A stretch of 64,000 bases of DNA from Microcoleus sp. EPA2 (GTDB lineage Bacteria; Cyanobacteriota; Cyanobacteriia; Cyanobacteriales; Microcoleaceae), in assembly GCA_020882975.1 (NCBI GenBank), contig JAHRFD010000003.1:255044-319043 (forward strand), written 5' to 3'. Position 1 is the stretch's first letter; the number at the start of each line of letters is the position of its first letter. The position numbers were made by a program, and so were the translations under genes. Below, piece by piece: positions 1 through 64,000 of this stretch. Under the pieces are notes generated by a model. The model did not search any database, had not been told where the DNA came from, and was given only the letters and a program-made list of their open reading frames with translations.

Positions 1-127
1 TATCTAACTCAACCAAACAATCTCTATAAACCCGCCCCCACCCACAAATTGGTAAATCTTGTAAGGGCGGGTTTTACCAACAATATCTAACTCAACCAAA
101 CAATCTCTATAAACCCGCCCCCACCCA
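1..127. repeat. 83-bp tandem palindromic repeat, cut by window edge
   Basis: A 44-base sequence at 1-44 recurs exactly at 84-127, giving a period of 83 bases. Inside the unit AAACCCGCCC (28-37) pairs with GGGCGGGTTT (65-74), so each unit can fold into a hairpin. The array probably continues beyond the left edge. It lies downstream of the minus-strand DGQHR gene; there is no clear T-run, so I call it a repeat and not a terminator. Confidence 0.8.
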
Positions 128-185
128 ATGAATAATCGATCGCTTTCCTAAGATCGGAAGCCATCGACCTATTCAAGATAAAAAA

Positions 186-1778
186 TTAACTCAGCACCGG
201 TGGCAATCCCACCTCTTGCGGCCGCACAAATTTGCCACTAAAACTAATAGCTTTACCCTCAAAAGTTCTCGCTTGGGCAACTGCTTGCCGCAAATGAGCT
301 CGATCCATATCGTCCTTAATTCCCGCTACCAAATATACCATTAACTTCGCCGCTAAATCCTTCCCAGAAACCAACACTCGCTTTTTATTCGGATCGTACA
401 AAATCCCGTACCATGCAGACTCAGGATTGTCCATATGGCTGAATCCTTCATCCACATCATACCTGCGGAGTTTATCGAAAGTTGATTTCAGAGAAAGTTT
501 CTTTCTAAAAGTGAGAATTCCTAAAGCATTAGCTAAGGCAATTTGACCGACGGGACGAAACAAAATATTGCCCTCGCCCCCTGGCTTTTCAAAACTAAAT
601 CGGCGCAATTCTGCTGTTTCTTCGTCGCTTTCAATTCTTTGATAGCTGGGCAAAGTTGCTAAATGGTCGAACAGTTTCTTAAATTCTTCAATCCCCTCCT
701 TCAGTTCCTCATCTTCTGGCCGCATGGGAATTAAACCTTTTTTTTCCGGCTTCCAATGGGGGAATTTGTATTCTAAATACCGTTCCGACATATCTTGCAG
801 GGCTTGCAATGTGGTTAACACAGTTGATTTGGCTGCGACGGTGGCGCTGTCCCAATTGACGCGGGGGTTTCTGCTATCTTGTTCTTTTAATAACGGATGG
901 GTGACGGCAATTTTGCGGGCGCAGATTGCAAATCCATTGTCCTCATTTAATAAGGCTAATTGACCCTGACTCAGCGTCACCGCCATTAAATTAACGTGCA
1001 CGAAGATCGATCGCACTCGCCGTTGTGCTTGCTGTCGCGTTTCCCCAGCCACCACGGCGGGAATAAACTCAATGCCGATTTTTTCCTGGGCTAAATCGCA
1101 GACTTTTTCGGGGTCTAGTTGATATTCTTCGGCTAAATCTTCGAGGGTAATTGCAGCGCCGACTGGTTTTTTGTTTTTGTTATATCTTTGCAGGATTCCG
1201 GTTTTAATTAAAGTCATCAAACCTTGAACTCCCATCAACCGATGCTGGCCGTCTAAGGCAAAAATTGAAATTTTTTGAGAAACATTCAACAGCCCTAAAT
1301 TTTGGTTTTTATCAAAGGATACGAATTCCGCAGCCGATTTAGTTGCGACTTTATTTTTATCCCATTCATCAGCTAGAGGATTGTCTACCCACGGGGGACT
1401 GATTACTACTAAAACTGCGGGAAATTTGTGGGATTTGCGGGCGGCTAGATATTGAGTGAGGGCGGCTTGGCGGGACCAATCTAGGGGGCGCTGGATGATT
1501 TCATCGATGGTTTCGTCGTCGCGGAGGATGTTGTTAGTTTGGAGGTCGAATTTGTGGCGGAAAAGTGGCATTTGGGATGCGAAACGCACGCGGGAGTCTA
1601 ACCATTCTAGGCTGACTGAACCGATGTAGGCTTCGCTGTTTCCCATCTGGGTTTTTTGGACAAAAATGCGATCGTCTTTTCCTAGGTAATTATCTAATAA
1701 CAGTGCGATTTCTTGGCGATCGCTATTTTCTTTTTCTAATATCTTATTAGCGAGGTCATCCGCTGGGTTAGTGTTCAT
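186..1778 (-). CDS. DGQHR-domain protein, DndB-like
   Basis: This 530-residue protein carries the signature DGQHR at residues 176-180, preceded by hydrophobic strand SIFAL, which defines the DndB/DGQHR family tied to DNA phosphorothioation. Known DndB proteins repress dnd operons and bind DNA; some DGQHR proteins have no assigned activity. No membrane segment is visible, so it is probably cytoplasmic. The gene is divergent from a second, shorter DGQHR gene (dndB) with 194 bases between the starts, which suggests a shared control region. It is longer than a typical DndB (about 350-380 residues), with an extended N-terminus of about 60 residues and a longer C-terminal half, so it is a paralogue and not a copy of its neighbour. 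Family membership is clear; its exact role is not known. Confidence 0.8.
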   Translation of the reverse strand: MNTNPADDLANKILEKENSDRQEIALLLDNYLGKDDRIFVQKTQMGNSEAYIGSVSLEWLDSRVRFASQMPLFRHKFDLQTNNILRDDETIDEIIQRPLDWSRQAALTQYLAARKSHKFPAVLVVISPPWVDNPLADEWDKNKVATKSAAEFVSFDKNQNLGLLNVSQKISIFALDGQHRLMGVQGLMTLIKTGILQRYNKNKKPVGAAITLEDLAEEYQLDPEKVCDLAQEKIGIEFIPAVVAGETRQQAQRRVRSIFVHVNLMAVTLSQGQLALLNEDNGFAICARKIAVTHPLLKEQDSRNPRVNWDSATVAAKSTVLTTLQALQDMSERYLEYKFPHWKPEKKGLIPMRPEDEELKEGIEEFKKLFDHLATLPSYQRIESDEETAELRRFSFEKPGGEGNILFRPVGQIALANALGILTFRKKLSLKSTFDKLRRYDVDEGFSHMDNPESAWYGILYDPNKKRVLVSGKDLAAKLMVYLVAGIKDDMDRAHLRQAVAQARTFEGKAISFSGKFVRPQEVGLPPVLS

Positions 1779-1812
1779 CGGCGGTTTTTATATAAATATG
1801 GTATTTTTTCAA

Positions 1813-1841
1813 AAACTATCACGTTTAAATTTTTGTGTCAA
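1813..1841 (-). promoter_or_regulatory. possible promoter of the DGQHR gene
   Basis: On the minus strand TTGACA (1841-1836) is followed after 17 bases by TAGTTT (1818-1813), about 35 bases before the start codon at 1778. The -35 is consensus, the -10 is weak. The whole 1779-1972 gap between the divergent DGQHR genes is AT-rich and is the likely control region for both. Confidence 0.35.
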
Positions 1842-1972
1842 TGGTTGTTTTTAAAAAAATATTGTGAAATACTTAAATTATCTGGAGCGAGGGTCAGCAT
1901 ATATCACAAAAATAAATTAAAGTCAATAAGTATTAATTCTGAATTTTTCTGTCCGATACCCCATTCTAAATT

Positions 1973-3112
1973 ATGTCTACTCTTTCTTTTGAATACATTT
2001 TGCCGGTGATCCGGGGAATTCAAGGGGGCCGCGAATATTATGTTTCGATGTGCCCGGTGCGTTTTTTGCCGAAATTGTTCCCCTTTGAATCTGAAGATTT
2101 GCCGCCGGAAATGCGGGCTAGTCGTACCCTGAATCAAAGTCGGATTCCCGAAATAGCTGATTATTTGGTGAGGAATTCGACAAGTTATACTTGCGGGGCG
2201 ATCGCCGCTTCGATTGATGCGGATATTACGTTTGAAGCGGTGGGAAATGAGGGACAAGAACGGAAAATAGGCTGCTTGCGGGTGCCGATGGATGCTAAGT
2301 TTACGATTAATGATGGACAGCATCGCAGGGCGGCTTTTGAAATGGCTTTGCAGCAAAATCCGCAGTTGGGATATGAGACGGTGGCGCTGATTTTGTTTAT
2401 GGATATTGGATTGGAGAAGTCACAGGAAAGGTTTGCTGATTTGAATAGTTTTCAGGTGCCTTTGGAAGCGTCGCTGAGTTTGCTTTACAATCATCGGGAC
2501 GATCGCGCGCGGTTGGTGAAGGCGGTGGTGAAGCAGGTTGAAGTTTTCCGCTGTTTGACGGAGATGGAGAGGGGGATTTTGAATGGGCGATCGCCCAAAT
2601 TATTTACCCTGAGTGCGATCGATCGTGCTATCATGGCTTTGCTGTCTAATATTGAGGCCAGCCAACAGGCAAAACCCTCTCGTTACCGCGCCACAAAACA
2701 GGAAAAAGAGGCAGAGTTTGTTCAAAAAATACAACTAGCGGTTAGTTATTGGAATGCGGTTAGCAGTTTTATTCCCGATTGGCAGTTGGTTTTGCACAAG
2801 CAAGTTGCAGCGGGGGAAATACGGCGGGATTTTGTGCATTGTCGTAGTGTGGTGCTGGAGAGTTTGGGGGAAGTTGGCGCGAGTTTGCGATCGGTTTTTC
2901 CTGAGAGTTGGGAGGAACGTTTGGCCCTTTTGCGCGATGTTGATTGGTCGATTTCTAATCCTGATTGGGAAGGTGGGATTTTGTTGAGAGGGGGGATTTC
3001 TAAGTCGAGGGCTAGTGTGGGTTGGATGACTGATTATTTGAAAAATCGGTTGGGTTTGGGAACCGCTGAGGGATCACGGGCGGGACGCCCGTGCCACAAT
3101 CAAGGTGGATAG
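1973..3112 (+). CDS. dndB: DNA phosphorothioation protein DndB
   Basis: The 379-residue product has the family hallmark DGQHR at 114-118 (context TINDGQHRRAAF) and the usual DndB length. In characterised dnd loci DndB represses transcription of the modification operon. It is first in a plus-strand set followed by an HNH nuclease gene (164 bases later) and dndC, which fits an operon dndB-hnh-dndC. The last 20 or so residues (containing SRAGRPCHN) are encoded by a dispersed palindromic repeat at 3075-3093, so the natural C-terminus has probably been replaced or extended by the repeat. No strong Shine-Dalgarno is visible before the ATG. I am confident of the family; regulatory function is inferred from family knowledge. 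Confidence 0.85.
   Translation: MSTLSFEYILPVIRGIQGGREYYVSMCPVRFLPKLFPFESEDLPPEMRASRTLNQSRIPEIADYLVRNSTSYTCGAIAASIDADITFEAVGNEGQERKIGCLRVPMDAKFTINDGQHRRAAFEMALQQNPQLGYETVALILFMDIGLEKSQERFADLNSFQVPLEASLSLLYNHRDDRARLVKAVVKQVEVFRCLTEMERGILNGRSPKLFTLSAIDRAIMALLSNIEASQQAKPSRYRATKQEKEAEFVQKIQLAVSYWNAVSSFIPDWQLVLHKQVAAGEIRRDFVHCRSVVLESLGEVGASLRSVFPESWEERLALLRDVDWSISNPDWEGGILLRGGISKSRASVGWMTDYLKNRLGLGTAEGSRAGRPCHNQGG
3075..3093. repeat. dispersed palindrome at the dndB 3' end
   Basis: CACGGGCG (3075-3082) and CGCCCGTG (3086-3093) form an 8-bp perfect stem with a 3-base loop, followed by CCACAA. The same type of repeat, often written as SRAGRPCHN when translated, is widespread in cyanobacterial genomes. 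Here it is inside the reading frame of dndB. Confidence 0.7.
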
Positions 3113-3276
3113 TTATCTGATTATCTGGGGTTTAAATGGAAAAATTAAGTTGAGTTTGTTGATACCCACTGAGGTGTGAGGTTTTTGCTTCATGTTTGAG
3201 CAGTGCTGTTTTTAAATTTGTGTTAAAAATAGTGTAAGATGTCAGGTTTCATTGTATTTATTCAGAGGAGGAGGAA

Positions 3277-4245
3277 ATGACTACAGCACAGGAGTCAGTC
3301 AATAAAAATTTAGCTTATTATTGTAAATGTTTTGCCAACCTTAATGTGCACAGTACACGGGAACGGGGTGAGGCTCACTATAAGCCAATATTACTTTTGT
3401 CAATAATTGACCTAATCGCTCAAGGCATAATTAATGAAAATAAAATTTATGTGTCCGATAATTTGATTAAAACATTTAATAACTATTGGAATGTTTTAGG
3501 TTCGGAGTCTTACAAGGGTGGTTTGTATTATCCATTTATTCATCTGAGAAGAGACGGTTTTTGGCACATAACATACCAGCCCGCATTTGATGGGCCAAAA
3601 CCTAAAACAATAAACAAGTTAAGAGAAGCGGTAGAATATGCAAATCTGGATAGTGAATTATTTAATATACTGGCGGAACCAAATTCTAGAGCAGAATTAA
3701 TAGATACACTGGTAGCTGTCTGGTTTTCATCTAACAGGAAGGCTATCGAAGAAATTTTGGAAGTAAATCAAAATTTTATAAATGTTGCAGAGGAAGAAAG
3801 AGAAATATTAGAGGAAGCAGATGATTTAGACAGAGAACCTAGGTTCTATTTAAGAAAATCGGCTGTCAGAAATGCTTTTTTTAGGAAAGCAGTGGTGCAT
3901 ATATATGATTATAAATGTGCATTTTGCCGATTAAAAGTAAGAAGAACACTCAATCAAAACATTGTAGATGGCTCACATATTAAGCCATTTTCACAGTTTT
4001 ATGATAACCAAATTAATAACGGTATATCATTATGTAAAAATCATCATTGGGCTTTTGACCAGGGCTGGTTTGCGATAGATGATGATTACAAAATTATCGT
4101 AGCTAGTGACTTAGAAGAGGAATCTCCGAATGCTAAACCCATGAAAGATTTTCAGAGTGAAACTATTCTGTTGCCAACTTCTGAAAGATATCTACCAAGA
4201 CTTGAATCACTGCACTGGCATCGAGTGAATGTATTTAGAGCTTAA
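3277..4245 (+). CDS. HNH endonuclease with probable phosphorothioate-binding N-terminal domain
   Basis: This 322-residue protein has a C-terminal HNH nuclease: zinc ligands CAFC (214-217) and C253/H256, catalytic-type GSHIKP with H234, N248, and H257. The N-terminal part (about 10-135) shows HYKPILLLSIIDLI and YYPFIHLRRDGFWHI, resembling the HKP-LLL and YPF-L-DG-W pattern of the sulfur-binding domain (SBD) in ScoMcrA-type enzymes that cut phosphorothioated DNA. The ATG is preceded by AGGAGG (3266-3271), 5 bases away, a far stronger ribosome site than its neighbours have. The stop is 17 bases before dndC, so the two are almost certainly co-transcribed. HNH is seen directly; the SBD call is pattern-based. 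A nuclease reading phosphorothioates inside a phosphorothioation operon is unusual. Confidence 0.75.
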   Translation: MTTAQESVNKNLAYYCKCFANLNVHSTRERGEAHYKPILLLSIIDLIAQGIINENKIYVSDNLIKTFNNYWNVLGSESYKGGLYYPFIHLRRDGFWHITYQPAFDGPKPKTINKLREAVEYANLDSELFNILAEPNSRAELIDTLVAVWFSSNRKAIEEILEVNQNFINVAEEEREILEEADDLDREPRFYLRKSAVRNAFFRKAVVHIYDYKCAFCRLKVRRTLNQNIVDGSHIKPFSQFYDNQINNGISLCKNHHWAFDQGWFAIDDDYKIIVASDLEEESPNAKPMKDFQSETILLPTSERYLPRLESLHWHRVNVFRA

Positions 4246-4262
4246 TTAATAGAGGTAATAAA

Positions 4263-5966
4263 ATGACAGAAACACAGCAAATGCAACTATTTCCACCGCT
4301 CCCAAACCGCACCCTTCCTGAGTTAGTAAAAGATATAGAAAAGCTAACTAAAGAAATTCAATATATTTATTGCTCGGAAAATATACCTTTTGTTATTGGG
4401 TGGAGTGGAGGCAAAGATAGCACATCAGTTTTGCAACTTGTTTGGTATGCGATCGCAGCATTGCCACAAGAACAAAGAACAAAAAAAATATATGTAATTA
4501 CCACAGATACACTGGTAGAGAATCCAATAGTGTCTGCTTGGGTACGCAAGTCATTAGAGCAGATGAAGTCTGCTGCTAAAGCACAGCAGATTCCCATAGA
4601 ACCTCATTTGCTTTATCCAGATATCAAAGATACTTTCTGGGTTAACTTGATGGGAAAAGGCTACCCATCACCGAGACATGGATTTCGCTGGTGTACTGAA
4701 CGCCTGAAAATCCTTCCTTCTAATCGGTTTGTTCGTGATGTGGTGAGAATCAATGGAGAAGTGATTCTTATATTAGGTACTCGCAAAGCTGAAAGTATTA
4801 AACGTGCTGTTTCAATGGAGAAACATGAAATAGGTCCACTGAGTGACCGTCTCAACGATAATTCTAGTTCAATTAAATCTATGCTTTATCATAGTCCTAG
4901 TCTGCCTAACTCTCTAATTTATAGTCCTATTGAAGACTGGCGAACTGATGAAGTTTGGCTTTACTTGATGCAGTGGGAAAACCCTTGGGGCAACAACAAT
5001 AAAGATTTATTTAGTATGTATCGCGGTGCGACAGCAGACAATGAATGTCCTTTAGTTGTCGATACTTCCACTCCTAGCTGTGGCAGTTCTCGCTTTGGTT
5101 GCTGGGTTTGTACAATGGTAAATCAAGACAAATCTATGGAGGCAATGATTCAAAACGATCAAGAAAAAGAATGGATGCAGCCTCTGCTGGATATTCGCAA
5201 CGAATTAGATATAAAAGACGATCGCCCAAAAAGAGACTTCCGACGCATCTACGGTAGAGTAGAATTGTTTGAGCGCAACATGGGCGACGATACAACCTCC
5301 GTCGAACCCATCCCCGGCCCCTATACCAAATTCTGGCGGGAACACTGGCTCAGACGAGTCTTGGAAGCACAAACTCAAATACGCCAAACCGCACCTGTAG
5401 AAATGCGCGACATCACCCTAATTACCCCGGAAGAACTTAGTGAAATCCGCCGCATTTGGCTGGAAGAAAAACACGAATTCGATGACTCTTTACCCCGCAT
5501 TTACGAACAAGTCACGGGTCAACCCTTTGAAGACAGCCGCCCCGCCGCCGAAAGAAAACTCCTCGGTAGCGACGAATGGACTGTGCTCGAAGAAATGTGC
5601 GAGGACAAAATGCACCTGGAATTAATGGCAAAACTCCTAGATACAGAACGCCAATATTACACCAAATCCAGGCGTACTGGGATTTATGGCGATTTGGACA
5701 AATGCTTTGAAACCAGTTCGCGCTCTAAAGAAGAAGCCATTGGTAACGCTCACTATCAACGGAATCTGAAAAACGCTGTAGAAGCTGTCAAAGCAAATCC
5801 GACTCTCAATATTCAGCTAGTCAAAGATGCGATCGCCCAAAGCAATATTTCTGCCACAGAAGATACCGTTAATGTTGCCAAACTGAAAGAACAACTCGAA
5901 AGCACCACCAACCAAAGCAGGCAATTGTCTTGGGCTGATATCAAATTTTCACCCCCAAGTCCCTAA
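4263..5966 (+). CDS. dndC: DNA phosphorothioation sulfurtransferase DndC
   Basis: The 567-residue protein belongs to the PAPS-reductase/ATP-pyrophosphatase family. It has the pyrophosphate loop SGGKDS at 48-53 and four cysteines at 262, 273, 280 and 283 (ending CWVC) that match the [4Fe-4S] site of DndC. In the known pathway DndC adenylates the DNA backbone or carries sulfur delivered by a cysteine desulfurase, and acts with DndD and DndE. Neither partner follows: the next gene, 181 bases on, is ndhD. RBS AGAGG lies just before the ATG. The C-terminal third is less conserved and rich in charged helices. The family call is secure; whether it is active without DndD and DndE is open. Confidence 0.92.
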   Translation: MTETQQMQLFPPLPNRTLPELVKDIEKLTKEIQYIYCSENIPFVIGWSGGKDSTSVLQLVWYAIAALPQEQRTKKIYVITTDTLVENPIVSAWVRKSLEQMKSAAKAQQIPIEPHLLYPDIKDTFWVNLMGKGYPSPRHGFRWCTERLKILPSNRFVRDVVRINGEVILILGTRKAESIKRAVSMEKHEIGPLSDRLNDNSSSIKSMLYHSPSLPNSLIYSPIEDWRTDEVWLYLMQWENPWGNNNKDLFSMYRGATADNECPLVVDTSTPSCGSSRFGCWVCTMVNQDKSMEAMIQNDQEKEWMQPLLDIRNELDIKDDRPKRDFRRIYGRVELFERNMGDDTTSVEPIPGPYTKFWREHWLRRVLEAQTQIRQTAPVEMRDITLITPEELSEIRRIWLEEKHEFDDSLPRIYEQVTGQPFEDSRPAAERKLLGSDEWTVLEEMCEDKMHLELMAKLLDTERQYYTKSRRTGIYGDLDKCFETSSRSKEEAIGNAHYQRNLKNAVEAVKANPTLNIQLVKDAIAQSNISATEDTVNVAKLKEQLESTTNQSRQLSWADIKFSPPSP

Positions 5967-5981
5967 ACTACAACTAAGAAT

Positions 5982-6005
5982 CCCCGCGCCTCAATGCGCG
6001 TGGGG
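5982..6005. repeat. hairpin resembling an IS200/IS605-type end
   Basis: Fifteen bases after the dndC stop, CCCCGCGC and GCGCGTGGGG can pair with a 2-base bulge, in a context GAATCCCCGCGC...GGGGAGTTTA. This resembles the subterminal hairpin commonly found at one end of cyanobacterial IS605/TnpB elements, but no transposase or TnpB frame adjoins it. It could also act as a weak dndC terminator, although the T-run is poor. Confidence 0.35.
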
Positions 6006-6147
6006 AGTTTATACTTGACTTTTGTCGCTATTAGTGATATGACAGCCCCCATGGGTCTTATAAAAAAAAATAATCAATAATTCTTAAATTTTTATTAATT
6101 TTTGTTTTATAATATTACTTATCTTCCAGTAAGTATTTATTCTCATT

Positions 6148-7878
6148 ATGATAGCGGATCAATTTCCTTGGCTGACCGCGATAGTCCTCTTACCCCTCCT
6201 AGCTTCCGTCGCCATCCCTTTTTTGCCCGATACAGAGGGAAAAACAATTCGGTGGTACGCCCTGGGCGTGGGTTTGGCAGACTTTGTACTCATGTGCTGG
6301 GTGTTTTGGACTCATTACGATCCCACAATCTCTACTTTCCAAATCGTAGAGCAATACCCCTGGATACCTTCTCTGGGCCTCAACTGGTCTGTTTCTGTTG
6401 ACGGATTGTCAGTGCCCTTGGTACTGTTGGCTGGACTGGTGACGACTCTCTCAATTTTTGCAGCCTGGGATGTCGATCGCAAACCCCGACTTTTCTACTT
6501 CCTGATGCTGGTGATGTACTCGGCACAGATAGGAGTATTCGTTGCCCAAGACATCATGCTACTGTTCATTGTCTGGGAACTAGAACTAATTCCGGTTTAC
6601 CTGCTAATCTCGATTTGGGGCGGACAAAACCGTCGCTACGCAGCCACCAAATTCTTGATTTATACCGCTGGCGCTTCAATTTTCATTCTGGTAGCTGCTT
6701 TAGCAATGGCATTCTACGGCGGAGGCAATATCACCTTCGATATGGTAGAACTAGGCTTGAAAGACTACCCCCTCGGTTTAGAATTACTGCTTTATGCGGG
6801 ATTGTTGATTGCCTTCGGCGTGAAACTGGCGATTTTCCCCTTCCACACTTGGCTACCTGATGCCCACGGCGAAGCATCTTCTCCCGTGTCCATGATTCTG
6901 GCCGGTGTGCTGTTAAAAATGGGCGGATATGGCCTGATTCGTCTGAATTTGGAACTCCTTCCTAAAGCTCACGTTTACTTTGCACCGATTATGGCCGTGC
7001 TTGGCGTAGTTAACATTATCTACGGAGCACTCAATTCCTTCGGCCAAACCAACATGAAGCGCCGCCTAGCGAATTCCTCTATTTCTCACATGGGATTTGT
7101 ACTCCTGGGTATTGCTTCTTTCAATGACTTGGGAATCAATGGTGCTCTGTTGCAAATGATTTCCCATGGTTTAATCGCCTCAGTATTGTTCTTTCTGGCC
7201 GGCGTAACCTACGATCGCACCCATACCATGATCATGGATGAAATGGGCGAGATTGGTAAAGTCATGCCCAAAGTGTTTGCGTTGTTTACCGCAGGCGCTA
7301 TGGCTTCTTTGGCACTTCCCGGTATGAGTGGTTTTGCGAGCGAACTTTCGGTATTTGTCGGTGTGGCAACTAGCGATATCTACAGCGATTCTTTCCGGGC
7401 TGTGATTGTCTTCCTGGCGGCGGTAGGACTGATTTTGACACCGATTTATTTGCTCTCGATGCTGCGCCAGCTCTTCTATAATTCGGGAGCGGCACCGGCT
7501 TGTGACATTGACGATTTAGATTTGCAAAATCAGAGAAATAATCTGGATGAAGCGGTTTGTTTTGGTAATAGTTGCGTTTTGCCTGCGGATGCAGTATTTA
7601 TCGATGCTCAACCTCGCGAAGTGGCGATCGCCTTTTGCTTTTTAATCCCGATTGTTGGCATTGGTTTCTATCCCAATATGGCGATGCAAGTTTATGATGC
7701 CAAGACTGTAGCAGTGAATGCAGAAGTCAGGGAATCTTACATCCAAATCGCTCAAGAAAATCCTCGGATTTATGCGAATCAACTTTTGGTTCCCAAAATT
7801 GCCCAGGCTCAAACAGCTCCTGCTTTGGGTAAAATTACTGGTTCTGAATCAGCCTCAGTTTTGGGTATTGTCAAATAA
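6148..7878 (+). CDS. ndhD: NAD(P)H-quinone oxidoreductase subunit 4 (NdhD)
   Basis: This 576-residue protein with about 14 membrane segments is a proton-pumping antiporter-like subunit of NDH-1 in the thylakoid membrane, working in respiration and cyclic electron flow around photosystem I. Diagnostic stretches are the helix with the charged glutamate ([11 protein letters not shown]), the conserved [18 protein letters not shown] segment with its lysine, and [20 protein letters not shown]. Sequence and length fit the NdhD1/D2 type more than the CO2-uptake NdhD3/D4 types; this is judgement, not alignment. No ndhF is adjacent here, although the two are often neighbours in cyanobacteria. A TATAAT at 6108-6113 lies 34 bases upstream without a good -35. 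A 12-bp hairpin terminator follows. Confidence 0.95.
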
Positions 7879-7896
7879 TCCAACTCTGTGAGTGTG

Positions 7897-7929
7897 AGAT
7901 ACCAGACTGCTTCATCGAGTCTGGTATCT
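7897..7929. terminator. bidirectional terminator between ndhD and the NB-ARC gene
   Basis: AGATACCAGACT (7897-7908) and AGTCTGGTATCT (7918-7929) form a perfect 12-bp stem with a 9-base loop, followed by AGGTTTT. It lies between two convergent genes whose stops are only 56 bases apart. Confidence 0.8.
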
Positions 7930-7934
7930 AGGTT

Positions 7935-9560
7935 TTAAGACTCAGTTTGTGCCATAATAAGCGCAATATTTTCTCTAGCATATCCCACTTCAAAAGTCGA
8001 TTTCTCTGCCAGCAAATATGCAAGTTTGTTCAGGATATTTAAAAGTTCTTCATCTCCTTTAGTTTTCTGACACAAAACTTGCAACCGATTTTTTACCATT
8101 TTTAAAATATAACTGCTGGCATCGTATTTGCCTACTTTTTTAGCAAAATTTATGCTAAAATCATAATCTTTCAACAACCGCATATTTTCGATTTTTTGCG
8201 TTTTAATCGTCTCCAAAATCTCATATTTAAGCTTTTCTACTAACCTATCGGCAACATATTTCATCATCAAAGGCTGAAGTATAAACACTGTTTCTGTACC
8301 CTGATGGATTTTCTCAATCAAGGAGCGGCGGCTCAAAGAATCGAGATTTTTCACTAAATCAGAAAAAGAATACTTAGCCAAAATTTCCTGTCGCAAAGTG
8401 CCGAGGGAAACCGGAGTTTCCGCAATAGTCAGCCAATAGGTAATTTCAGTTTCAGCATTAGACATTCGCTCTAACTGCTGGGCGAGTAGATTGCTGATAT
8501 GTTCTTCAATGAATAATGCCGTTGCTTCCAAAAAACTACCAACATTCCCCTCGAAAAAATCCTGAATCGTTGTGGCTACAATCTTAAATGCTAATAAATT
8601 TCCTCCGTAGCGCTCTAGCAAAATTTTCCACTCACTATTTTGAGCAGATAAACCTTTTTCTTGAAAAATATTCTGGGCAATTTCCTGGGAAATCTCTGGT
8701 TTGAAAGAGCGTACTTTTTCCCCAGCTAACAAAGCGATTTCTGTTGGTTCTTCTGCACTAATTACCAGCAAACAGCTACGGTGATTAACCTCTGAAATCC
8801 GCACAATTAAATCTCGATATTCCTCCCAACCGGGACGGTAATTTCCTGCTAGTTCTTCCGGCTTCAGCACGGCTTCAAAATCGTCGAAAATCAGCAGAGA
8901 TCGGTGCTGGCGCAAATAATCAACTAGCAGGGAAATTTGACCGTTGATGTCGTCGGGTGGTAAATCGCTTGTTTGGTGGTTGGAAAAAAATTGAATTAAG
9001 TTGGTTAGAAACAGTTGGGGAGTCGGGTGCGATCGCCAAGAGCGCCAAACCACAAAATCAAACTCATTTTGGATCTGTGAGACTAATTTTACTGACAGAG
9101 TTGTTTTACCGCTACCAGCCAAGCCTAACAACGCCACCAGCCGACAATTATCTGAGACAATCCATTGCTTTAAAGTGTTTAATTCTTGAGTCCGTCCGTA
9201 AAAAACCGTAACATCCGGTGCTTCGCCCCAATCTTGTTGTCGGTGTGCGATCGCCATTTTTGATAGGCTTCCTTTACCTGTCGGACTAAAATCCCTCAAA
9301 CCGATTTCCTGATTGTATGACAACAGTAACTGATGCCTCAATTCTGACAATTTTCCTGGACCATTTCCGCTAATTTGAAACTTTTTGTAAACCTCGCCTA
9401 GTCTTTTGCGAACTGCGATGTCGCTAATGCCAAGCTTGGTGGCGATCGCGGAGGTAGTTTGACCATCGAGAGCCATAAACACAGTTTCTAACTCGGCATC
9501 TGTGACACCGCGCTCCTTGGCGATCGTTTGCACAAAGTTCTGAGGAATCTGAGTAGTCAA
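7935..9560 (-). CDS. STAND ATPase with N-terminal HTH domain (NB-ARC type)
   Basis: The 541-residue protein starts with a helix-turn-helix-like domain (about 10-80, including TTSAIATKLGISDIAVRKRL), of the type found at the N-terminus of many cyanobacterial signalling ATPases. An NB-ARC/STAND NTPase follows, with Walker A GLAGSGKTT (146-154) and Walker B LLIFDD (222-227), then a winged-helix region to about 430. Members of this family usually end in WD40 or TPR repeats that sense the signal; this one ends after about 100 helical residues with no recognisable repeats. Cytoplasmic. The ligand is unknown. It is transcribed alone, convergent with ndhD. Confidence 0.8.
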   Translation of the reverse strand: MTTQIPQNFVQTIAKERGVTDAELETVFMALDGQTTSAIATKLGISDIAVRKRLGEVYKKFQISGNGPGKLSELRHQLLLSYNQEIGLRDFSPTGKGSLSKMAIAHRQQDWGEAPDVTVFYGRTQELNTLKQWIVSDNCRLVALLGLAGSGKTTLSVKLVSQIQNEFDFVVWRSWRSHPTPQLFLTNLIQFFSNHQTSDLPPDDINGQISLLVDYLRQHRSLLIFDDFEAVLKPEELAGNYRPGWEEYRDLIVRISEVNHRSCLLVISAEEPTEIALLAGEKVRSFKPEISQEIAQNIFQEKGLSAQNSEWKILLERYGGNLLAFKIVATTIQDFFEGNVGSFLEATALFIEEHISNLLAQQLERMSNAETEITYWLTIAETPVSLGTLRQEILAKYSFSDLVKNLDSLSRRSLIEKIHQGTETVFILQPLMMKYVADRLVEKLKYEILETIKTQKIENMRLLKDYDFSINFAKKVGKYDASSYILKMVKNRLQVLCQKTKGDEELLNILNKLAYLLAEKSTFEVGYARENIALIMAQTES

Positions 9561-9624
9561 GGTAGGAATCTCGCCAATGCTAAAATATATACATATTATT
9601 ATATTGTGTCACCTTGTGTTAGCA

Positions 9625-9650
9625 CCCCGACTGGCCAGAATTAGTCGGGG
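9625..9650. repeat. hairpin between DUF1361 and NB-ARC genes
   Basis: CCCCGACT (9625-9632) and AGTCGGGG (9643-9650) form a perfect 8-bp stem with a 10-base loop. It sits between two co-directional minus-strand genes, downstream of the DUF1361 gene. There is no T-run, so a terminator role is only possible. Confidence 0.5.
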
Positions 9651-9682
9651 GTCTAGGTCCGAACCCATGTCAAATCTTCTAT

Positions 9683-10570
9683 TTAAAATCTCACATCGAT
9701 GGGTTCGGAAGAATTACCGGTGGCACCGGAAAACTCTGACTGGGATTGATGCGGGTAAAATCGCTGGCTAATTCCCAAAGTAATTTGCTTCATCACCCAA
9801 TACAAACTGGCAATTACTAAAAAAGTCGCAGCAATTAATAAAACCGGACGTTTCCCCATCAAATCGTTCATCACAGTATTAACTAACGCATCGGGATTAG
9901 TAATGATATCCCAACTGTTGAACCGGATAAATCGCCCTAAATAAATGCCGATCGCCGAAAGTGCGTGTATAGTTAACTCAGCTACTAGGACAAATTTGCC
10001 CCAACCCTGTTGGCTCAAATAGTAACCAAAACTCATCACCGACAGCACGTAAGCCTGAACCCCTGCGATCATAAACACCAAATATTGGGGAATCAAAGCT
10101 AGAGTCACCACCCACACCGAGTGTCCCTGTTTAATCTGGTCGATCAAATGGATGATATCAGTTAAAACATAGGGCGCATTGGGCAAAAAGGCAATGAATG
10201 CCAAAAAACCACCCCACCAGCGGAGAGAGCGCACACCGCGCTGTCGCAGTACCCAGATATCTACAGCCATCAGTGTCAGCGTAATCGCGATCGCCCCCAA
10301 AAGGTAAGTTTTGCCCAAATCGTGGACAATGTACCTTAGATGTAACAAAACCAGGGATATAGAGGGCAAAAGAGTAGCCCCCAGCAAAAAACTTGTCCCC
10401 CACATCAGCCAGCGCGATCGAGGTTTGCGAAACAGCCAAAAACTCAGCGCTAACGGTACCAAAGCTAAGAATAAATTCCAAGACATCCACCGGACATTGT
10501 GTCCCATTGCCTGCAACGCTTCTAGGAGCAATCCCATCATGTCAAATTTCCTAAAAATATCATGGTTCAA
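9683..10570 (-). CDS. DUF1361 membrane protein
   Basis: A 295-residue integral membrane protein with about six to seven hydrophobic segments and the family motif LPNAPYVLTDIIHL in the middle, which marks DUF1361. The function of the family is unknown. The first 10 residues are probably not translated: MMGLLLEAL at residues 11-12 (10540 or 10537) gives a more usual start, as the leader before it is polar. The hydrophilic tail (about 25 residues) is probably cytoplasmic. The gene follows a histidine kinase gene on the same strand, 55 bases downstream, so the two may be co-transcribed. Confidence 0.8.
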   Translation of the reverse strand: MNHDIFRKFDMMGLLLEALQAMGHNVRWMSWNLFLALVPLALSFWLFRKPRSRWLMWGTSFLLGATLLPSISLVLLHLRYIVHDLGKTYLLGAIAITLTLMAVDIWVLRQRGVRSLRWWGGFLAFIAFLPNAPYVLTDIIHLIDQIKQGHSVWVVTLALIPQYLVFMIAGVQAYVLSVMSFGYYLSQQGWGKFVLVAELTIHALSAIGIYLGRFIRFNSWDIITNPDALVNTVMNDLMGKRPVLLIAATFLVIASLYWVMKQITLGISQRFYPHQSQSEFSGATGNSSEPIDVRF

Positions 10571-10625
10571 TGCAGCACCGCTTCGCCAGCAGCTTGAATC
10601 TATTTTAATCGCTTATTGTTTGCGG

Positions 10626-13600
10626 TCAATTCCGTACCAGACTAATCGGAATTGAAATCCTAAAAGTTGTACCCTGTCCTATTTCTGAAAAACACTCTAT
10701 TTTGCCTTTGTGCTTCTGAACCACAATCGAGTGAGAAATCGACATTCCCAAGCCCGTACCTTTTCCAACTTCTTTGGTAGTATAAAACGGATTAAAAATG
10801 CGATCGATCGTCGTCTGTGGCATTCCCGTACCATTGTCGGAGATTTCCACCGCTACCATATTCTCACCAATCACCTGAGTGGCGATCGCAATTCTGCCAG
10901 GATTTGCCTCCGCTGCCGCCACAGAGAACTTTTGATACCGTTCCTCGATCGCATCAATGGCATTAGCAATAATATTCATAAATACCTGATTCAGTTGGCT
11001 AGGATAACAATCCACCAGTGGTATGTTGCTGAATTCATGAATTACATTAATTTCCGGCCAGCCATTAAGCCCCTTCAATCGGTGCTGCAAAATTAACAAA
11101 GTGCTGTCAATTCCTCCATGAAGATCCACCGGCTTCATTTCCGATTCGTCCAGTCGCGAGAAATTCCTGAGCGACAAAACAATTTGCCTGATGCGTTTGG
11201 TTCCTACCTCCATCGACCTCACTATTTTGTTTAAATCTTCTGAGACAAAATCTAAATCCATTTCTTCAATCTTATCAAGGATTATAGGATTAGGTTCTGG
11301 ATATTCTTCGGCATACAAATTGACCAATTCAATTAACTGTTTCGTATAATCCTCGACATATTTAATGTTGCCATGAATAAAGTTAACCGGATTATTAATT
11401 TCATGAGCAATTCCAGCCACCAGTTCACCCAAAGAAGACATTTTTTCCGTTTGAACTAACTGACTTTGAGTAGACCGCAATTCCAACAGTGCTTGTTCTA
11501 GTTGTTGAGCTCTTTCTCTTTCTCGCGCGTCACTTTGGCGCAGTGCTTCTGTTCTCTGTAACACTCTATTTTCTAAATCTTCATTCAATTTTTGAAGACT
11601 CTCTTCTGCTTGTTTGCGCTCGATGGCAATTCCTGCTAAATTCTTGACAAAATCTATAAATTTCCAGTCAAACTTTTCGGGTGTATGTGGCTCAGTATAA
11701 TACAGGGCAAAGGTTCCCAAAAGCTTGTCGTTAGATGATATAATAGGAGTAGATGAACAAGCTCTGAGTCCAAAACTTAAAGCAAAATCTCGATAATCTT
11801 CCCACAACGGATCGGTGGCAATATCTGTAACAATCACAGACTCTTTCCGATAGATAGCAGTGCCACAGGAACCGACATTAGGACCGATCGCCATGCCCTC
11901 AATAGCAGCATTGTAACTCTCAGGTAAACTCGGTGCAGCTCCGTTCACCAGGTGTTTGCCATCTGGAGCTAGAATCAAGATCGAACCCATCACATCTTTA
12001 CATTGCTGCTCGATAATTTTCACTAAGGCATTTAAAGTATCGCCCAGAGGCGCACTTTTAGCAATCATTTCTAATATTTGTTTTTGGGCGGCCAACCAAC
12101 TTTCACCTTGCTTGCGCTCCGTAATGTCACGGGCTACGCACAGAAATGTGTTTGACTGCATGGGTGAAATAGTAGCAGCAAACCAGAGGTCTTTGTCTCC
12201 AATAGGTAAGCTGTATTCGAGTGAATTAGTTTGTTGGGTTGCGGCAGTAAGTCTAATTTGATTTAGTAAAAAATCTGCTATTTTTGGTGGCAGAATCTCG
12301 CCGATAGTTTTGCCGATAACTTCCGTCGGTGGTTTGTACAAAAGGCGGGGATTTGTCGGCGCAATTTTGAGGTATCTTCCCTCTATATCAATTACAAAAA
12401 TGACATCGTTCATGGCGGCAAATAAAGCTCGCAGTTCTGCTTCAGAATCTTGGAGAGCGATTTCAGTTTTTTTGCGATCGCTAATATCAGTTCCAATACA
12501 CAACATCCCTCTCAAACGGCCTTTCCGATCTCGCAAAGCTTGATTTCGCCACGCGATCCAAACTCTTTCTCCATGACGGCGGATCTGTTCATTCTCCTGA
12601 ATTGTAAAGTATCGATTCCGGTGTAGCAGGAATTCCCGCATCATGGCAGGGAGTTGATTTTTCGACAAAGTTGTCTCCGATATCAGATTCCAGAAATCAT
12701 TTTTGCCAATAATTTCGGCTTGTGAATACCCAAAAAAACTTTCAGCAAACTCGTTCAAAAAAGTAACATTTCCCTCACGGTCTAACTGCACAATAATGCA
12801 ATTGGCATTCTCTACCAATTGCCTGTATTTAGCTTCACTTTCTCGCAACTTTGTAGACCCATACACCAAACTAAAGACCACCACAGAGCTCACAACTGCC
12901 AGCAAGCCACCACCAGCAAGCAGCAACCCCCGCTGCGGCGAATTCTGGGGCCATCCCCCCAGGGGAATGGCGGCTAACTGCCAGGAACCGTTGGGCAATG
13001 TCACTTCCAGCAATACGGGTGCTTGCTGGAAAATTGCAGGGTTGCCAAAAAAGACTTCCCCAGTCACACCCCGGCCGTCTTTGCCTCGGAGAGCGTATTC
13101 TAGCTGGGCAGAAGGGTCTTTGATCCCTGCCTCTTGGAGGAGGGTATCTTGGTCGATGAGAACCCCTGTTAACCCCCAAAAATCACCGCTTTCTGGAGCG
13201 GCGCCCGGTGGTGTCAGAAAAATGGGCGATCGACTGACAAAGCCGACATTCCCCGCTAATAATTTCACAGGGCCCGCCAGTACAGTTTTGCGAGTCGCGA
13301 TCGCCTCTTCCACCATTTTTCGTTGCTGAGGTACGGCACTCAAGTCCACGCCGATCGCCGATTCATTTCCTTCTCGCGGATACATATAAGTGATGGTAGT
13401 CCCTTTCACTAAACCTATACTGCGAATGCCAGTTTGGTTTGCCAGCAGAATTCTCCCGGTAGCTGCAAACTCCTCTTCGCTGATGTTTGGATTTTGGGAG
13501 AGATCCGCCACCAAACCGCGCATCAAAAACAGCCGCGAGTTCAACTTACCTTCGAGATTAGAACGAATTGTGCTGAGTTGATTGAGAGTAATCGCACGGT

Positions 13601-13727
13601 TTTCCAGCAAAAACCGCTGCTGTTGAGATCGATCTAAAATGCCAACTCCGGCCACAATTGCTACTGCTGCCGTAATTGCGGCTAAATACGGTGAAATTTG
13701 GCAATTTTTCATCCTCAAGTCACGCAT
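10626..13727 (-). CDS. membrane sensor histidine kinase (CHASE-PAS-PAS-GAF-HisKA-HATPase)
   Basis: This 1033-residue kinase has a membrane segment near 13-31, an extracytoplasmic CHASE-type sensor domain (about 50-250), a second segment near 267-290, two PAS domains (about 295-420 and 425-540), a GAF domain (about 555-705), a coiled coil, and a kinase core. The phosphorylated histidine is H775 in GIAHEINNPV; the ATP site shows MNIIANAIDA, DNGTGMP and GKGTGLGM. CHASE senses small external ligands in other systems. No response regulator gene is adjacent, so its partner lies elsewhere. The start may be residue 6 (13712, MKNCQIS), which gives a shorter cytoplasmic leader. Domain order is clear; the stimulus is unknown. 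Confidence 0.9.
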   Translation of the reverse strand: MRDLRMKNCQISPYLAAITAAVAIVAGVGILDRSQQQRFLLENRAITLNQLSTIRSNLEGKLNSRLFLMRGLVADLSQNPNISEEEFAATGRILLANQTGIRSIGLVKGTTITYMYPREGNESAIGVDLSAVPQQRKMVEEAIATRKTVLAGPVKLLAGNVGFVSRSPIFLTPPGAAPESGDFWGLTGVLIDQDTLLQEAGIKDPSAQLEYALRGKDGRGVTGEVFFGNPAIFQQAPVLLEVTLPNGSWQLAAIPLGGWPQNSPQRGLLLAGGGLLAVVSSVVVFSLVYGSTKLRESEAKYRQLVENANCIIVQLDREGNVTFLNEFAESFFGYSQAEIIGKNDFWNLISETTLSKNQLPAMMREFLLHRNRYFTIQENEQIRRHGERVWIAWRNQALRDRKGRLRGMLCIGTDISDRKKTEIALQDSEAELRALFAAMNDVIFVIDIEGRYLKIAPTNPRLLYKPPTEVIGKTIGEILPPKIADFLLNQIRLTAATQQTNSLEYSLPIGDKDLWFAATISPMQSNTFLCVARDITERKQGESWLAAQKQILEMIAKSAPLGDTLNALVKIIEQQCKDVMGSILILAPDGKHLVNGAAPSLPESYNAAIEGMAIGPNVGSCGTAIYRKESVIVTDIATDPLWEDYRDFALSFGLRACSSTPIISSNDKLLGTFALYYTEPHTPEKFDWKFIDFVKNLAGIAIERKQAEESLQKLNEDLENRVLQRTEALRQSDARERERAQQLEQALLELRSTQSQLVQTEKMSSLGELVAGIAHEINNPVNFIHGNIKYVEDYTKQLIELVNLYAEEYPEPNPIILDKIEEMDLDFVSEDLNKIVRSMEVGTKRIRQIVLSLRNFSRLDESEMKPVDLHGGIDSTLLILQHRLKGLNGWPEINVIHEFSNIPLVDCYPSQLNQVFMNIIANAIDAIEERYQKFSVAAAEANPGRIAIATQVIGENMVAVEISDNGTGMPQTTIDRIFNPFYTTKEVGKGTGLGMSISHSIVVQKHKGKIECFSEIGQGTTFRISIPISLVRN

Positions 13728-13964
13728 TTCTGTCTAATTTAATGATTTTTTTCAGTCTTAAGATAGATTTATTTTAGTCGGATCTCGCTAATTGACTTCC
13801 ATTCTCCCATTCTCCGCCTCTTCCACTCCGTCCCTAACCCACACTTTAAATGCGTAGCGCCCAATTTACCCTTGGGGGCGATCGGCATTTAGTCGATTCA
13901 GCGGATTAAAATAAAGTTAGGAACTCTTTCAACGCTAAGGCGACTCACTCCTAGGGACAAATAG

Positions 13965-15332
13965 ATGCAGGAACAATTGATGGAAGCGATCGCACCCTAC
14001 CGCGATCGGGTAGATTATCTAGAAGTTCGCCTCGAACAAAGCGAGTCAACAGCCATTAGTTTTCGTGGGCCTCAGTTGGATGCTGTCAACCGCAGTTTTA
14101 GCCTCGCTGGTGGTATCCGCGCCTGTCACAAAGGTGGCTGGAGTTTTGTCACTTTTAATGGTTTGGCTGAATTAAAAGACCGTATCGAAGAAGCTGTAAT
14201 TCAGTCTCGCTTAGTAGGTAGCGAAAAAACTATACTAGCAGATGTCACCCCGATTCAAGATTATGTAGCGGTGGAATTAGGTGGCGATCCTCGCTCGATT
14301 ACTTTAGCCCAAAAGCGACAATTGCTCGAATCTTACAACCAATTGTTATTAGATTATGACCCGCGGATTCAGACTACAATTGCCGGTTATAGCGATCGAT
14401 TTGGGATTACTTATTTTGTAAATTCCCAAGGCACTTCCATCGCTCAAGAGCGATTGGATGTCACCGGACGTTTTGGCGCGATCGCCCGTGGTGACGGCGG
14501 CATTGTCCGCCAAGGGTTTGAGTCGATTCATTCGCGATCGGACTACAATGTCTTGACAAATATTGAAGATCGTGTTAAGAGTGCTGCCGTTCGAGCTGTC
14601 AGTCAACTGGAAGCAAAATCAGTCAAAGGTGGCCAGTATCCAGTCATTTTAGACCCTTATTTATCAGGGGTATTTATTCACGAAGCTTTCGGCCATTTAT
14701 CGGAAGCAGACGGCATTTACGAAAACCCCAAAATGCAGGAATTGTTGACCTTGGGTAAACCTGTCGCCATCGAACAATTGAATGTCATCGATGATGCCAC
14801 CTTACCAGGATTACCGGGAACATTGAAATACGACGACGAAGGCGTACCCGCCCAGTGCAAGCATTTAATTAAAAATGGGGTGTTAACCACTCGAATGCAC
14901 AATCGGGAAACTGCCGGCAAAATGGGCGAAAGTCCCACGGGAAATGCGCGGGCTTTGAGTGCTAGTTTTATGCCCTTGGTGCGCATGACTAATACGGCGA
15001 TCGAATCTGGAGAAAATTCTTTTGATGACATGATTGGTGACATCGCAGAAGGAGTTTATGCAGTGCGGATGCTGGGAGGACAAACCAACGGTGAAATGTT
15101 TACCTTTGCAGCGGCTCAAGGTTACATGATTCGCGACGGCAAATTAGCAGAACCTGTGAGTGATGTCACCTTAAGTGGTAACGTATTTCAGACGCTCAAG
15201 GACATTGAGGCGATCGGAAATGACTCAGTTTATGCCTACGGCGGTTGTGGTAAAGGCGGCCAGGGCGGCTTACCAGTCAGTGTCGGTGGCCCCCATTTAC
15301 GGATTAAAAATGTGGTTGTCGGAGGCAGATAA
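13965..15332 (+). CDS. tldD: TldD family zinc metalloprotease
   Basis: The 455-residue protein carries HEAFGH at 239-244, the HExxxH zinc motif of TldD, and C428 in GGCGKGGQ, which fits the third zinc ligand described for Escherichia coli TldD. With TldE/PmbA the enzyme degrades or trims unfolded peptides; in other bacteria the pair matures peptide natural products. No pmbA partner is next to it. The start at 13965 lacks a clear ribosome site; MEAIAPY six residues later (13980) is an alternative. Downstream lies a disrupted terminator and a nest of repeats. Confidence 0.92.
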   Translation: MQEQLMEAIAPYRDRVDYLEVRLEQSESTAISFRGPQLDAVNRSFSLAGGIRACHKGGWSFVTFNGLAELKDRIEEAVIQSRLVGSEKTILADVTPIQDYVAVELGGDPRSITLAQKRQLLESYNQLLLDYDPRIQTTIAGYSDRFGITYFVNSQGTSIAQERLDVTGRFGAIARGDGGIVRQGFESIHSRSDYNVLTNIEDRVKSAAVRAVSQLEAKSVKGGQYPVILDPYLSGVFIHEAFGHLSEADGIYENPKMQELLTLGKPVAIEQLNVIDDATLPGLPGTLKYDDEGVPAQCKHLIKNGVLTTRMHNRETAGKMGESPTGNARALSASFMPLVRMTNTAIESGENSFDDMIGDIAEGVYAVRMLGGQTNGEMFTFAAAQGYMIRDGKLAEPVSDVTLSGNVFQTLKDIEAIGNDSVYAYGGCGKGGQGGLPVSVGGPHLRIKNVVVGGR

Positions 15333-15749
15333 TCCTGAATAACTCATAAAAAACCCCGGTTGCTAAAAAGCTTGCTGTATCAGCATTCTTCAGCTCGATC
15401 TTCTTCTTTCCCCCCTAGGGGGCCCGGCTGTTTCATTCTCCAAAAAAAGAGGGCTTTGTAGGGGTAGTGCCCCCGTGCCTACCCCCCCCACCAACTCTCT
15501 TCTCTTGCTTCGCGTACTACCCTACGGGAACCCCTGCGGGGAACGCGCCTTCGCGGTTAAATCACCTGACGATACAACCGGAATTGATATGATATCAAAT
15601 CCGGTAACATCGTCCTGTATTCATCTCTCTTATCTCCCTCTGTGTTCTCTGCGTTCTAGGTCCGGTTAAATCATTCCGATGCAGCCGGAAACGATATGAC
15701 TTCTTGCTTCTACTTAATCCTGATTGACTAATAAAAAACCCCGGTTGCT
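15331..15749. repeat. repeat nest flanked by a duplicated half-terminator
   Basis: The 548 bases between tldD and the next gene hold no coding sequence I can support. A 34-base sequence at 15331-15364, ending AAAAAACCCCGGTTGCT, recurs at 15716-15749 with three differences. The second copy is completed by its inverted arm, the first is not. Between them lie pieces of several dispersed elements: a half copy (15425-15480) of the element at 47378-47527, a nearly perfect 29-base palindrome at 15577-15605, and a segment near 15620-15689 shared with 54611-54680. Confidence 0.7.
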
Positions 15750-15770
15750 TGAAGCAACCGGGGTTTTTTT
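15733..15770 (+). terminator. rho-independent terminator, symmetric
   Basis: CCCCGGTTGCTT pairs with AAGCAACCGGGG (15739-15763), with A6 before and T7 after. The symmetry allows it to work in both directions: for tldD on the plus strand and for the 49-aa gene on the minus strand. Confidence 0.85.
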
Positions 15771-15880
15771 CTACGGAATAACAGAGGAGTGAACTTTCAC
15801 AGGTATTGATGGCAAGAACTCACACAATCATTTCACCTGCACAGACAAATTCTAGACAACAAATTGTTGTGTCCGCTGAT

Positions 15881-16030
15881 TTAAAGCTGTCTCATTTCTT
15901 CTTCCAGCACCCGAACCAAATCTTGATTGCCACTGGCTTTCGCTACTTCGATGCGGTGCATCAGTTGCTTCTGAATATTAGCTCGGTGGGTTTCAACAGT
16001 TTTTTTGACGTTTTGGCGATTTGTGTTCAT
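15881..16030 (-). CDS. small conserved-looking hypothetical protein, 49 aa
   Basis: This short frame encodes a 49-residue charged helical protein starting MNTNRQNVKKTVETHRANIQ and ending VLEEEMRQL. It has an ATG start at 16030 with AAGGAA about 8 bases upstream, good codon structure, no overlap with another gene, and the symmetric terminator at 15733-15770 just beyond it. The composition (heptad-like leucines and many charged residues) suggests a single coiled-coil hairpin. I do not recognise a named family. It is a plausible real gene. Confidence 0.6.
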   Translation of the reverse strand: MNTNRQNVKKTVETHRANIQKQLMHRIEVAKASGNQDLVRVLEEEMRQL

Positions 16031-16129
16031 GGTGGACGTTCCTTATATTAAATTTGGTGTAACCAGCTACTCCTTTAATATAGCGCAAAATTGCAAAAAG
16101 TATCTAAATTTACAAAAAGTTTATAAATA

Positions 16130-16158
16130 TTGACCGAGGGACCACAATACTGTATAAT
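16130..16158 (+). promoter_or_regulatory. strong consensus-type promoter reading towards bioF antisense
   Basis: TTGACC (16130-16135), a 17-base spacer and TATAAT (16153-16158) make the best sigma-70 promoter I found in the window. It points right, yet the only gene ahead, bioF, is on the opposite strand. A transcript starting near 16165 would run through the bioF terminator region and antisense to the end of bioF. No downstream reading frame was found. Confidence 0.55.
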
Positions 16159-16192
16159 AGACTGCGAAAGTCAATAGCGAAATCTTGACAAT

Positions 16193-16237
16193 CAAAAACC
16201 AGAGGACATCGGGCATCGGTAGCCGTCTGTCCCCTCT
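16193..16237 (-). terminator. bioF terminator
   Basis: On the minus strand, three bases after the bioF stop, AGAGGGGACA pairs with TGTCCTCT with a 2-base bulge around an inner GC-rich stem, followed by GGTTTTTG. This is a reasonable rho-independent terminator for bioF. Confidence 0.5.
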
Positions 16238-16240
16238 CCC

Positions 16241-17401
16241 TTAAATTTGTGCCAAAGCCTTTGCCAAATGCTGAAGGTGTCCCAACTCATGAGTTGCCAT
16301 CAGCGAAATCCGAATTCGACTCACACTCACAGTCGGAGGGCGAATGGCGGGGGCAAAAATACCCATCTCCTTCAGTTTGCTACTAGCGGTTAAAGCTGTG
16401 GCTGCATCCTTTAAGGGAAAACTGAAAATGGGCGAGAGTGAATTGGTAATCGGTAATTGGTAATGGGCGATCGCCTCATCTCGGAAATTTTGGATATTTT
16501 GCTGTAGCCTGCGTCGTCGATCGGGTTCTTGCTGTACAATCTTCACAGCTTCCAAAGCAGCAGCCGTGTCGGCTGGTGTCAATCCCGTAGTATAAATCCA
16601 AGTCGGAGCTCGATTGCGCAGAAAATCAATCGCAGCAGCATCCCCTGCAACATAGCCACCCAAACTTCCCAAAGCTTTGCTGAGTGTACCCACTTGAATC
16701 AAGGTTTCTCCCGTACACCCGAAATGTTCCACACAACCAGCGCCCCTAGCGCCCAAAACTCCTGTAGCATGAGCTTCGTCTACTAATACCATACAGTTAA
16801 ATTGTTTGGCCACCGCTAACAACTGCGGTAACGGGCACAAGTCTCCATCCATACTGAAGACGCTATCGGTAACAATCAAACACTTGCGGTATCGATCGCG
16901 ATTTTCAGTAAGCAGAGCTCTGACATCCTCAACATTGCAGCGATCGTATTCTAGAGTCTGAGCTTGGCTGAGTGTGGCTCCATTTTTCAGGCTGGAATGG
17001 TTGTACTTGTCAGATAATATCAAATCCCGTTTGCCGACGAGGGAGGCGATCGCCCCTAAATTCGCCAAATATCCCGAACTAAAGACTAAAGCATCCTCAG
17101 TTTGTTTTAAATTAGCAATACTCTGTTCTAGCTGTCGGTGCAAATCGCGGTGCCCCCCCACTAGCCTCGAACCAGTCGTACCCGTACCAAATTCCTGAGT
17201 TGCAGCCATCGCCGCTTGAATCAACCTATCATCCCCCGCAAGTCCCAGATAATCGTTGCTAGCAAAGTTAATTAGCCAGTCCCCGGCTAATTTTACCCTA
17301 GGGCCTGGACAACTTTCGATCGATTGTGGCGATCGATACCAATTGGCGCGGTGAATAGTGTCTAAATCCTTCTCTATCCAAGCATAAGGGTCAGCGTTCA
17401 T
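16241..17401 (-). CDS. bioF: 8-amino-7-oxononanoate synthase
   Basis: This 386-residue PLP enzyme of the alpha-oxoamine synthase family joins pimeloyl-ACP (or CoA) and alanine in biotin synthesis, in the cytosol. Motifs seen: [13 protein letters not shown] (71-83), the DEAHATG block (208-214), and the PLP lysine K242 in GTLSKALGS. At 312-321 the sequence [10 protein letters not shown] is the translation of a cyanobacterial short tandem repeat (16441-16466), inserted in frame in a surface region between the large and C-terminal domains. Length and remaining motifs are normal, so the enzyme is probably active. No other bio genes adjoin. Divergent from the DHH gene with only 66 bases between starts. 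Confidence 0.92.
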
Positions 17402-17467
17402 AGTGGAAAGCGATCGAGTAATAAGTTATATTGTCTGATAATCAGTTCCTCAATTTCTCAAAAGCAT

Positions 17468-18406
17468 ATGTCAAACACTACTCAAAAATACAGATTAGTC
17501 ACCCGCAGCGATTTTGACGGTCTTGTCTGTGCCGTTTTACTCAAAGAACTCGATATTATCGAAGAAATTAAATTCGTTCATCCTAAAGATATGCAGGATG
17601 GAAAAATAGAAATAACCAACAACGATATTACCACAAATTTACCCTATGTTGAAGGTGCTCATCTAGTTTTCGACCACCATTTCAGCGAAACTCTCCGGCA
17701 CGAAAAAATCCAAAAAAACCATATCATCGACCCCTATGCAGCATCCGCAGCCAGGGTACTATACAAATATTATGGAGGTCCAGCCAAGTTTCCCCACATT
17801 TCCGAAGCAATGATGGAAGCTGTTGACAAATCCGACTCCGCTCAATTTTCCCAAGCCGAAGTTTTACATCCCGAAAAATGGGTATTGCTCAACTTCATTA
17901 TGGATGCGAGAACTGGATTAGGCAGATTTAAGGAATTTACAGTTTCCAATTACCAGTTAATGATGGAATTGATTGACTACTGCAAAAACCATAAAATCGA
18001 AGAAATCTTGGAACTTGCTGATGTCAAAGAAAGAGTAGAACTCTACTTCGAGCACGAAGAAAAGTTCAAACAACAATTAGAGCGTTGTGCCAAAGTTTAT
18101 GATGACTTAGTTGTTTTAGATTTGCGAAACGAAGAGATTATTTATGCTGGAAATCGCTTTGTAATTTACGCTTTGTTCCCCCAATGCAATATATCAATTC
18201 ACGCACTTTGGGGACTTAAGCAACAAAATACTGTTTTCGCCGTTGGCAAATCAATTTTTAACAAAACTTCTCAGGTAAATATTGGACATTTAATGTTAAA
18301 ATATGGTGGTGGCGGACACATGAATGCCGGAACTTGTCAAATTGAAAATGACAAAGCTAGTAAAGTTTTGAATGAATTAATTGCACAAATCGATCAAGAT
18401 AGTTGA
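17468..18406 (+). CDS. DHH/DHHA1 family phosphoesterase
   Basis: The 312-residue protein has the metal-binding motifs of the DHH superfamily: DFDG (16-19), DHH near 80 (VFDHHFSE) and the C-terminal DHHA1 motif GGGGHMNAG that binds substrate. The family includes RecJ, nanoRNases, cyclic-dinucleotide phosphodiesterases and exopolyphosphatases, and automatic pipelines often call this subtype exopolyphosphatase. The substrate cannot be told from sequence alone. Cytoplasmic, stand-alone gene; it starts 66 bases from divergent bioF. Confidence 0.8.
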   Translation: MSNTTQKYRLVTRSDFDGLVCAVLLKELDIIEEIKFVHPKDMQDGKIEITNNDITTNLPYVEGAHLVFDHHFSETLRHEKIQKNHIIDPYAASAARVLYKYYGGPAKFPHISEAMMEAVDKSDSAQFSQAEVLHPEKWVLLNFIMDARTGLGRFKEFTVSNYQLMMELIDYCKNHKIEEILELADVKERVELYFEHEEKFKQQLERCAKVYDDLVVLDLRNEEIIYAGNRFVIYALFPQCNISIHALWGLKQQNTVFAVGKSIFNKTSQVNIGHLMLKYGGGGHMNAGTCQIENDKASKVLNELIAQIDQDS

Positions 18407-18448
18407 ATAAACAAGAAGGGAAATTTAATTCTTCTACCACCCTTATTT

Positions 18449-18559
18449 GGTAATCGGTAATGGGTAATAGGCGAAGTGGAGACCAAAAATAATCGTCTGT
18501 AGCTAACCAACTGTCAAATTACCAATCCGGCAATTACGCATTACCTATTACCCCTTACC
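18449..18559. repeat. inverted short-repeat pair (GGTAATGGGTAATAGG type)
   Basis: GGTAATGGGTAATAGG at 18456-18471 is matched, with one difference, by its reverse complement at 18544-18559. The unit belongs to the same GGTAAT-rich repeat type as the insertion in bioF. It lies between the DHH gene and a convergent 71-aa gene and could fold into a long hairpin. Confidence 0.6.
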
Positions 18560-18605
18560 TACGAGTCCGGTGTACCTCATGTTACTGAGAAAGGTTATAT
18601 TCTCG

Positions 18606-18821
18606 TTATGGTTGTTTTTCCACATCTACAGTTTGTGAACTATTATCTTTGACCGAGGGTAAATGGTCTACCAAACCCATATCAAAAGCGACATCCGGCA
18701 ATTCAGAAACCTGATATTTACCAGGTTCAAACAATCGTCCAGGAGTAAAACAAGGCTGTTTTAATTGTACAATTTCTCCCGGTGCAAACATTCCTCTAAA
18801 TCTTTTACTTTCCAGCGCCAT
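18606..18821 (-). CDS. hypothetical protein, 71 aa
   Basis: A short protein with two PGE/PGR turns (FAPGEIVQLKQPCFTPGR) and no membrane segment. It starts 11 bases after the stop of an upstream glycosyltransferase gene on the same strand, so it is probably co-transcribed with it. The alternating hydrophobic pattern suggests a small beta domain. No family recognised; the spacing supports it being real. Confidence 0.6.
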   Translation of the reverse strand: MALESKRFRGMFAPGEIVQLKQPCFTPGRLFEPGKYQVSELPDVAFDMGLVDHLPSVKDNSSQTVDVEKQP

Positions 18822-18832
18822 AATTTTCCTTC

Positions 18833-19954
18833 CTAAAACAACTGTCTCATTAATTTTAGCAACTTTTTACCCGTCGCTTCCCAAGTAAATAAATCCGCCG
18901 TCTCTCTGGCTTTTTGAGCCACCTGAAAACGTCTGGAATCTGCAACAATGTTCCGCAATTGCTCTCGAACAGACTGAAGATTTGGTTCGGCCCAGTGAGG
19001 AGAATTGCTAATTTTCAGATGATGAGTATCATAACACAATCCTACGGGAATTAGATCGTAAGAAATCGGATAGCAGTTATCAATATTAGCATACTCGGTC
19101 GGGCCGCCGTAAAGAGGCATCGCCACGGGCAAACCCGCGGCAAAAGCATCCAAAATCTTGATGGCAAAACCCTCGCCACGAAAGGGAGCTAAAAAAGCAT
19201 CGGCGGATAAGTATAAATTCGCTAGTTCTTGTTTGTCAAAAAACTTAGGTAATATTTCAATTTTTGGTTTAAACCTACCAAATCTATGTTGAAAATCCCT
19301 AATTATTTCTACGATAACGTCAGGGTTTTTGCCACCGTCTTTGATAATTAATTCAACATTAGATTCATGTTGAAATTCTTGACAAAAAGCTTCTATGGCA
19401 ATATCTGTACCAAATCTAGAGAAATCAAAAGAATTGGTCATGTGCAGAATAGACGTTACATAGGGTCGGTTTTTGGGAGATTTTTTAGCATAAAGTTCCG
19501 AGATTAAAGGATTGAATCCCAAAGGAAGGACGGAGATATTATTGGCGGGACATCCTGCTTGGATTAAAACATTTTTAGAATACTCGCTGACAGCAAGTTT
19601 GTGAGAGGAAGTGTGGACAGCATCGTACATCCAATAATCGAATTCATCATGGTTGGTGGCAAATTCATAGTTGATGGCAAAAAATTCTAAATTCAGATGA
19701 CCATTGAGTTCTTTTAAAAAATAGGGTTTCCAGTAATGAGACCATTTTATTTGAAACAAATCCGATGGATGGTTACTCCTCCACTTGGCGATTAGACTGT
19801 TTTCTTCTGCCGTGCAAATGCGCTGCATACGAGGTGTAACTTCTGAGTCTTCGACGGAAATAGGAATCCCCATTTTGTCTAAGGCTTTAGCTAAGGAGAG
19901 TGTGATATCTGCGAAGGAGTTGAAGTGTTGAAATCCGATGTTAAAATGAACCAT
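18833..19954 (-). CDS. glycosyltransferase family 4 protein
   Basis: A 373-residue GT-B fold transferase. The C-terminal nucleotide-sugar site has the pattern FRGEGFAIKILDAFAAGLPVAMP, matching the EX7E-type motif of GT4 (with D in place of the second E), and NISVLPLGFNP precedes it. The donor and acceptor are unknown. It heads a two-gene unit with the 71-aa protein and is not part of the large polysaccharide cluster at the right end. Confidence 0.8.
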   Translation of the reverse strand: MVHFNIGFQHFNSFADITLSLAKALDKMGIPISVEDSEVTPRMQRICTAEENSLIAKWRSNHPSDLFQIKWSHYWKPYFLKELNGHLNLEFFAINYEFATNHDEFDYWMYDAVHTSSHKLAVSEYSKNVLIQAGCPANNISVLPLGFNPLISELYAKKSPKNRPYVTSILHMTNSFDFSRFGTDIAIEAFCQEFQHESNVELIIKDGGKNPDVIVEIIRDFQHRFGRFKPKIEILPKFFDKQELANLYLSADAFLAPFRGEGFAIKILDAFAAGLPVAMPLYGGPTEYANIDNCYPISYDLIPVGLCYDTHHLKISNSPHWAEPNLQSVREQLRNIVADSRRFQVAQKARETADLFTWEATGKKLLKLMRQLF

Positions 19955-20054
19955 TTTTAATATTTTTGACTTTTGAGTTTACTCATTACCAGGAATTATC
20001 CCAGGGAGGCAGAGCCTCTAGATACCTGTTCCGAGGAAATTGGTTATTATCACC

Positions 20055-20264
20055 AACTAATAACTAATAACTAATAACTAATGACTAATGACTAATGACT
20101 AATAACTAATAACTAATGACTAATAACTAATAACTAATAACTAATAACTAATAACTAATGACTAATGACTAATGACTAATGACTAATAACTAATGACTAA
20201 TGACTAATGACTAATGACTAATGACTAATGACTAATGACTAATGACTAATAACTAATAACTAAT
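20055..20264. repeat. heptanucleotide tandem repeat (TAATGAC/TAATAAC)
   Basis: About 30 copies of a 7-base unit, alternating between TAATGAC and TAATAAC, fill most of the 305-base gap between the glycosyltransferase and ClC genes. This is the short tandemly repeated repetitive (STRR) type known from filamentous cyanobacteria. The array ends inside the ClC gene: its CTA (20260-20262) reads TAG on the minus strand and is the ClC stop codon. A small hairpin (GAGGCAGAGCCTC) lies just outside the array near 20005. Confidence 0.9.
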
Positions 20265-23067
20265 TTGCCGATCGCACTAAAATGATTGTACACTCACACC
20301 CGCGCGCCACAGCCTCCGGGATATTCCCGTGCATCACCTGTTTGAGCAGTCCTTCGCGGCTAGCTCCCAGGACGATCGCATCACACTGGTCATTTTGAGC
20401 TAAATCAATTAAAGCATCAGACACAGACTTAGCGCAAACCGAAGTTGAAATTACCTCACAGCCCACCTGGCGCTTGAGAAACTCCGCCGCTTGCTGCAAT
20501 TCATGGCGATTCGGTGAAGCGACAGAAGGCTGGTGCACCTGACATAATCTGATCTCTGGTACTTGACTCGCCGCCACAAAAGCAGGTAACAGTCGCAAAG
20601 CTGCTGCTTGCTTGTAACTACCACGAATCGGTACCAGCCAGCGCTGCAATCCCATCAGCGTATGTAATCCCAATTCCTCGGTTTGAAGCTGGGAATGTGG
20701 CGCAGAAATTTCTTCAGTTTGAGATTCAGGATTTGTGATTTGAGATGGGGAATTTTCTACCGGGTTTATATTGGTTAAATCCACAGATTCTTGACTCAAT
20801 GCTTTTTTCGGGATTCCCATCTTGTCTCCCCAGTCTCTTTTCTGCCCTTTTTGTAATAACTTTTCGCTCCATTTTACTAAAATTACTTCGCAACCAGCTT
20901 GCCGAATTACGGTATCGACAACATCGCCAAAGATGCGTCCAGTCGTCGATGTTTCGCCTTGCCAGCCCATCAAAATCAGATCGATATGTCGCTCCCTAAT
21001 TGTCTCTAAAATCGCATAAGCAACGTCGTGAGATACCCGTATTTGGGTGTGTAGTGGGACATCCCAATGGCGGGCGATGCGCTCGGCTTGTTGCAACAGG
21101 CGTCGGCCTTTTGTTGTCCGCACTGCGGTTTCTGAAGGAGAACTGTTGCGGGGTACTAACATGATTTGTACGCATTCTAGTTCGTAGTTGCGATCGCGCG
21201 CAATTGTCGCCGCCAGCCGTAGCAAAGCTGGTGCTGTGTAGGGATTCGAGAGCGGTACTAACAAGCGGCCGTTTCCTACCTGGGGCGATCTGGTTTGATA
21301 TACAACATAAGAAGGTTCTGGACTTGCCCCCTGGTTTGTTTCTCCGCTCAATCTATTGGACTCAACTCGAATAATATCACTCCGAGTAATAATCCCTATT
21401 AAATGTCGTCCTTCTGTGACGGGTAAGCGACTGAGATTGTACTTGCTAAGCCTGTGTAAAACTTCGCTTAAAGTATCGTTTGCTTTCACAGTTATTGGCT
21501 GGGGAGTCATAAATTCTTTGAGCAGTGCATTGCCCAAATAATTACGTTTTTTGGCATTAGCTAAATCTGATTGACTGACAATTCCCACTAATTTTCCAGC
21601 TTCCACTACTGGAAAACCTCGGTGAGTCGATCGCGAAAAAGCGTGCATTACTTCATCAAAAGTCAGTAGACTCGAAAGAGTTTCAACTTGGCGCTGCATG
21701 ACGTTAGCTGCGTACAAGTCACTCAAACCATCAACAGCAGGTTTATCTTTTTTCAGTTGAATGCCGTTAAACTCCAAAAGGCGATCGTACAAAGAGCCAC
21801 TGTCCACCTTTTCCGCAACTAAATAAGCAACTACAGAACAAATCATCAAAGGTAGCACCAACTTGAAATCCGCCGTAATTTCAAACACAATAACTACCGC
21901 CGTAATCGGAGCCCTAGAAACCGCACAAAAAAAGGCTCCCATTCCCGCCAAAGCGTAAGTAACGGGCAAACCAACACCAAGCCAATCTGCCTGTAATATC
22001 CCCACCATATGACCTAGGGCAGAACCCAGAATTAGGGAAGGCGCAAATAATCCTCCCGGTGCTCCTGAAGCAGCAGAGATAATAGTCAAAGAAAAATGAG
22101 CAATAAAAGCAATTAAACTTGTGACACCGCTAGCTTCTCCGGTTAGTAAAAACTCGCGCAATCCCGTATTATTGCGAAAATTTTCGGGTAATAATGCTAT
22201 TACTAAACCACAAATCAATCCAGCTAAAGCTATTCTAAAAGGCAAGGCAAGTTTGAGAGTTTTTTTATTAAATTGTAATCCCGCCAGAATTCCTTTACTG
22301 AACAAAGCTCCCAGGAAGCCTGCTAAAACTCCTAACAGTACATAAAACGGAATTTCCCCAGCCGAAAAACTGGTTGGGTACTCTCGTAAATTGAGATTTA
22401 AACTATCACCGCCCAAAATTTGTGAAACAACCGCACCAATGAAAGAAGCAATAATGGCAGTACCTAAAGTCAGCCCAGAAACATCGTGCAGTAGTTCTTC
22501 GACTACAAACAAAACCCCTGCAATGGGAGCATTAAAACCCGCAGCTAACCCCGCCGCAGCGCCACAAGCAATCAATTGTCGGCGGTAGTCTGGAGAAGTT
22601 GGCATTAAGTGACCAATCCAGTCTGCCAAAGACGCTCCAATTTGGACAGTAGGGCCTTGTCTGCCCAGGGTTAAACCAGAACCAACTGCTAAAATAGTGG
22701 TGATAAGTTTAGCAACGGCTACTCGTAAATTCAAAGAAAGATTGACACCAGAAAGAGCAGCTTTGACGTGGGGAATGCCACTACCGGCAGTTTCAGGAGC
22801 CCAACGTTCAACCAAAAAACCTGTCAGCAACCCGCCGAATAAACCGACAGCCGGAAGTAAGATTACTGCGGGAATTAATGTTGAGGTAGCTACTCGCCAA
22901 CTGCCGAGCCATCCGACTCCTAATTTGAGTAAAACCCCAGCCAATCCTGAAATTAAGCCAATCAGACAAGCTTCAAATATAGCGAGGCGTTTCGGGCGTA
23001 AAAACAGTTGAGATTCGATGACCCTGGAAGATTCCCTAAATTGTTTAGGGATAGGAATATACCGCAT
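20260..23067 (-). CDS. ClC-type chloride channel/transporter with CBS pair and two universal-stress domains
   Basis: This 935-residue protein has a ClC membrane core (about 30-430), a pair of CBS domains (about 440-575) and two UspA-like domains (about 595-725 and 806-935). The chloride filter GSGIP is at 95-99. The conserved GREGP motif reads GRQGP here, with Q137 in place of the gating glutamate (E148 of the E. coli antiporter), while the internal-proton glutamate position is kept (LFVVEELL). In characterised ClCs a glutamine at the gate abolishes proton coupling and gives a passive chloride path, so this may be channel-like; that is inference. CBS and Usp domains bind adenine nucleotides in other proteins and may link the pore to energy state. 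Plasma or thylakoid membrane. Confidence 0.9.
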   Translation of the reverse strand: MRYIPIPKQFRESSRVIESQLFLRPKRLAIFEACLIGLISGLAGVLLKLGVGWLGSWRVATSTLIPAVILLPAVGLFGGLLTGFLVERWAPETAGSGIPHVKAALSGVNLSLNLRVAVAKLITTILAVGSGLTLGRQGPTVQIGASLADWIGHLMPTSPDYRRQLIACGAAAGLAAGFNAPIAGVLFVVEELLHDVSGLTLGTAIIASFIGAVVSQILGGDSLNLNLREYPTSFSAGEIPFYVLLGVLAGFLGALFSKGILAGLQFNKKTLKLALPFRIALAGLICGLVIALLPENFRNNTGLREFLLTGEASGVTSLIAFIAHFSLTIISAASGAPGGLFAPSLILGSALGHMVGILQADWLGVGLPVTYALAGMGAFFCAVSRAPITAVVIVFEITADFKLVLPLMICSVVAYLVAEKVDSGSLYDRLLEFNGIQLKKDKPAVDGLSDLYAANVMQRQVETLSSLLTFDEVMHAFSRSTHRGFPVVEAGKLVGIVSQSDLANAKKRNYLGNALLKEFMTPQPITVKANDTLSEVLHRLSKYNLSRLPVTEGRHLIGIITRSDIIRVESNRLSGETNQGASPEPSYVVYQTRSPQVGNGRLLVPLSNPYTAPALLRLAATIARDRNYELECVQIMLVPRNSSPSETAVRTTKGRRLLQQAERIARHWDVPLHTQIRVSHDVAYAILETIRERHIDLILMGWQGETSTTGRIFGDVVDTVIRQAGCEVILVKWSEKLLQKGQKRDWGDKMGIPKKALSQESVDLTNINPVENSPSQITNPESQTEEISAPHSQLQTEELGLHTLMGLQRWLVPIRGSYKQAAALRLLPAFVAASQVPEIRLCQVHQPSVASPNRHELQQAAEFLKRQVGCEVISTSVCAKSVSDALIDLAQNDQCDAIVLGASREGLLKQVMHGNIPEAVARGCECTIILVRSAN

Positions 23068-23193
23068 AAATAGGGTTTATTACCTGAATTTTTTAGCTGT
23101 TACCAGACTTTAACAACAAAATCCATCGATTGGACAAAATATAACTAATATTTAACCGCAGATGCAGGCAGATTAACGCGAATTAATTATACA

Positions 23194-25131
23194 CTAACCA
23201 TTTTTGCCAAACTTACTATCCTGCAAAGAATTCCCAATCCCCTGAATCACTCCCCGCCCCACCAAACCAATCCCGCGCCCAATTACCTCAGTCAAAACAT
23301 AAACAACACCCACACCAAACAGCGAAACAACTGCCCGAAGCCTAGGCGCGATCGCATCCCTCATTTCCAGCACCAAAGTCAACCCCAACTGCCATCCAGA
23401 AAGCCGCGCTAACTCCCCATTTCTGGGAGCATAAATACAAACCCTCTGAATTCCCGCATCCCTCAACACAAACAGCCAAAACCTACTCTCAAAAATAGCC
23501 TTCGGTTCCACAAAATAACTTTCCCAACGATACTTCCAAGATAAATTATTCCGAAACCGCTCAATCTCTCGTGTGGAAATTAACTTCCCATCATAAAATT
23601 TTTGCTTAACTTCCTCAACATTCCCAAAATTGTTTAGCAGAGGCTGCACCACTCCACTAGCAACTTGAATTACCAAATTTTCCAACAAATACTCAGCCCG
23701 CTGCATTGCTTCGGGACTGCCAGCCAGACAAGAATTATTATCAACAATCAAGGGATTTTCAAATAGCAAATGCGCAAAAAAATCAACAGTCAGCGGTATT
23801 TTGTCAATAATTTCCGCCCCAACTTCCTCCCGGTTAGAAAGTAGCACTGGGACAACTTCTACCCCATTTATTTTTCCGAAAAATTTCCCACTTTCAGCTA
23901 AACTGCTGGATATTTTTAAATGTGTTTGAAATTTATCTAAAATCCCAGGTTCCCTGACTTGCAGAGTATAATATCTGCCAAAAAAGTTGATGACGGTATC
24001 TTGCCACAAATTCCGCAAAATAGCAGGCATTTTTTCCGTCAATTGAGTTGGCTGCACCTGAGAAAAACGTAACTCTTCGAGCACTTCTTCCAATTGTCCC
24101 AGGATACAATTAATCAATTCCAGCTTTTTGGTCGATCGCAAAACATCGATTTCCAAAGGCACGCCACTCAAATTCACCACATCAAACTGCAACTTAGCAG
24201 CCACCGAGTCAAACAAACTACCTTGCCAATCACCTCCCTGTGTCGAATCCTCGACCAAAGAATCTGTATTCTTAACTACCAATTCCGAATTAATTAACAA
24301 ACTCTTTCTTCTCCCCTCTCCCCTCTGCTTACCCTGAACCCCCTGGCTTTCTTGCCTCTCCGTTCTTCTTGGTGTTGGCAATAACTGACTCACCACCCAA
24401 CGAGCAGCCAGCAATTCTCGGTGATGCCCGCTCAGCAGCAAACCATCCAAAATCGAGCCAAAATCATCATTCCCAGTAGTTTTTGTCTCTTGTAACTCAG
24501 CTTTTACGACGGCCAAAGTTGCGTCTATTTGCCGCAGCCCCGACAGGCAAATATCAGCCAATATTTTTTGGTGTATTGGCTTAGCAACTGTCGGATCGTC
24601 TACTATTTGTTCCACATCTGTGGCAGAGTTTTCTGTTGATTGAACTCCCCCTAAATTCAGTGGAATTTCCCAGCTCACTGCCACATCTTCTGGCCAATAA
24701 CTTTCACCCGATGCCACCAAGCGAATCACGGTCATTGTCAGCGCAATATCTCTACCTTTAGGACAATAGCCATTGACACCTGCTTCCTCCAAAATTGCTC
24801 GCGACTCTGCCGTCAGTGGCCCACCCAGGAGCAACAGGGGCAATTCGGGGTACAAAGTTGCTAACTGGCGACAAAAGGCGATCGCCGACATTTCGCCCAC
24901 TTCGCTCACTTCGCCCGATCGCACTCGTGGCGTATCAAAATCAAATATTACTAAATCTGCGGGCTTCGCTTCTCCATTGGCGATCGATCGCCCCTCTAAA
25001 AGCAACAAAGCCTCTGTCGGCGTGGAAACCTCCGCAAAAATTTGCAAATCAGGATAATCCTGGCAAGCAATTCGCAATCCCAGGCGGAAAATGGGGTCAT
25101 TACCGATCGACAACAATTGAAAATTAGTCAT
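23194..25131 (-). CDS. response-regulator-like protein with DUF3685 domain
   Basis: The open frame begins at 25209, but MTNFQLLSIGNDPIFRLGL at 25131 is the likelier start because a receiver-like domain begins there and the preceding 26 residues look random. The resulting protein has about 645 residues: an N-terminal receiver-like domain (to about 150, with FDFDTPR at the aspartate position), a variable linker, then a long DUF3685 region ending in a hydrophobic stretch (GVGVVYVLTEVIGRGIGLVG). DUF3685 is restricted to cyanobacteria and algae and has no established function. No kinase adjoins it. Confidence 0.75.
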   Translation of the reverse strand: MTNFQLLSIGNDPIFRLGLRIACQDYPDLQIFAEVSTPTEALLLLEGRSIANGEAKPADLVIFDFDTPRVRSGEVSEVGEMSAIAFCRQLATLYPELPLLLLGGPLTAESRAILEEAGVNGYCPKGRDIALTMTVIRLVASGESYWPEDVAVSWEIPLNLGGVQSTENSATDVEQIVDDPTVAKPIHQKILADICLSGLRQIDATLAVVKAELQETKTTGNDDFGSILDGLLLSGHHRELLAARWVVSQLLPTPRRTERQESQGVQGKQRGEGRRKSLLINSELVVKNTDSLVEDSTQGGDWQGSLFDSVAAKLQFDVVNLSGVPLEIDVLRSTKKLELINCILGQLEEVLEELRFSQVQPTQLTEKMPAILRNLWQDTVINFFGRYYTLQVREPGILDKFQTHLKISSSLAESGKFFGKINGVEVVPVLLSNREEVGAEIIDKIPLTVDFFAHLLFENPLIVDNNSCLAGSPEAMQRAEYLLENLVIQVASGVVQPLLNNFGNVEEVKQKFYDGKLISTREIERFRNNLSWKYRWESYFVEPKAIFESRFWLFVLRDAGIQRVCIYAPRNGELARLSGWQLGLTLVLEMRDAIAPRLRAVVSLFGVGVVYVLTEVIGRGIGLVGRGVIQGIGNSLQDSKFGKNG

Positions 25132-25249
25132 CAAACAGCAGAAGGTACGGGATAGGGGTACATGAGAAGAATGGGGGAGACAGGCAGAAAGGATTTGTGG
25201 AGCTATCACCCCTAGAGCAATGGCCGATCGCGATCGACCTTCAGCCCCA

Positions 25250-27469
25250 TTACTCTGGAATTAAATTACCATCGGGAGGACCAGCCGACTCCGGGAGCGG
25301 AGGTGGAGGCGCGGGTTCCGGGGCCGGAGGAGGAGCAGGTTCAGGAGCGGGTGCTGGAGCCTCCTGTCGGGCGGGCGGATAGTAAGGCTCTTCCTGTCGG
25401 GCGGGCGGATAGTAAGGCTCTTCCTGTCGGGCGGGCGGATAGTAAGGCTCTGCTTGTCGGGCGGGCGGATAGTAAGGCTCAGGCTCAGGCGGCGGTGCTT
25501 CTTGCCGAGCTGGTGGGTAATAAGGTTCTGGAGCCGGATCTGGTTCTGGGGGTGGGGCATATTCCTCCCGGACAGGAGGAGGGGCATATTCCTGCTGTTG
25601 CGGAGCCGGTGCATACTCTTCCACAGAAGCTGGCTCAGCTTGGCGAGGACTTTCCGCTGGTATGGGTGCGCTTCTGGCACTCAGTTCCTCACTCCAGCGC
25701 CCGATGGCGCTAGCAGCCTCCGAATGCAGAGCCCTACCGTAACTGACTTGGGATGCCATATCGATCGCCGCTCCCAACCGGCCTTGAGACGCCAACTCAG
25801 CAGCTCGATCCAGAATTGGTCGATCTTGAGCCACTTGCAAGTCGCTGACCCATTGATAGACATTATCCTGAGCTTTAGCATATAAAGTTCTACCGCTCTT
25901 GATTTGGGAAGCCTTATCAATAGCCTCGCTTAGCTTTCCTTGCTTTGCCAGGGCCAGCGCCCCGTCCAAAAACGGCTGATCTTCCACAATTTCTATGCGT
26001 TTAGTCCAGCTCGCCAGGAGAGTTTGGGCTTCTAGCCTGCGGGGGCGGTTTTGAGCGATCAGAGTTACCTGAGCGATCGCACCCTTTAGTCCTTCAACAG
26101 TTCCCGGTGCAGCCAACTGCTTGGCCAGCATCACAAAAGATTTGTCCTCTATCCGCTGAATGTCCTTGCGCCAAGAAGCCACCAAAGTTTGAGCGTGCAC
26201 CCGTCGCGGCTGACTCGGCCCAATGGTTTGCGCTTGGTCGATCGCGATTTCCAAGGCTCCAGGTAGACCAATACTGGCGATCGAATTCGCCATTTGCAGC
26301 CGCACCAAATCTTGAAACTGCACTTGCAAACTCTCTATTTGACCTTGAGCCTTCTGGTATAGAGGACGGCCTGGAGCTATCTTACTAGCAGCACCTTGAC
26401 CTTCTAGCAAGCTAAAAATATGTTCCCCCAGAGGCGTGGTAATCGACTGATTCCAAGTCACCGCCACAGCCCTACCGAACTGCATCAAATCTTGGGCTTC
26501 GGCAAACAGAGGTGAATCCGGTGGCACCACAGAAGCCGCCTCGATCGTCCCGTTCAAATCCTTCGCCTGCAAGCGTTTATTCGCCATTGCCAGCAAAATC
26601 TTACTCCACCCTGCAATTTCCTCCTCTGCTTTGGCGCGCGCAAACAGTTTCGAGTCTATTTTTCTAGCCAAGACGATCGCCTCTGCAAACTTTTGCGGAG
26701 TTTCATCCTTCGCCAACTCCTTCGCCTCGGACAAGCGCTGCCAGCCGTTTCTTTCCACAGCTATCTGCTGGACTAACTCGTTGTAGCGTTTCTGACTCCA
26801 GAAAATATTGTCCAGTTTAAACAGAGCTTGAGCGTAATCCCAGGCTTTTCTTAAATCGTCTACTTTCAAAGCTGCTTGAGCAGTATCGTAGAGCTTTTGA
26901 CCTTCCTGCCAATTTTTTTCCCAAGCGGTAACAGCCTCCTGTACCTCCGGGTAAGACGGACTCGTTTTGGGAATTTTTCCCACAATGTCCATTGCACCTT
27001 TCAAGTCCCCCGCCTCGATTCTTGCTTTGGCAAATCCCAAAATTGCTTTCGACCATTCTCCTACCAAATGTTGGCCCTGGGAGTAGAGTGGGTGTTCTTT
27101 GGGCCAAGCCTGCACCAGGACGATCGCGGATTCTAGCTGTTCTAGTTTCCCAGACTTAGCCGCTTGCTGAGCGCAATAAAGCCGCTCTCCGTCGGCTGCT
27201 AGTGGCGAAAGTTGCTGGCAATTGGGAGGCGGTGGCATCGTCAGCAACCACAGAAATGCTGCTACACCCGTTACTCCAAAGCCCACCAGGACTGTCAGCC
27301 AGATGAGCTGCCACTGCCAAAAACTTCTTTTAGTTTCGACTATCGGTGGCGCTATCGCTTCTGAGCCATCATCCCCTGTAACCGAGTCTGCACTTAATTT
27401 TGCTGTCGGTTCCGAGGGGTGGTTGTATGTCACTGGTCTTGAGAATTTGTCAGATTGTCGTCTCGCCAT
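25250..27469 (-). CDS. membrane-anchored helical-repeat protein with proline-rich tail
   Basis: A 739-residue protein with a polar N-terminus, one membrane segment at about 52-76 and a long helical part (80-620) built from repeated segments of the type LASQGRLGAAIDMASQV, each about 50 residues, suggesting TPR-like superhelical repeats. The tail (about 625-739) is rich in P, E, Y and Q and contains the decapeptide PYYPPARQEE in four near-identical copies. Function unknown; the layout suggests a scaffold on the membrane. It starts 9 bases after a 70-aa gene which follows a PerR-type regulator gene, so the three may be one operon. Confidence 0.75.
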   Translation of the reverse strand: MARRQSDKFSRPVTYNHPSEPTAKLSADSVTGDDGSEAIAPPIVETKRSFWQWQLIWLTVLVGFGVTGVAAFLWLLTMPPPPNCQQLSPLAADGERLYCAQQAAKSGKLEQLESAIVLVQAWPKEHPLYSQGQHLVGEWSKAILGFAKARIEAGDLKGAMDIVGKIPKTSPSYPEVQEAVTAWEKNWQEGQKLYDTAQAALKVDDLRKAWDYAQALFKLDNIFWSQKRYNELVQQIAVERNGWQRLSEAKELAKDETPQKFAEAIVLARKIDSKLFARAKAEEEIAGWSKILLAMANKRLQAKDLNGTIEAASVVPPDSPLFAEAQDLMQFGRAVAVTWNQSITTPLGEHIFSLLEGQGAASKIAPGRPLYQKAQGQIESLQVQFQDLVRLQMANSIASIGLPGALEIAIDQAQTIGPSQPRRVHAQTLVASWRKDIQRIEDKSFVMLAKQLAAPGTVEGLKGAIAQVTLIAQNRPRRLEAQTLLASWTKRIEIVEDQPFLDGALALAKQGKLSEAIDKASQIKSGRTLYAKAQDNVYQWVSDLQVAQDRPILDRAAELASQGRLGAAIDMASQVSYGRALHSEAASAIGRWSEELSARSAPIPAESPRQAEPASVEEYAPAPQQQEYAPPPVREEYAPPPEPDPAPEPYYPPARQEAPPPEPEPYYPPARQAEPYYPPARQEEPYYPPARQEEPYYPPARQEAPAPAPEPAPPPAPEPAPPPPLPESAGPPDGNLIPE
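25363..25482. repeat. 30-bp coding tandem repeat (proline-rich tail)
   Basis: Four copies of a 30-base unit beginning CCTGTCGGGCGGGCGGATAG start at 25363, 25393, 25423 and 25453. They are almost identical at the DNA level, so copy number is likely to vary between strains. On the coding strand they encode PYYPPARQEE. Confidence 0.85.
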
Positions 27470-27478
27470 TACTTCAGC

Positions 27479-27691
27479 CTATCCTGTAATGCGCTTGTGC
27501 ATTTGGTAGTAATCAAACGCAGGTAAATTATACAGTAATTGACCTACTGCTATGCAGTTAGGACAGGGGAGATAATAATTCATGCTGCACAGATGCTCGA
27601 TCGCGTTGGCAATTTTCAGCTCTTCAACTGTCGAGATTTGCAGTAAATAAGAACTAGATAAAAGTCTGCGGTGTAACTTTTGGTCGATCAC
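27479..27691 (-). CDS. hypothetical protein, 70 aa
   Basis: A 70-residue frame sits between the PerR-type gene (8 bases upstream) and the proline-rich protein gene (9 bases downstream). The protein contains two closely spaced cysteines (LPCPNC) and a conserved-looking stretch IEHLCSMNYYLPC. No family recognised. The tight spacing on both sides is the main reason to accept it. Confidence 0.5.
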   Translation of the reverse strand: MIDQKLHRRLLSSSYLLQISTVEELKIANAIEHLCSMNYYLPCPNCIAVGQLLYNLPAFDYYQMHKRITG

Positions 27692-27699
27692 CCAATTTT

Positions 27700-28152
27700 T
27701 TACGATCCGTTGGGGAGTGAGCCTTCTGCCGTTGATTCGGGCGATCGATAGCCGTAGAAGTCGATCCGGTAATCTACAATCCGAACTCCCGTTTGTTGTT
27801 CAATTTGTGCGATCAAGTCTGGGGGCAATTCCACATGAATGTCGAGAATCTGAGACGTATCTAGACAATTGACGTGAGAGTGAGAATCGCTGACATTGCC
27901 GTACAAGCGTCCTTCCGATCGCTCTATGCACTCAATAATCCCTTCTCTAGATAGGGCTTCGAGGTTTTGATACACCGATGTGTGACCGATCGAATGTGCT
28001 TGTTGATTTAGGCGATCGTATATTTCACGCGCTGAGAGGTGTTCTTGCGCCTGCCACAGGAGTTCGAGAATCAATCGACGCTGGCGGCTCAAGCGCATTC
28101 CCATCGCCTGACAGCGATTTAAAGCATCTTCTAATGAACGAATTGGTTTCAC
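27700..28152 (-). CDS. Fur family regulator, FurC/PerR type
   Basis: The 150-residue protein matches the FurC (PerR) branch of cyanobacterial Fur proteins: the winged-helix section has MRLSRQRRLILELLWQ and GHTSVYQNLEALSREGI, and the metal-site motif HSHVNC at 91-96. As in FurC of Anabaena it has no CxxC pair for a structural zinc, which separates it from FurA and Zur. PerR proteins sense peroxide through a metal-bound histidine and repress defence genes. Candidate targets in this window are the Dps and sulfiredoxin genes, by inference only. First gene of a possible three-gene unit. Confidence 0.85.
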   Translation of the reverse strand: MKPIRSLEDALNRCQAMGMRLSRQRRLILELLWQAQEHLSAREIYDRLNQQAHSIGHTSVYQNLEALSREGIIECIERSEGRLYGNVSDSHSHVNCLDTSQILDIHVELPPDLIAQIEQQTGVRIVDYRIDFYGYRSPESTAEGSLPNGS

Positions 28153-28400
28153 AGCTACCGCCTTCTAAAGCCTGCTCGATTTTTAACTCTCGTACAACGT
28201 TGCACGGGGACCCTAATTTCCTTAATTCTAACGCAGGCTAGCTCAAAGGTATAGCAGAAGGAGAAAGGAAGATGGAAGATGGAAGAAGGAAAATGCCACA
28301 AAATCCATGATTTCTGCAATTAAGAAAGCCGTAACAGAGAAATTGGCCCTTAAAAAAGCCTTCAAACCTAACATCCTTCCACCTTCTAGCATCCCAAGTC

Positions 28401-29363
28401 CTAGGGAGAAGATTTGATCGCGTGAATCAGTAACTTAGCTATTTCCGAGAGTTGCTTTTTGTTAAAAGTTTTGAGCAAAAGCTTGACTACCGCCTTCGGT
28501 TCCGCAGGAAGTGCTGTAGACCCTGATGCTGCGACTGTTGGTGGAACGCTGGCGGCGGCCGCTACTTGTGGAGATGCTGCCAAAAGCAGTAAATTTTTAC
28601 TCGGAGCGATCGCCTTGACTTTCCCGCCTTGCACCAAATCACCAGCATCCTTAAGCTCCTTAATAATCAGTGGAGCTAACACTTTATAAGAGTTTTTCGG
28701 ATTGGCGATCGCCACTCTAGCGGTTTTGACTAAACTTTGCCAACTTTCGATACCGGTTCCCAACTTATACAGACGAACACACAAATCAGACAACTGCTGG
28801 CGAGTAGCAGCCGACTCTTTCGCCTTGAACACCTGCAACATTTCTTTGAGTAACACCATCACCGAAGCTGTAAAATTTGTCGTTGAGACAGTTGGAGCAG
28901 CCCCAGAGGAACCAGACTTAGCCGCCACCCCAGCAACTTTGCCAGAAACTAAATTATTGAGGTGAGTTTCTAGTTGAGCAAAGGCCGGCATGATTTGCTG
29001 GACCAGTTTCTCTCCCTCTTCATTCCTCAACCCAAAAGGCCCCGACATCCGCTGCACCAAATCCTTAAGCGTATCAACTCCTTTGAGAAACAAAGATTCT
29101 GCTGTTTGGTCAACCTGCTTAACGGGCCCGTCCTTGAGAATCTTAAAACAATCTTCCAATCTGTGAGCGGTTGTTTTAATGCTATCCAAGCCCAGCATCG
29201 CCGCCCCACCTTTGACTGAGTGGGCGGCTCGAAACATCTCTTGAAGGCTTTCGGGGTCTTTCATCGTGGACTTTAAATCCACCAAACCATTTTCTAGAGT
29301 ATCGAGGTGCTCCTTAGCTTCCTCTATAAATAAACGTAAAATTCGGTCTTGCTGGTCTGACAC
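28401..29363 (-). CDS. Hpt domain protein (CheA-like N-terminus without kinase)
   Basis: A 320-residue protein whose N-terminal 110 residues form an Hpt domain, with the phosphorylated histidine H48 in AAHSVKGGAAMLGL. The remainder lacks CheA dimerisation, ATPase and CheW domains; instead there is an Ala/Ser/Val linker and helical segments. Such proteins relay phosphate between a hybrid kinase and a response regulator, often in chemotaxis- or phototaxis-like pathways of cyanobacteria. No chemotaxis genes adjoin. The partner is unknown. Confidence 0.8.
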   Translation of the reverse strand: MSDQQDRILRLFIEEAKEHLDTLENGLVDLKSTMKDPESLQEMFRAAHSVKGGAAMLGLDSIKTTAHRLEDCFKILKDGPVKQVDQTAESLFLKGVDTLKDLVQRMSGPFGLRNEEGEKLVQQIMPAFAQLETHLNNLVSGKVAGVAAKSGSSGAAPTVSTTNFTASVMVLLKEMLQVFKAKESAATRQQLSDLCVRLYKLGTGIESWQSLVKTARVAIANPKNSYKVLAPLIIKELKDAGDLVQGGKVKAIAPSKNLLLLAASPQVAAAASVPPTVAASGSTALPAEPKAVVKLLLKTFNKKQLSEIAKLLIHAIKSSP

Positions 29364-29554
29364 AACAGTCCTCCTAACAATCTCAGCACCCTCCAGAAAG
29401 CACTCCTAACCAGGAAAGTAACGCGACTCATACCCAGAGTCGGAATCTCCTATGCAAGATATTCTAGCCTCAACAGCTAGTACAGTCACAATACTGGTTT
29501 GCTCCGAAGGTTAGATTCGATCGACCTGGTGGGTTCAGATGCGGAAGATTGATT

Positions 29555-29809
29555 CTACAGTTCTGAGGGAGTATCGGGAGCCACTTCTATGCCCATTCCT
29601 GATTGCATCATCTGCTGATCCGTAATCAAGTCGCTCAATTCCTGGAATTGGACACCGATGTTTTGGCAAGCTAGTTTGAGTTCGCGATCGAATGTATGAA
29701 AGTCACTACCATAGCCGCAAAGTTGGGCTGCTGTGGCAATACCTTGTGGGGCGTTGGCTTTGGCGCAGTCGATTAACTCAATGCCTGTGAGGGGTTTGGA
29801 TGATGCCAT
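29555..29809 (-). CDS. conserved hypothetical protein, about 84 aa
   Basis: The open frame starts at 29878, but the segment from MASSKPLTGIELIDCAKAN (29809) is compact and better formed, so I take that start. The 84-residue product contains ELIDCAKANAPQGIATAAQLCGYG-type helices (two cysteines) and no membrane segment. I know no function for it. It is divergent from the DUF1345 gene. Confidence 0.55.
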   Translation of the reverse strand: MASSKPLTGIELIDCAKANAPQGIATAAQLCGYGSDFHTFDRELKLACQNIGVQFQELSDLITDQQMMQSGMGIEVAPDTPSEL

Positions 29810-29993
29810 AGTGTCAAACCGCAGATGAAGATTTTTTCCTACTGTATCCAAAATCTTGAGGGCGATCGATCTATCCAAAGGCAGGAGAAGTCTCGCACCA
29901 CCAAAGTCCAGTTAATTTTTGGGCAAAAACTGCCAAAATAGCACTAATCATGTGGATTCCTTGACATCTACTCTGCCTAACTTGGTATCAGTT

Positions 29994-30683
29994 ATGGTGA
30001 AAAACCAGTCCCTATCTAAGATGCAGTGGCTCTGGACAGTCCGCCATCGCCTCTTGGTCTCTGTTTTGTTGGCTATAGCTGTGGGGTTTGTACTACCACC
30101 AGACTATCTCAAGCTGACCAGAGCTCTGTGCATTTGGGACACCGGCCTGGTCAGCTTCCTAGGTTTGACTTTAGTGCTCATGGTGCAAGCCACCCCAGAA
30201 ATGATGCGCCACCACGCACAACAACTCGACGCTGGTCGCGCGGTGATTCTCAGCTCTATCTTGGCAGCGGCTTGTGCTAGCGTCCTCGCCCTAATTCTCC
30301 TGCAGCACCAGACGAAAGGCTTGGATTCCCATTTGCTAGTTCTGCACTTGGGGCTTTCGGTTTTGACCATAGTTGGGTCTTGGCTGCTGGTGCATACTAT
30401 CTTTACCATGCACTATGCCCACGGCTACTACCAAAACCCCAGAAAGTCGAATCACAACAAACCTGAACCAGTCAAGGGTTTGGATTTTCCGGGGGACGAG
30501 GCACCTGACTACAAGGATTTTCTCTATTTTTCCTTTGGGGTAGGCATGACTTGCCAAGTTGCAGATGTGCAAACAACTTCTCGCTCTATGAGGTCTTTAG
30601 TTTTGTGGCACAGCGTGCTGTCTTTCTTTTTTAACAACGCTATTCTGGCGATGAGTGTCAATATTATTGCCGGATTGAGCTGA
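29994..30683 (+). CDS. DUF1345 membrane protein
   Basis: An integral membrane protein with five or six hydrophobic segments; the C-terminal DYKDFLYFSFGVGMTCQVAD and FNNAILAMSVNI segments identify DUF1345. I prefer the start at 29994 (MVKNQSLSK, 229 residues) over the upstream in-frame ATG at 29919, which adds 25 polar residues. The function of the family is not established. No operon partner is obvious. Confidence 0.8.
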   Translation: MVKNQSLSKMQWLWTVRHRLLVSVLLAIAVGFVLPPDYLKLTRALCIWDTGLVSFLGLTLVLMVQATPEMMRHHAQQLDAGRAVILSSILAAACASVLALILLQHQTKGLDSHLLVLHLGLSVLTIVGSWLLVHTIFTMHYAHGYYQNPRKSNHNKPEPVKGLDFPGDEAPDYKDFLYFSFGVGMTCQVADVQTTSRSMRSLVLWHSVLSFFFNNAILAMSVNIIAGLS

Positions 30684-30790
30684 GAAACATTACACGAGCA
30701 AGATAATTGTCAATTTTAAATAACAAATTAGTTCGATTCCCATTTTTAACTTTTTATTTTATAGTTTAAATTTGTCACTCGACCAAAACT

Positions 30791-31507
30791 TTGATGAAAT
30801 TCCAGATTTCCATCTCTCCAAGGAGAATCGTCGCCTTCCTGAGCATTTGGGTGCTATTCTTCAGTGTTGCTGGCTTTGTGGTACAAGTTCTGCGCTACGG
30901 CTTTAATTATCGCGGAAGATGGATAGATTTATTTCACCTTGACCGAGAGTTAAATTACCCCTCGTGGTATCAGTCATTTACGTTACTGTTTTGTGGAATT
31001 CTATTGGGAGTAATTGCCTCTACGAAAAAAAAACAGGACGATCGCTATTTTCGCCACTGGAAAGCGCTGTCAATTATGTTTGTGATTTTTGCTTTAGATG
31101 AAAGCCTTAGCTTCCACGAAGTTTTGATTATTCCAGATTTGCGAAAAGCGCTGCATCTTGGGGGATTATTTTACTTCGTTTGGGTAATTCCAGGTGCTAT
31201 TTTTGTATTGGTAACAGCGCTCAATTATTTCAAGTTTCTGCTGCATCTTCCATCCAAAACGCGGTATTTATTTATAGCGGCAGGAGGCATTTACATTGGC
31301 GGAGCTCTGGCTATGGAAATGGTTGGTGGCTATTATGCAGATTTAGTAGGTCTGCGCAACTTAATATATGGGACAATAGCCACTACTGAAGAAATCTTTG
31401 AAATGGTGGGAGTTCTGATTTTTGTCTACGCACTGCTTGCTTACATAGGCCGCTACATAGAAGATATTGACGTGCGGTTTAAGGTACTTGAGGATAGAGA
31501 TAGGTAG
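30791..31507 (+). CDS. hypothetical six-helix membrane protein
   Basis: A 238-residue protein with about six membrane segments. Charged or polar residues inside or near segments (FALDESLSFHE, EMVGGYYADL, TTEEIFEMVG) resemble metal- or proton-binding positions. No family name comes to mind. Two adjacent ATG codons are possible starts. It is 107 bases after the DUF1345 gene, on the same strand. Confidence 0.6.
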   Translation: MMKFQISISPRRIVAFLSIWVLFFSVAGFVVQVLRYGFNYRGRWIDLFHLDRELNYPSWYQSFTLLFCGILLGVIASTKKKQDDRYFRHWKALSIMFVIFALDESLSFHEVLIIPDLRKALHLGGLFYFVWVIPGAIFVLVTALNYFKFLLHLPSKTRYLFIAAGGIYIGGALAMEMVGGYYADLVGLRNLIYGTIATTEEIFEMVGVLIFVYALLAYIGRYIEDIDVRFKVLEDRDR

Positions 31508-31725
31508 AAGAGTTTGTTGCTAATTGTTGAGGGGGTATAAACAATGACTGTCCAAAGCTTAAAACTAAAAATTGCTAATGATGGGAACCCTTAGTTTCAT
31601 CCATTAGTGCTGCTTTGATTACAAAGTATCAACCAAATTATCCTCAATTTATTTTAGCAAAAAAAAGGTGTTTTTCGTTGCTTTCGGGATGGAGCGATCC
31701 CACGCTTCCTAATAATTTAACCCGC

Positions 31726-34700
31726 TCATTTTTTGCTAATCCCATCGCAAACCTGTTTCTCGCTTTCCTCAGCACTATTCTGCAAATAGTCGTGCAGCCA
31801 ATCGCAGCCTTCCACCAGCATTTCATCTAAACTTTTAATTTGCCACAACCTGGCTGTATTGTCCCCTGATGCCGTAGCGATGGATTTGCCGTCGGGACTA
31901 AAACTGACACTCCATACCCTATTTTGATGTCCTTTAAATTCTCGTATCAATTTACCTGTTAAATCCCACAACCGGGCTGTTTTGTCCCATGATGCCGTAG
32001 CGATGGATTTGCCGTCGGGACTAAAACTGACACTCGATACCAAACTTTGATGTCCTTTAAATTCTTGGAGCATTTTACCTGTTAAATCCCACAACCGGGC
32101 TGTTTTGTCCCATGATGCCGTAGCGATGGATTTGCCGTCGGGACTAAAACTGACACTCGATACCAAACTTTGATGTCCTTTAAATTCTTGGAGCATTTTA
32201 CCTGTTAAATCCCACAACCGGGCTGTATTGTCCTCTGATGCCGTAGCGATGGATTTGCCGTCGGGACTAAAACTGACACTTGTTACCGAACTTTGATGTC
32301 CTTTTAACTGATTTTTTTCTCGGATGTTGTCGAGAATCTGACTTAGGGCAATCTGGGGAGTAGATATCGGATAATCTGCAAGGGAACGAACTTCCGTGAC
32401 TGTAGCTTTAAGTTCTTTCCCAGTATTTACGGCAGAGATTAAAGCATCTATTTGGTTATTGCCAGATTCAAACTGTCTCAAAGCATCACTTGCACGGCGC
32501 TCTAATTCTGTCAATTTCTGTGCTGTTGCTAACAACTGTTCAGCTTTCTGCCGCGCCTCTGCTAATATCTGATTTTCTGTTTCAGTCTGCTTGAGCTTTT
32601 CGCGTAATTCTAGTAATTCCGCACCGCGCTGTTGGCGAATAAAAGGCACTAAATAATCGTGAACAAGTTGGTAGCGTTTCGGAGTTGCTGGGACTTCTAA
32701 CACCAATCCCGATTTAACCACAATCTCGATAACTAACTCTAATGTTTCTAACTCGCTGCCTGAATCTGCTGCTAATTCAGCCCAAGTTTTCTGAGGACGA
32801 GTGTTGTTTTCATCCGTCAGCAAATACAAAACAAGTTCGGCAATATCTTTATTTTCCCTGCCGCAATCTCTGATAACTTCATCTAAAAACTCTTTAACCA
32901 GTTTGACCTTAGCCTGACTACCAAGTTGCTGATATTCACTCAATTGGGTAATCTGCCTTTTTTCCAGTTGCATCCCCACAATTTGCAACTCGATCGGCCT
33001 TACTTCGCCCACTTCACCTGCTAAATCTGCTACCAGCGCGTTTGCCAAATCCTCGTTTAAGTAAAATTGAGAGCCTTTTGTTAATGTTTGAACAATAGTT
33101 TTTGCTTCAAAAATTGAGAAATTTCCCAAGTAGTAGCAGATTTTTTTCGTGAGAATGTCGTTATCAATAATTGATAAATTGGTGGCGCGATTGAACTCTA
33201 ACAAGTAGAAAAGATAATCTTCCCGCAGCGACAGGATAATTTTGAGGTCGCTAATCTGATTTAAACATTCAGCCAGAAAATCATATAACTTTTGCCTACC
33301 AATTCGATCTTGATAAGTAAAGAAAAATTCCTCAAACTGGTCAAAGATTAATACAGTTAATAAATTACGGTCTTGATTCAGTCGCAACTGTTCTAAAATA
33401 GCTGTCGGAGTGTCGATCGCCCCTGACAAACTCACAGTTGTTAATCGTTCAATTCCTGCTTTCAAACACTGACCGCAATCCCTCCCCCAATCATGATAAG
33501 ATTGCAATAAAACAGGCAATATGTCCCGCGCTTCCAAAGTTGTCAGTTCCAGGGCAGGAACTAACCATGACTGAATTATCGAACTTTTTCCTACCCCAGA
33601 TTGTCCGTGAACGATCGTCAGCTTGCAAGCAGGTGTACGTATCCGTTTACTGATCTCTTTAATATCGTGCGATCGACCAGAAGCGGCTTCAATTTCCTCA
33701 ATAATTTCAGCTTTCGACTTACCGGATGCTAAACCGATGTCAATGATTTGTTGTGGCGATTGCAAGCGGCTGGCACCGATAAAAGCTTGCAATCCATATT
33801 TGCTTTTAACTTCTTGTTGCTCTAGTTTGATATGAAAGGCTTTTAAATATTCGCATTGCTCAAAATAGAGAGTTCTCAATTCTTCTAAAATCCTCAGATA
33901 AAGCTGCACATCATCTTGAGGCTGGGTAATTACTTTCGCTCGTGTTAAAGTTTCTATAATCTCAAGAGGGGAAAATACAGACTCACTCCCCCCCTTACCA
34001 AGGGGGGGCTGGGGGGGGTTAACTGTCGAACAGGGGATAAGATTTCGCTGCGCTTTTGCCAAAAGTAGCAGATACAAACCAGTCTCTTTTTTATTTATTC
34101 CTGTTTCTGTCAAAACAGCCAATGCTAATTCAGCTAATTCGCCAGCTTTTTCCCACTGAGATTGTTGCAGCGCCACCTCAGCCAAAAAGCCGTAATCTTC
34201 AGCTAGTTGACTCGGAGTGCCACAAATTATGTGCATTTTCAAGGCTTTTTCAGCTAAATTTTGCAACTCTTCCCAAGCTTGTAGAAGTCGCAGGACTTCG
34301 CCGAGTTCGCTAATACATTTAGCTGCTAAGTCATTTCGTTGTGCTTGCTCAAAATTCTCCAGAGATTGCTGTAAATACTCTCTAGCTTCTTGCCAACAAT
34401 CTTGTTGTTCTGCCCGATGCAATTCAGCTTTGCGGTTGTAAGCTTGAGCAATTTTCTGGCCGACAATTCCCTGTCTTTCTAACTGGCGATTTTGCTGCCA
34501 AAATGCTAAACTTTGTTGATAATGTTCTAATGCTAAATCTATTTGATTTTTATGAAATTGCACTAAACCTCGAATAAATTGCCAACTAGCTTGCAATTCC
34601 GGGTCTAATGTTTCTATCAAATTTTTTAGGTCATTCTCCAGCGACTCAATTTCACAGTCCTCTAATTTAAAATTCTCAACATTAGCAAATGCTCGATCGG

Positions 34701-35196
34701 CTTGTTGCTGCAAAAAAATCATCAAATCATCGGGTGGTATAGTAAACTGAATTGGAGAAGGAACCCAAGACTTTAAATCAGTTGCCGATCGACTAAATTT
34801 AGCTAGTACAGCATCCGTCACCCATAATATCACAGGAAAAGCAAAATCTTGCTTGAATTGGTCACGCGCTCTATTAGCCCCAGCTAGCAGGTCATCAAGA
34901 CCAACCACCGATTCGATGCCCACAACTATCAAGGCTTTTGGTGGTTGCTCTTGGACGGCATTGAGAATAGCTTGATGAAGTGTTTTGGTAGCAGGTGTGA
35001 GAACTAATTCTTGATATTCAACAGTAGATATAGTAGCGCGCAATTTTTGCAGCATAGCATAACGCAAACTAGCATAATTGCAGCGCACTAAAGTTAAAGA
35101 AAACTTTCCTTGAAAGCGGGCGATCGTCCGTAGTAATGTAGAGAGCGATCGCTCGTTTTCTGCTGCAATATCTTCGGCTCGATTTGAATTTACCAT
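31726..35196 (-). CDS. TPR-STAND NTPase-WD40 signalling/conflict protein
   Basis: A 1156-residue protein in five parts. Residues 1-170 look like a P-loop-fold domain that lost its Walker A (region LVRCNYASLRY) but kept the following strands, similar to the inactive STAND domains described in cyanobacterial conflict systems. Residues 190-460 are TPR-like. A STAND NTPase follows with Walker A GQSGVGKSS (531-539) and Walker B TVLIFDQFEE (614-623). A coiled coil (about 860-940) leads to four WD40 repeats (964-1119) and a C-terminal LDEMLVEGCDWLHDYL motif. A palindromic element is inserted in frame at 393-403. It follows a second ATPase gene on the same strand. Such architectures act as sensors that oligomerise on a trigger; the trigger here is unknown. 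Confidence 0.85.
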   Translation of the reverse strand: MVNSNRAEDIAAENERSLSTLLRTIARFQGKFSLTLVRCNYASLRYAMLQKLRATISTVEYQELVLTPATKTLHQAILNAVQEQPPKALIVVGIESVVGLDDLLAGANRARDQFKQDFAFPVILWVTDAVLAKFSRSATDLKSWVPSPIQFTIPPDDLMIFLQQQADRAFANVENFKLEDCEIESLENDLKNLIETLDPELQASWQFIRGLVQFHKNQIDLALEHYQQSLAFWQQNRQLERQGIVGQKIAQAYNRKAELHRAEQQDCWQEAREYLQQSLENFEQAQRNDLAAKCISELGEVLRLLQAWEELQNLAEKALKMHIICGTPSQLAEDYGFLAEVALQQSQWEKAGELAELALAVLTETGINKKETGLYLLLLAKAQRNLIPCSTVNPPQPPLGKGGSESVFSPLEIIETLTRAKVITQPQDDVQLYLRILEELRTLYFEQCEYLKAFHIKLEQQEVKSKYGLQAFIGASRLQSPQQIIDIGLASGKSKAEIIEEIEAASGRSHDIKEISKRIRTPACKLTIVHGQSGVGKSSIIQSWLVPALELTTLEARDILPVLLQSYHDWGRDCGQCLKAGIERLTTVSLSGAIDTPTAILEQLRLNQDRNLLTVLIFDQFEEFFFTYQDRIGRQKLYDFLAECLNQISDLKIILSLREDYLFYLLEFNRATNLSIIDNDILTKKICYYLGNFSIFEAKTIVQTLTKGSQFYLNEDLANALVADLAGEVGEVRPIELQIVGMQLEKRQITQLSEYQQLGSQAKVKLVKEFLDEVIRDCGRENKDIAELVLYLLTDENNTRPQKTWAELAADSGSELETLELVIEIVVKSGLVLEVPATPKRYQLVHDYLVPFIRQQRGAELLELREKLKQTETENQILAEARQKAEQLLATAQKLTELERRASDALRQFESGNNQIDALISAVNTGKELKATVTEVRSLADYPISTPQIALSQILDNIREKNQLKGHQSSVTSVSFSPDGKSIATASEDNTARLWDLTGKMLQEFKGHQSLVSSVSFSPDGKSIATASWDKTARLWDLTGKMLQEFKGHQSLVSSVSFSPDGKSIATASWDKTARLWDLTGKLIREFKGHQNRVWSVSFSPDGKSIATASGDNTARLWQIKSLDEMLVEGCDWLHDYLQNSAEESEKQVCDGISKK
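31850..32310. repeat. 123-bp coding tandem repeat (WD40 units)
   Basis: Four WD40 units of 41 codons. The two middle units are identical at the DNA level over most of their length (compare 31956-32078 with 32079-32201), and all four share long identical blocks such as GATGCCGTAGCGATGGATTT. Such identity points to recent amplification or gene conversion. Confidence 0.85.
33987..34018. repeat. palindromic element inside the STAND gene
   Basis: CCCCCCCCTTACCAAGGGGGGG followed by CTGGGGGGGG is a common cyanobacterial intergenic palindrome; relatives occur at 35241-35490 and 40408-40437. Here it is in frame and is translated as NPPQPPLGKGG, at a linker in the TPR region. Confidence 0.75.
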
Positions 35197-35240
35197 AATC
35201 TTAGAAATAAAGGGGATATTTAAGGAGTATTTGGTATTAG

Positions 35241-35505
35241 ATCCCCCCTAGCCCCCCTTAAGAAGAGGGAGACTGGAAGCACTCAAAGCCCTCCTTCTTA
35301 AGCGGAGACTGGAAGCACTCAAAGTCCCCCTTCTTAAGGGGGATTTAGGGGGGTCGAGACTCAGAAATAACAAAGAAATCTCTGCACTCAAAGTCCCCCT
35401 TCTTAAGGGGGATTTAGGGGGATCGAGACTCAGAAATAACAAAGAAATCTCTGCACTCAAAGTCCCCCTTCTTAAGGGGGATTTAGGGGGATCGAGACTC
35501 GCGTA
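35241..35505. repeat. 69-bp tandem repeat with hairpins between the ATPase genes
   Basis: The 328-base gap between the two ATPase genes holds three copies (starts 35317, 35386, 35455) of a 69-base unit. Each includes CCCCCTTCTTAAGGGGG, a perfect hairpin, and a shared AGAAATAACAAAGAAATCTC section. To the left are two shorter 36-base units. The open frames across it are made by the repeat. Transcription from the upstream gene would have to pass these hairpins. Confidence 0.85.
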
Positions 35506-35524
35506 AAATCGAATGAAAATAATC

Positions 35525-36904
35525 TCAAAAATTTTGCTGTTGCCACAGCTTAAATTTGTCAGTTTCCATCAATAGCGGATTCAACGCAAACCAAATTCTT
35601 TCATTATCTACATACTCAAAAACCCACAGGTTTCGCAGCAAATCTTGGTATTCTTTGTCTCCTTTAATGGTTTGTTCTTTCACCACTTTAAAAAGTAATT
35701 CCCACTCATCATTATCAATGCCGCGATTGAGAGTATCACGGGAACTGCGAATCACCGATCGCAAAACATCTTGGGAAATGGGAGGGTCATCTTGCTGCAA
35801 GCAACCAAACAGCATCCCCATCAAGTTTCGCAAATGACCGCCGCTGACTCGGCACAATTCATCTAAAGTTTCCGAACTGTCAAAAACTTCCGTAATTAAT
35901 GTCATCTGTTCCTCGGTTGACGCATCAGGAAAAGCCCGCGACATCACCATGCGCCGCAGCAAATTCATCCCCTCCACACATTCGCTACCATCTCTATTTT
36001 TTACTGGCACCATCGGCAAAACTTTCGGGTCAACTCCGCCTCCCAAGCGATTTTTCAAAATTTCACTTTCATTGCCAAAAATCAATCCCAGAGGTAGGGT
36101 ATAAACTAAATGGCAATTGAGTTTTCGCAAGTCATCTCCCCGGTTAATAAAGATATATTCTGGTAGCAGTATCCCCGCTGTATTTGGTCGAGAAACTATC
36201 CGGTCTAGGTTATCAACAATTACCACCAATCCTTTTTTACCGCGCTGCTTTAGCTGATTAATTGCGACATCAATAATTTCTTGATTAATCAATTCTAGCA
36301 TTTTACTGGCTTGCGGTTCCATGTACTGTCTCAGTTTCGATCGCAAGTCGGGATTGCTTTTGGTTTTGGCAGTGATTTTGGCGATACCCAAAGGCAGAGA
36401 AAGTTCCAGATTTCCGTCTGTGTTACCCTTGACTTTGCTGCCAAAAATTTCTCCTTCAGCTTCTAAACTCACAGGAGTCTGTAAAAAATTCCAACTGTTT
36501 TTTAAGAATTCTTTAAAACCTTGGGGCTGCAAGGAAATGTTGCCCTCTTCCAAGCTTTGGGTGACTCGCCGCGCGATCGCTAACATGATATCTGTCAAAT
36601 CGAGATCCATTTCATCGAGGTCTTTTGTGGACTCGAAGTAAACTACATGAAATCCCTCATCTGTCAACTCTTTTTGGAGTCGCGATAATTCAGTAGATTT
36701 GCCGCAACCAATATGTCCGGTGAATAATTGGCAAGTCCGTTTATCTGGTGACACGCGGGTAATTGTTCGTTTGAGTATGTTAATAATTTTGCCACCGCGT
36801 ACTGCTGCAAAATCAATGTAGTAGCGCATATCTTCTGAATTTCCTAACATCAGGGAGTGAGTGGGGTTGCAGGCCTCGCAGAATCTATTGAAATCTAGGG
36901 TCAT
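35525..36904 (-). CDS. AAA/P-loop ATPase, partner of the STAND-WD40 gene
   Basis: A 459-residue P-loop ATPase with Walker A GHIGCGKST (63-71) and Walker B LVVIVDNLDR (226-235), followed by a winged-helix-like C-terminus (LRNLMGMLFGCLQ). The fold resembles the ORC/KAP-like AAA group. A 40-residue stretch (about 145-190) is rich in small and charged residues and interrupts the core. It precedes the TPR-STAND-WD40 gene on the same strand, 328 bases upstream, and the two are a recurrent type of pair in cyanobacteria. Function is unknown; a role as the switch or loader of a two-gene conflict system is inference. Confidence 0.8.
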   Translation of the reverse strand: MTLDFNRFCEACNPTHSLMLGNSEDMRYYIDFAAVRGGKIINILKRTITRVSPDKRTCQLFTGHIGCGKSTELSRLQKELTDEGFHVVYFESTKDLDEMDLDLTDIMLAIARRVTQSLEEGNISLQPQGFKEFLKNSWNFLQTPVSLEAEGEIFGSKVKGNTDGNLELSLPLGIAKITAKTKSNPDLRSKLRQYMEPQASKMLELINQEIIDVAINQLKQRGKKGLVVIVDNLDRIVSRPNTAGILLPEYIFINRGDDLRKLNCHLVYTLPLGLIFGNESEILKNRLGGGVDPKVLPMVPVKNRDGSECVEGMNLLRRMVMSRAFPDASTEEQMTLITEVFDSSETLDELCRVSGGHLRNLMGMLFGCLQQDDPPISQDVLRSVIRSSRDTLNRGIDNDEWELLFKVVKEQTIKGDKEYQDLLRNLWVFEYVDNERIWFALNPLLMETDKFKLWQQQNF

Positions 36905-36946
36905 AAATTTTATATAGCAATTGATAGTTGATATTTAAGAAGACCA

Positions 36947-37078
36947 GGCGGTTGAAACCGCGTCTATACAGGCAAAACCCGCCGACGCGGGTTGAAGAAA
37001 ATACGGTAGTTGAAATCATGTTATCTGATCCAGTCCGCGGAGGCGGACATCGTTTGTATAGGTGCGGTTTCAACCGCC
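36947..37078. mobile_element. MITE-like element, 132 bp
   Basis: Terminal inverted repeats of 24 bases (36947-36970 and 37055-37078) match at 22 positions; the outer half reads GGCGGTTGAAACCGC. Two inner hairpins (AACCCGC/GCGGGTT near 36976 and GTCCGC/GCGGAC near 37033) lie between. No coding capacity. It lies directly upstream of the ATPase gene, where it may affect the promoter. Confidence 0.7.
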
Positions 37079-37088
37079 CTCTGATTTC

Positions 37089-38267
37089 TTATTTCTGTTG
37101 CCAATATTTGTAAGCGGCACTGGCCAAGGTGACAACTCCAGTAATTATGGCTGCTTCATCCACCTCAAATTGCGGATGATGGAGAGGATAATTGGGTCGA
37201 TCTTTTAATCCAACTCCCAGGCGAAACATGGTTCCCGGTGCGTGTTCTAAATACATGGAAAAATCTTCGGCACCGAGGGATGGTTCTGGTAAAATTTGGA
37301 CGCGCGATCGCCCTAAAGTTTCTAAAGCCGCTGCTTCGAGTAATTGGGTGAGACAGGGATCGTTTTGCACTCCCGGTACGCCACGTTTATAGTTGAGTTC
37401 ATATTTTGCGCCGTAAGTCTGACAGACACCGGCCACAATTTGTTCGATCCAAGCTGGTAGTTTTTCGTAGGTTTCAGGATGGAGCGATCGCACGGTGCCT
37501 AATAATTTTACGCGATCGGCAATCACGTTAGGTGCTCGTCCCCCACTAATTTGCCCGATGGTTAAAACCACAGGCCTCAATGGATTTTGCATTCTACTAA
37601 TCGCCTGCTGCAAAGTAGTAATAATCTGCGAAGCTATCCAAATTGCATCGATCGCCTCGTGGGGACGCGCGCCGTGGCCTGATTCACCCATGACAATCAA
37701 TTCTAGGTCATCCGCCGCCGCCGTCAGTGCCCCGTGGCGAATTCCCACACAACCGCCGGGAATCGTCGGAAAAACGTGCACTCCCAGGATGCCCTCCACG
37801 TCTTGCATCGCCCCATCTGCAATCATCCAACGCGCGCCTTGGGCTATCTCCTCCGCCGGCTGAAACAAAAACCGGACGTGACCAGGCAGTTTTTCCTCTA
37901 GTTGAGACAATACCATCGCTGCGCCCAAACCGACGGTAGTGTGGATGTCGTGGCCGCAAGCGTGCATGACTCCTGGGTTTTTCGAGGCAAATTCCAGGTT
38001 TGTGCGTTCTTGCATCGGCAAAGCGTCCATATCGGTACGAATTGCTAGCCAGCGCGACTGGTTGCTATGGCCTTTGAGCTCGCCGATGACACCGGTTTTG
38101 CCAATTCCTTCGATCGCATGAACTCCACTGGAAGCCAAAACACCAGCTACATAGGCCGCTGTTTGATATTCTTGCCCGCTGAGTTCGGGGTGAGAGTGGA
38201 TGTGGCGGCGGATTTCGATTAGGCGAGGTGCAAGGGTAGTAGCTAATTCAAGAATGCGGGCAAGCAT
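37089..38267 (-). CDS. M20 family amidohydrolase (N-acyl amino acid/hippurate hydrolase type)
   Basis: The 392-residue zinc hydrolase has HACGHDIH (102-109) with metal ligands C104 and H106, the catalytic pair PAEE (137-140), and the dimerisation domain about 185-295. These enzymes remove acyl groups from amino acids or cleave auxin-type conjugates; M20 members are close in length. Cytoplasmic, as no signal peptide is seen. The exact substrate is unknown. Start codon ATG at 38267; a glutathione S-transferase gene lies upstream on the same strand. Confidence 0.88.
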   Translation of the reverse strand: MLARILELATTLAPRLIEIRRHIHSHPELSGQEYQTAAYVAGVLASSGVHAIEGIGKTGVIGELKGHSNQSRWLAIRTDMDALPMQERTNLEFASKNPGVMHACGHDIHTTVGLGAAMVLSQLEEKLPGHVRFLFQPAEEIAQGARWMIADGAMQDVEGILGVHVFPTIPGGCVGIRHGALTAAADDLELIVMGESGHGARPHEAIDAIWIASQIITTLQQAISRMQNPLRPVVLTIGQISGGRAPNVIADRVKLLGTVRSLHPETYEKLPAWIEQIVAGVCQTYGAKYELNYKRGVPGVQNDPCLTQLLEAAALETLGRSRVQILPEPSLGAEDFSMYLEHAPGTMFRLGVGLKDRPNYPLHHPQFEVDEAAIITGVVTLASAAYKYWQQK

Positions 38268-38343
38268 GAATTTATTTGGGGATGGCGGTACAAAGGATTT
38301 TCAATTAGGTTAACGCAAATTTCCCACGAACAGGCAACCGGGC

Positions 38344-38943
38344 TTAAGTTGCGATGTTGATATATCCGGGCTGACTTTTGATGCGATCGATCCAAGATTC
38401 AATTGCTGGAAATCGTCTTAAATCAAATCCTCCCTCCCCAGCAACGTGAGTATAAGCAAATAAACCAGTGTCAGCAATGGTATAGCGATCGGCTACAAAA
38501 AAGTCCTTTGTTTCTAAATGCCGTTCCATCACTCCCAAAGCAGCATAACCCGGTGCTTGTTTTTGCTTAAGCGCTTCCTGGAATTCCTCACTTTTACCAG
38601 TCAAATACCAAAAACGAGAAGTTGCAATAAAAGGTTCGTGGCTATATTGTTCAAAAAACAACCACTGCATGACTTGAGATCTTTCAAATTTATCATTGGG
38701 AAAAAACTCAGTCCCTTCGCTCAAATAAAACATAATTGCATTGGATTCAAATAGAAATTTTCCCGGTTCTATTTCTAACACCGGAATCCGCCCGTTGGGA
38801 TTTTTCTTCAAAAACTCCTTAGTTCGACTTTCTCCTTTGAGAATGTCAATTTCCAGCGTGGCAAAGGGAAGATGAAGCTGAGTTAACAGCAAGCGGATTT
38901 TGTAGCAATTCCCCGACATCGAATATTGGTAAAGTTTCAACAT
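38344..38943 (-). CDS. glutathione S-transferase family protein
   Basis: A 199-residue protein with a thioredoxin-fold N-terminus (MLKLYQYSMSGNCYKIRLLL, then ESNAIMFYLSE with the glutathione-binding E-S-N/A pattern) and an all-helical C-terminus with DRYTIADTGLFAY, the conserved aspartate of the GST core. Such proteins conjugate glutathione to electrophiles or reduce peroxides. Cytoplasmic. It may be co-transcribed with the M20 gene 76 bases downstream. Confidence 0.85.
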   Translation of the reverse strand: MLKLYQYSMSGNCYKIRLLLTQLHLPFATLEIDILKGESRTKEFLKKNPNGRIPVLEIEPGKFLFESNAIMFYLSEGTEFFPNDKFERSQVMQWLFFEQYSHEPFIATSRFWYLTGKSEEFQEALKQKQAPGYAALGVMERHLETKDFFVADRYTIADTGLFAYTHVAGEGGFDLRRFPAIESWIDRIKSQPGYINIAT

Positions 38944-39115
38944 TCTTTTTTTTATACCGCAGAGGACAGAGAGAACACAGAGTTAATGTTCACAATTTAT
39001 CATTGTAGCATTATTCTGTTGTGGCTACGGTAGCTGTGAGTAAAGAAGCATTAAGCTGGGATCTGACGCTCAATTAACAGTTATTCTGCAATTTTATTAT
39101 AAAAATTAAAAGTAT

Positions 39116-39145
39116 TTGACATTTTGCCATGACTAGACATAGAAT
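39116..39145 (+). promoter_or_regulatory. promoter of the plus-strand glycosyltransferase gene
   Basis: TTGACA (39116-39121), 18 bases, then TAGAAT (39140-39145). A second -10-like TATAAT is at 39154-39159. The start codon is at 39181. Confidence 0.5.
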
Positions 39146-39180
39146 ATTGTGGCTATAATTTTTTAGAACCATCAAATCCT

Positions 39181-40284
39181 ATGAACTGGGACAATAACTC
39201 AATTGTAATTTATTCAAATTTTCCATTTCATGTAGAAGATTGGTCTCCCCGATCTGTGAATAAAGGTATTGGCGGCAGTGAAGAAGCGATAATTTACTTA
39301 AGTCAAGAATTTGTTAAGTTAGGCTACCAGGTTCATGTTTTTAATCGATGCGGTGAGATGGCAGGGGAATATAATGGTGTAGTCTATCAGTCAGTTGACA
39401 AATTTAATCCCCAAGATAACTTTAATGTCTTAATCTTTCATCGCTATTGGACACAACCAATGGGAATGAAAGTTAAAGCCAGAAAAATTGCTGTGTGGAT
39501 GCACGATAACCCGCAATTATTTCCTCCCATAGAAGAGTCGCAGCGTTTAGAATTTCTGGGAAGTTTTGATAAACTTTTTATGTTGTCAAATTTTCATAAA
39601 TCTCTACTGCCAGACTGGATTCCTGAAGGCAAGATATTTTTAACCACCAATGGAATTAATGTCGCCGATTTCAATTTAACAGGTATTGCGAGAAATCCCA
39701 GGAGATTAATTTCGATTAGTGACTATACAAGAGGTATTGAAAATTTACTCACGCAATGGGATCGAGTTCTCCAAGAAGTGCCAGATGTTGAATTACATAT
39801 TTTTTATGGTTGGCAAGGAATTGATGCTTTAATTAATTCACCTTATCTTGATAAGTTTCCACACTTGCCAGACAAAAAACAACAACTTTTAAAACTTTTC
39901 GCTCAGAAAAATGTCTATGAACATGGCAGAATTGGACACGAGCAGTTGGTTGAAGAATTATGCCAATCAGGCATCTGGGTTTATCCTTGTCATACTGCGA
40001 CAGAAATTTTCTGTATTAGTGCTTGGAAAGCACAGGCTGCTGGTTGTGTTCCGCTAGTGACAACCTATGCAGGTTTAGATGAAACAGTGCAATCAGGTGT
40101 CAGAATTAAGGGGCCTGCGGGTGATGAAGAAACTAATAATGCTTTTATTGAAGCACTGATAGATTTGCTCAAAAATCCTGAAAAACAAGAACCTTTAAGA
40201 CAGGAAGCATTAGCTCTTAAAGATTCATTTAGCTGGGTTCTAGTCGCTCAACAATGGCATCAGGAGTTTATATGCGCTCCTTAA
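39181..40284 (+). CDS. glycosyltransferase family 4 protein
   Basis: The 367-residue GT-B protein starts with IVIYSNFPFHVEDWSP and GIGGSEEAIIYLSQEF, the acceptor-site glycine loop, and ends with TATEIFCISAWKAQAAGCVPLVT, the donor-site E-x7-like region of GT4. It stands alone on the plus strand beside the glycan genes at 40-43 kb. Substrate unknown. Confidence 0.8.
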   Translation: MNWDNNSIVIYSNFPFHVEDWSPRSVNKGIGGSEEAIIYLSQEFVKLGYQVHVFNRCGEMAGEYNGVVYQSVDKFNPQDNFNVLIFHRYWTQPMGMKVKARKIAVWMHDNPQLFPPIEESQRLEFLGSFDKLFMLSNFHKSLLPDWIPEGKIFLTTNGINVADFNLTGIARNPRRLISISDYTRGIENLLTQWDRVLQEVPDVELHIFYGWQGIDALINSPYLDKFPHLPDKKQQLLKLFAQKNVYEHGRIGHEQLVEELCQSGIWVYPCHTATEIFCISAWKAQAAGCVPLVTTYAGLDETVQSGVRIKGPAGDEETNNAFIEALIDLLKNPEKQEPLRQEALALKDSFSWVLVAQQWHQEFICAP

Positions 40285-40360
40285 ATCCATTATAAACAGT
40301 CCTGGACGCAACGGGAGCATCCCGATTTTGCATAGGCGAAGCATGACCGCAGACAATTTA

Positions 40361-40475
40361 TTAGTGATACCATTTTTCTTTCATGTGTCCTATGGATGAA
40401 GTCTTAGCCCCCCCTTAATAAGGGGGGGTTGGGGGGGTAATATCTAGCGCTACTTTATGAAATTGGTATGATAAC
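40361..40475. repeat. imperfect inverted-repeat element with inner palindrome
   Basis: GTGATACCATTTTTCTTTCAT near 40364 and its imperfect complement ATGAAATTGGTATGAT near 40457 flank CCCCCCCTTAATAAGGGGGGG (40408-40428). The sequence has no coding capacity and looks like a small palindromic intergenic repeat related to the one inside the STAND gene. Confidence 0.4.
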
Positions 40476-40552
40476 TAGAGATTCTGCCGATCGCTAATTA
40501 AGCCTGGTGTCTGAAGAGCGATCGCATCATTTAATCAAAAGCAGATGGTAGT

Positions 40553-41518
40553 TTATTTGTCAGTGCGATCGTTCGAGCGATCGAAACCCGCAACTTCTGC
40601 CAAAGTATAAAGCGGCCGCCCCTTTACCTCCTCATAAATCCGCCCTACATACTGACCCAAAATCCCAATACTCACCAACTGTACCGCACCTAAAAAGAAA
40701 ACCGCCATCATCACAATCGTCAAACCAGTTAATGCCGAATTTGGATAAAAAATCCGCCAATACAAAATCAAAAACGCCATTAATACAGATACAAATGCCG
40801 CAAATAATCCCAAATAAATCGAAAGTCTCAGGGGAACTTTGGAAAAAGACACTAAACCATTCATTGCCAAACCCAAAGATTTTCTAAACGTATACTTAAC
40901 CTCGCCTGCAAAACGCGGATCGCGTTCAAATTTAACTGCTGTTTGCTTAAAACCAATCCAAGCCCGCAATCCCCGAATGTAACGATTTCGTTCGGGCATG
41001 GCATTGAGTATATCGACTACACAACGATCCATTAAACAAAAATCTCCTGTATCTATGGGAATATCAACATCGGCAAGATGGCGCAAAATCCGATAATACA
41101 TATAAGCTGGCAACCGCTTAAACCAACCTTCTTTATGGCGTTGAGTGCGTTGAGCGTAAACAACGTGATAGCCTTGCCGCCATTGTTCTACCATATCTAT
41201 AATCAACTCCGGCGGGTCTTGCAAATCGCCGTCCATTACTACTACAATTTTACCTGTAGAAAAGTTTAAACCAGCAGTCACGGCTATTTGATGGCCAAAA
41301 TTGCGGGCAAAACTGAGGTAAGAAATGCGTGCATCTTTTTCGTGCAATTCTCGCAGAAGTTCCAGAGAGCGATCGCGACTGCCATCATTGATTAAAATTA
41401 ACTCTACTGGTCCATCCATCCTAGCCATCACCGCACTAATTCGTCGGTAAAGTTCCGGGAGAGTTTCTTCTTCATTATAAATAGGAATTACCAAGGAATA
41501 TTTGGGTATGCTTTTCAT
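40553..41518 (-). CDS. GT2 polyprenyl-phosphate glycosyltransferase (GtrB/DPM1-like)
   Basis: A 321-residue protein with a GT-A domain ([25 protein letters not shown], and the DxD motif in [10 protein letters not shown]) and two C-terminal membrane helices (about 235-260 and 270-295). This layout fits GtrB/DPMS-type enzymes, which attach a sugar to undecaprenyl phosphate at the inner face of the membrane. The gene just upstream encodes a GT39-like membrane transferase that would use such a lipid-linked sugar, so the pair may work together. Confidence 0.85.
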
Positions 41519-41564
41519 GATAGTCGATGTTTTAATTCTGCTTTTTAAGTGTTAAATCACAGAT

Positions 41565-43502
41565 CTATTTTTTCATAAATACGCTCAGGGGTGCAACGGA
41601 AAATTTTTGTACATAAGTTTGATTTTTGATAACCATTTCTTTTCCTGGTTGCCGATCTTTTTTGCTAGCTTGGTAAATTATCGCACAGGGAATAAAGCTC
41701 TGGTAGGGTTCAAAATTTAATTTTTTTTCGACTACAGGATCGATGGTAGAGATATGTTCAATCCGAGGTGCTGGTTTTCCCGGTTCTTGAAAAAATACCC
41801 ACAAGGGATATTCCCAGGAATTTTTCGTCCAAAATGATAGTCCTATATTTGTGCATTTTTTAGCTTTGATAAAATCTACTGTTTGATTGTAAGAATACTC
41901 GATTTTCGGCCGACTTGTAAAGTAAAGTTCATTTCTGCTGGTATTAAAAATGTTGCTTGCTCCTAGCAAAGGTCTAAATTTGTTATGACCAATCCAAGGC
42001 AGGGACATAAACATCAAAATTCCTACCATATAGTTGGCTATTTTATAATTGGATAATTGTGATATTGTTAGTCCAAACAACGGTGCAAATAATACAAAAA
42101 ATGTCAGGTGGTGGCGACTTTGCCAAGGCTGGAATTTGAGCAAAAAACAAATTAGTAAAAATGTACTTATGGTCGCCACCAAATAAATTATTATTAGATG
42201 GGTTTTTCGGATTTTCTTTTTATTTAAAATCAGGATACAAGTGGCAATTATTAGCCCGAAATGAATGGGATTGGTAGCATTATTTTCATTGAATGACGGT
42301 GTACTCAGAGCATAGACTTGTCCTGGAGGCCATGTGATCCGCGGATCGTTTGGCAGGATACCTAATATCTTGTGTAGCCTTTTAACTACTGCCACAATTA
42401 AGCCATTGATTTGGGAAATGCTGGTCCCGATTTGCATGGCTGAGTTTCTAATTATATTTGACCCAAAAGTGGGGAGGCTAAATATTTCGATTTTGTATTC
42501 TTTAGTAAAATCTTGAGGAGCGCCGATCGCGTATCCAAACAAATCGTAGTTTCGCCAAAAATGACCTAGATTTAGTAAAATACTTACAGATGCGATCGTC
42601 AAAATTGGTGGAATAATTTTTTGAGGAAAACGCTTGATTCCTACTATTAAAAACCAGATTATAAAAGGTAGTGAAAATATATAACCTGTGGTTTTGGTTA
42701 AGCAAGCTAGACCCAAGCTTGCACCAATTTTGAGAGTGCTAGATAGAGTAATTCCTGTTGACATTCCCGCTAAACCGCAGGAGACAAAACAGACTACCCA
42801 AAAACATACAGCATAGTCGTTTTGGGTGCTAGAACCTTGGAGGATGCCCATGGGTAAAGTTGCAGCAAAGACGCAGGCAAAAATTTGACCCCGCAAGTTT
42901 GCTCCCAGTTGCTGAGCAATTAGAGAAACGCCGATCGCACTGCCAATCATACTCAACCATTGTATCAGATTCGCAAAGCGATCGCCCCCGCTTAAAATCT
43001 GAAAGTGCATAATCGCAAATTCCGCTCCAGGCGGGTGATATAATTGCGGTACATAGGATGTTGGATAATGCTCCACACTCCGATTTTGCATCCAGTGAAC
43101 CACCCGACTCATGTGATATGTCATGGAATCCCAATTGTTAGGTGGCGAAACTATAGCTATTAAACCAACGAGCACAAAAATCAAGGATATACTTGCTAGT
43201 AAACCTACTAAAAAGCGAGGTATTTTAATTTGATGATTTAGGGAATGACTGCCCTTGACATTTAAAGTTTTTAGATATATGATTAAAATCAAAACATCTG
43301 CGGATAACCACAACCAAAACACCGCATTAAAAGCGATGGATTTGAATAAACTTAAAATTTCCGTAGATAAAGTAATCGTGACTCCCCATGCAATAGCAGC
43401 CGATAAAACCGCACTGCGCCAACAATTATTTATTTGATGGAATATCAAAAATAAAATTACTAAATAAACCAAGGGAAGCAAGCCGAATATATCTGTAGTC
43501 AT
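41565..43502 (-). CDS. GT39-like membrane glycosyltransferase
   Basis: The 645-residue protein has about 11-12 membrane segments and a first extracytoplasmic loop containing NNWDSMTYHMSRVVHW, where the aspartate matches the catalytic position of the GT39/ArnT/PMT superfamily. The C-terminal 150 residues are soluble. It transfers a sugar from a lipid carrier to a periplasmic acceptor; target unknown. It is followed, after 46 bases, by a GtrB-like gene on the same strand, which could supply the lipid-linked sugar. Confidence 0.7.
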   Translation of the reverse strand: MTTDIFGLLPLVYLVILFLIFHQINNCWRSAVLSAAIAWGVTITLSTEILSLFKSIAFNAVFWLWLSADVLILIIYLKTLNVKGSHSLNHQIKIPRFLVGLLASISLIFVLVGLIAIVSPPNNWDSMTYHMSRVVHWMQNRSVEHYPTSYVPQLYHPPGAEFAIMHFQILSGGDRFANLIQWLSMIGSAIGVSLIAQQLGANLRGQIFACVFAATLPMGILQGSSTQNDYAVCFWVVCFVSCGLAGMSTGITLSSTLKIGASLGLACLTKTTGYIFSLPFIIWFLIVGIKRFPQKIIPPILTIASVSILLNLGHFWRNYDLFGYAIGAPQDFTKEYKIEIFSLPTFGSNIIRNSAMQIGTSISQINGLIVAVVKRLHKILGILPNDPRITWPPGQVYALSTPSFNENNATNPIHFGLIIATCILILNKKKIRKTHLIIIYLVATISTFLLICFLLKFQPWQSRHHLTFFVLFAPLFGLTISQLSNYKIANYMVGILMFMSLPWIGHNKFRPLLGASNIFNTSRNELYFTSRPKIEYSYNQTVDFIKAKKCTNIGLSFWTKNSWEYPLWVFFQEPGKPAPRIEHISTIDPVVEKKLNFEPYQSFIPCAIIYQASKKDRQPGKEMVIKNQTYVQKFSVAPLSVFMKK

Positions 43503-43698
43503 AAGGTTTATACTACGGTGGTTATGTATTAAATTTTGTTAATACTGAATGCTGCCCTCACGCAAGGGTTGTCGAAGTGTTGAAACCGCTAGCGACTTAT
43601 CCCCAAGTCGATCGCCAGGGGATTGCGTCTCGTTTCTTGGCCAGAGTTTTTAGGGGTGGGAAGAGGGGCTACCGTCAACCCCTACCTCCCTAAAAATA

Positions 43699-44175
43699 TT
43701 AGTCTTCTTTTCGATCGTTGAGACAGGGGGAGTAATTTTTGACTATCAACAAACAGTTTCGTCCATCAGCGGTTCTCACATAACTGAGAGTATCACCGAT
43801 GTCTTTCATTAATTTTAGACCCCGACCACCCGGAGATTCAATATCTACTGTTTCGGAAATATTTTTGATTTTTGCTTCTAAATCAAAGGGTTCGCCCCAA
43901 TCCCAGATTTTAATCTCTACAAATTCAGGAAACACTACCACCTGAATTTCTACAGGTAAATCCCCTGGTTTGCCATTATGGGCGTGACGAACGGCATTGG
44001 TAAAGCCCTCCGCCAAAGCCAACTGACACCTGATCCAAACACTTTTGGGAATTCGCGACTCGTACAATTTTGAAAACCACGACAAAACGCGGTCTAATCC
44101 ATTTAGACCCGTATTGACTTGAAGATCCGCTTTCTTGAGCATCGGCAACTTTTCGTAACCTTTCAATTCAATCAA
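43699..44175 (-). CDS. anti-sigma regulatory factor, RsbW-like kinase
   Basis: A 158-residue GHKL ATPase: N-box LALAEGFTNAVRHAH, G1 DWGEPFD and G2 PGGRGLKLMK. Proteins of this kind phosphorylate a STAS antagonist and bind a sigma factor. A PP2C phosphatase gene (44622) is divergent and a STAS antagonist gene is at 46214, so all three parts of a partner switch are here. The sigma factor or other output is not in the window. ATG at 44175; M12 (MLKKADL) is an alternative start. Confidence 0.85.
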   Translation of the reverse strand: MIELKGYEKLPMLKKADLQVNTGLNGLDRVLSWFSKLYESRIPKSVWIRCQLALAEGFTNAVRHAHNGKPGDLPVEIQVVVFPEFVEIKIWDWGEPFDLEAKIKNISETVDIESPGGRGLKLMKDIGDTLSYVRTADGRNCLLIVKNYSPCLNDRKED

Positions 44176-44621
44176 TCTCAGCTAATGAATAATTTCACTG
44201 GCTGGTGGGCACAATACAACAATACAAAATACAACTACACAAAATACAACGGTCGCAAAAATACAACGGTCGCAAAATTTAATGATAATTGGAGGGTAGT
44301 AGTTTCGAGGAGCAGGCCGTATAGATATTTCATCCACTAATCGGTTAAACAGTATACCATATGTAGGGATTCGATGTCAACCAGGGGTGTGGCAAAATAA
44401 AAGTCTATAAAAATTTATATTTTGAATATAAACTGAGTGAAGTTCGATCTCGCCGAAATTTCCCTTAAATTTAAACGTAAATTGAACTCAAAGGCCCGCT
44501 GTCAACAGCAATTACCTAGAAAGCGATGTTATTAGACTATACTCAATCTCAGACCAACGCGCTGACAGGATATATTTTGAATGACCCCCAGACCTTGAAA
44601 GACTTGTAGTACCTGAGTGCC
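44176..44621. other. divergent control region with short tandem repeats
   Basis: The 446 bases between the RsbW-like and PP2C genes have no supported gene. At 44209-44283 there are tandem ACAATACAA and AATACAACGGTCGCAAA units, the latter twice in succession; any frame here is produced by the repeat. The rest is AT-rich, and promoters for both genes must lie here. TATACT near 44536 and TATATT near 44573 are possible -10 boxes for the PP2C gene. Confidence 0.5.
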
Positions 44622-45758
44622 ATGTTTCAAATTCTGGTTATAGACGATGATACTGCGGTTCAAGAACTGCTCAGAAGAACCCTGAAAAAACAGGGTTACG
44701 AAGTAACGGTAGCAAGTAATGGCGAAGACGGTGTAGCACAGGCGCAAAAACTGTGTCCGGCTTTGATAATTTGCGATTGGATCATGCCACGCTTGACAGG
44801 CATCGATGTATGCCGTCGAGTCAAGGCCGATCCACATCTGTCAACTACACAATTCTTTTTGCTGACTTCTTTGGGGTCGATCGCCGATCGAGTCAAAGGA
44901 CTTGATGCCGGTGCCGATGATTTTATCTCCAAACCCATTGAACTCAATGAGTTGCAGGCGAGAGTGCGGGCCGGACTAAGGCTGCACCAACTCAGCCGAG
45001 ACTTGAAAATTGCCAAGCAAAGTCTGGAAGCAGAACTAGCTGAGGCGGCGGAATATGTGCAGTCTTTATTGCCAGATCCCATGGTGGAACCCGTCAGCAT
45101 TGAGTCAAAATTCATTCCTTCCCGTCAGTTAGGAGGAGATTGCTTTGACTACAACTGGCTAGACTCCGATTATTTGGCGATTTATTTGCTAGATGTCGCC
45201 GGACATGGTTTGCGGGCGGCCCTGCCTTCTGTGGCAGTGTTGAATTTGTTGCGATCGCGCGCCTTACCCAATATTGACTATTACAAACCCAGCGACGTTT
45301 TGCGAGCTCTGAACACCACTTTCCAGATGAGTTATCAAAATGACAAGTATTTCACCATCTGGTACGGGGTGTACAATCGGATCGATCGCCAGTTAGTCTA
45401 CGCCAGCGCCGGCCATCCCCCGGCGGTGTTGATTTCCCAGTCCCCCACTAGCAATGCCAAAGTCCAGCAACTGAAAACCCCCGGAATGCCGGTCGGGATG
45501 TTCCCAGAAGCCCGGTATGTAGATAAAATCTGCCATGTCGAGGATTTGAGCACTCTCTACATCTTTAGCGATGGGGTTTACGAGATTCACCAACCTGATG
45601 GCAATATCTGGGGGCTCGATCCTTTCATTGATTTGTTAGCAGCTTACAACGGTGCAACTGCCGACCAGTTAGAGTTAGTTTTGAGCTATGTTCAAAAGTT
45701 GAACGCTAAAGCCGTGTTTGATGATGATTGGTCTTTACTCAAGATCAATTTTGGGTAA
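44622..45758 (+). CDS. REC-PP2C (SpoIIE-type) phosphatase, RsbU-like
   Basis: The 378-residue protein has an N-terminal receiver domain (1-125) with phospho-acceptor D52 in ICDWIMPRLTG and the switch lysine in FISKPIEL, a coiled-coil linker (130-150), and a SpoIIE PP2C domain (about 165-375) with metal-binding aspartates in GGDCFDY and LLDVAGHG. It would dephosphorylate a STAS antagonist when the receiver is phosphorylated. The candidate substrate is the STAS protein at 46214 and the opposing kinase is at 43699. Confidence 0.9.
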   Translation: MFQILVIDDDTAVQELLRRTLKKQGYEVTVASNGEDGVAQAQKLCPALIICDWIMPRLTGIDVCRRVKADPHLSTTQFFLLTSLGSIADRVKGLDAGADDFISKPIELNELQARVRAGLRLHQLSRDLKIAKQSLEAELAEAAEYVQSLLPDPMVEPVSIESKFIPSRQLGGDCFDYNWLDSDYLAIYLLDVAGHGLRAALPSVAVLNLLRSRALPNIDYYKPSDVLRALNTTFQMSYQNDKYFTIWYGVYNRIDRQLVYASAGHPPAVLISQSPTSNAKVQQLKTPGMPVGMFPEARYVDKICHVEDLSTLYIFSDGVYEIHQPDGNIWGLDPFIDLLAAYNGATADQLELVLSYVQKLNAKAVFDDDWSLLKINFG

Positions 45759-46213
45759 GAGACTTCTGGCTGCATATCTGTGACAGCATAGCGGTGGGAC
45801 AGAAATCAGTAAATGTGTTTAAATCTTTGTATAATTTGCAACATCTGCCAATGTGCATAGATGGCAATGCAGGAAAGATGACAGGTTCTAAGAAACAACA
45901 GAAAGCTGAAGATGTATACATTCAGCTAGTGTCTGTTGTTTCTGGTGCTGTTGAAACTCAGGTGATGCCGATAGCTGGAGGAAATATGCAGAAGTCCGCA
46001 AGGTTTGACTCTTACGGACTGTTAAATATTTGACTTCGATTTTCCAGTCGGTTAGCGAAGCTTTAAACTTAGGATCGATTAATTCTAAGTTTAAGGCACA
46101 AGCCGAGCGGTTGGGAAGATGAAACCACCAATTTTAAACACTTCTAGTTTGCCTGCATAGATTGACCGAGATTTAGTAAACCTCAGAAGTTAGCAGCCAA
46201 AAGATCTAGTTAT
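45759..46213. other. 455-bp convergent gap with an inverted repeat
   Basis: Between the convergent PP2C and STAS genes no credible gene was found. TTAAACTTAG (46063-46072) and CTAAGTTTAA (46085-46094) form a perfect 10-bp inverted repeat with a 12-base loop. TATAAT at 45830-45835 has no good -35 partner. A frame crossing 45728-46033 overlaps the PP2C gene and looks random. Confidence 0.5.
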
Positions 46214-46534
46214 TTAAAGCGCAATCTTGCTATTAAAAGCATCACGGGTGGGAAATATCTCAAAAACTCGATCCATACTGGTGAGTTCAAATAAGATGCG
46301 GATTTGCTCGTTGATAGAACAGACGACTAACTGACTCCCAGCGGCCCTGACTGTTTTGAGCGCCAAGACTAAAGCGCCCAAACCAGAACTGTCCATAAAT
46401 GTCACGTCTTGGAAGTCTATTAATACGACATCGGCTCCCGCTTGCACGAGGTCGCTAATTTCTAGGCGGAATTGACCAGCCTTGGTGCCGTCTAAAATAC
46501 CAGAGGGTTGAATAATTTTAACTACAGGACTCAT
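46214..46534 (-). CDS. STAS anti-sigma factor antagonist, RsbV-like
   Basis: The open frame starts at 46606, but MSPVVKIIQPSG at 46534 fits the start of the STAS fold and gives 106 residues. The phosphorylation motif TFMDSSGLG (46-53 from that start) is intact. In partner-switching systems the unphosphorylated protein sequesters the RsbW-like kinase. The kinase and the phosphatase genes are within 3 kb. Cytoplasmic. Confidence 0.88.
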   Translation of the reverse strand: MSPVVKIIQPSGILDGTKAGQFRLEISDLVQAGADVVLIDFQDVTFMDSSGLGALVLALKTVRAAGSQLVVCSINEQIRILFELTSMDRVFEIFPTRDAFNSKIAL

Positions 46535-46628
46535 ATTTTGCGGTGGGAATGTCAGAATTTCTAGCCAGACTACGTTAGTATAGCTGCGAGACGGACTCCG
46601 ATCCAAATACCTAGCATAACCTAGACAT

Positions 46629-47273
46629 TTAATCGATCGCTCCTACTGGGATCACCTTGGCACGGTATAGCAGTTTTTCACCTTGTCTGTATCCGGTATA
46701 GCGTACTGTCACCTGTTCTCCCGGCTGGGCGGTTCCGCCCAGCAGTTGATGCTGTTGCGGATTATAAGGGATGGAAGTTCCCACAGGGGCGATCGACTCT
46801 ACTCCCCACTCTTGCAACAATTTTTCGACGGGCCGTACCAAAGGCAGTAATTTGACTGCTGGTAACTGCTGGTTTTCCTGAGCTTTCCTCGCTGCTGTCG
46901 GCCACTGCAACATCCAGGATTCTAAAATCTGCAAGCTAGAAAGCTGGAATTCTTCCATCAAAGACGATCGTTGAAGATCCAGTGTAGCTTGCAGCCGCTG
47001 ATATTCTTGTTCTAGGGCTGTCGGTGCTGGTGGCTCTAACTTTACAGAACCAGGGGCAAAAGTTGCCAGCAGTTCGTTTAAGGAAATTTTCAAGGCTTGA
47101 CTGATTTTCAGCAGGATATCTGCTGACATTTGCAAGGCTAAGCCCCGACGCAAACGGCTGAGCTGAAGTTCACCAACTCCTGCTGTTTGGCTGAGTTCTC
47201 GTGAGCTCTCTAGCCCTGCTTGCTGCATCAGACATTGTAGTTGAGGAGCGTAATCTGGAATCTTGCTTACCAC
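46629..47273 (-). CDS. XRE helix-turn-helix protein fused to a GrpE-like domain
   Basis: The 214-residue protein has an HTH of the XRE type at about 8-62 (SRELSQTAGVGELQLSRLRRG, ISQALKISLNELL), a long helix (80-150), and a C-terminal section like the beta-domain of GrpE: SIAPVGTSIPYNPQQHQLLG and VRYTGYRQGEKLLYRAKV. Classical GrpE is a DnaK nucleotide-exchange factor and has no DNA-binding domain. Its position upstream of the STAS gene on the same strand (94 bases) suggests stress signalling; function is inference. No dnaK or dnaJ adjoins. Confidence 0.75.
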   Translation of the reverse strand: MVSKIPDYAPQLQCLMQQAGLESSRELSQTAGVGELQLSRLRRGLALQMSADILLKISQALKISLNELLATFAPGSVKLEPPAPTALEQEYQRLQATLDLQRSSLMEEFQLSSLQILESWMLQWPTAARKAQENQQLPAVKLLPLVRPVEKLLQEWGVESIAPVGTSIPYNPQQHQLLGGTAQPGEQVTVRYTGYRQGEKLLYRAKVIPVGAID

Positions 47274-47377
47274 AAAAAAGCCATCCCAATTAATAACTTA
47301 ATATATTCTTTATATAGCAATCCTAAATCATTTGTGAATTTCTTACTCCCTCCCCTTCATAAGGTCCGGGTTGGGGT

Positions 47378-47527
47378 CAGGGCTGTTTCATTCTCAGGAA
47401 AACGATGATTTTGTAGGGGTAGTGCCTTTCTTTGCCTACCCTCTTCGTCCACGATTTTGTATGTGTTTGGTGAGATTGGGGCGGGCACTCACAGGCACCG
47501 CCCCTACAAGAGAATGAAACAGCCCTG
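47378..47527. mobile_element. MITE-like element, 150 bp
   Basis: A perfect 18-base terminal inverted repeat, CAGGGCTGTTTCATTCTC (47378-47395) and its complement (47510-47527), flanks about 114 bases. Near each end an inner pair (TGTAGGGGTAGTGCC and GGCACCGCCCCTACA) is also nearly complementary. It fills the middle of the 391-base gap between the GrpE-like and Dps genes. A half copy is at 15425. No coding capacity. Confidence 0.75.
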
Positions 47528-47664
47528 GGGTAGGGGTGGGGTAAAAAACTTTACGACTCCTGCAAGGACTGCTATAGTAATCGGTCAAGTGCCACAACTC
47601 AATTTTGAGAGCGGGTCAGAGAACCCGCTCCACCGTTGTGGTCAAAATAGTTAATCAGTAGCGA

Positions 47665-48213
47665 TTACAAAGCTACTTTTTCTGGGGTAGCCGAGGCTGT
47701 AGTTGTCGCAGCAGCTTGCAAGTGTGCTTCTAAAAACCACAAGCGCTTGTCAATGGTCCGCGAAATTTCAGTATATAAGTCAGCGGTATCGGCATCGCCG
47801 AGTTCCCCTGTTTTATCGATGGCTACTCGCAGATGTTTAGCATAAGGTGCGTAGCGATCGGCCAAAGCAGTCACGTACTCTTTGCCATCTAAAATATCAA
47901 AAGGAAATTCTGGCAAAATCGAATCAGCCGCCGCTGTACGGGCTGTTCCTACAGCCAAACCCCCCAAAGCCGTCACCCGTTCCGCCACCGTATCAACATA
48001 ATCTTCGAGTTCTGTTGCCATTTCATCAAATAGCAAATGCAACTGATAAAAGTCCATACCTTTGACGTTCCAGTGAGCTTGCTTGACTTGGGTTTTTAAG
48101 TCGAGAGTCGTTGCGAGGGTGGCGTTGAGCAGCCCAACTATTTGAGAGCGGGTTTCTGCTGGCATATCGATACGAGTTGGATAAAGATGTTGTTTGTGGT
48201 TGTTAGGACTCAT
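47665..48213 (-). CDS. dps: Dps-type ferritin-like DNA protection protein
   Basis: A 182-residue Dps with all ferroxidase ligands in the expected spacing: H47 (QAHWNVKG), H59, D63, D74 and E78. Dps dodecamers oxidise and store iron with hydrogen peroxide, and protect DNA. A lysine-free, alanine-rich tail (AAATTTASATPEK) follows the fold. Sulfiredoxin is encoded 58 bases upstream on the same strand, so the two may be one operon for peroxide stress; a PerR-type regulator is encoded at 27700. Confidence 0.93.
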   Translation of the reverse strand: MSPNNHKQHLYPTRIDMPAETRSQIVGLLNATLATTLDLKTQVKQAHWNVKGMDFYQLHLLFDEMATELEDYVDTVAERVTALGGLAVGTARTAAADSILPEFPFDILDGKEYVTALADRYAPYAKHLRVAIDKTGELGDADTADLYTEISRTIDKRLWFLEAHLQAAATTTASATPEKVAL

Positions 48214-48271
48214 AGCTTTTGTACCTGGTGATTTTTGACTTAAAAAATTTAGAGTGCGATGTTTCCTGAGC

Positions 48272-48532
48272 TCACGCTAGGTGCATCTGCAACACAGAAC
48301 GGGGAGCGCGGCGGACTTTACACCGGATTGTTTCTAAACCGAGGCGTTGACAAGCTTCGTATCGGTGACAACCGGAGAAGCCGTAATATTGACCATCTAC
48401 TTCTAGCACGTCGATGGGCTCGTTTAAACCTACCTCTCGGATGGATTCCATCAGAGCGCTGACTTTGGTGGGGTCGTTGACTCGCGGCAGGGGGCGGCGA
48501 ATCTGGTTGAGGGGTATTTCTTCGATCCTCAT
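48272..48532 (-). CDS. srx: sulfiredoxin
   Basis: The 86-residue protein matches cyanobacterial sulfiredoxin along its length: IPLNQIRRPLPRVND at the start and the catalytic FSGCHR with C55. It reduces the over-oxidised (sulfinic) cysteine of 2-Cys peroxiredoxin with ATP. ParB shares the same fold, but the GCHR motif and small size favour sulfiredoxin. Followed by dps on the same strand. Confidence 0.9.
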   Translation of the reverse strand: MRIEEIPLNQIRRPLPRVNDPTKVSALMESIREVGLNEPIDVLEVDGQYYGFSGCHRYEACQRLGLETIRCKVRRAPRSVLQMHLA

Positions 48533-48743
48533 GGCTCCTCTTTGTTGCTGCTAATTAAATCATACTCGTAATGACTTCGACTTGGCAAGTAAAATGTATA
48601 GGACTTACGCATCGGGCCCAGAAACCGGGTTTTTAATGTATTGACGTTTGAATGCTCTAAAGTTATAATCCTATTAGGCAAAGCCTAGGGGTAGTCGTTA
48701 CGACTGCCGCATCATAACCGCTGAATAGGCGGTTTTGCTGTTT

Positions 48744-49610
48744 TTAAGCTTGATCAAAACAATAGTATTTAATACCTAATTGGTCTATCTGACTAGGTTC
48801 TAGGTAACAATCTACAAGTAATCTTTTTTCCCTCAAAGATAAGAAAGCTCGATTATCAGGCTGGTCTTGGCTGCGCGCAACGGGATATAAGCACAAATCA
48901 GTTAGTTGCATTACTAGGTTATTTTTTGTTTTGCTATCTATACCGCGCAGCAGTCTCGAAAAATCCGTGTTAGATAATGGCGAGTATTGACTAGAGCGGT
49001 TGGGATCGAAAGGGTTGCCATGCGATCGCAGCTCATTAAAATATTGCTTAAGTAGTCCGTCTTCTTTTTTACCTGCGGCTTCAAAATAGACCATCAGTGT
49101 ACCGTTTTTGAGTTCTGCATATTTGGCTGCACGTTCCACTATAATTGAAAAGGCACTCCTCATCATTTCCCAAGTGTTTTCACCGTACTTTTCCAAGTAA
49201 CGTTTTAGGTAGCCTTGGCGGGAAACAACACAAGCGTGAACAACGATTGGGCAACTGATAATAGTATTTGTCAAGTCTCCGAAAAAACGCTCTTGCTCTG
49301 AATCCGAGAGTTTACCTAGCCAAGCAAAGCGTTTTTTTCGAGAGCGGATCTCATTGCCGTGTAATGGTATTTCTAGATTGATATTCCAGCGATTTTTGAA
49401 TTCAACTAGAAGACTCTTAATCCTACCTTCGTTGCTCCTCTCAATTAAAACGCCACCCATTGCAAAGAAGGGAGAGGAGTCATCTGGATTGGGTTTTGGA
49501 CTTCCCGATTCGTCAAGGTAAAGAGCAAATTCTTGAGGTTTTGTTTCCAGGGTATTGATAACCGACTCAGAATTAATGGGAACTTCGGCGAGGGGAAACT
49601 GGTTAACCAT
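48744..49610 (-). CDS. DUF3800 domain protein
   Basis: The frame is open from 49664, but MVNQFPLAEVPIN at 49610 is a better start and gives 288 residues. The N-terminal motif FALYLDESGSP with acidic residues is the hallmark of DUF3800, a family with a predicted RNase H-like fold found in many bacteria, often next to restriction or other defence genes. Here its neighbours are housekeeping genes. Function unproven. A GC-poor spacer with an AAACCGGGTTTTT repeat lies downstream (48630). Confidence 0.8.
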   Translation of the reverse strand: MVNQFPLAEVPINSESVINTLETKPQEFALYLDESGSPKPNPDDSSPFFAMGGVLIERSNEGRIKSLLVEFKNRWNINLEIPLHGNEIRSRKKRFAWLGKLSDSEQERFFGDLTNTIISCPIVVHACVVSRQGYLKRYLEKYGENTWEMMRSAFSIIVERAAKYAELKNGTLMVYFEAAGKKEDGLLKQYFNELRSHGNPFDPNRSSQYSPLSNTDFSRLLRGIDSKTKNNLVMQLTDLCLYPVARSQDQPDNRAFLSLREKRLLVDCYLEPSQIDQLGIKYYCFDQA

Positions 49611-49748
49611 AATTTGCCTCTTGACATTATTGTCATATATTAAACTGTCGATCGCCCAAACCATTGCACAAATCCCTCGTACCTAATCGCAGGTGTGCTA
49701 ACCTACAATCTAAACTCCTAAATTTCCACTATCTGGAGACAGATAACC

Positions 49749-51413
49749 GTGTCAGTCCAAGCGCCTCAAACTCCCAATTACAAATGGTTTAGCTCAATTT
49801 CTAGCGCTGCGATCGCAGCGTTGTGCCTGTGGCCGCTCCCTAGCACTCCCGCCACGGGCCAAAGTCCCCAAAATCGAGAAATCAAAATCGGTGTCGTGCA
49901 ACGGTTTGGCACCAAAGCAACCGATAAGTTGACCCTGAAAGCTATACCTGGTGATAGTTTAACTGTAAGTTACAAAACTCCTAAAGGCATAGAAACCGCC
50001 AAGGTTCCTAGCATCAAGCTAGAAATTGCCGCCAAACCGCTGGAAACACCAGCAGTAGAAGAACGAGTTGTACTGAGTTCCCACCGCAGTTTTGAAAGTG
50101 CAGAAGATAGTGCTAATCAATGGCGAGCTAAAGGAATTGAAGTCGAAATTGCTCAACCTTTGCGGTGGCAAGTTTGGGCAAAAAGAGATAATTACAACTC
50201 TCCTTTAGTGCGACGTTTATTATTGCAAAGTTTGCAGGAGCAAGGGAATAAAACTGCTTTTTTGGATAGCAAAGTTTTGCCCACAATCCCCCAGGCATTT
50301 TGGGTGTTAAACGGTTTTCGTTTTAACCGCAATGAGTTAGATGTGACGGCGGGTAAAAATGTGATTGAGGTTCTGGAACAGACTACTCAAGAGGCCACAG
50401 CTACTGAAAAAGAAAAAGCTATTCAACAAACTCGCCTTTATGGTGGGAGTTTGCACCTACAGAAAAATGCTTATGGCACTTATACTTTGGTCAATGAAGT
50501 GCCGACAGAAACTTATTTACGGGGAGTAGTGCCGCACGAAATTGGTGCTTTTTCGCCCTATGCTTCCCAGGAAGCACAGGCTATTTTGGCGAGAACTTAT
50601 GCCCTGAGAAATTTGCGCCGTTTTGCGATCGATAATTACGAGTTGTGTGCTGATGTTAACTGCCAAGTGTATAAGGGTTTGACGGAGGTTTTTCCGCAAA
50701 CGGATAAGGCGATCGCCAAAACTAGGGGTTTGGTTCTCACTTATCGTCAGGAGTTGGTTGATGCCCTTTATTCCGCTTCTAGTGGTGGCGTTACTGCGCT
50801 TTTTGGGGATGTGTGGCACGGCTCGGAACGCCCTTATTTGCGATCGATCGTGGATGCACCTCAGAATATTTGGGATTTGTCGAAGCAGAGTTTGTCTGAT
50901 GAAAACAATTTTCGCCGCTTTATGAGTTTGAATAAGGGGTTTAATGAGGAAAAACAAGATACTTTTCGCTGGCGCGAAGAAGCTTCTTTAACATCAATTG
51001 CTGGGTTTCTCAAACAGTATCTTCAGAAAAAACAGCATCCTTTGGCTAATTTTAAGACTATTAGTCAGGTAGCGGTGGTGCAAAGGTCTCCCGGTGGTCG
51101 AGTTTTGAAAATGAAGGTAGAAACTGACTTGGGGACAATCGATATTGATAAAGACGAGATTCGCAATGCTTTTTACCCTCCCATCAGCACTTTGTTTTAC
51201 CTAGATCCGATTTACAATCCAGACAAAACCCTCAATGGCTATGCTTTTGTCGGAGGTGGCTTCGGACATGGGGTGGGAATGAGTCAAACGGGTTCTTACA
51301 ATTTGGCTAATTTGGGCTGGAGTAGCGATCGCATTCTCAGCTTTTATTTTCCAGGCGCTCAAGTTGTCCCGCTGAATGATGGGATTACATTTTGGCGACC
51401 TGAGAATCCATAG
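49749..51413 (+). CDS. SpoIID/LytB domain protein, secreted
   Basis: The 554-residue protein has a signal peptide (hydrophobic core at about 18-33, cleavage after the ATGQ region) and a SpoIID domain in the second half. Typical motifs are LRGVVPHEIGAFSP, ALKAQAILARTYAL-like QAILARTYALR, and GFGHGVGMSQTGSYNLA at the end. In Bacillus SpoIID is a lytic transglycosylase acting on peptidoglycan; cyanobacterial homologues probably remodel the wall. The first 170 residues are of unknown fold. Stand-alone gene. Confidence 0.88.
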   Translation: MSVQAPQTPNYKWFSSISSAAIAALCLWPLPSTPATGQSPQNREIKIGVVQRFGTKATDKLTLKAIPGDSLTVSYKTPKGIETAKVPSIKLEIAAKPLETPAVEERVVLSSHRSFESAEDSANQWRAKGIEVEIAQPLRWQVWAKRDNYNSPLVRRLLLQSLQEQGNKTAFLDSKVLPTIPQAFWVLNGFRFNRNELDVTAGKNVIEVLEQTTQEATATEKEKAIQQTRLYGGSLHLQKNAYGTYTLVNEVPTETYLRGVVPHEIGAFSPYASQEAQAILARTYALRNLRRFAIDNYELCADVNCQVYKGLTEVFPQTDKAIAKTRGLVLTYRQELVDALYSASSGGVTALFGDVWHGSERPYLRSIVDAPQNIWDLSKQSLSDENNFRRFMSLNKGFNEEKQDTFRWREEASLTSIAGFLKQYLQKKQHPLANFKTISQVAVVQRSPGGRVLKMKVETDLGTIDIDKDEIRNAFYPPISTLFYLDPIYNPDKTLNGYAFVGGGFGHGVGMSQTGSYNLANLGWSSDRILSFYFPGAQVVPLNDGITFWRPENP

Positions 51414-51490
51414 GCATCAACAATAATTAGTGTAGAACAAGTATCGAACCTGTTCTTAAAAAGCTTTTTCCCAGATGTATAACATATATT

Positions 51491-51517
51491 TAGGGACATG
51501 GCAGTGCCATGTCCCTA
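51491..51517. repeat. 27-bp near-perfect palindrome
   Basis: TAGGGACATGGCA and its exact complement are joined through one central G. It lies between the convergent SpoIID-like and ferredoxin genes. No T-run follows. This is a dispersed cyanobacterial palindrome type by appearance. Confidence 0.7.
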
Positions 51518-51600
51518 ACTGACCAGATTTCAGTCTAGCCATCGGCTCAAACAACTATTGATTAATAGCTTGGAGTGACAGCCGAAGGCTGAGGCTGTTT

Positions 51601-51900
51601 TTAGTACAGCGATTCTTCTTTGTGAGTTTCGATGGTGCAATCAGACTTAGGATAGGCGACGCAGGTGAGGACAAATCCAGCCTCAATTTGGTCATCATCC
51701 AAGAAAGATTGGTCTGATTGATCGACTTCCCCTTTGGTGATTTTGCCGGCACAGGTGGAACAAGCACCAGCGCGACAAGAGTACGGGAGGTCTAGTCCTG
51801 CTTCTTCGGCAGCGTCGAGAATGTAAGTATCCTCGTCAACTTCAATGGTTTGGTTAATTCCTTCAGCTTCGCTGACGAGGGTAACTTTGTAAGTTGCCAT
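51601..51900 (-). CDS. petF: plant-type [2Fe-2S] ferredoxin
   Basis: The 99-residue protein has the ligand cysteines C42, C47, C50 ([10 protein letters not shown]) and C80, as in photosynthetic ferredoxin. It accepts electrons from photosystem I and supplies FNR, nitrite reductase, heme oxygenase and others. The ribosome site GAGAGGA is 7 bases upstream. The biliverdin reductase gene is divergent; biliverdin itself comes from a ferredoxin-dependent heme oxygenase. Confidence 0.95.
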
Positions 51901-52119
51901 GCACTAATCCTCTCAAAAATTCAACAAGATATATAAGCTTTCCTAATGGAAACTTCAAAGCTCTATTAGCTCTGAGGTTTGCTCTTAGGTTGGTTCTCTC
52001 TCTGATAGTAGGGGAAATAAGGGAGGTTGCAACACTCATTTACAAAAAATTTGAATGGGATTAGTTATAATTTTTTCTAATTTCATCTTGATTACTTATA
52101 CCTGCTGTAGTTTCTCGGC

Positions 52120-52260
52120 ATGAGGAGGAAATGTATAGTTGAATGGCATCAAGATTTGGGTCGAAAATCCCGCGATCGCATTTTTGCACCAATTCAGGAT
52201 TTGGGCGATCGAGCTATAAAGCTTTGTGACGCTTGTTTTGAGCAATTTTTGAAAATGTGA
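52120..52260 (+). CDS. possible small protein upstream of bvdR, 46 aa
   Basis: A 46-residue frame starting MRRKCIVEWHQDLGRKSRDR and containing CDAC near the end stops 13 bases before bvdR. Its codon use looks like a coding sequence (no rare runs, amphipathic composition), but a clear ribosome site is lacking. It could be a small gene in the bvdR operon or a leader peptide. I do not recognise the sequence. Confidence 0.35.
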   Translation: MRRKCIVEWHQDLGRKSRDRIFAPIQDLGDRAIKLCDACFEQFLKM

Positions 52261-52273
52261 CATCTAAAATTCT

Positions 52274-53287
52274 ATGACTAATATTGATACTCGATCGCCT
52301 TTTTCGGTCCATGCTCCAATTAGGGTGGGGATTGTGGGCACTGGTTTTGCTGCTAAGTTGAGAGCCGAGATGTTGCAAACTGACGCAAGAGTTGACTTAG
52401 TGACAGTGGCGGGTCACACCCCCGACAAGACGGAAGCATTTTGTGAAGCCTTCGGCGCGGAGGCGGCGGTTTCTTGGCGCAAGTTGGTGGAAAGGAACGA
52501 TTTGGATTTGGTGATTGTGTGTACGGTGAATCGGGATCACGGGGCGATCGCGATCGCGGCCTTGGAAAACGACAAGCACGTTGTGGTGGAATATCCTCTA
52601 TCTTTAGATATATCTGAGGGAGAAAGGGCGATCGAGCTAGCCACCCAAAAGCAAAAACTCCTGCACATCGAACACATAGAATTATTAGGTGGTTTACACC
52701 AAGCCATCAAAACATCTTTGCCCTTAATTGGCAAAGTTTTTTACACCCGCTACGTTACTATTACAGCTCAACGTTCGGTACCTAAGCGTTGGACTTATCA
52801 ACATTCGCTATTTGGGTTCCCATTAATTGGTGCAATTTCGCGAATACATCGATTTACCGATTTGTTTGGGGAAGTGACAAGCGTGAACTGTCAAACTCAA
52901 TTTTGGGACACTCCGCCAGATTTTTATAAAGCTTGTTTGTGTAACGCCCAGTTACGCTTTGCGAATGGAGTTTTTGCGGAAGCTGTTTATGGAAAAGGCG
53001 AAACTTTTTCGCAGTCGGAAAACATTTTTACAATTTACGGGGAAGAGGGAACGCTGGTTTTTACTCCCGAATCCGGTCAATTAATTCAGGGCGAAAATAA
53101 ACAAACAATAGAAGTTGGAACGCGGCGCGGTTTGTTTGCTAAGGATACAGATATGGTGTTGGAATACTTGTTAAACGGTACGCCTTTGTACGTGAATAAT
53201 GCAAGTAGTTTGTACGCTTTGAAAGTGGCAGATGCGGCAAGGCGATCGAGTGAAACAAGGCAAAATGTCGCGGTTATAAATTCGTAA
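52274..53287 (+). CDS. bvdR: biliverdin reductase
   Basis: This 337-residue protein of the Gfo/Idh/MocA fold has a Rossmann motif (VGIVGTGFAAKLRA) and the characteristic cyanobacterial BvdR segments HIELLGGLHQAIK, FGFPLIGAISRIHRFTDLFG, VYGKGETFSQ and VGTRRGLFAKDT. It reduces biliverdin to bilirubin with NADPH in the cytosol and affects phycobiliprotein pools in Synechocystis. Assignment rests on recall of the Synechocystis slr1784 sequence. Followed by a palindromic repeat. Confidence 0.88.
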   Translation: MTNIDTRSPFSVHAPIRVGIVGTGFAAKLRAEMLQTDARVDLVTVAGHTPDKTEAFCEAFGAEAAVSWRKLVERNDLDLVIVCTVNRDHGAIAIAALENDKHVVVEYPLSLDISEGERAIELATQKQKLLHIEHIELLGGLHQAIKTSLPLIGKVFYTRYVTITAQRSVPKRWTYQHSLFGFPLIGAISRIHRFTDLFGEVTSVNCQTQFWDTPPDFYKACLCNAQLRFANGVFAEAVYGKGETFSQSENIFTIYGEEGTLVFTPESGQLIQGENKQTIEVGTRRGLFAKDTDMVLEYLLNGTPLYVNNASSLYALKVADAARRSSETRQNVAVINS

Positions 53288-53335
53288 AACAGCGATCGTA
53301 AACTATGCGATCGCTAATAGATAGTAAGATTAAAT

Positions 53336-53421
53336 GAACCGCGAAGGCGCTAAGGACACGAAGTCAGAGAAAGAAGAAGATGCAGTTCTTCCTTCGCGCT
53401 CTTTGCGTCTTCGCGGTTTAA
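53336..53421. repeat. palindromic repeat GAACCGCGAAG...CTTCGCGGTTT
   Basis: The two 28-base ends (53336-53363 and about 53394-53421) are imperfect inverted repeats with 22 matches. The inner section is purine-rich. This is a common cyanobacterial intergenic repeat. It lies between the convergent bvdR and glycosyltransferase genes. Confidence 0.65.
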
Positions 53422-53441
53422 TCATTAGATATTGGGACAAG

Positions 53442-54584
53442 TCAGGTATAAATTCTGCCCAGCAAATCCGCAATCTGCCGATCGATATTGGTTTGGTGAA
53501 AACGCCGACTAGCCATCTCGTAGGCAGATTGGGCGATCGCGATCGTAGACTCAGGTTGGTTGTGACAGGTATTAATAACCTCTGAGAGTAGTTGTGGCTT
53601 GCTGGGAGGAACCAAAAAGCCATTGATCCCCGGTTCTATTAATTCCATCGCACCTCCAGATTGAGCAGCAACTATCGGTGTACCACACAGCATAGCCTCC
53701 ACAATCACTCGGCCAAAAGGTTCAGGTGCGATCGAGGTATGTGCCACTAAATCGCAAATTGCCATTAACTGCGGAATATCTGAACGAAATCCTAAAAACT
53801 TAACTCGCTCTTCCAGTCCTAATTCTGCCACTTGTTTGTGCAATTGCTGGACATAATCCTGCTCACCAAAGAGCGCATCACCCACTAAAATAGCTGTGAC
53901 ATCTTTTGGACAATAGGTAAGAGCTTCAATTAAAATATGTTGACCTTTCCAAGGTGACAATCGGCTGAAATGACCTACGATAAATTGCCCGTCAAGTTCT
54001 AGCTGTGTTTTGAGTTGGCTAACATGAGAGCGATCGATCTGATAGACTTCAGGCTCAAAACCATTGTAGACGATATCGATGATGTCCGATCGCCCTCCTG
54101 CTGCTAAGAAAGCAGCCTGACTGGCTTGGGAATTAGCAATCACCAATGATGCAAAGCGATTCGCCAAAGTTACAGCTACTTTTAAGTTAGTTCGACTGAA
54201 ATGGTCTGTAGATAAAATGTCATGCAAATGATAGACTAAAGGGCGACGACTGAAAAAGCTAGCTAATGCACCAACAACTAGAGCTTTTTGAGTGTTGGCG
54301 TAGATCAAATCGTATTGACGAGCTTTTTGAACAACTTTAGCAATCAAAGGCAGTAGCGCAGTTACACTACTTAAACTCTGTATCAAGCTGCTTTCTTTAC
54401 GAACTTTAATCGCTTCTGTCGCTAACACCTCAACAGGAATTTGTTGTTGCTCTAGTAATTTCCTAAAAGCACCATCTACAAATAAGCCAACTAGACAGCT
54501 ATCCCGATAGGGTTTGGCAATATCTATTAGGCAAAGTTCCGCACCACCGGGCTTTCCGCTCTGGTCAAGAAATAGTATTTTCAT
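53442..54584 (-). CDS. glycosyltransferase family 4 protein
   Basis: A 380-residue GT-B enzyme. The N-terminal DQSGKPGGAELCLIDIA acceptor loop and the donor motif PEPFGRVIVEAMLCGTPIVA (E-x7-E) are intact. It is the last gene of the minus-strand polysaccharide cluster and lies 156 bases downstream of the next GT4, separated by a repeat. Substrate unknown. Confidence 0.87.
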   Translation of the reverse strand: MKILFLDQSGKPGGAELCLIDIAKPYRDSCLVGLFVDGAFRKLLEQQQIPVEVLATEAIKVRKESSLIQSLSSVTALLPLIAKVVQKARQYDLIYANTQKALVVGALASFFSRRPLVYHLHDILSTDHFSRTNLKVAVTLANRFASLVIANSQASQAAFLAAGGRSDIIDIVYNGFEPEVYQIDRSHVSQLKTQLELDGQFIVGHFSRLSPWKGQHILIEALTYCPKDVTAILVGDALFGEQDYVQQLHKQVAELGLEERVKFLGFRSDIPQLMAICDLVAHTSIAPEPFGRVIVEAMLCGTPIVAAQSGGAMELIEPGINGFLVPPSKPQLLSEVINTCHNQPESTIAIAQSAYEMASRRFHQTNIDRQIADLLGRIYT

Positions 54585-54610
54585 ATCAAAATCCGTTAAC
54601 CTCGAAACTA

Positions 54611-54680
54611 CTCATCTCTCTATTCTCTTCCTCTGTGTCCTCTGCGCTCTCTGTGGTTAAATCATTCCGGTGCAGCCGGA
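54611..54680. repeat. dispersed repeat shared with 15620-15689
   Basis: A pyrimidine-rich segment including CCTCTGTGT, CTCTGCG and ending GGTTAAATCATTCC[GA]GTGCAGCCGGA-like sequence occurs here and, with differences, at 15620-15689. It fills most of the gap between two glycosyltransferase genes. Confidence 0.6.
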
Positions 54681-54740
54681 TTTGAGATCATCAGTTTTTT
54701 TTGCTAATAATTTTCCCATATATTCTAATTATTTTTAACC

Positions 54741-55904
54741 TCATGATAACAACACTTTTCTAACTTTTTGCGCGATTGTTTGCCAATCAAAATTCATAGA
54801 AGCATATTCATGACACGCTTCTCTAGAAGGCATCGGGACTTTTTTAAGTAACAGTTGTTCTAATCTATCAGCAATCGCTGTTGCTTCTATAGACGTAGTA
54901 ATCAAATTTGGTGAAAACGGCTCTAAAATTTCCGGCATTCCACCGACAGGAGTACATAGCGCTGGAGTGCCACAGGCGAGAGATTCTAGCACTGCTAATC
55001 CAAATCCTTCTAAAGATTGGCTCGGCATCACACTTAGATCCGCTGCTTGGTAAGCTATAGGCAATTGATCGTCTGGCAAAAAGCCGAGAAATTTAACGTT
55101 GTCATTGAGTCCTAAATCTGTTGCTTGTTGCTGAAGATCTGCTTGTAGTGGCCCTTTTCCGGCGATCGCCAACCAGATATCAGGAATTTGAGGTTTAATG
55201 GCGGCTACAGCCATCAACAGCTTATCGAGTCCCATTCGATGCACTAAGCGACGCGCTGTAAATAAAATCGGGCGATTTTGGGGCCAGTAGATCTGCGTGC
55301 GGGCTTCTTGGCGCGATCGGTCAATTTGAAATCTCGACAGATCCACACCGCCAGGAATTACGTAAATTTTACTCCAAGGAACTTGATATTCTTGATGTAA
55401 AATATCACCAAATGCTTTGCTGAGGACGATAAAGCGATCGCACCGATGATAAACTCTGTCTTCAACCCAATGCTTCAAAAAAACGCTTAGTTTACCAGCA
55501 CCTTCCTGTTTACTTTCCAAAGCCCAAGGCCCGTGAAAGGAAAAAGTAACAGGAACCCCCCTAGGTAAAACCTGCAAAAGCGGAAAACTATATAGTGCAA
55601 AATGCAGATTAATCGCATCGGGTGTTGCAAATTTTCGCTTTATAAAATTGGAGCGAATCAACCAAAGCCGTTCCCATAGTCGAATATCTGGTTGTGCTAA
55701 ATTAGTTAGTTTTAGGCCTGAGTTTAACTGATTTTCTGGTAGACCAACTCCACACAATTCAACTCGATCTTGACTGGCTGCTAGTTGATGCGTCAGCTCA
55801 TATACATATCGATCCAGACCTCCCGGTGTTTTCGGAAACCATCCGATGCCGACACAAAGAATGTTTGCTGCTGTAGCAGCAGGATTACTGGTAGAGTTTT
55901 CCAT
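54741..55904 (-). CDS. glycosyltransferase family 4 protein
   Basis: A 387-residue GT-B enzyme with GWFPKTPGGLDRYVYELTHQ at the acceptor loop, YVIPGGVDLSRF before the donor site and LEGFGLAVLESLACGTPALC (E-x7-E) at it. Member of the right-hand polysaccharide cluster. The 268-base gap upstream has no supported gene. Confidence 0.87.
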   Translation of the reverse strand: MENSTSNPAATAANILCVGIGWFPKTPGGLDRYVYELTHQLAASQDRVELCGVGLPENQLNSGLKLTNLAQPDIRLWERLWLIRSNFIKRKFATPDAINLHFALYSFPLLQVLPRGVPVTFSFHGPWALESKQEGAGKLSVFLKHWVEDRVYHRCDRFIVLSKAFGDILHQEYQVPWSKIYVIPGGVDLSRFQIDRSRQEARTQIYWPQNRPILFTARRLVHRMGLDKLLMAVAAIKPQIPDIWLAIAGKGPLQADLQQQATDLGLNDNVKFLGFLPDDQLPIAYQAADLSVMPSQSLEGFGLAVLESLACGTPALCTPVGGMPEILEPFSPNLITTSIEATAIADRLEQLLLKKVPMPSREACHEYASMNFDWQTIAQKVRKVLLS

Positions 55905-56172
55905 TTGGTTGTTGGCAAATATACATTAAAGTTACAATAACTGAGACATCCTGATTATAGCTGTATATTGCTCAGTGAGATTATGAAGAATCGATTCCTG
56001 TTGCTAGTAAACAAATTATGGCAAAAACAGCGGTTATTCATCCAAAAACTGAATAACTCCCTGGATTATTTTAAGCCGATGGAGAACGATCGCCAACCTC
56101 GCAGGAAGATGGGAAAGCTAAGGTGATTATGTATCAACTCAGATAGCCAACGTTCCACTAACCTTATTTATC

Positions 56173-56991
56173 CTATATCCAAATCCATGGAAATAATAGG
56201 CGGATTGTATTCCGCACATAAAACTTCCAAAAATTGTCAGTGGAATAGCCTTGGTTATCCGCCCCACGGATGCCATAAATCTCTGGGGTAACATTAAACC
56301 GTCGTACAATCTTGATATTCTCTGGAGGTCGATCGAGCAAATTTCTTAAAAGCTCTTCCGCCGCTACGCCTTGAGGTACTTCCGGCACATTAGTTTTAAG
56401 TTTGTGATAGACGTTATTGAGACAAGCTTGATAGCCCCTGAGTGTCCAAGCCAGCAAGTACATATCAGTCCAATGCTTCGGAAAATTTCGGAAATTGCAG
56501 TATAGATCAAAGTTTAAAGGCTTACGAGCAATTAAGCGAGCTAAATTGCTCACCATATAACGACCTGTCACTTTCCAGACGATTATCTCCCCCTGTTCAT
56601 TCTGACCATTATTAATGAACTCTGAATGATTCATCGTGTAATCGACGAGTTTGAATTCGCCGTAGCCACGATCGTAGCTAGGAGGATAATCTAATCCGTC
56701 AAATACCACAAACTCAACCCGATCTGTAAAACCAAACTCAGCGGTAATGTTTCGTAAACTTGAAACATCAGAATTTGAGTTTTCTGCAAATACAATTGAG
56801 TCAACACCCAGATTCAGCAATGGCAGATAAAATTTCAACGACTTCTCATAATCTTGCAGGCGAATTTTGGGATCTGTTCTTGCTAGATTAGGAACTCCAG
56901 ACCGTGGGGTAATTGTCGCCGTCATTAGTAGTATATTGCATTGCTTGAGAGGTGCTTTGCTACTAGGGAATATTTTGGATAAAAATAACAT
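56173..56991 (-). CDS. uncharacterised protein, possible GT-A glycosyltransferase
   Basis: The 272-residue protein begins with a hydrophobic strand NILLMTATITPRSGVP, continues SIVFAENSNSD and has VWKVTGRYMVSNL near the middle, a pattern that resembles GT-A type sugar transferases in capsule loci. No canonical DxD is clear. It lies between a Wzy-like gene and two GT4 genes, so a role in the polymer is likely. I cannot assign a family; the first 20 residues are of uncertain start. Confidence 0.55.
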   Translation of the reverse strand: MLFLSKIFPSSKAPLKQCNILLMTATITPRSGVPNLARTDPKIRLQDYEKSLKFYLPLLNLGVDSIVFAENSNSDVSSLRNITAEFGFTDRVEFVVFDGLDYPPSYDRGYGEFKLVDYTMNHSEFINNGQNEQGEIIVWKVTGRYMVSNLARLIARKPLNFDLYCNFRNFPKHWTDMYLLAWTLRGYQACLNNVYHKLKTNVPEVPQGVAAEELLRNLLDRPPENIKIVRRFNVTPEIYGIRGADNQGYSTDNFWKFYVRNTIRLLFPWIWI

Positions 56992-57100
56992 AATTAGATA
57001 TTTTTGTTGAATTGAACAGTGTGTTTTGTTAACCCTGTATGGGTAAATCGTTCTGAGAAGTTTACTGGCTTATTATTAAATCAACAGTCTTAATTTCCTT

Positions 57101-58501
57101 TCACTCTGACAATATGTGATGTGAGTGATACTTATTAGCTGCCATCCCTAGACCCAGAAATCCCCAAAAAACCATGCCAGCGATACCAACTATCACATTT
57201 GAACCAGCTAGCATCGGCAGGAACCCAAGAGCAATAGCGCGGGTAGCACTAGCAAAAGAGTCCGCTGTCGATGACTTAGAGCCTTGAAACAGGCTATAGA
57301 ATAGCAAAAACATTCCAGAGATGTAGGGGATGCTTCCCAACCAGCCTAATGTGAGAATCATCTCTATCAATCCGCTATCAATAGGGGTGAGAGTTCCATT
57401 TCCTTTACCTATGTATTCATTTAATGCGTCATCTATCATAATACTATATAGTCCTGCCCTATCCTTCGCACTCTGATCGTCCTTAACGTTAGTTAAACTT
57501 GTTACACGAGATTGAATGACTTGCGAAAATGGCTCTATTGTAGACAAAGGAACGACCAATATTGCTATGACTATCAGCAAAGAAATTAAACGGATCTGCA
57601 CAACTCCTTTTATAAAACCAAGTAGGGCAACTAAAGATACCATCCATCCTCCCCAAGCTGTACGTACCAATGTTAGTAGGAGAGACAAGATGCCAATCGC
57701 TAAACCAGGAAAACGTAAAACCGTTTTATTGATGAATAACAATATAGTGCCTGGTATCATAACCGTTGCAAAATGTAAGGGTGAATTCATTGTACTCCAC
57801 ACTCGAAGTCCAAGGGGTTCTGGTTTTCCCATACTGGTATATAGTTTGGTCTGTATCAGCCAGAAACGATCCCACTCAGGTGCAACTAAGTATTGATAGA
57901 CGCCATAGGATGCTGTCACCAACACACCCCAGAGAAAAGTGCGCTGAATGTTTTCGCGATAACTGGGGTAATCTCGCCAGTTTACCAATAAGTGGAAACC
58001 AAACAAAATGGGGCTTACCCAGCTCATAAGAGAGATGATCGCCGGAACAGGTAAGCCATTAATCAGACCAATTAGAAAACCATAGAACACACCTATAGCA
58101 GATATAACAAAAGGTAAGCCACCTTGTTTATGTGCTTTGGGAAGGTTACGGTAGAAAGTTAAAATGGTGATCATTGTCACCAGTAGAGGGGCTAACAAAA
58201 TGGGACTGGGGTCGGTAAAACCGCTCCGAAAATCCGACACACGGCGAATAAAAGGTGTGAGGAAAAACACCCACCAAGTGAAACCTACATAGAGGATGGG
58301 ATACCGCAAATATAGGAACAGGCCGACGGCAAAAGAACCCGCCGGAAAGATGAGGTTTAGAACCTTGCCAAGACCTGCTGCAAGGCATAGGGCAGTAATC
58401 AGTAATAATCCCATGATTGCCATCCAAGCTGCCTGCGGTTCCAGTGTCAGAGAGAAGCCCTGTTTGCGAGAGTTATTCGGAATTCCCTGTATTTGACTCA
58501 T
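57101..58501 (-). CDS. O-antigen ligase/polymerase (Wzy-like) membrane protein
   Basis: A 466-residue protein with about ten to twelve membrane segments and a large extracytoplasmic loop after about residue 320 (SRVTSLTNVKDDQSAKDRAG), as in the Wzy/WaaL superfamily (O-antigen ligase family). It would polymerise lipid-linked repeat units outside the inner membrane. Surrounded by glycosyltransferase genes; no flippase (Wzx) is in the window. Confidence 0.8.
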   Translation of the reverse strand: MSQIQGIPNNSRKQGFSLTLEPQAAWMAIMGLLLITALCLAAGLGKVLNLIFPAGSFAVGLFLYLRYPILYVGFTWWVFFLTPFIRRVSDFRSGFTDPSPILLAPLLVTMITILTFYRNLPKAHKQGGLPFVISAIGVFYGFLIGLINGLPVPAIISLMSWVSPILFGFHLLVNWRDYPSYRENIQRTFLWGVLVTASYGVYQYLVAPEWDRFWLIQTKLYTSMGKPEPLGLRVWSTMNSPLHFATVMIPGTILLFINKTVLRFPGLAIGILSLLLTLVRTAWGGWMVSLVALLGFIKGVVQIRLISLLIVIAILVVPLSTIEPFSQVIQSRVTSLTNVKDDQSAKDRAGLYSIMIDDALNEYIGKGNGTLTPIDSGLIEMILTLGWLGSIPYISGMFLLFYSLFQGSKSSTADSFASATRAIALGFLPMLAGSNVIVGIAGMVFWGFLGLGMAANKYHSHHILSE

Positions 58502-58624
58502 TACTTGTTTAGGTTGGGTAAATATTTAACTAGATATTAAGTTTTAAATTTTAGCTTTTAGGAAGGTTTAACTAGGTTTTAGGTAGGAATAATTTTATTC
58601 CCTAGCACCTAACACTTGACATTT

Positions 58625-59554
58625 TTATTTTGACTGTTGCCAGGTCTCCCAAGCTTGCGAACGTCCACGTAGAGATGCTACTAATTTCTGTCCCGCTAAG
58701 CTTCCTTCTTTAGGTAGGAATCGTAACCATTGTAATAAACCAGGGGCATCTCGTGTTCCCACCAATGTTGCCCAAAATACAAATGCAGTACGTCGAGTCG
58801 ATGGTAGATTTTCTAACAAAACTAAAGTTTCATTGTGTACGGCATTGAGCAAGGCAATGTCATTGAATTTATTGCGTTGATCTTCGTCAAAACGTTGTGC
58901 AGGAAAGTGATCGACTGCTACTTTGGGGTCATAGATTAGCTTCCAGCCTGCCCGTTTCAAGGCGAGACTAAATGCTAGTTCAAAGTGTACTTGCGCGCCA
59001 GTACCTCGCATCCGGGGATCGAAGTGCATTTGAGCGATCGCACTCCTGCGAAAACTCATGTTTACACCCTTAATCACATCTACCTCGCGGGCTTCTCCCA
59101 CTCCTAAATGATGTCCGCCGATCACTCTGCCAAACCACTGGACTTGTCCTACTATTTCGCGTTCCCCCTCTTCTAACTTAGTGCCGTGATACACCCAATC
59201 CCGCCCCCCAACACCACCAATATTGCTATCTGATAAAAAGTGAGCCTCCATGCGTTCCAGCCAATCGGTGTGAGGTGCGGCATCATCATCAGTAAAAGCG
59301 ATGATATCCCCACAAGCGGCATCCATCCCTACATTCATGGCGGCTACAACACCAGATACTTTCACTGTGGCAGTTCGCAGTGGCAAAAATTCAGGGTTAA
59401 ATGTTTGGATAAATGCCTGAGTTTCAGTATCCGTATCTCGAACTACTACTAAGACTTCATCAGCAGGACGTTTTTGCTGTTTGAGTGCGTCTAAGCAGCG
59501 TGCTAAATCTTTCGGGCGACAGTAACTGGGAATGACAATAGAAATCTTTAGCAC
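58625..59554 (-). CDS. glycosyltransferase family 2 protein
   Basis: The 309-residue GT-A enzyme has VIPSYCRPKDLARCLDALKQ at the nucleotide site and the DxD-type AFTDDDAAPHTDWLERM. The start overlaps the end of the upstream GT4 gene by 7 bases, indicating translational coupling. Part of the polysaccharide cluster; sugar unknown. Confidence 0.85.
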   Translation of the reverse strand: MLKISIVIPSYCRPKDLARCLDALKQQKRPADEVLVVVRDTDTETQAFIQTFNPEFLPLRTATVKVSGVVAAMNVGMDAACGDIIAFTDDDAAPHTDWLERMEAHFLSDSNIGGVGGRDWVYHGTKLEEGEREIVGQVQWFGRVIGGHHLGVGEAREVDVIKGVNMSFRRSAIAQMHFDPRMRGTGAQVHFELAFSLALKRAGWKLIYDPKVAVDHFPAQRFDEDQRNKFNDIALLNAVHNETLVLLENLPSTRRTAFVFWATLVGTRDAPGLLQWLRFLPKEGSLAGQKLVASLRGRSQAWETWQQSK

Positions 59555-60675
59555 GGTTTTAGTTCCTCAAATAAATTCACATAATTACTTGCCATATTAG
59601 CCCAACTATGATGTTCGGCTATGGCTCTGGCTACTTGACCCATTTGTTGTCTTTGTTGCCGATCGCATTTAACTAATTGATTCAACGCTTCAGCTAAAGC
59701 CTGTGTATCTTCTGAGTCTGGCAAAACTACCCCACAATCAGGTGTCACCAACTCCGCCGCCCCCGTTGTAGCAGCCGTAATCACGGGTATTCCTGTCGCC
59801 ATCGCTTCCAGTACCACTAAACCAAAAGGCTCATAACGAGACGGAAAAACTAGAAAATCTGCTGCTTTCATCAACTCGGGGACATCTTGCCGAAATCCCA
59901 GAAAATGCACCCGATTTTCTAAGTTTAGCGATCGCGCTAACTCAGGATAGGGACTACCTGCGGTTCCACCCACAACTGCGAGGTGCAATTGGGGAACTTG
60001 CACTAAGGAATGGAGGACTGTATCCAAGTTTTTCCGAGGTGTGCGGATATCGCCAGCAAATAGCGCCAGAGGCACTTCCTCTGGTAAACCCCATTTTTGC
60101 CGATCGACCATACCGGGAGCAAATTCTTGTAGATCAATGCCATTTAAGATCGTCCGAATGCGATCGCGTGGAACACCGATCGCAATTAATTCTTGGGCTA
60201 CTTTCTCAGAAACGGCTACTACGACTTTTGCGCGATCGAAGGCTTTGTGCTCCCAATTAGCATTTAAAGCCGTGTAAAACCGCTGATAAGTGCCACGCAA
60301 GCTCAGATTTTGTGTTGAGAGATTGAAGGGCGATCGCAACCAGGAACTGTGTACAAAATGCACTGCATTCACATCTGCCCTAGCTGAAGTAATAGCACCA
60401 TTGAGTTTGATTAGGTCGAATTCTTTTTGGTGTTTATTTAACCACCAAGCACTTTGAGTAGAGAAAGCCATTTCGCGAACAAGTTGCAATGGATACCCTT
60501 TAACTGGAATCGGAATCCAATTGACTTGACTATTTTGTTGCAGTGCCAAATCTACACTACTGGCTAACAAGGTAACATGATGGCCGCGCCGAATCGCTTC
60601 CCAGGCAACTTCATAGTTGACCCTACCTTGACCATCACCGATCGCCACTTTATGAGTAACAATACAAAGCTTCAT
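59548..60675 (-). CDS. glycosyltransferase family 4 protein
   Basis: The 375-residue GT-B enzyme starts MKLCIVTHKVAIGDGQGRV and has RTILNGIDLQEF and the donor motif YEPFGLVVLEAMATGIPVIT. Its ATG overlaps the TGA of the upstream degenerate gene (ATGA). The same ATG with MKLC, but no continuation, also follows the intact GT4 gene at 61248, which shows that the duplicated segment included this start. Confidence 0.88.
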   Translation of the reverse strand: MKLCIVTHKVAIGDGQGRVNYEVAWEAIRRGHHVTLLASSVDLALQQNSQVNWIPIPVKGYPLQLVREMAFSTQSAWWLNKHQKEFDLIKLNGAITSARADVNAVHFVHSSWLRSPFNLSTQNLSLRGTYQRFYTALNANWEHKAFDRAKVVVAVSEKVAQELIAIGVPRDRIRTILNGIDLQEFAPGMVDRQKWGLPEEVPLALFAGDIRTPRKNLDTVLHSLVQVPQLHLAVVGGTAGSPYPELARSLNLENRVHFLGFRQDVPELMKAADFLVFPSRYEPFGLVVLEAMATGIPVITAATTGAAELVTPDCGVVLPDSEDTQALAEALNQLVKCDRQQRQQMGQVARAIAEHHSWANMASNYVNLFEELKPC

Positions 60676-60905
60676 TTAGTACCTCTTTTATGAGACAAAT
60701 CTGCTTCGTACAAAGTCAGATTATCGCGAGCAATCCGCTGCCAACTATACTTTTTTGCCGTAGCATAGGCATTACGGCGCAATTTTTCCAAGTAAGAACG
60801 ATGGGTAATTAAACGTTCCAAAGCTTGGTCGATCGCCTGACTGTCGGGGGGCGGGATAAAAATGCGATCTAGTTCGTGGTGAATAGTAAGTAGAAGTTTC
60901 ATCAT
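60672..60905 (-). pseudogene. internally deleted GT4 copy, 77 aa left
   Basis: The 77-residue frame joins the first 13 residues of a GT4 like the gene at 61248 (MKLLLTIHHELDR) to its last 60 or so (IFIPPPDSQAIDQALERLI to the end), in frame. About 0.92 kb corresponding to 61441-62361 is missing; the ends share TGC. It has no catalytic centre. It is one half of a decayed tandem duplication with the fragment at 60933. Confidence 0.85.
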
Positions 60906-60932
60906 TTCCTTTAAATCGAGGGATTTCCTGAT

Positions 60933-61220
60933 TTATTTATAGACATAATTTGGACTGAGAACCAGTAGAATTATTACAGAATTATTAGGTGCATAAGTTA
61001 CTAAGTGAAGTTCCGCTATTTCTGAAAACGTTGTCAGGAAAACGTCCAAGACATCTTCTCCTCCTTTTCGTTTGAAATCACCTCCTATAAAAAGGATGTT
61101 GTAACCTGTCTTTGGAACTTTATTTGAGCGCTCAATTGAGCCAAATTCTTCAATTTTTACGCGAGAATGAATAGTCTTGACTTTCTTATTATTTACCACC
61201 ATCAGAGTTGATTCAAGCAC
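60933..61220 (-). pseudogene. GT4 fragment, remnant of a duplicated gene
   Basis: The middle section, including YNILFIGGDFKRKGGEDVL and ELHLVTYAP, matches residues of the intact gene at 62479 (YNILFVGGDFKRKGGEDVL, ELHLVTYTS). The N-terminal half and the last 130 residues are gone, and the ends of the present frame are unrelated sequence. It is followed by a spacer (60906-60988) almost the same as that at 62400-62485. Confidence 0.85.
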
Positions 61221-61247
61221 CAGTTGTATCTATTACTTTACAAAGCT

Positions 61248-62399
61248 TCATTTAGCACCTCTTTTCTGAGACAAAGCTGCTTCGTACAAAGTCAAAGTAT
61301 CACGAGCAATCTTCTCCCAACTATACTTTTGTGCCGTAGCATAAGCATTGCGGCGCAAATTTTCCAGGTATGGGCGGTCTGTAATTAACCGTTCCAAAGC
61401 TTGCTCGATCGCGTGACTGTCGCGAGACGGGATAAAAATGCCATCATGTCCATCACTGACAATCTCCATTGGTCCAGATGTTGTTGTCGTTACAGGTGCC
61501 AAACCGCAAGCCATAGCTTCAATCAGTGCCAAACCAAACCCTTCTGAGAAAGTAGGAAATAGCTTGATGTGATGTCCGCGCAAAAGTTCTGGTAGAGCTT
61601 CATGTTGATAGCGTGGCACAACTCGGACGCGATCGCGCACAGCAGGCTCAAAATCTGCATGAACTTCTGCTTCCGAACAGCCAGTTCCCAAAAAACTCAC
61701 CTTCACATCAGCATAGCGAGCGAGAATTGCATTCAATGCAACTGCACCATACTCAATCCCCTTTCGAGCGATATAGTTACCTACTTGAGCAATGCAAATA
61801 GCTGAATCCTCTGCCATTGACATCGGCTCAAAAGGTAGATTCAAAAATTCCTCTGGAATCCCATTCGGAACAATCTCCGTTTGTTCCGAATTGACACCAA
61901 ATTTGTCAACAACATACTCTGCATCCGGGTGATTCAGCAGCAAAACTAGGTCAGCATAGCGAATGGAAGTTGCGACTTCCCAGAGGCGAAACCCTCCATG
62001 ATACAGAGGATACTTCCAACTCAAATGCAAGTTTCCCCGACGAGCCTCCTCTAAATATTCCAAGTGCATAGTATGCTCAAGACCGTGACTGCGCGTTACT
62101 AAAAGAGGAGAGTTTTTTCTAGATATTCCGCACATTTTCGCCCATATCCAAGCATCTCCAGTCGAAGCATCCACCACATCGACAGCTTGCTTATTTATAA
62201 GATCCCAGATGTGGCCAGCGACAAACCAAGGAAACACGATTGACCCTACCAGCCCTGATAACTTGTCTGGAAGGTTATCAAATGTGTAGTAATGTACTTC
62301 ATGCCCCAGCTTTTGGTATTCCTGACCTAATTTCCATGTTACTCCCGGAGCACCTGCATTGCGATCGAGTTCGTGGTGAATGGTAAGTATAATTTTCAT
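61248..62399 (-). CDS. glycosyltransferase family 4 protein
   Basis: An intact 383-residue GT-B enzyme with VTWKLGQEYQKLGHEVHYY at the acceptor side, EIVPNGIPEEFL and the donor motif SEGFGLALIEAMACGLAPVT. A degenerate copy lies at 60672. The stop overlaps a vestigial ATG (MKLC) of the duplicated downstream gene. It is in the polysaccharide cluster, downstream of the GT4 at 62479. Confidence 0.87.
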   Translation of the reverse strand: MKIILTIHHELDRNAGAPGVTWKLGQEYQKLGHEVHYYTFDNLPDKLSGLVGSIVFPWFVAGHIWDLINKQAVDVVDASTGDAWIWAKMCGISRKNSPLLVTRSHGLEHTMHLEYLEEARRGNLHLSWKYPLYHGGFRLWEVATSIRYADLVLLLNHPDAEYVVDKFGVNSEQTEIVPNGIPEEFLNLPFEPMSMAEDSAICIAQVGNYIARKGIEYGAVALNAILARYADVKVSFLGTGCSEAEVHADFEPAVRDRVRVVPRYQHEALPELLRGHHIKLFPTFSEGFGLALIEAMACGLAPVTTTTSGPMEIVSDGHDGIFIPSRDSHAIEQALERLITDRPYLENLRRNAYATAQKYSWEKIARDTLTLYEAALSQKRGAK

Positions 62400-62478
62400 C
62401 AGTTCCTTTAAATTGAGGGATTTCCTGATTTATTTATAGACATAATTTGGACTGAGAACCAGTATAATCATTAGAGAA

Positions 62479-63621
62479 CTATTGTGAAATTGATATTTCC
62501 TTAAAAATGGACTCTAATGTTTGAAAGTTCGTTTGAGCATTAAACTTCTGTTCAGCTACTTTCCTACCTTTCGCACCCATCTCGCGACCTAAAGTCGGAT
62601 TTTCGATCAGATATCGGATTTTACTAGCTAAGGCATGGCGATCGCCTGACGGAACTAAAAAACCAGTCTCTCCATCACTGACAACTTCATAAATTTGCGG
62701 GAGTTGACTGGCAATCACTGGCAAACCTGCTGCCATCGCTTCCAGAAAAACTGTAGCAAATGCGTCCGCGTAGGTAGGCATCACAAATACATCTGCTTGA
62801 GAGTAGAGATTTAAGACTTCGGGGCTGTATGCCTTAATATTATTATGGATGTAAACATGAGGATGCTGACATTCAATAGACGTATAAGTTACTAAGTGAA
62901 GTTCCGCTAATTCTGAAAATGCTGTCAGGAAAACTTCTAAAACATCTTCTCCTCCTTTTCGTTTGAAATCACCTCCTACAAAAAGGATGTTGTAACGTGT
63001 CTTTGGAGATCTCTTCGATCTATCAATTGAGCTAAATGCCTCAAGTTTTACGCTAAAAGGAATAGCGGTTACTTTTTCACTATCAATGTTATAATCTTCA
63101 ATTACAGATTTTCTCACAAATTCTGATGTAGTTATGATGCGGGTTGCTGCTTCATAAACTCTTTTTTCTTGAAGCACATTAGGAGTATAAGTCCATCTAA
63201 AACTAGGGTTAGTTTTCTCTTGAGATGCCTGAACGGCAGTCAAGTCTATGCTGACGACAGTAGGCAGCTTTTTCATAAAATCTACTGATAGCAAAGCCAT
63301 AACCTGAGTATGTAAGTGGAGCGCCGAGTAATCTCCTTGACTTAACTTCCGAGCTATTAGACGCCTAGCCATGTAAGCAAAGCCTGTCATAATACGAAAA
63401 CGATTAAAGTCTAAGTTTTGCTTCTGAATCCATTCATTGGGAAACTTGAAACTAAGCAACCTATTTAATATTTTTGTTGGCAGTTCTCGCTCGTCATTAT
63501 ACCATTGAAAATCCACCTGGCAGGAGGATGTTTTGCTGAAGTATTCTCTCATTAAATTACCATAAGTACCATGACCCATGTGGCTTTCGATGATGGAAAG
63601 AATTTGAGGATTTTTAGTCAT
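62479..63621 (-). CDS. glycosyltransferase family 4 protein
   Basis: An intact 380-residue GT-B enzyme with SHMGHGTYGNLMREYF at the acceptor loop and ADAFATVFLEAMAAGLPVIA as donor motif; a fragment of a second copy is at 60933. It is probably the first member of the duplicated pair. The upstream spacer (63622-63663) is short, which fits one operon with the partial gene at the edge. Confidence 0.87.
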   Translation of the reverse strand: MTKNPQILSIIESHMGHGTYGNLMREYFSKTSSCQVDFQWYNDERELPTKILNRLLSFKFPNEWIQKQNLDFNRFRIMTGFAYMARRLIARKLSQGDYSALHLHTQVMALLSVDFMKKLPTVVSIDLTAVQASQEKTNPSFRWTYTPNVLQEKRVYEAATRIITTSEFVRKSVIEDYNIDSEKVTAIPFSVKLEAFSSIDRSKRSPKTRYNILFVGGDFKRKGGEDVLEVFLTAFSELAELHLVTYTSIECQHPHVYIHNNIKAYSPEVLNLYSQADVFVMPTYADAFATVFLEAMAAGLPVIASQLPQIYEVVSDGETGFLVPSGDRHALASKIRYLIENPTLGREMGAKGRKVAEQKFNAQTNFQTLESIFKEISISQ

Positions 63622-63663
63622 TTTAATTTTTCCTAAGTAGATACTAATTCAGTAAATTACGGT

Positions 63664-64000
63664 TTATTCTTTACAAGAATTAGAGTTTGTTAAAGCACCT
63701 GTAGTCTCTTTACTTTTAGAGCTTTGAGAGTCTACTGCTGTTCGTCCCCTCTGCCACAGCCATACTGTGCCGTTCAATAAAATAATGCGACCCGCAGATC
63801 TTACGACTCTGAATGAGCGGCTGCACTTGAGTGCTTCTCGAATCAGATTAATTGTGCTATGCATATCACCTTCAGCCAACATTTCGTCAGCTATTTCAAG
63901 GGCATGAAATGCACAATTTTGCATTGTTTGTTTATAGAGTTTATCAGCCTTTTCCTTGGGTAGGTAAGCTAGAAAAATATTCACAGCCTTACTTATTTGC
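63664..64000 (-). CDS. partial gene at right edge, probable C-terminus of a cluster protein
   Basis: The frame is open to the right edge, so only about the last 112 residues are seen. They contain KADKLYKQTMQNCAFHALEI and INLIREALKCSRSFRVVR, helical pairs resembling the C-terminal helical extension of GT2 transferases, and then a hydrophobic IILLNGTVWLW. The tail is polar. It ends 42 bases before the GT4 gene at 63621. Identity is uncertain. Confidence 0.5.
   Translation of the reverse strand, partial: QISKAVNIFLAYLPKEKADKLYKQTMQNCAFHALEIADEMLAEGDMHSTINLIREALKCSRSFRVVRSAGRIILLNGTVWLWQRGRTAVDSQSSKSKETTGALTNSNSCKE

Follow-up and report, generated by a model that had tools for sequence, protein, structure and literature searches.

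Four genes lie near the start of the 64,000-nt stretch of DNA analysed here (the window), all of them where the first-pass annotation had put them. A DGQHR-domain gene of 530 residues (186-1778, minus strand) is divergent from dndB and matches TIGR03187 at 177.8 bits (cut-off 58.85) and Pfam DndB at 46.7 bits; intact islands of relatives have it in the same orientation, between assoc4 and DndB. dndB itself (1973-3112, plus strand, 379 aa; TIGR03233, 399 bits against a cut-off of 328) is followed on the same strand by GAGGAGGAGG (3265-3274), a purine-rich stretch that, from direct reading of the sequence, is likely the ribosome-binding site of the nuclease gene. The nuclease gene (3277-4245, plus strand, 322 aa), which occupies a swappable slot, encodes an N-terminal sulfur-binding domain (SBD; residues 10-160, 3304-3756) and an HNH nuclease domain (residues 197-322, 3865-4242). 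It matches Pfam HNH_2 at 44.8 bits (cut-off 21) and, under the cut-off of 180, NCBIfam NF045808 (PT-DNA-binding restriction endonuclease) at 117.2 bits. Seventeen bases separate its stop from the start of dndC (4263-5966, plus strand, 567 aa; TIGR03183, 693.5 bits, cut-off 290.4). Two loops matter for what follows: P86-W96 of the SBD (3532-3564), which adjoins the sulfur pocket and has its short form in the window, and the DndC specificity loop GYPSPRHGFRW (residues 133-143, 4659-4691; loop as given in PMC12193691), with the triplet R-H-G at residues 138-140.

The first-pass annotation had described the N-terminus of the HNH protein as sulfur-binding-like, and this is a real SBD, with the same fold as 8h0l, 7ccd and 5zmo. 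The nine catalytic and zinc positions of the HNH domain are kept in 56/56 linked full-length homologs, as well as in 4/4 low-identity linked and 14/14 unlinked full-length ones; these invariant residues rule out a degraded nuclease for the full-length set, and some other copies are fragments or contain stops. The sulfur pocket is conserved in part only, so that PT binding by the SBD is not certain. Residues Y35, K36 and P86 of the window protein correspond to H116, R/K117 and P165 of ScoMcrA, the basic residue and the proline being kept and the histidine replaced. Among nucleases of at least 290 aa, the basic residue is retained in 40/56 linked and 13/14 unlinked homologs, and the histidine is replaced by Tyr or Asn in 45/56 linked ones. 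One of these 56 (G081) has its dndC on another contig and was treated as linked, since the DGQHR gene stands at the end of both contigs. Scans with NCBIfam, Pfam and PADLOC did not find a ParB-like (DUF262) NTPase domain in the HNH protein, and the DGQHR proteins of the window are separate genes, not fused to it. The arrangement of an N-terminal SBD and a C-terminal HNH domain with CxxC is shared with EcoWI, SprMcrA, Mae9806I and ScoMcrA (SBD-HNH or SBD-SRA-HNH). The window nuclease differs from these enzymes in its pocket Tyr and in lying inside a dnd operon by its writer, an association both expected and reported to be scarce (<3.6%; PMC7461809).

The locus had been read as a minimal three- or four-gene system without dndD and dndE. 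Their absence holds next door, neither gene being found in the 20 kb to the left of the window, but not genome-wide. A whole-genome search placed dndE at 19148-19459 (134 bits) and dndD at 19848-21836 (649 bits) of contig C25, each the sole match over its cut-off. DndC, DndD and DndE are all present, each over cut-off, although not as one operon: dndB and dndC are on C23 and dndD and dndE on C25, while in relatives the whole dnd set forms one island. A minimal locus without DndD and DndE is ruled out by the C25 matches. Judged by the genes of the window alone, this could be a novel defence system of three or four genes that uses a different chemistry and dispenses with both proteins; however, the matches on C25 refute this for the window genome, and dndC, dndD and dndE occur together in 69 of the 80 genomes that carry the nuclease, making such a system highly improbable. 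The cysteine desulfurase of the Dnd system is presumably the housekeeping IscS. A similar split, with dndBC and dndDE on different contigs, has been described in toxic Microcoleus and related strains, where it was suggested possibly to impair function or to permit a restriction enzyme to cause cell death (PMC8546630); the SBD-HNH gene was not found mentioned in the accessible text of that paper. In Microcystis PCC 7806, dndC-D-E are still clustered according to an older paper (PMC2442094).

Contig C71 carries matches to PbeA (530 bits), PbeC (1062 bits) and TIGR04095 (653 bits), so that two components of PbeABCD have homologs in the genome. As to PbeB and PbeD, the adjoining 158-aa gene matches TIGR04062 dnd_assoc_4 (194 bits) and has no PADLOC match. 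The PbeA match spans just positions 245-681 of the 682-position model. We considered the HNH gene as the explanation of this nuclease-less PbeA and rejected it: TIGR04095, with open frames of 451-577 aa among the matches listed, is found in 245/291 genomes, far more commonly than the HNH gene (80/291), which is therefore not a required partner. The dndFGH cluster has been reported absent in Nostocales (PMC8569181).

The 80 carriers of the HNH gene demonstrate that the gene set recurs in other cyanobacteria. The nuclease lies at most 300 nt upstream of a dndC match, on the same strand, in 46/80 carriers, and within 6 kb in 64/80. These linkage counts cover 86 of 91 HNH places, second fragments of five broken genes being set aside along with the sub-cut-off dndC of G176 and the extra dndE rows of G207, G227 and G161. 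Within the genus, the slot holds SBD-HNH in seven of 16 genomes, a DGQHR gene (DGQHR3) in nine and both in none (Fisher, 8.7e-5), and the two are mutually exclusive. Order-wide, both genes are found in 5/228 dndC genomes versus 18.5 expected (p 2.6e-6); in the rest of the family this exclusivity breaks, 4/14 genomes having both. Given the linkage and slot exclusivity counts, the arrangement is beyond chance. Identification of the slot alternative as TIGR04172 was discarded, as that model gave no match anywhere, controls included; it is instead a DGQHR protein (TIGR03187, 62 bits), and was searched for with its own sequence.

Exchange of the slot gene extends into dndC. In the genus, DndC groups by slot type in 15/15 nearest neighbours (p 0.001 by permutation; p-values obtained by permuting labels take no account of phylogeny and are hence too small), a grouping that is absent for PbeA, PbeC, assoc4, DGQ, DndB, DndD and DndE. 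The effect is mainly in DndC residues 1-240 (4263-4982), whose identity follows slot type, and the slot gene and DndC-N are exchanged jointly, with matched alleles. Neighbouring genes can share a history without function, and recombination that moves the slot gene together with the 5' part of dndC could leave a match devoid of functional meaning; the genus data, a single tract that peters out around DndC residues 240-280, are compatible with this. The order of the domains and the wider sample argue otherwise. For the 49 of 56 nucleases with both DndE and DndC in the fetched stretches (7 lack one or the other), SBD distance tracks DndC-N when DndC-C, DndE and the HNH domain are controlled for (r 0.27, p 0.0005) and does not track DndC-C (r -0.06); the HNH domain tracks DndC-C, and weakly also DndC-N if the SBD is uncontrolled (r 0.14, p 0.014). 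DndE has also been proposed as a specificity determinant; no signal of SBD coevolving with DndE was found. The length of the SBD loop predicts DndC residue 155, which is S or G with a long loop in 17/17 cases and another residue with a short loop in 32/32, a match reached by 0/500 within-family shuffles. Residue 155 carries 0.93 bits of information on loop type, against 0.48 for the best column of the HNH domain, even though that domain lies between SBD and DndC-N, and 0.21 for the best DndE column.

Long and short loops are both present in families f1, f8, f21, f32 and f33, and the rule agrees in each, although mixed loop types are confined to these five families and the 49 genomes do not count as that many independent events. 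The cut between long and short loops was chosen after a first look, and a wider definition yields 19 long-loop genomes, two of which (G057 and G074) are without S/G. Held-out loci, taken from the best 80 of 262 relatives after removal of 4 without DndC and 26 near-copies (>=97%) of training proteins, follow the rule in 48/50; the exceptions are L242, which combines a short loop with S, and L262, whose matched segment lacks the loop. Among the relatives, locus L250 of Microcoleus vaginatus HSN003 has a long loop. An R-x-R specificity triplet accompanies long loops in 17/17 cases and in 6/6 of these held-out loci. The slot gene is not dictated by DndC type, the short-loop PSN type also being found with DGQHR3 (G092, G250, G264 and G140). 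The weaker match of the intervening HNH domain, the agreement in mixed families and the held-out loci make joint transfer without function an unlikely source of the match.

The same covariation would arise if DndC-N bound the SBD and restrained the nuclease, either as an antidote or for recruitment, with no shared DNA site needed, and where dndC and dndD are genuinely separated (in the window genome, G236 and G283) the nuclease indeed remains with dndC. However, the stretch that covaries lies around the specificity loop of DndC, for which insertion into the DNA major groove is predicted (PMC12193691), and the R-x-R triplet accompanies loop length, so that we regard protein contact as a minority possibility. 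A further option, raised in the first-pass annotation, is type IV defence, in which the nuclease would cut foreign DNA carrying PT in another context and the adjacent writer would have a different specificity. Five SBD-HNH enzymes all recognise GpsAAC/GpsTTC, and differing specificities are among the listed explanations of rare co-occurrences (PMC7461809); the window triplet R-H-G, moreover, differs from the Thr-Arg-Ser pattern that has been described in writers of GAAC marks (PMC12193691). Against this, the types of reader loop and of writer correspond across families, and nothing evident would make a reader of foreign marks track the adjacent DndC, which leaves a purely foreign-directed nuclease improbable.

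With gene content, SBD fold and intact catalytic residues established, the reading that we favour, with a probability of roughly 0.6, is that of a complete but dispersed PT system in which SBD-HNH and DndC-N form a reader-writer cassette and the nuclease reads its own system's site. dndB and dndC at the locus, dndD and dndE on C25 and the Pbe-like module on C71 would constitute one such system, and host DNA would be phosphorothioated. The exchangeable cassette would consist of the SBD-HNH gene plus the N-terminal half of DndC, DndC-N determining the marked site and the SBD being tuned to the same site or to DndC itself; because DndC-N would set the site to which the SBD is tuned, the nuclease would read the site of its own system, and the matching would reflect a shared DNA site. 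As the relatives suggest that nuclease and DndC travel and change as a matched pair, the nuclease probably recognises sites that are marked in its own cell.

Such a nuclease in a modification operon had seemed paradoxical, and ScoMcrA together with dndA-E in one cell is indeed lethal (PMC3009677), so that a nuclease which reads its own system's mark cannot just cut there. The paradox is not absolute, since SspE (PMC9646914) and DndI (PMC11662687) both work with their own PT writer. The window nuclease would most likely cut DNA with unmarked sites, the mark on host DNA blocking or releasing the nuclease by a logic as in DndI. It is possible, if doubtful, that a type IV reader has here become the restriction half of a PT restriction-modification system, with the SBD reading the unsulfured site of its own writer and the mark blocking it, SBD and DndC-N being swapped like the target-recognition domains of classical restriction-modification systems, and the slot at times holding a DGQHR protein that serves the same writer in another job.

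As proposed for the window nuclease, DndI works with DndBCDE (as IscS-DndBCDE), senses the PT of its own system and leaves marked DNA uncut (PMC11662687), but it combines a DUF262 ATPase with a DUF1524 HNH domain, whereas the window protein has an SBD and no ATPase domain in family scans. SspE, with SspABCD, is likewise a PT-sensing nuclease tied to its own writer (PMC9646914); it differs from the window protein in its sensor, a hydrophobic patch on an N-terminal GTPase domain, and in the mark, which is CpsCA on one strand. Also related are the Dnd-linked wHTH(=SBD)+SAD+HNH proteins of Rakesh, Aravind and Krishnan 2024 (PMC10853773), in which HNH and SBD occur near Dnd and were proposed as a restriction part. 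Those proteins have three domains and lie primarily downstream of the modification genes, while the window protein has two and lies between dndB and dndC. Slot exchange and DndC matching were not found mentioned in the accessible part of that paper, nor in the accessible literature that was searched.

These results bear on a published open question, namely why PT-dependent nucleases sometimes adjoin PT writers (PMC7461809): the matching implies that the nuclease belongs to its writer. They also qualify the claim that Cyanobacteria are without PT restriction systems (PMC8569181). As a natural set, the matched writer and reader alleles could reveal the residues that set the phosphorothioation site.

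Four genes stand at the start of the window in the layout that the first-pass annotation had described: a divergent DGQHR gene (186-1778, minus strand), then dndB (1973-3112), an HNH nuclease gene (3277-4245) and dndC (4263-5966) on the plus strand; 17 bases separate the nuclease gene from dndC. DndB and DndC score above their curated cut-offs, and the HNH protein reaches 117 bits against the NCBIfam PT-DNA restriction model, below the cut-off of 180; the purine run GAGGAGGAGG lies just ahead of the nuclease start. Left of the DGQHR gene are two identical copies of a 44-nt direct repeat (1-44 and 84-127, 83 nt from start to start). The GC-rich stretch GGGACGCCCGTGCCAC occurs as a single copy in the window at 3082-3097, within the end of dndB, and DndB, compared by eye, ends in residues unlike those of relatives. 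The annotation had also read these genes as a minimal locus without dndD and dndE, which was not borne out. Locally the absence stands: tblastn with dnd and Pbe proteins found nothing in the 20 kb to the left besides the DGQHR gene itself. However, dndD (649 bits) and dndE (134 bits) adjoin on another contig of the same genome, C25, and a third contig, C71, carries a Pbe-like module apart from the dnd genes (L008 5953-11410), consisting of PbeA (TIGR04095, 653 bits, 463 aa), PbeC (1062 bits) and dnd_assoc_4 (194 bits). All three loci are far from contig ends (at 255 of 344 kb on the window contig C23, 20 of 58 kb on C25 and 90-95 of 205 kb on C71). Compared with the PADLOC model, PbeA on C71 is missing the N-terminal part, and the TIGR04095 helicase is found in 245 of the 291 genomes of the order. 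A dndBC/dndDE split has already been published for Microcoleus, compared with toxic Microcystis (PMC8546630). In two nearly complete genomes of two contigs each (G236 and G283), dndC and dndD share the large contig, C1, at a distance of over 1 Mb, and it is dndC that the nuclease accompanies.

Elsewhere in the genus the island is intact. Three genomes (G001, G260, G273) have PbeA, PbeC, assoc4, the divergent DGQ, DndB, HNH, DndC, DndD and DndE in one stretch, and four others (G033, G166, G209, G250) have the same island with the HNH gene replaced by a gene for a third DGQHR protein (~390 aa), transcribed divergently from dndC; we named it DGQHR3. Among 16 genomes of the genus, 7 carry the nuclease with its sulfur-binding domain (SBD-HNH), 9 carry DGQHR3 and none carries both (Fisher 8.7e-5); the position between dndB and dndC, the slot, was seen directly in 6/7 and 8/9 of these, the exceptions being G219, whose contig stops at the nuclease, and G092, whose stretch has no detected DndB. 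Across the 228 dndC genomes of the order the two occur together in 5, versus 18.5 expected (p 2.6e-6); one of these five is G057, whose DGQHR3 is a 43% relative encoded on a separate contig. Exclusion is not seen in the family's other 14 genomes, where 4 have both genes (expected 4.3). Coordinates were compared for 51 of the 67 genomes with DGQHR3; in 38 of these 51 the gene is divergent from dndC and separated from it by less than 600 nt. Two HNH-less genus genomes have a second gene beside DGQHR3 (L174 7758-8411, 217 aa; L179 7495-8187, 230 aa), and the slot may thus hold more than one accessory gene.

Within the genus, DndC follows the slot. Its identity is 0.838 within a slot type and 0.783 between types (permutation p 0.001), and nearest neighbours share the slot type in 15/15 cases; the effect is absent in PbeA, PbeC, assoc4, DGQ, DndB, DndD and DndE (10 to 14 genus genomes each). 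The contrast lies chiefly in DndC residues 1-240 (DndC-N) and becomes weaker over 241-280. A difference persists at residues 321-360, where DGQHR3 genomes have an identity of 0.81 to the main nuclease group, compared with 0.94-0.96 among nuclease genomes and 0.74 among DGQHR3 genomes. There are two nuclease subtypes in the genus (G000, the window genome, with G001, G109, G273 and G285, vs. G219 and G260), and the DndC-N gap between them is as large as that to the DGQHR3 genomes. Judged by these sequence comparisons, the exchangeable cassette includes DndC-N besides the slot gene.

The same relationship extends across the order. SBD distance tracks DndC-N when controlled for DndC-C (the rest of DndC), DndE and the HNH domain (r 0.273, p 0.0005, 49 genomes; p-values of these distance correlations ignore phylogeny), and does not follow DndC-C (r -0.059, 49 genomes). 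The HNH domain has the opposite pattern in the same controlled comparison, tracking DndC-C and not DndC-N; with the SBD uncontrolled, its correlation with DndC-N is weak (r 0.137, p 0.014). Leaving out the genus (42 genomes) or thinning the set to 37 or 31 genomes does not abolish the SBD result, and the HNH-domain part is weaker at 31 (p 0.095). The nucleases of L085 (G256) and L088 (G035), compared with same-family relatives, are close in the HNH domain (distance 0.20-0.26) and distant in the SBD (0.52-0.53), as if the SBD had been swapped.

The matching can be followed to single residues. The SBD loop P86-W96, beside the sulfur pocket, is longer by at least 2 residues in 17/49 genomes, and DndC residue 155 is S or G in 17/17 of these and 0/32 others, a cut set after a wider definition had given 19 long loops, including G057 and G074 without S/G. 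All top 20 DndC columns by information on loop type fall in residues 1-240, which make up 215 of the 467 columns scanned; column 155, chosen as the best of the 467, gives 0.93 bits, the maximum possible, compared with 0.48 for the best HNH-domain column and 0.21 for the best DndE column. Label shuffles within families reach 0.54 at most (0/500 attain the observed value), and in each of the five families containing both loop types (f1, f8, f21, f32, f33) loop and residue 155 agree. For a hold-out we took the best 80 of 262 relatives from a named genome collection, less 4 without DndC and 26 near-copies. In these 50, many of them Nostoc relatives of one training type, the long loop goes with S/G in 6/6 and the short loop with other residues in 42/44 (Fisher 1.8e-6), the exceptions being L242 (short loop with PTDSF) and L262 (loop missing from the matched segment). 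Direct contact between DndC and the SBD would give the same covariation as a shared DNA site. DGQHR3 genomes have several DndC types, including the PSN type of short-loop nucleases (G092, G250, G264, G140), which speaks against a strict slot-DndC rule.

The DndC specificity loop is GYPAPTRSFRW in E. coli B7A, and its three core residues are reported to go with GAAC, GGCC or GATC sites (PMC12193691, 2025). The window loop is GYPSPRHGFRW, and its triplet R-H-G is no exact match to any of the patterns printed there. Long-loop nucleases go with an R-x-R triplet in 17/17 genomes (held out, 6/6); short-loop nucleases, the window's among them, go with many triplets, R-x-R in 10/32 (Fisher 1.6e-6; held out, 3/44). 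The pocket pair also differs by loop type (long: NQ 8, NK 4, YQ 4, YK 1; short: YK 21, HK 8, HQ 3). Arg-Xxx-Lys/Arg is associated with GGCC in the same source, an association that by analogy might extend to cyanobacteria.

What would such matching serve? Co-expression of ScoMcrA with dndA-E leads to cell death (PMC3009677), so the host mark must gate any nuclease that is matched to its own writer, whether by blocking it, by releasing it or in another way. DndI, which with DndBCDE restricts phosphorothioate (PT)-deficient phage DNA (PMC11662687), is a precedent for a nuclease gated by its own system's mark, and SspE is a second (PMC9646914). Because cutting at the own mark would be lethal and these precedents exist, we favour a reading in which the nuclease would cut DNA without the mark, the host mark would block, release or otherwise gate it, and DndC-N and the SBD would form a matched pair.

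PT-based defence is known, and the system here is a variant of it. The association of SBD-HNH proteins with Dnd is not in itself new either, since Rakesh and co-authors had reported it for Dnd loci in 698 taxa, with the proposal that these proteins are restriction parts (PMC10853773). As far as our searches show, the literature apparently does not describe the exchangeable slot, nor that the slot is exchanged together with DndC-N, nor the allele matching between reader and writer. The nuclease is present in 80 and dndC in 228 of the 291 genomes of the order; at the thresholds used, 75 of the 80 carriers have dndC, 73 dndD, 74 dndE and 69 all three. In 46/80 carriers the nuclease gene shares the strand of the dndC match and lies at most 300 nt upstream of it, and in 64/80 it is within 6 kb of dndC, whereas <3.6% of the SBD-HNH enzymes in PMC7461809 are given as near dnd clusters. 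PT restriction systems have been stated to be absent in Cyanobacteria (PMC8569181), and the order-wide linkage of nuclease and dndC qualifies that statement.
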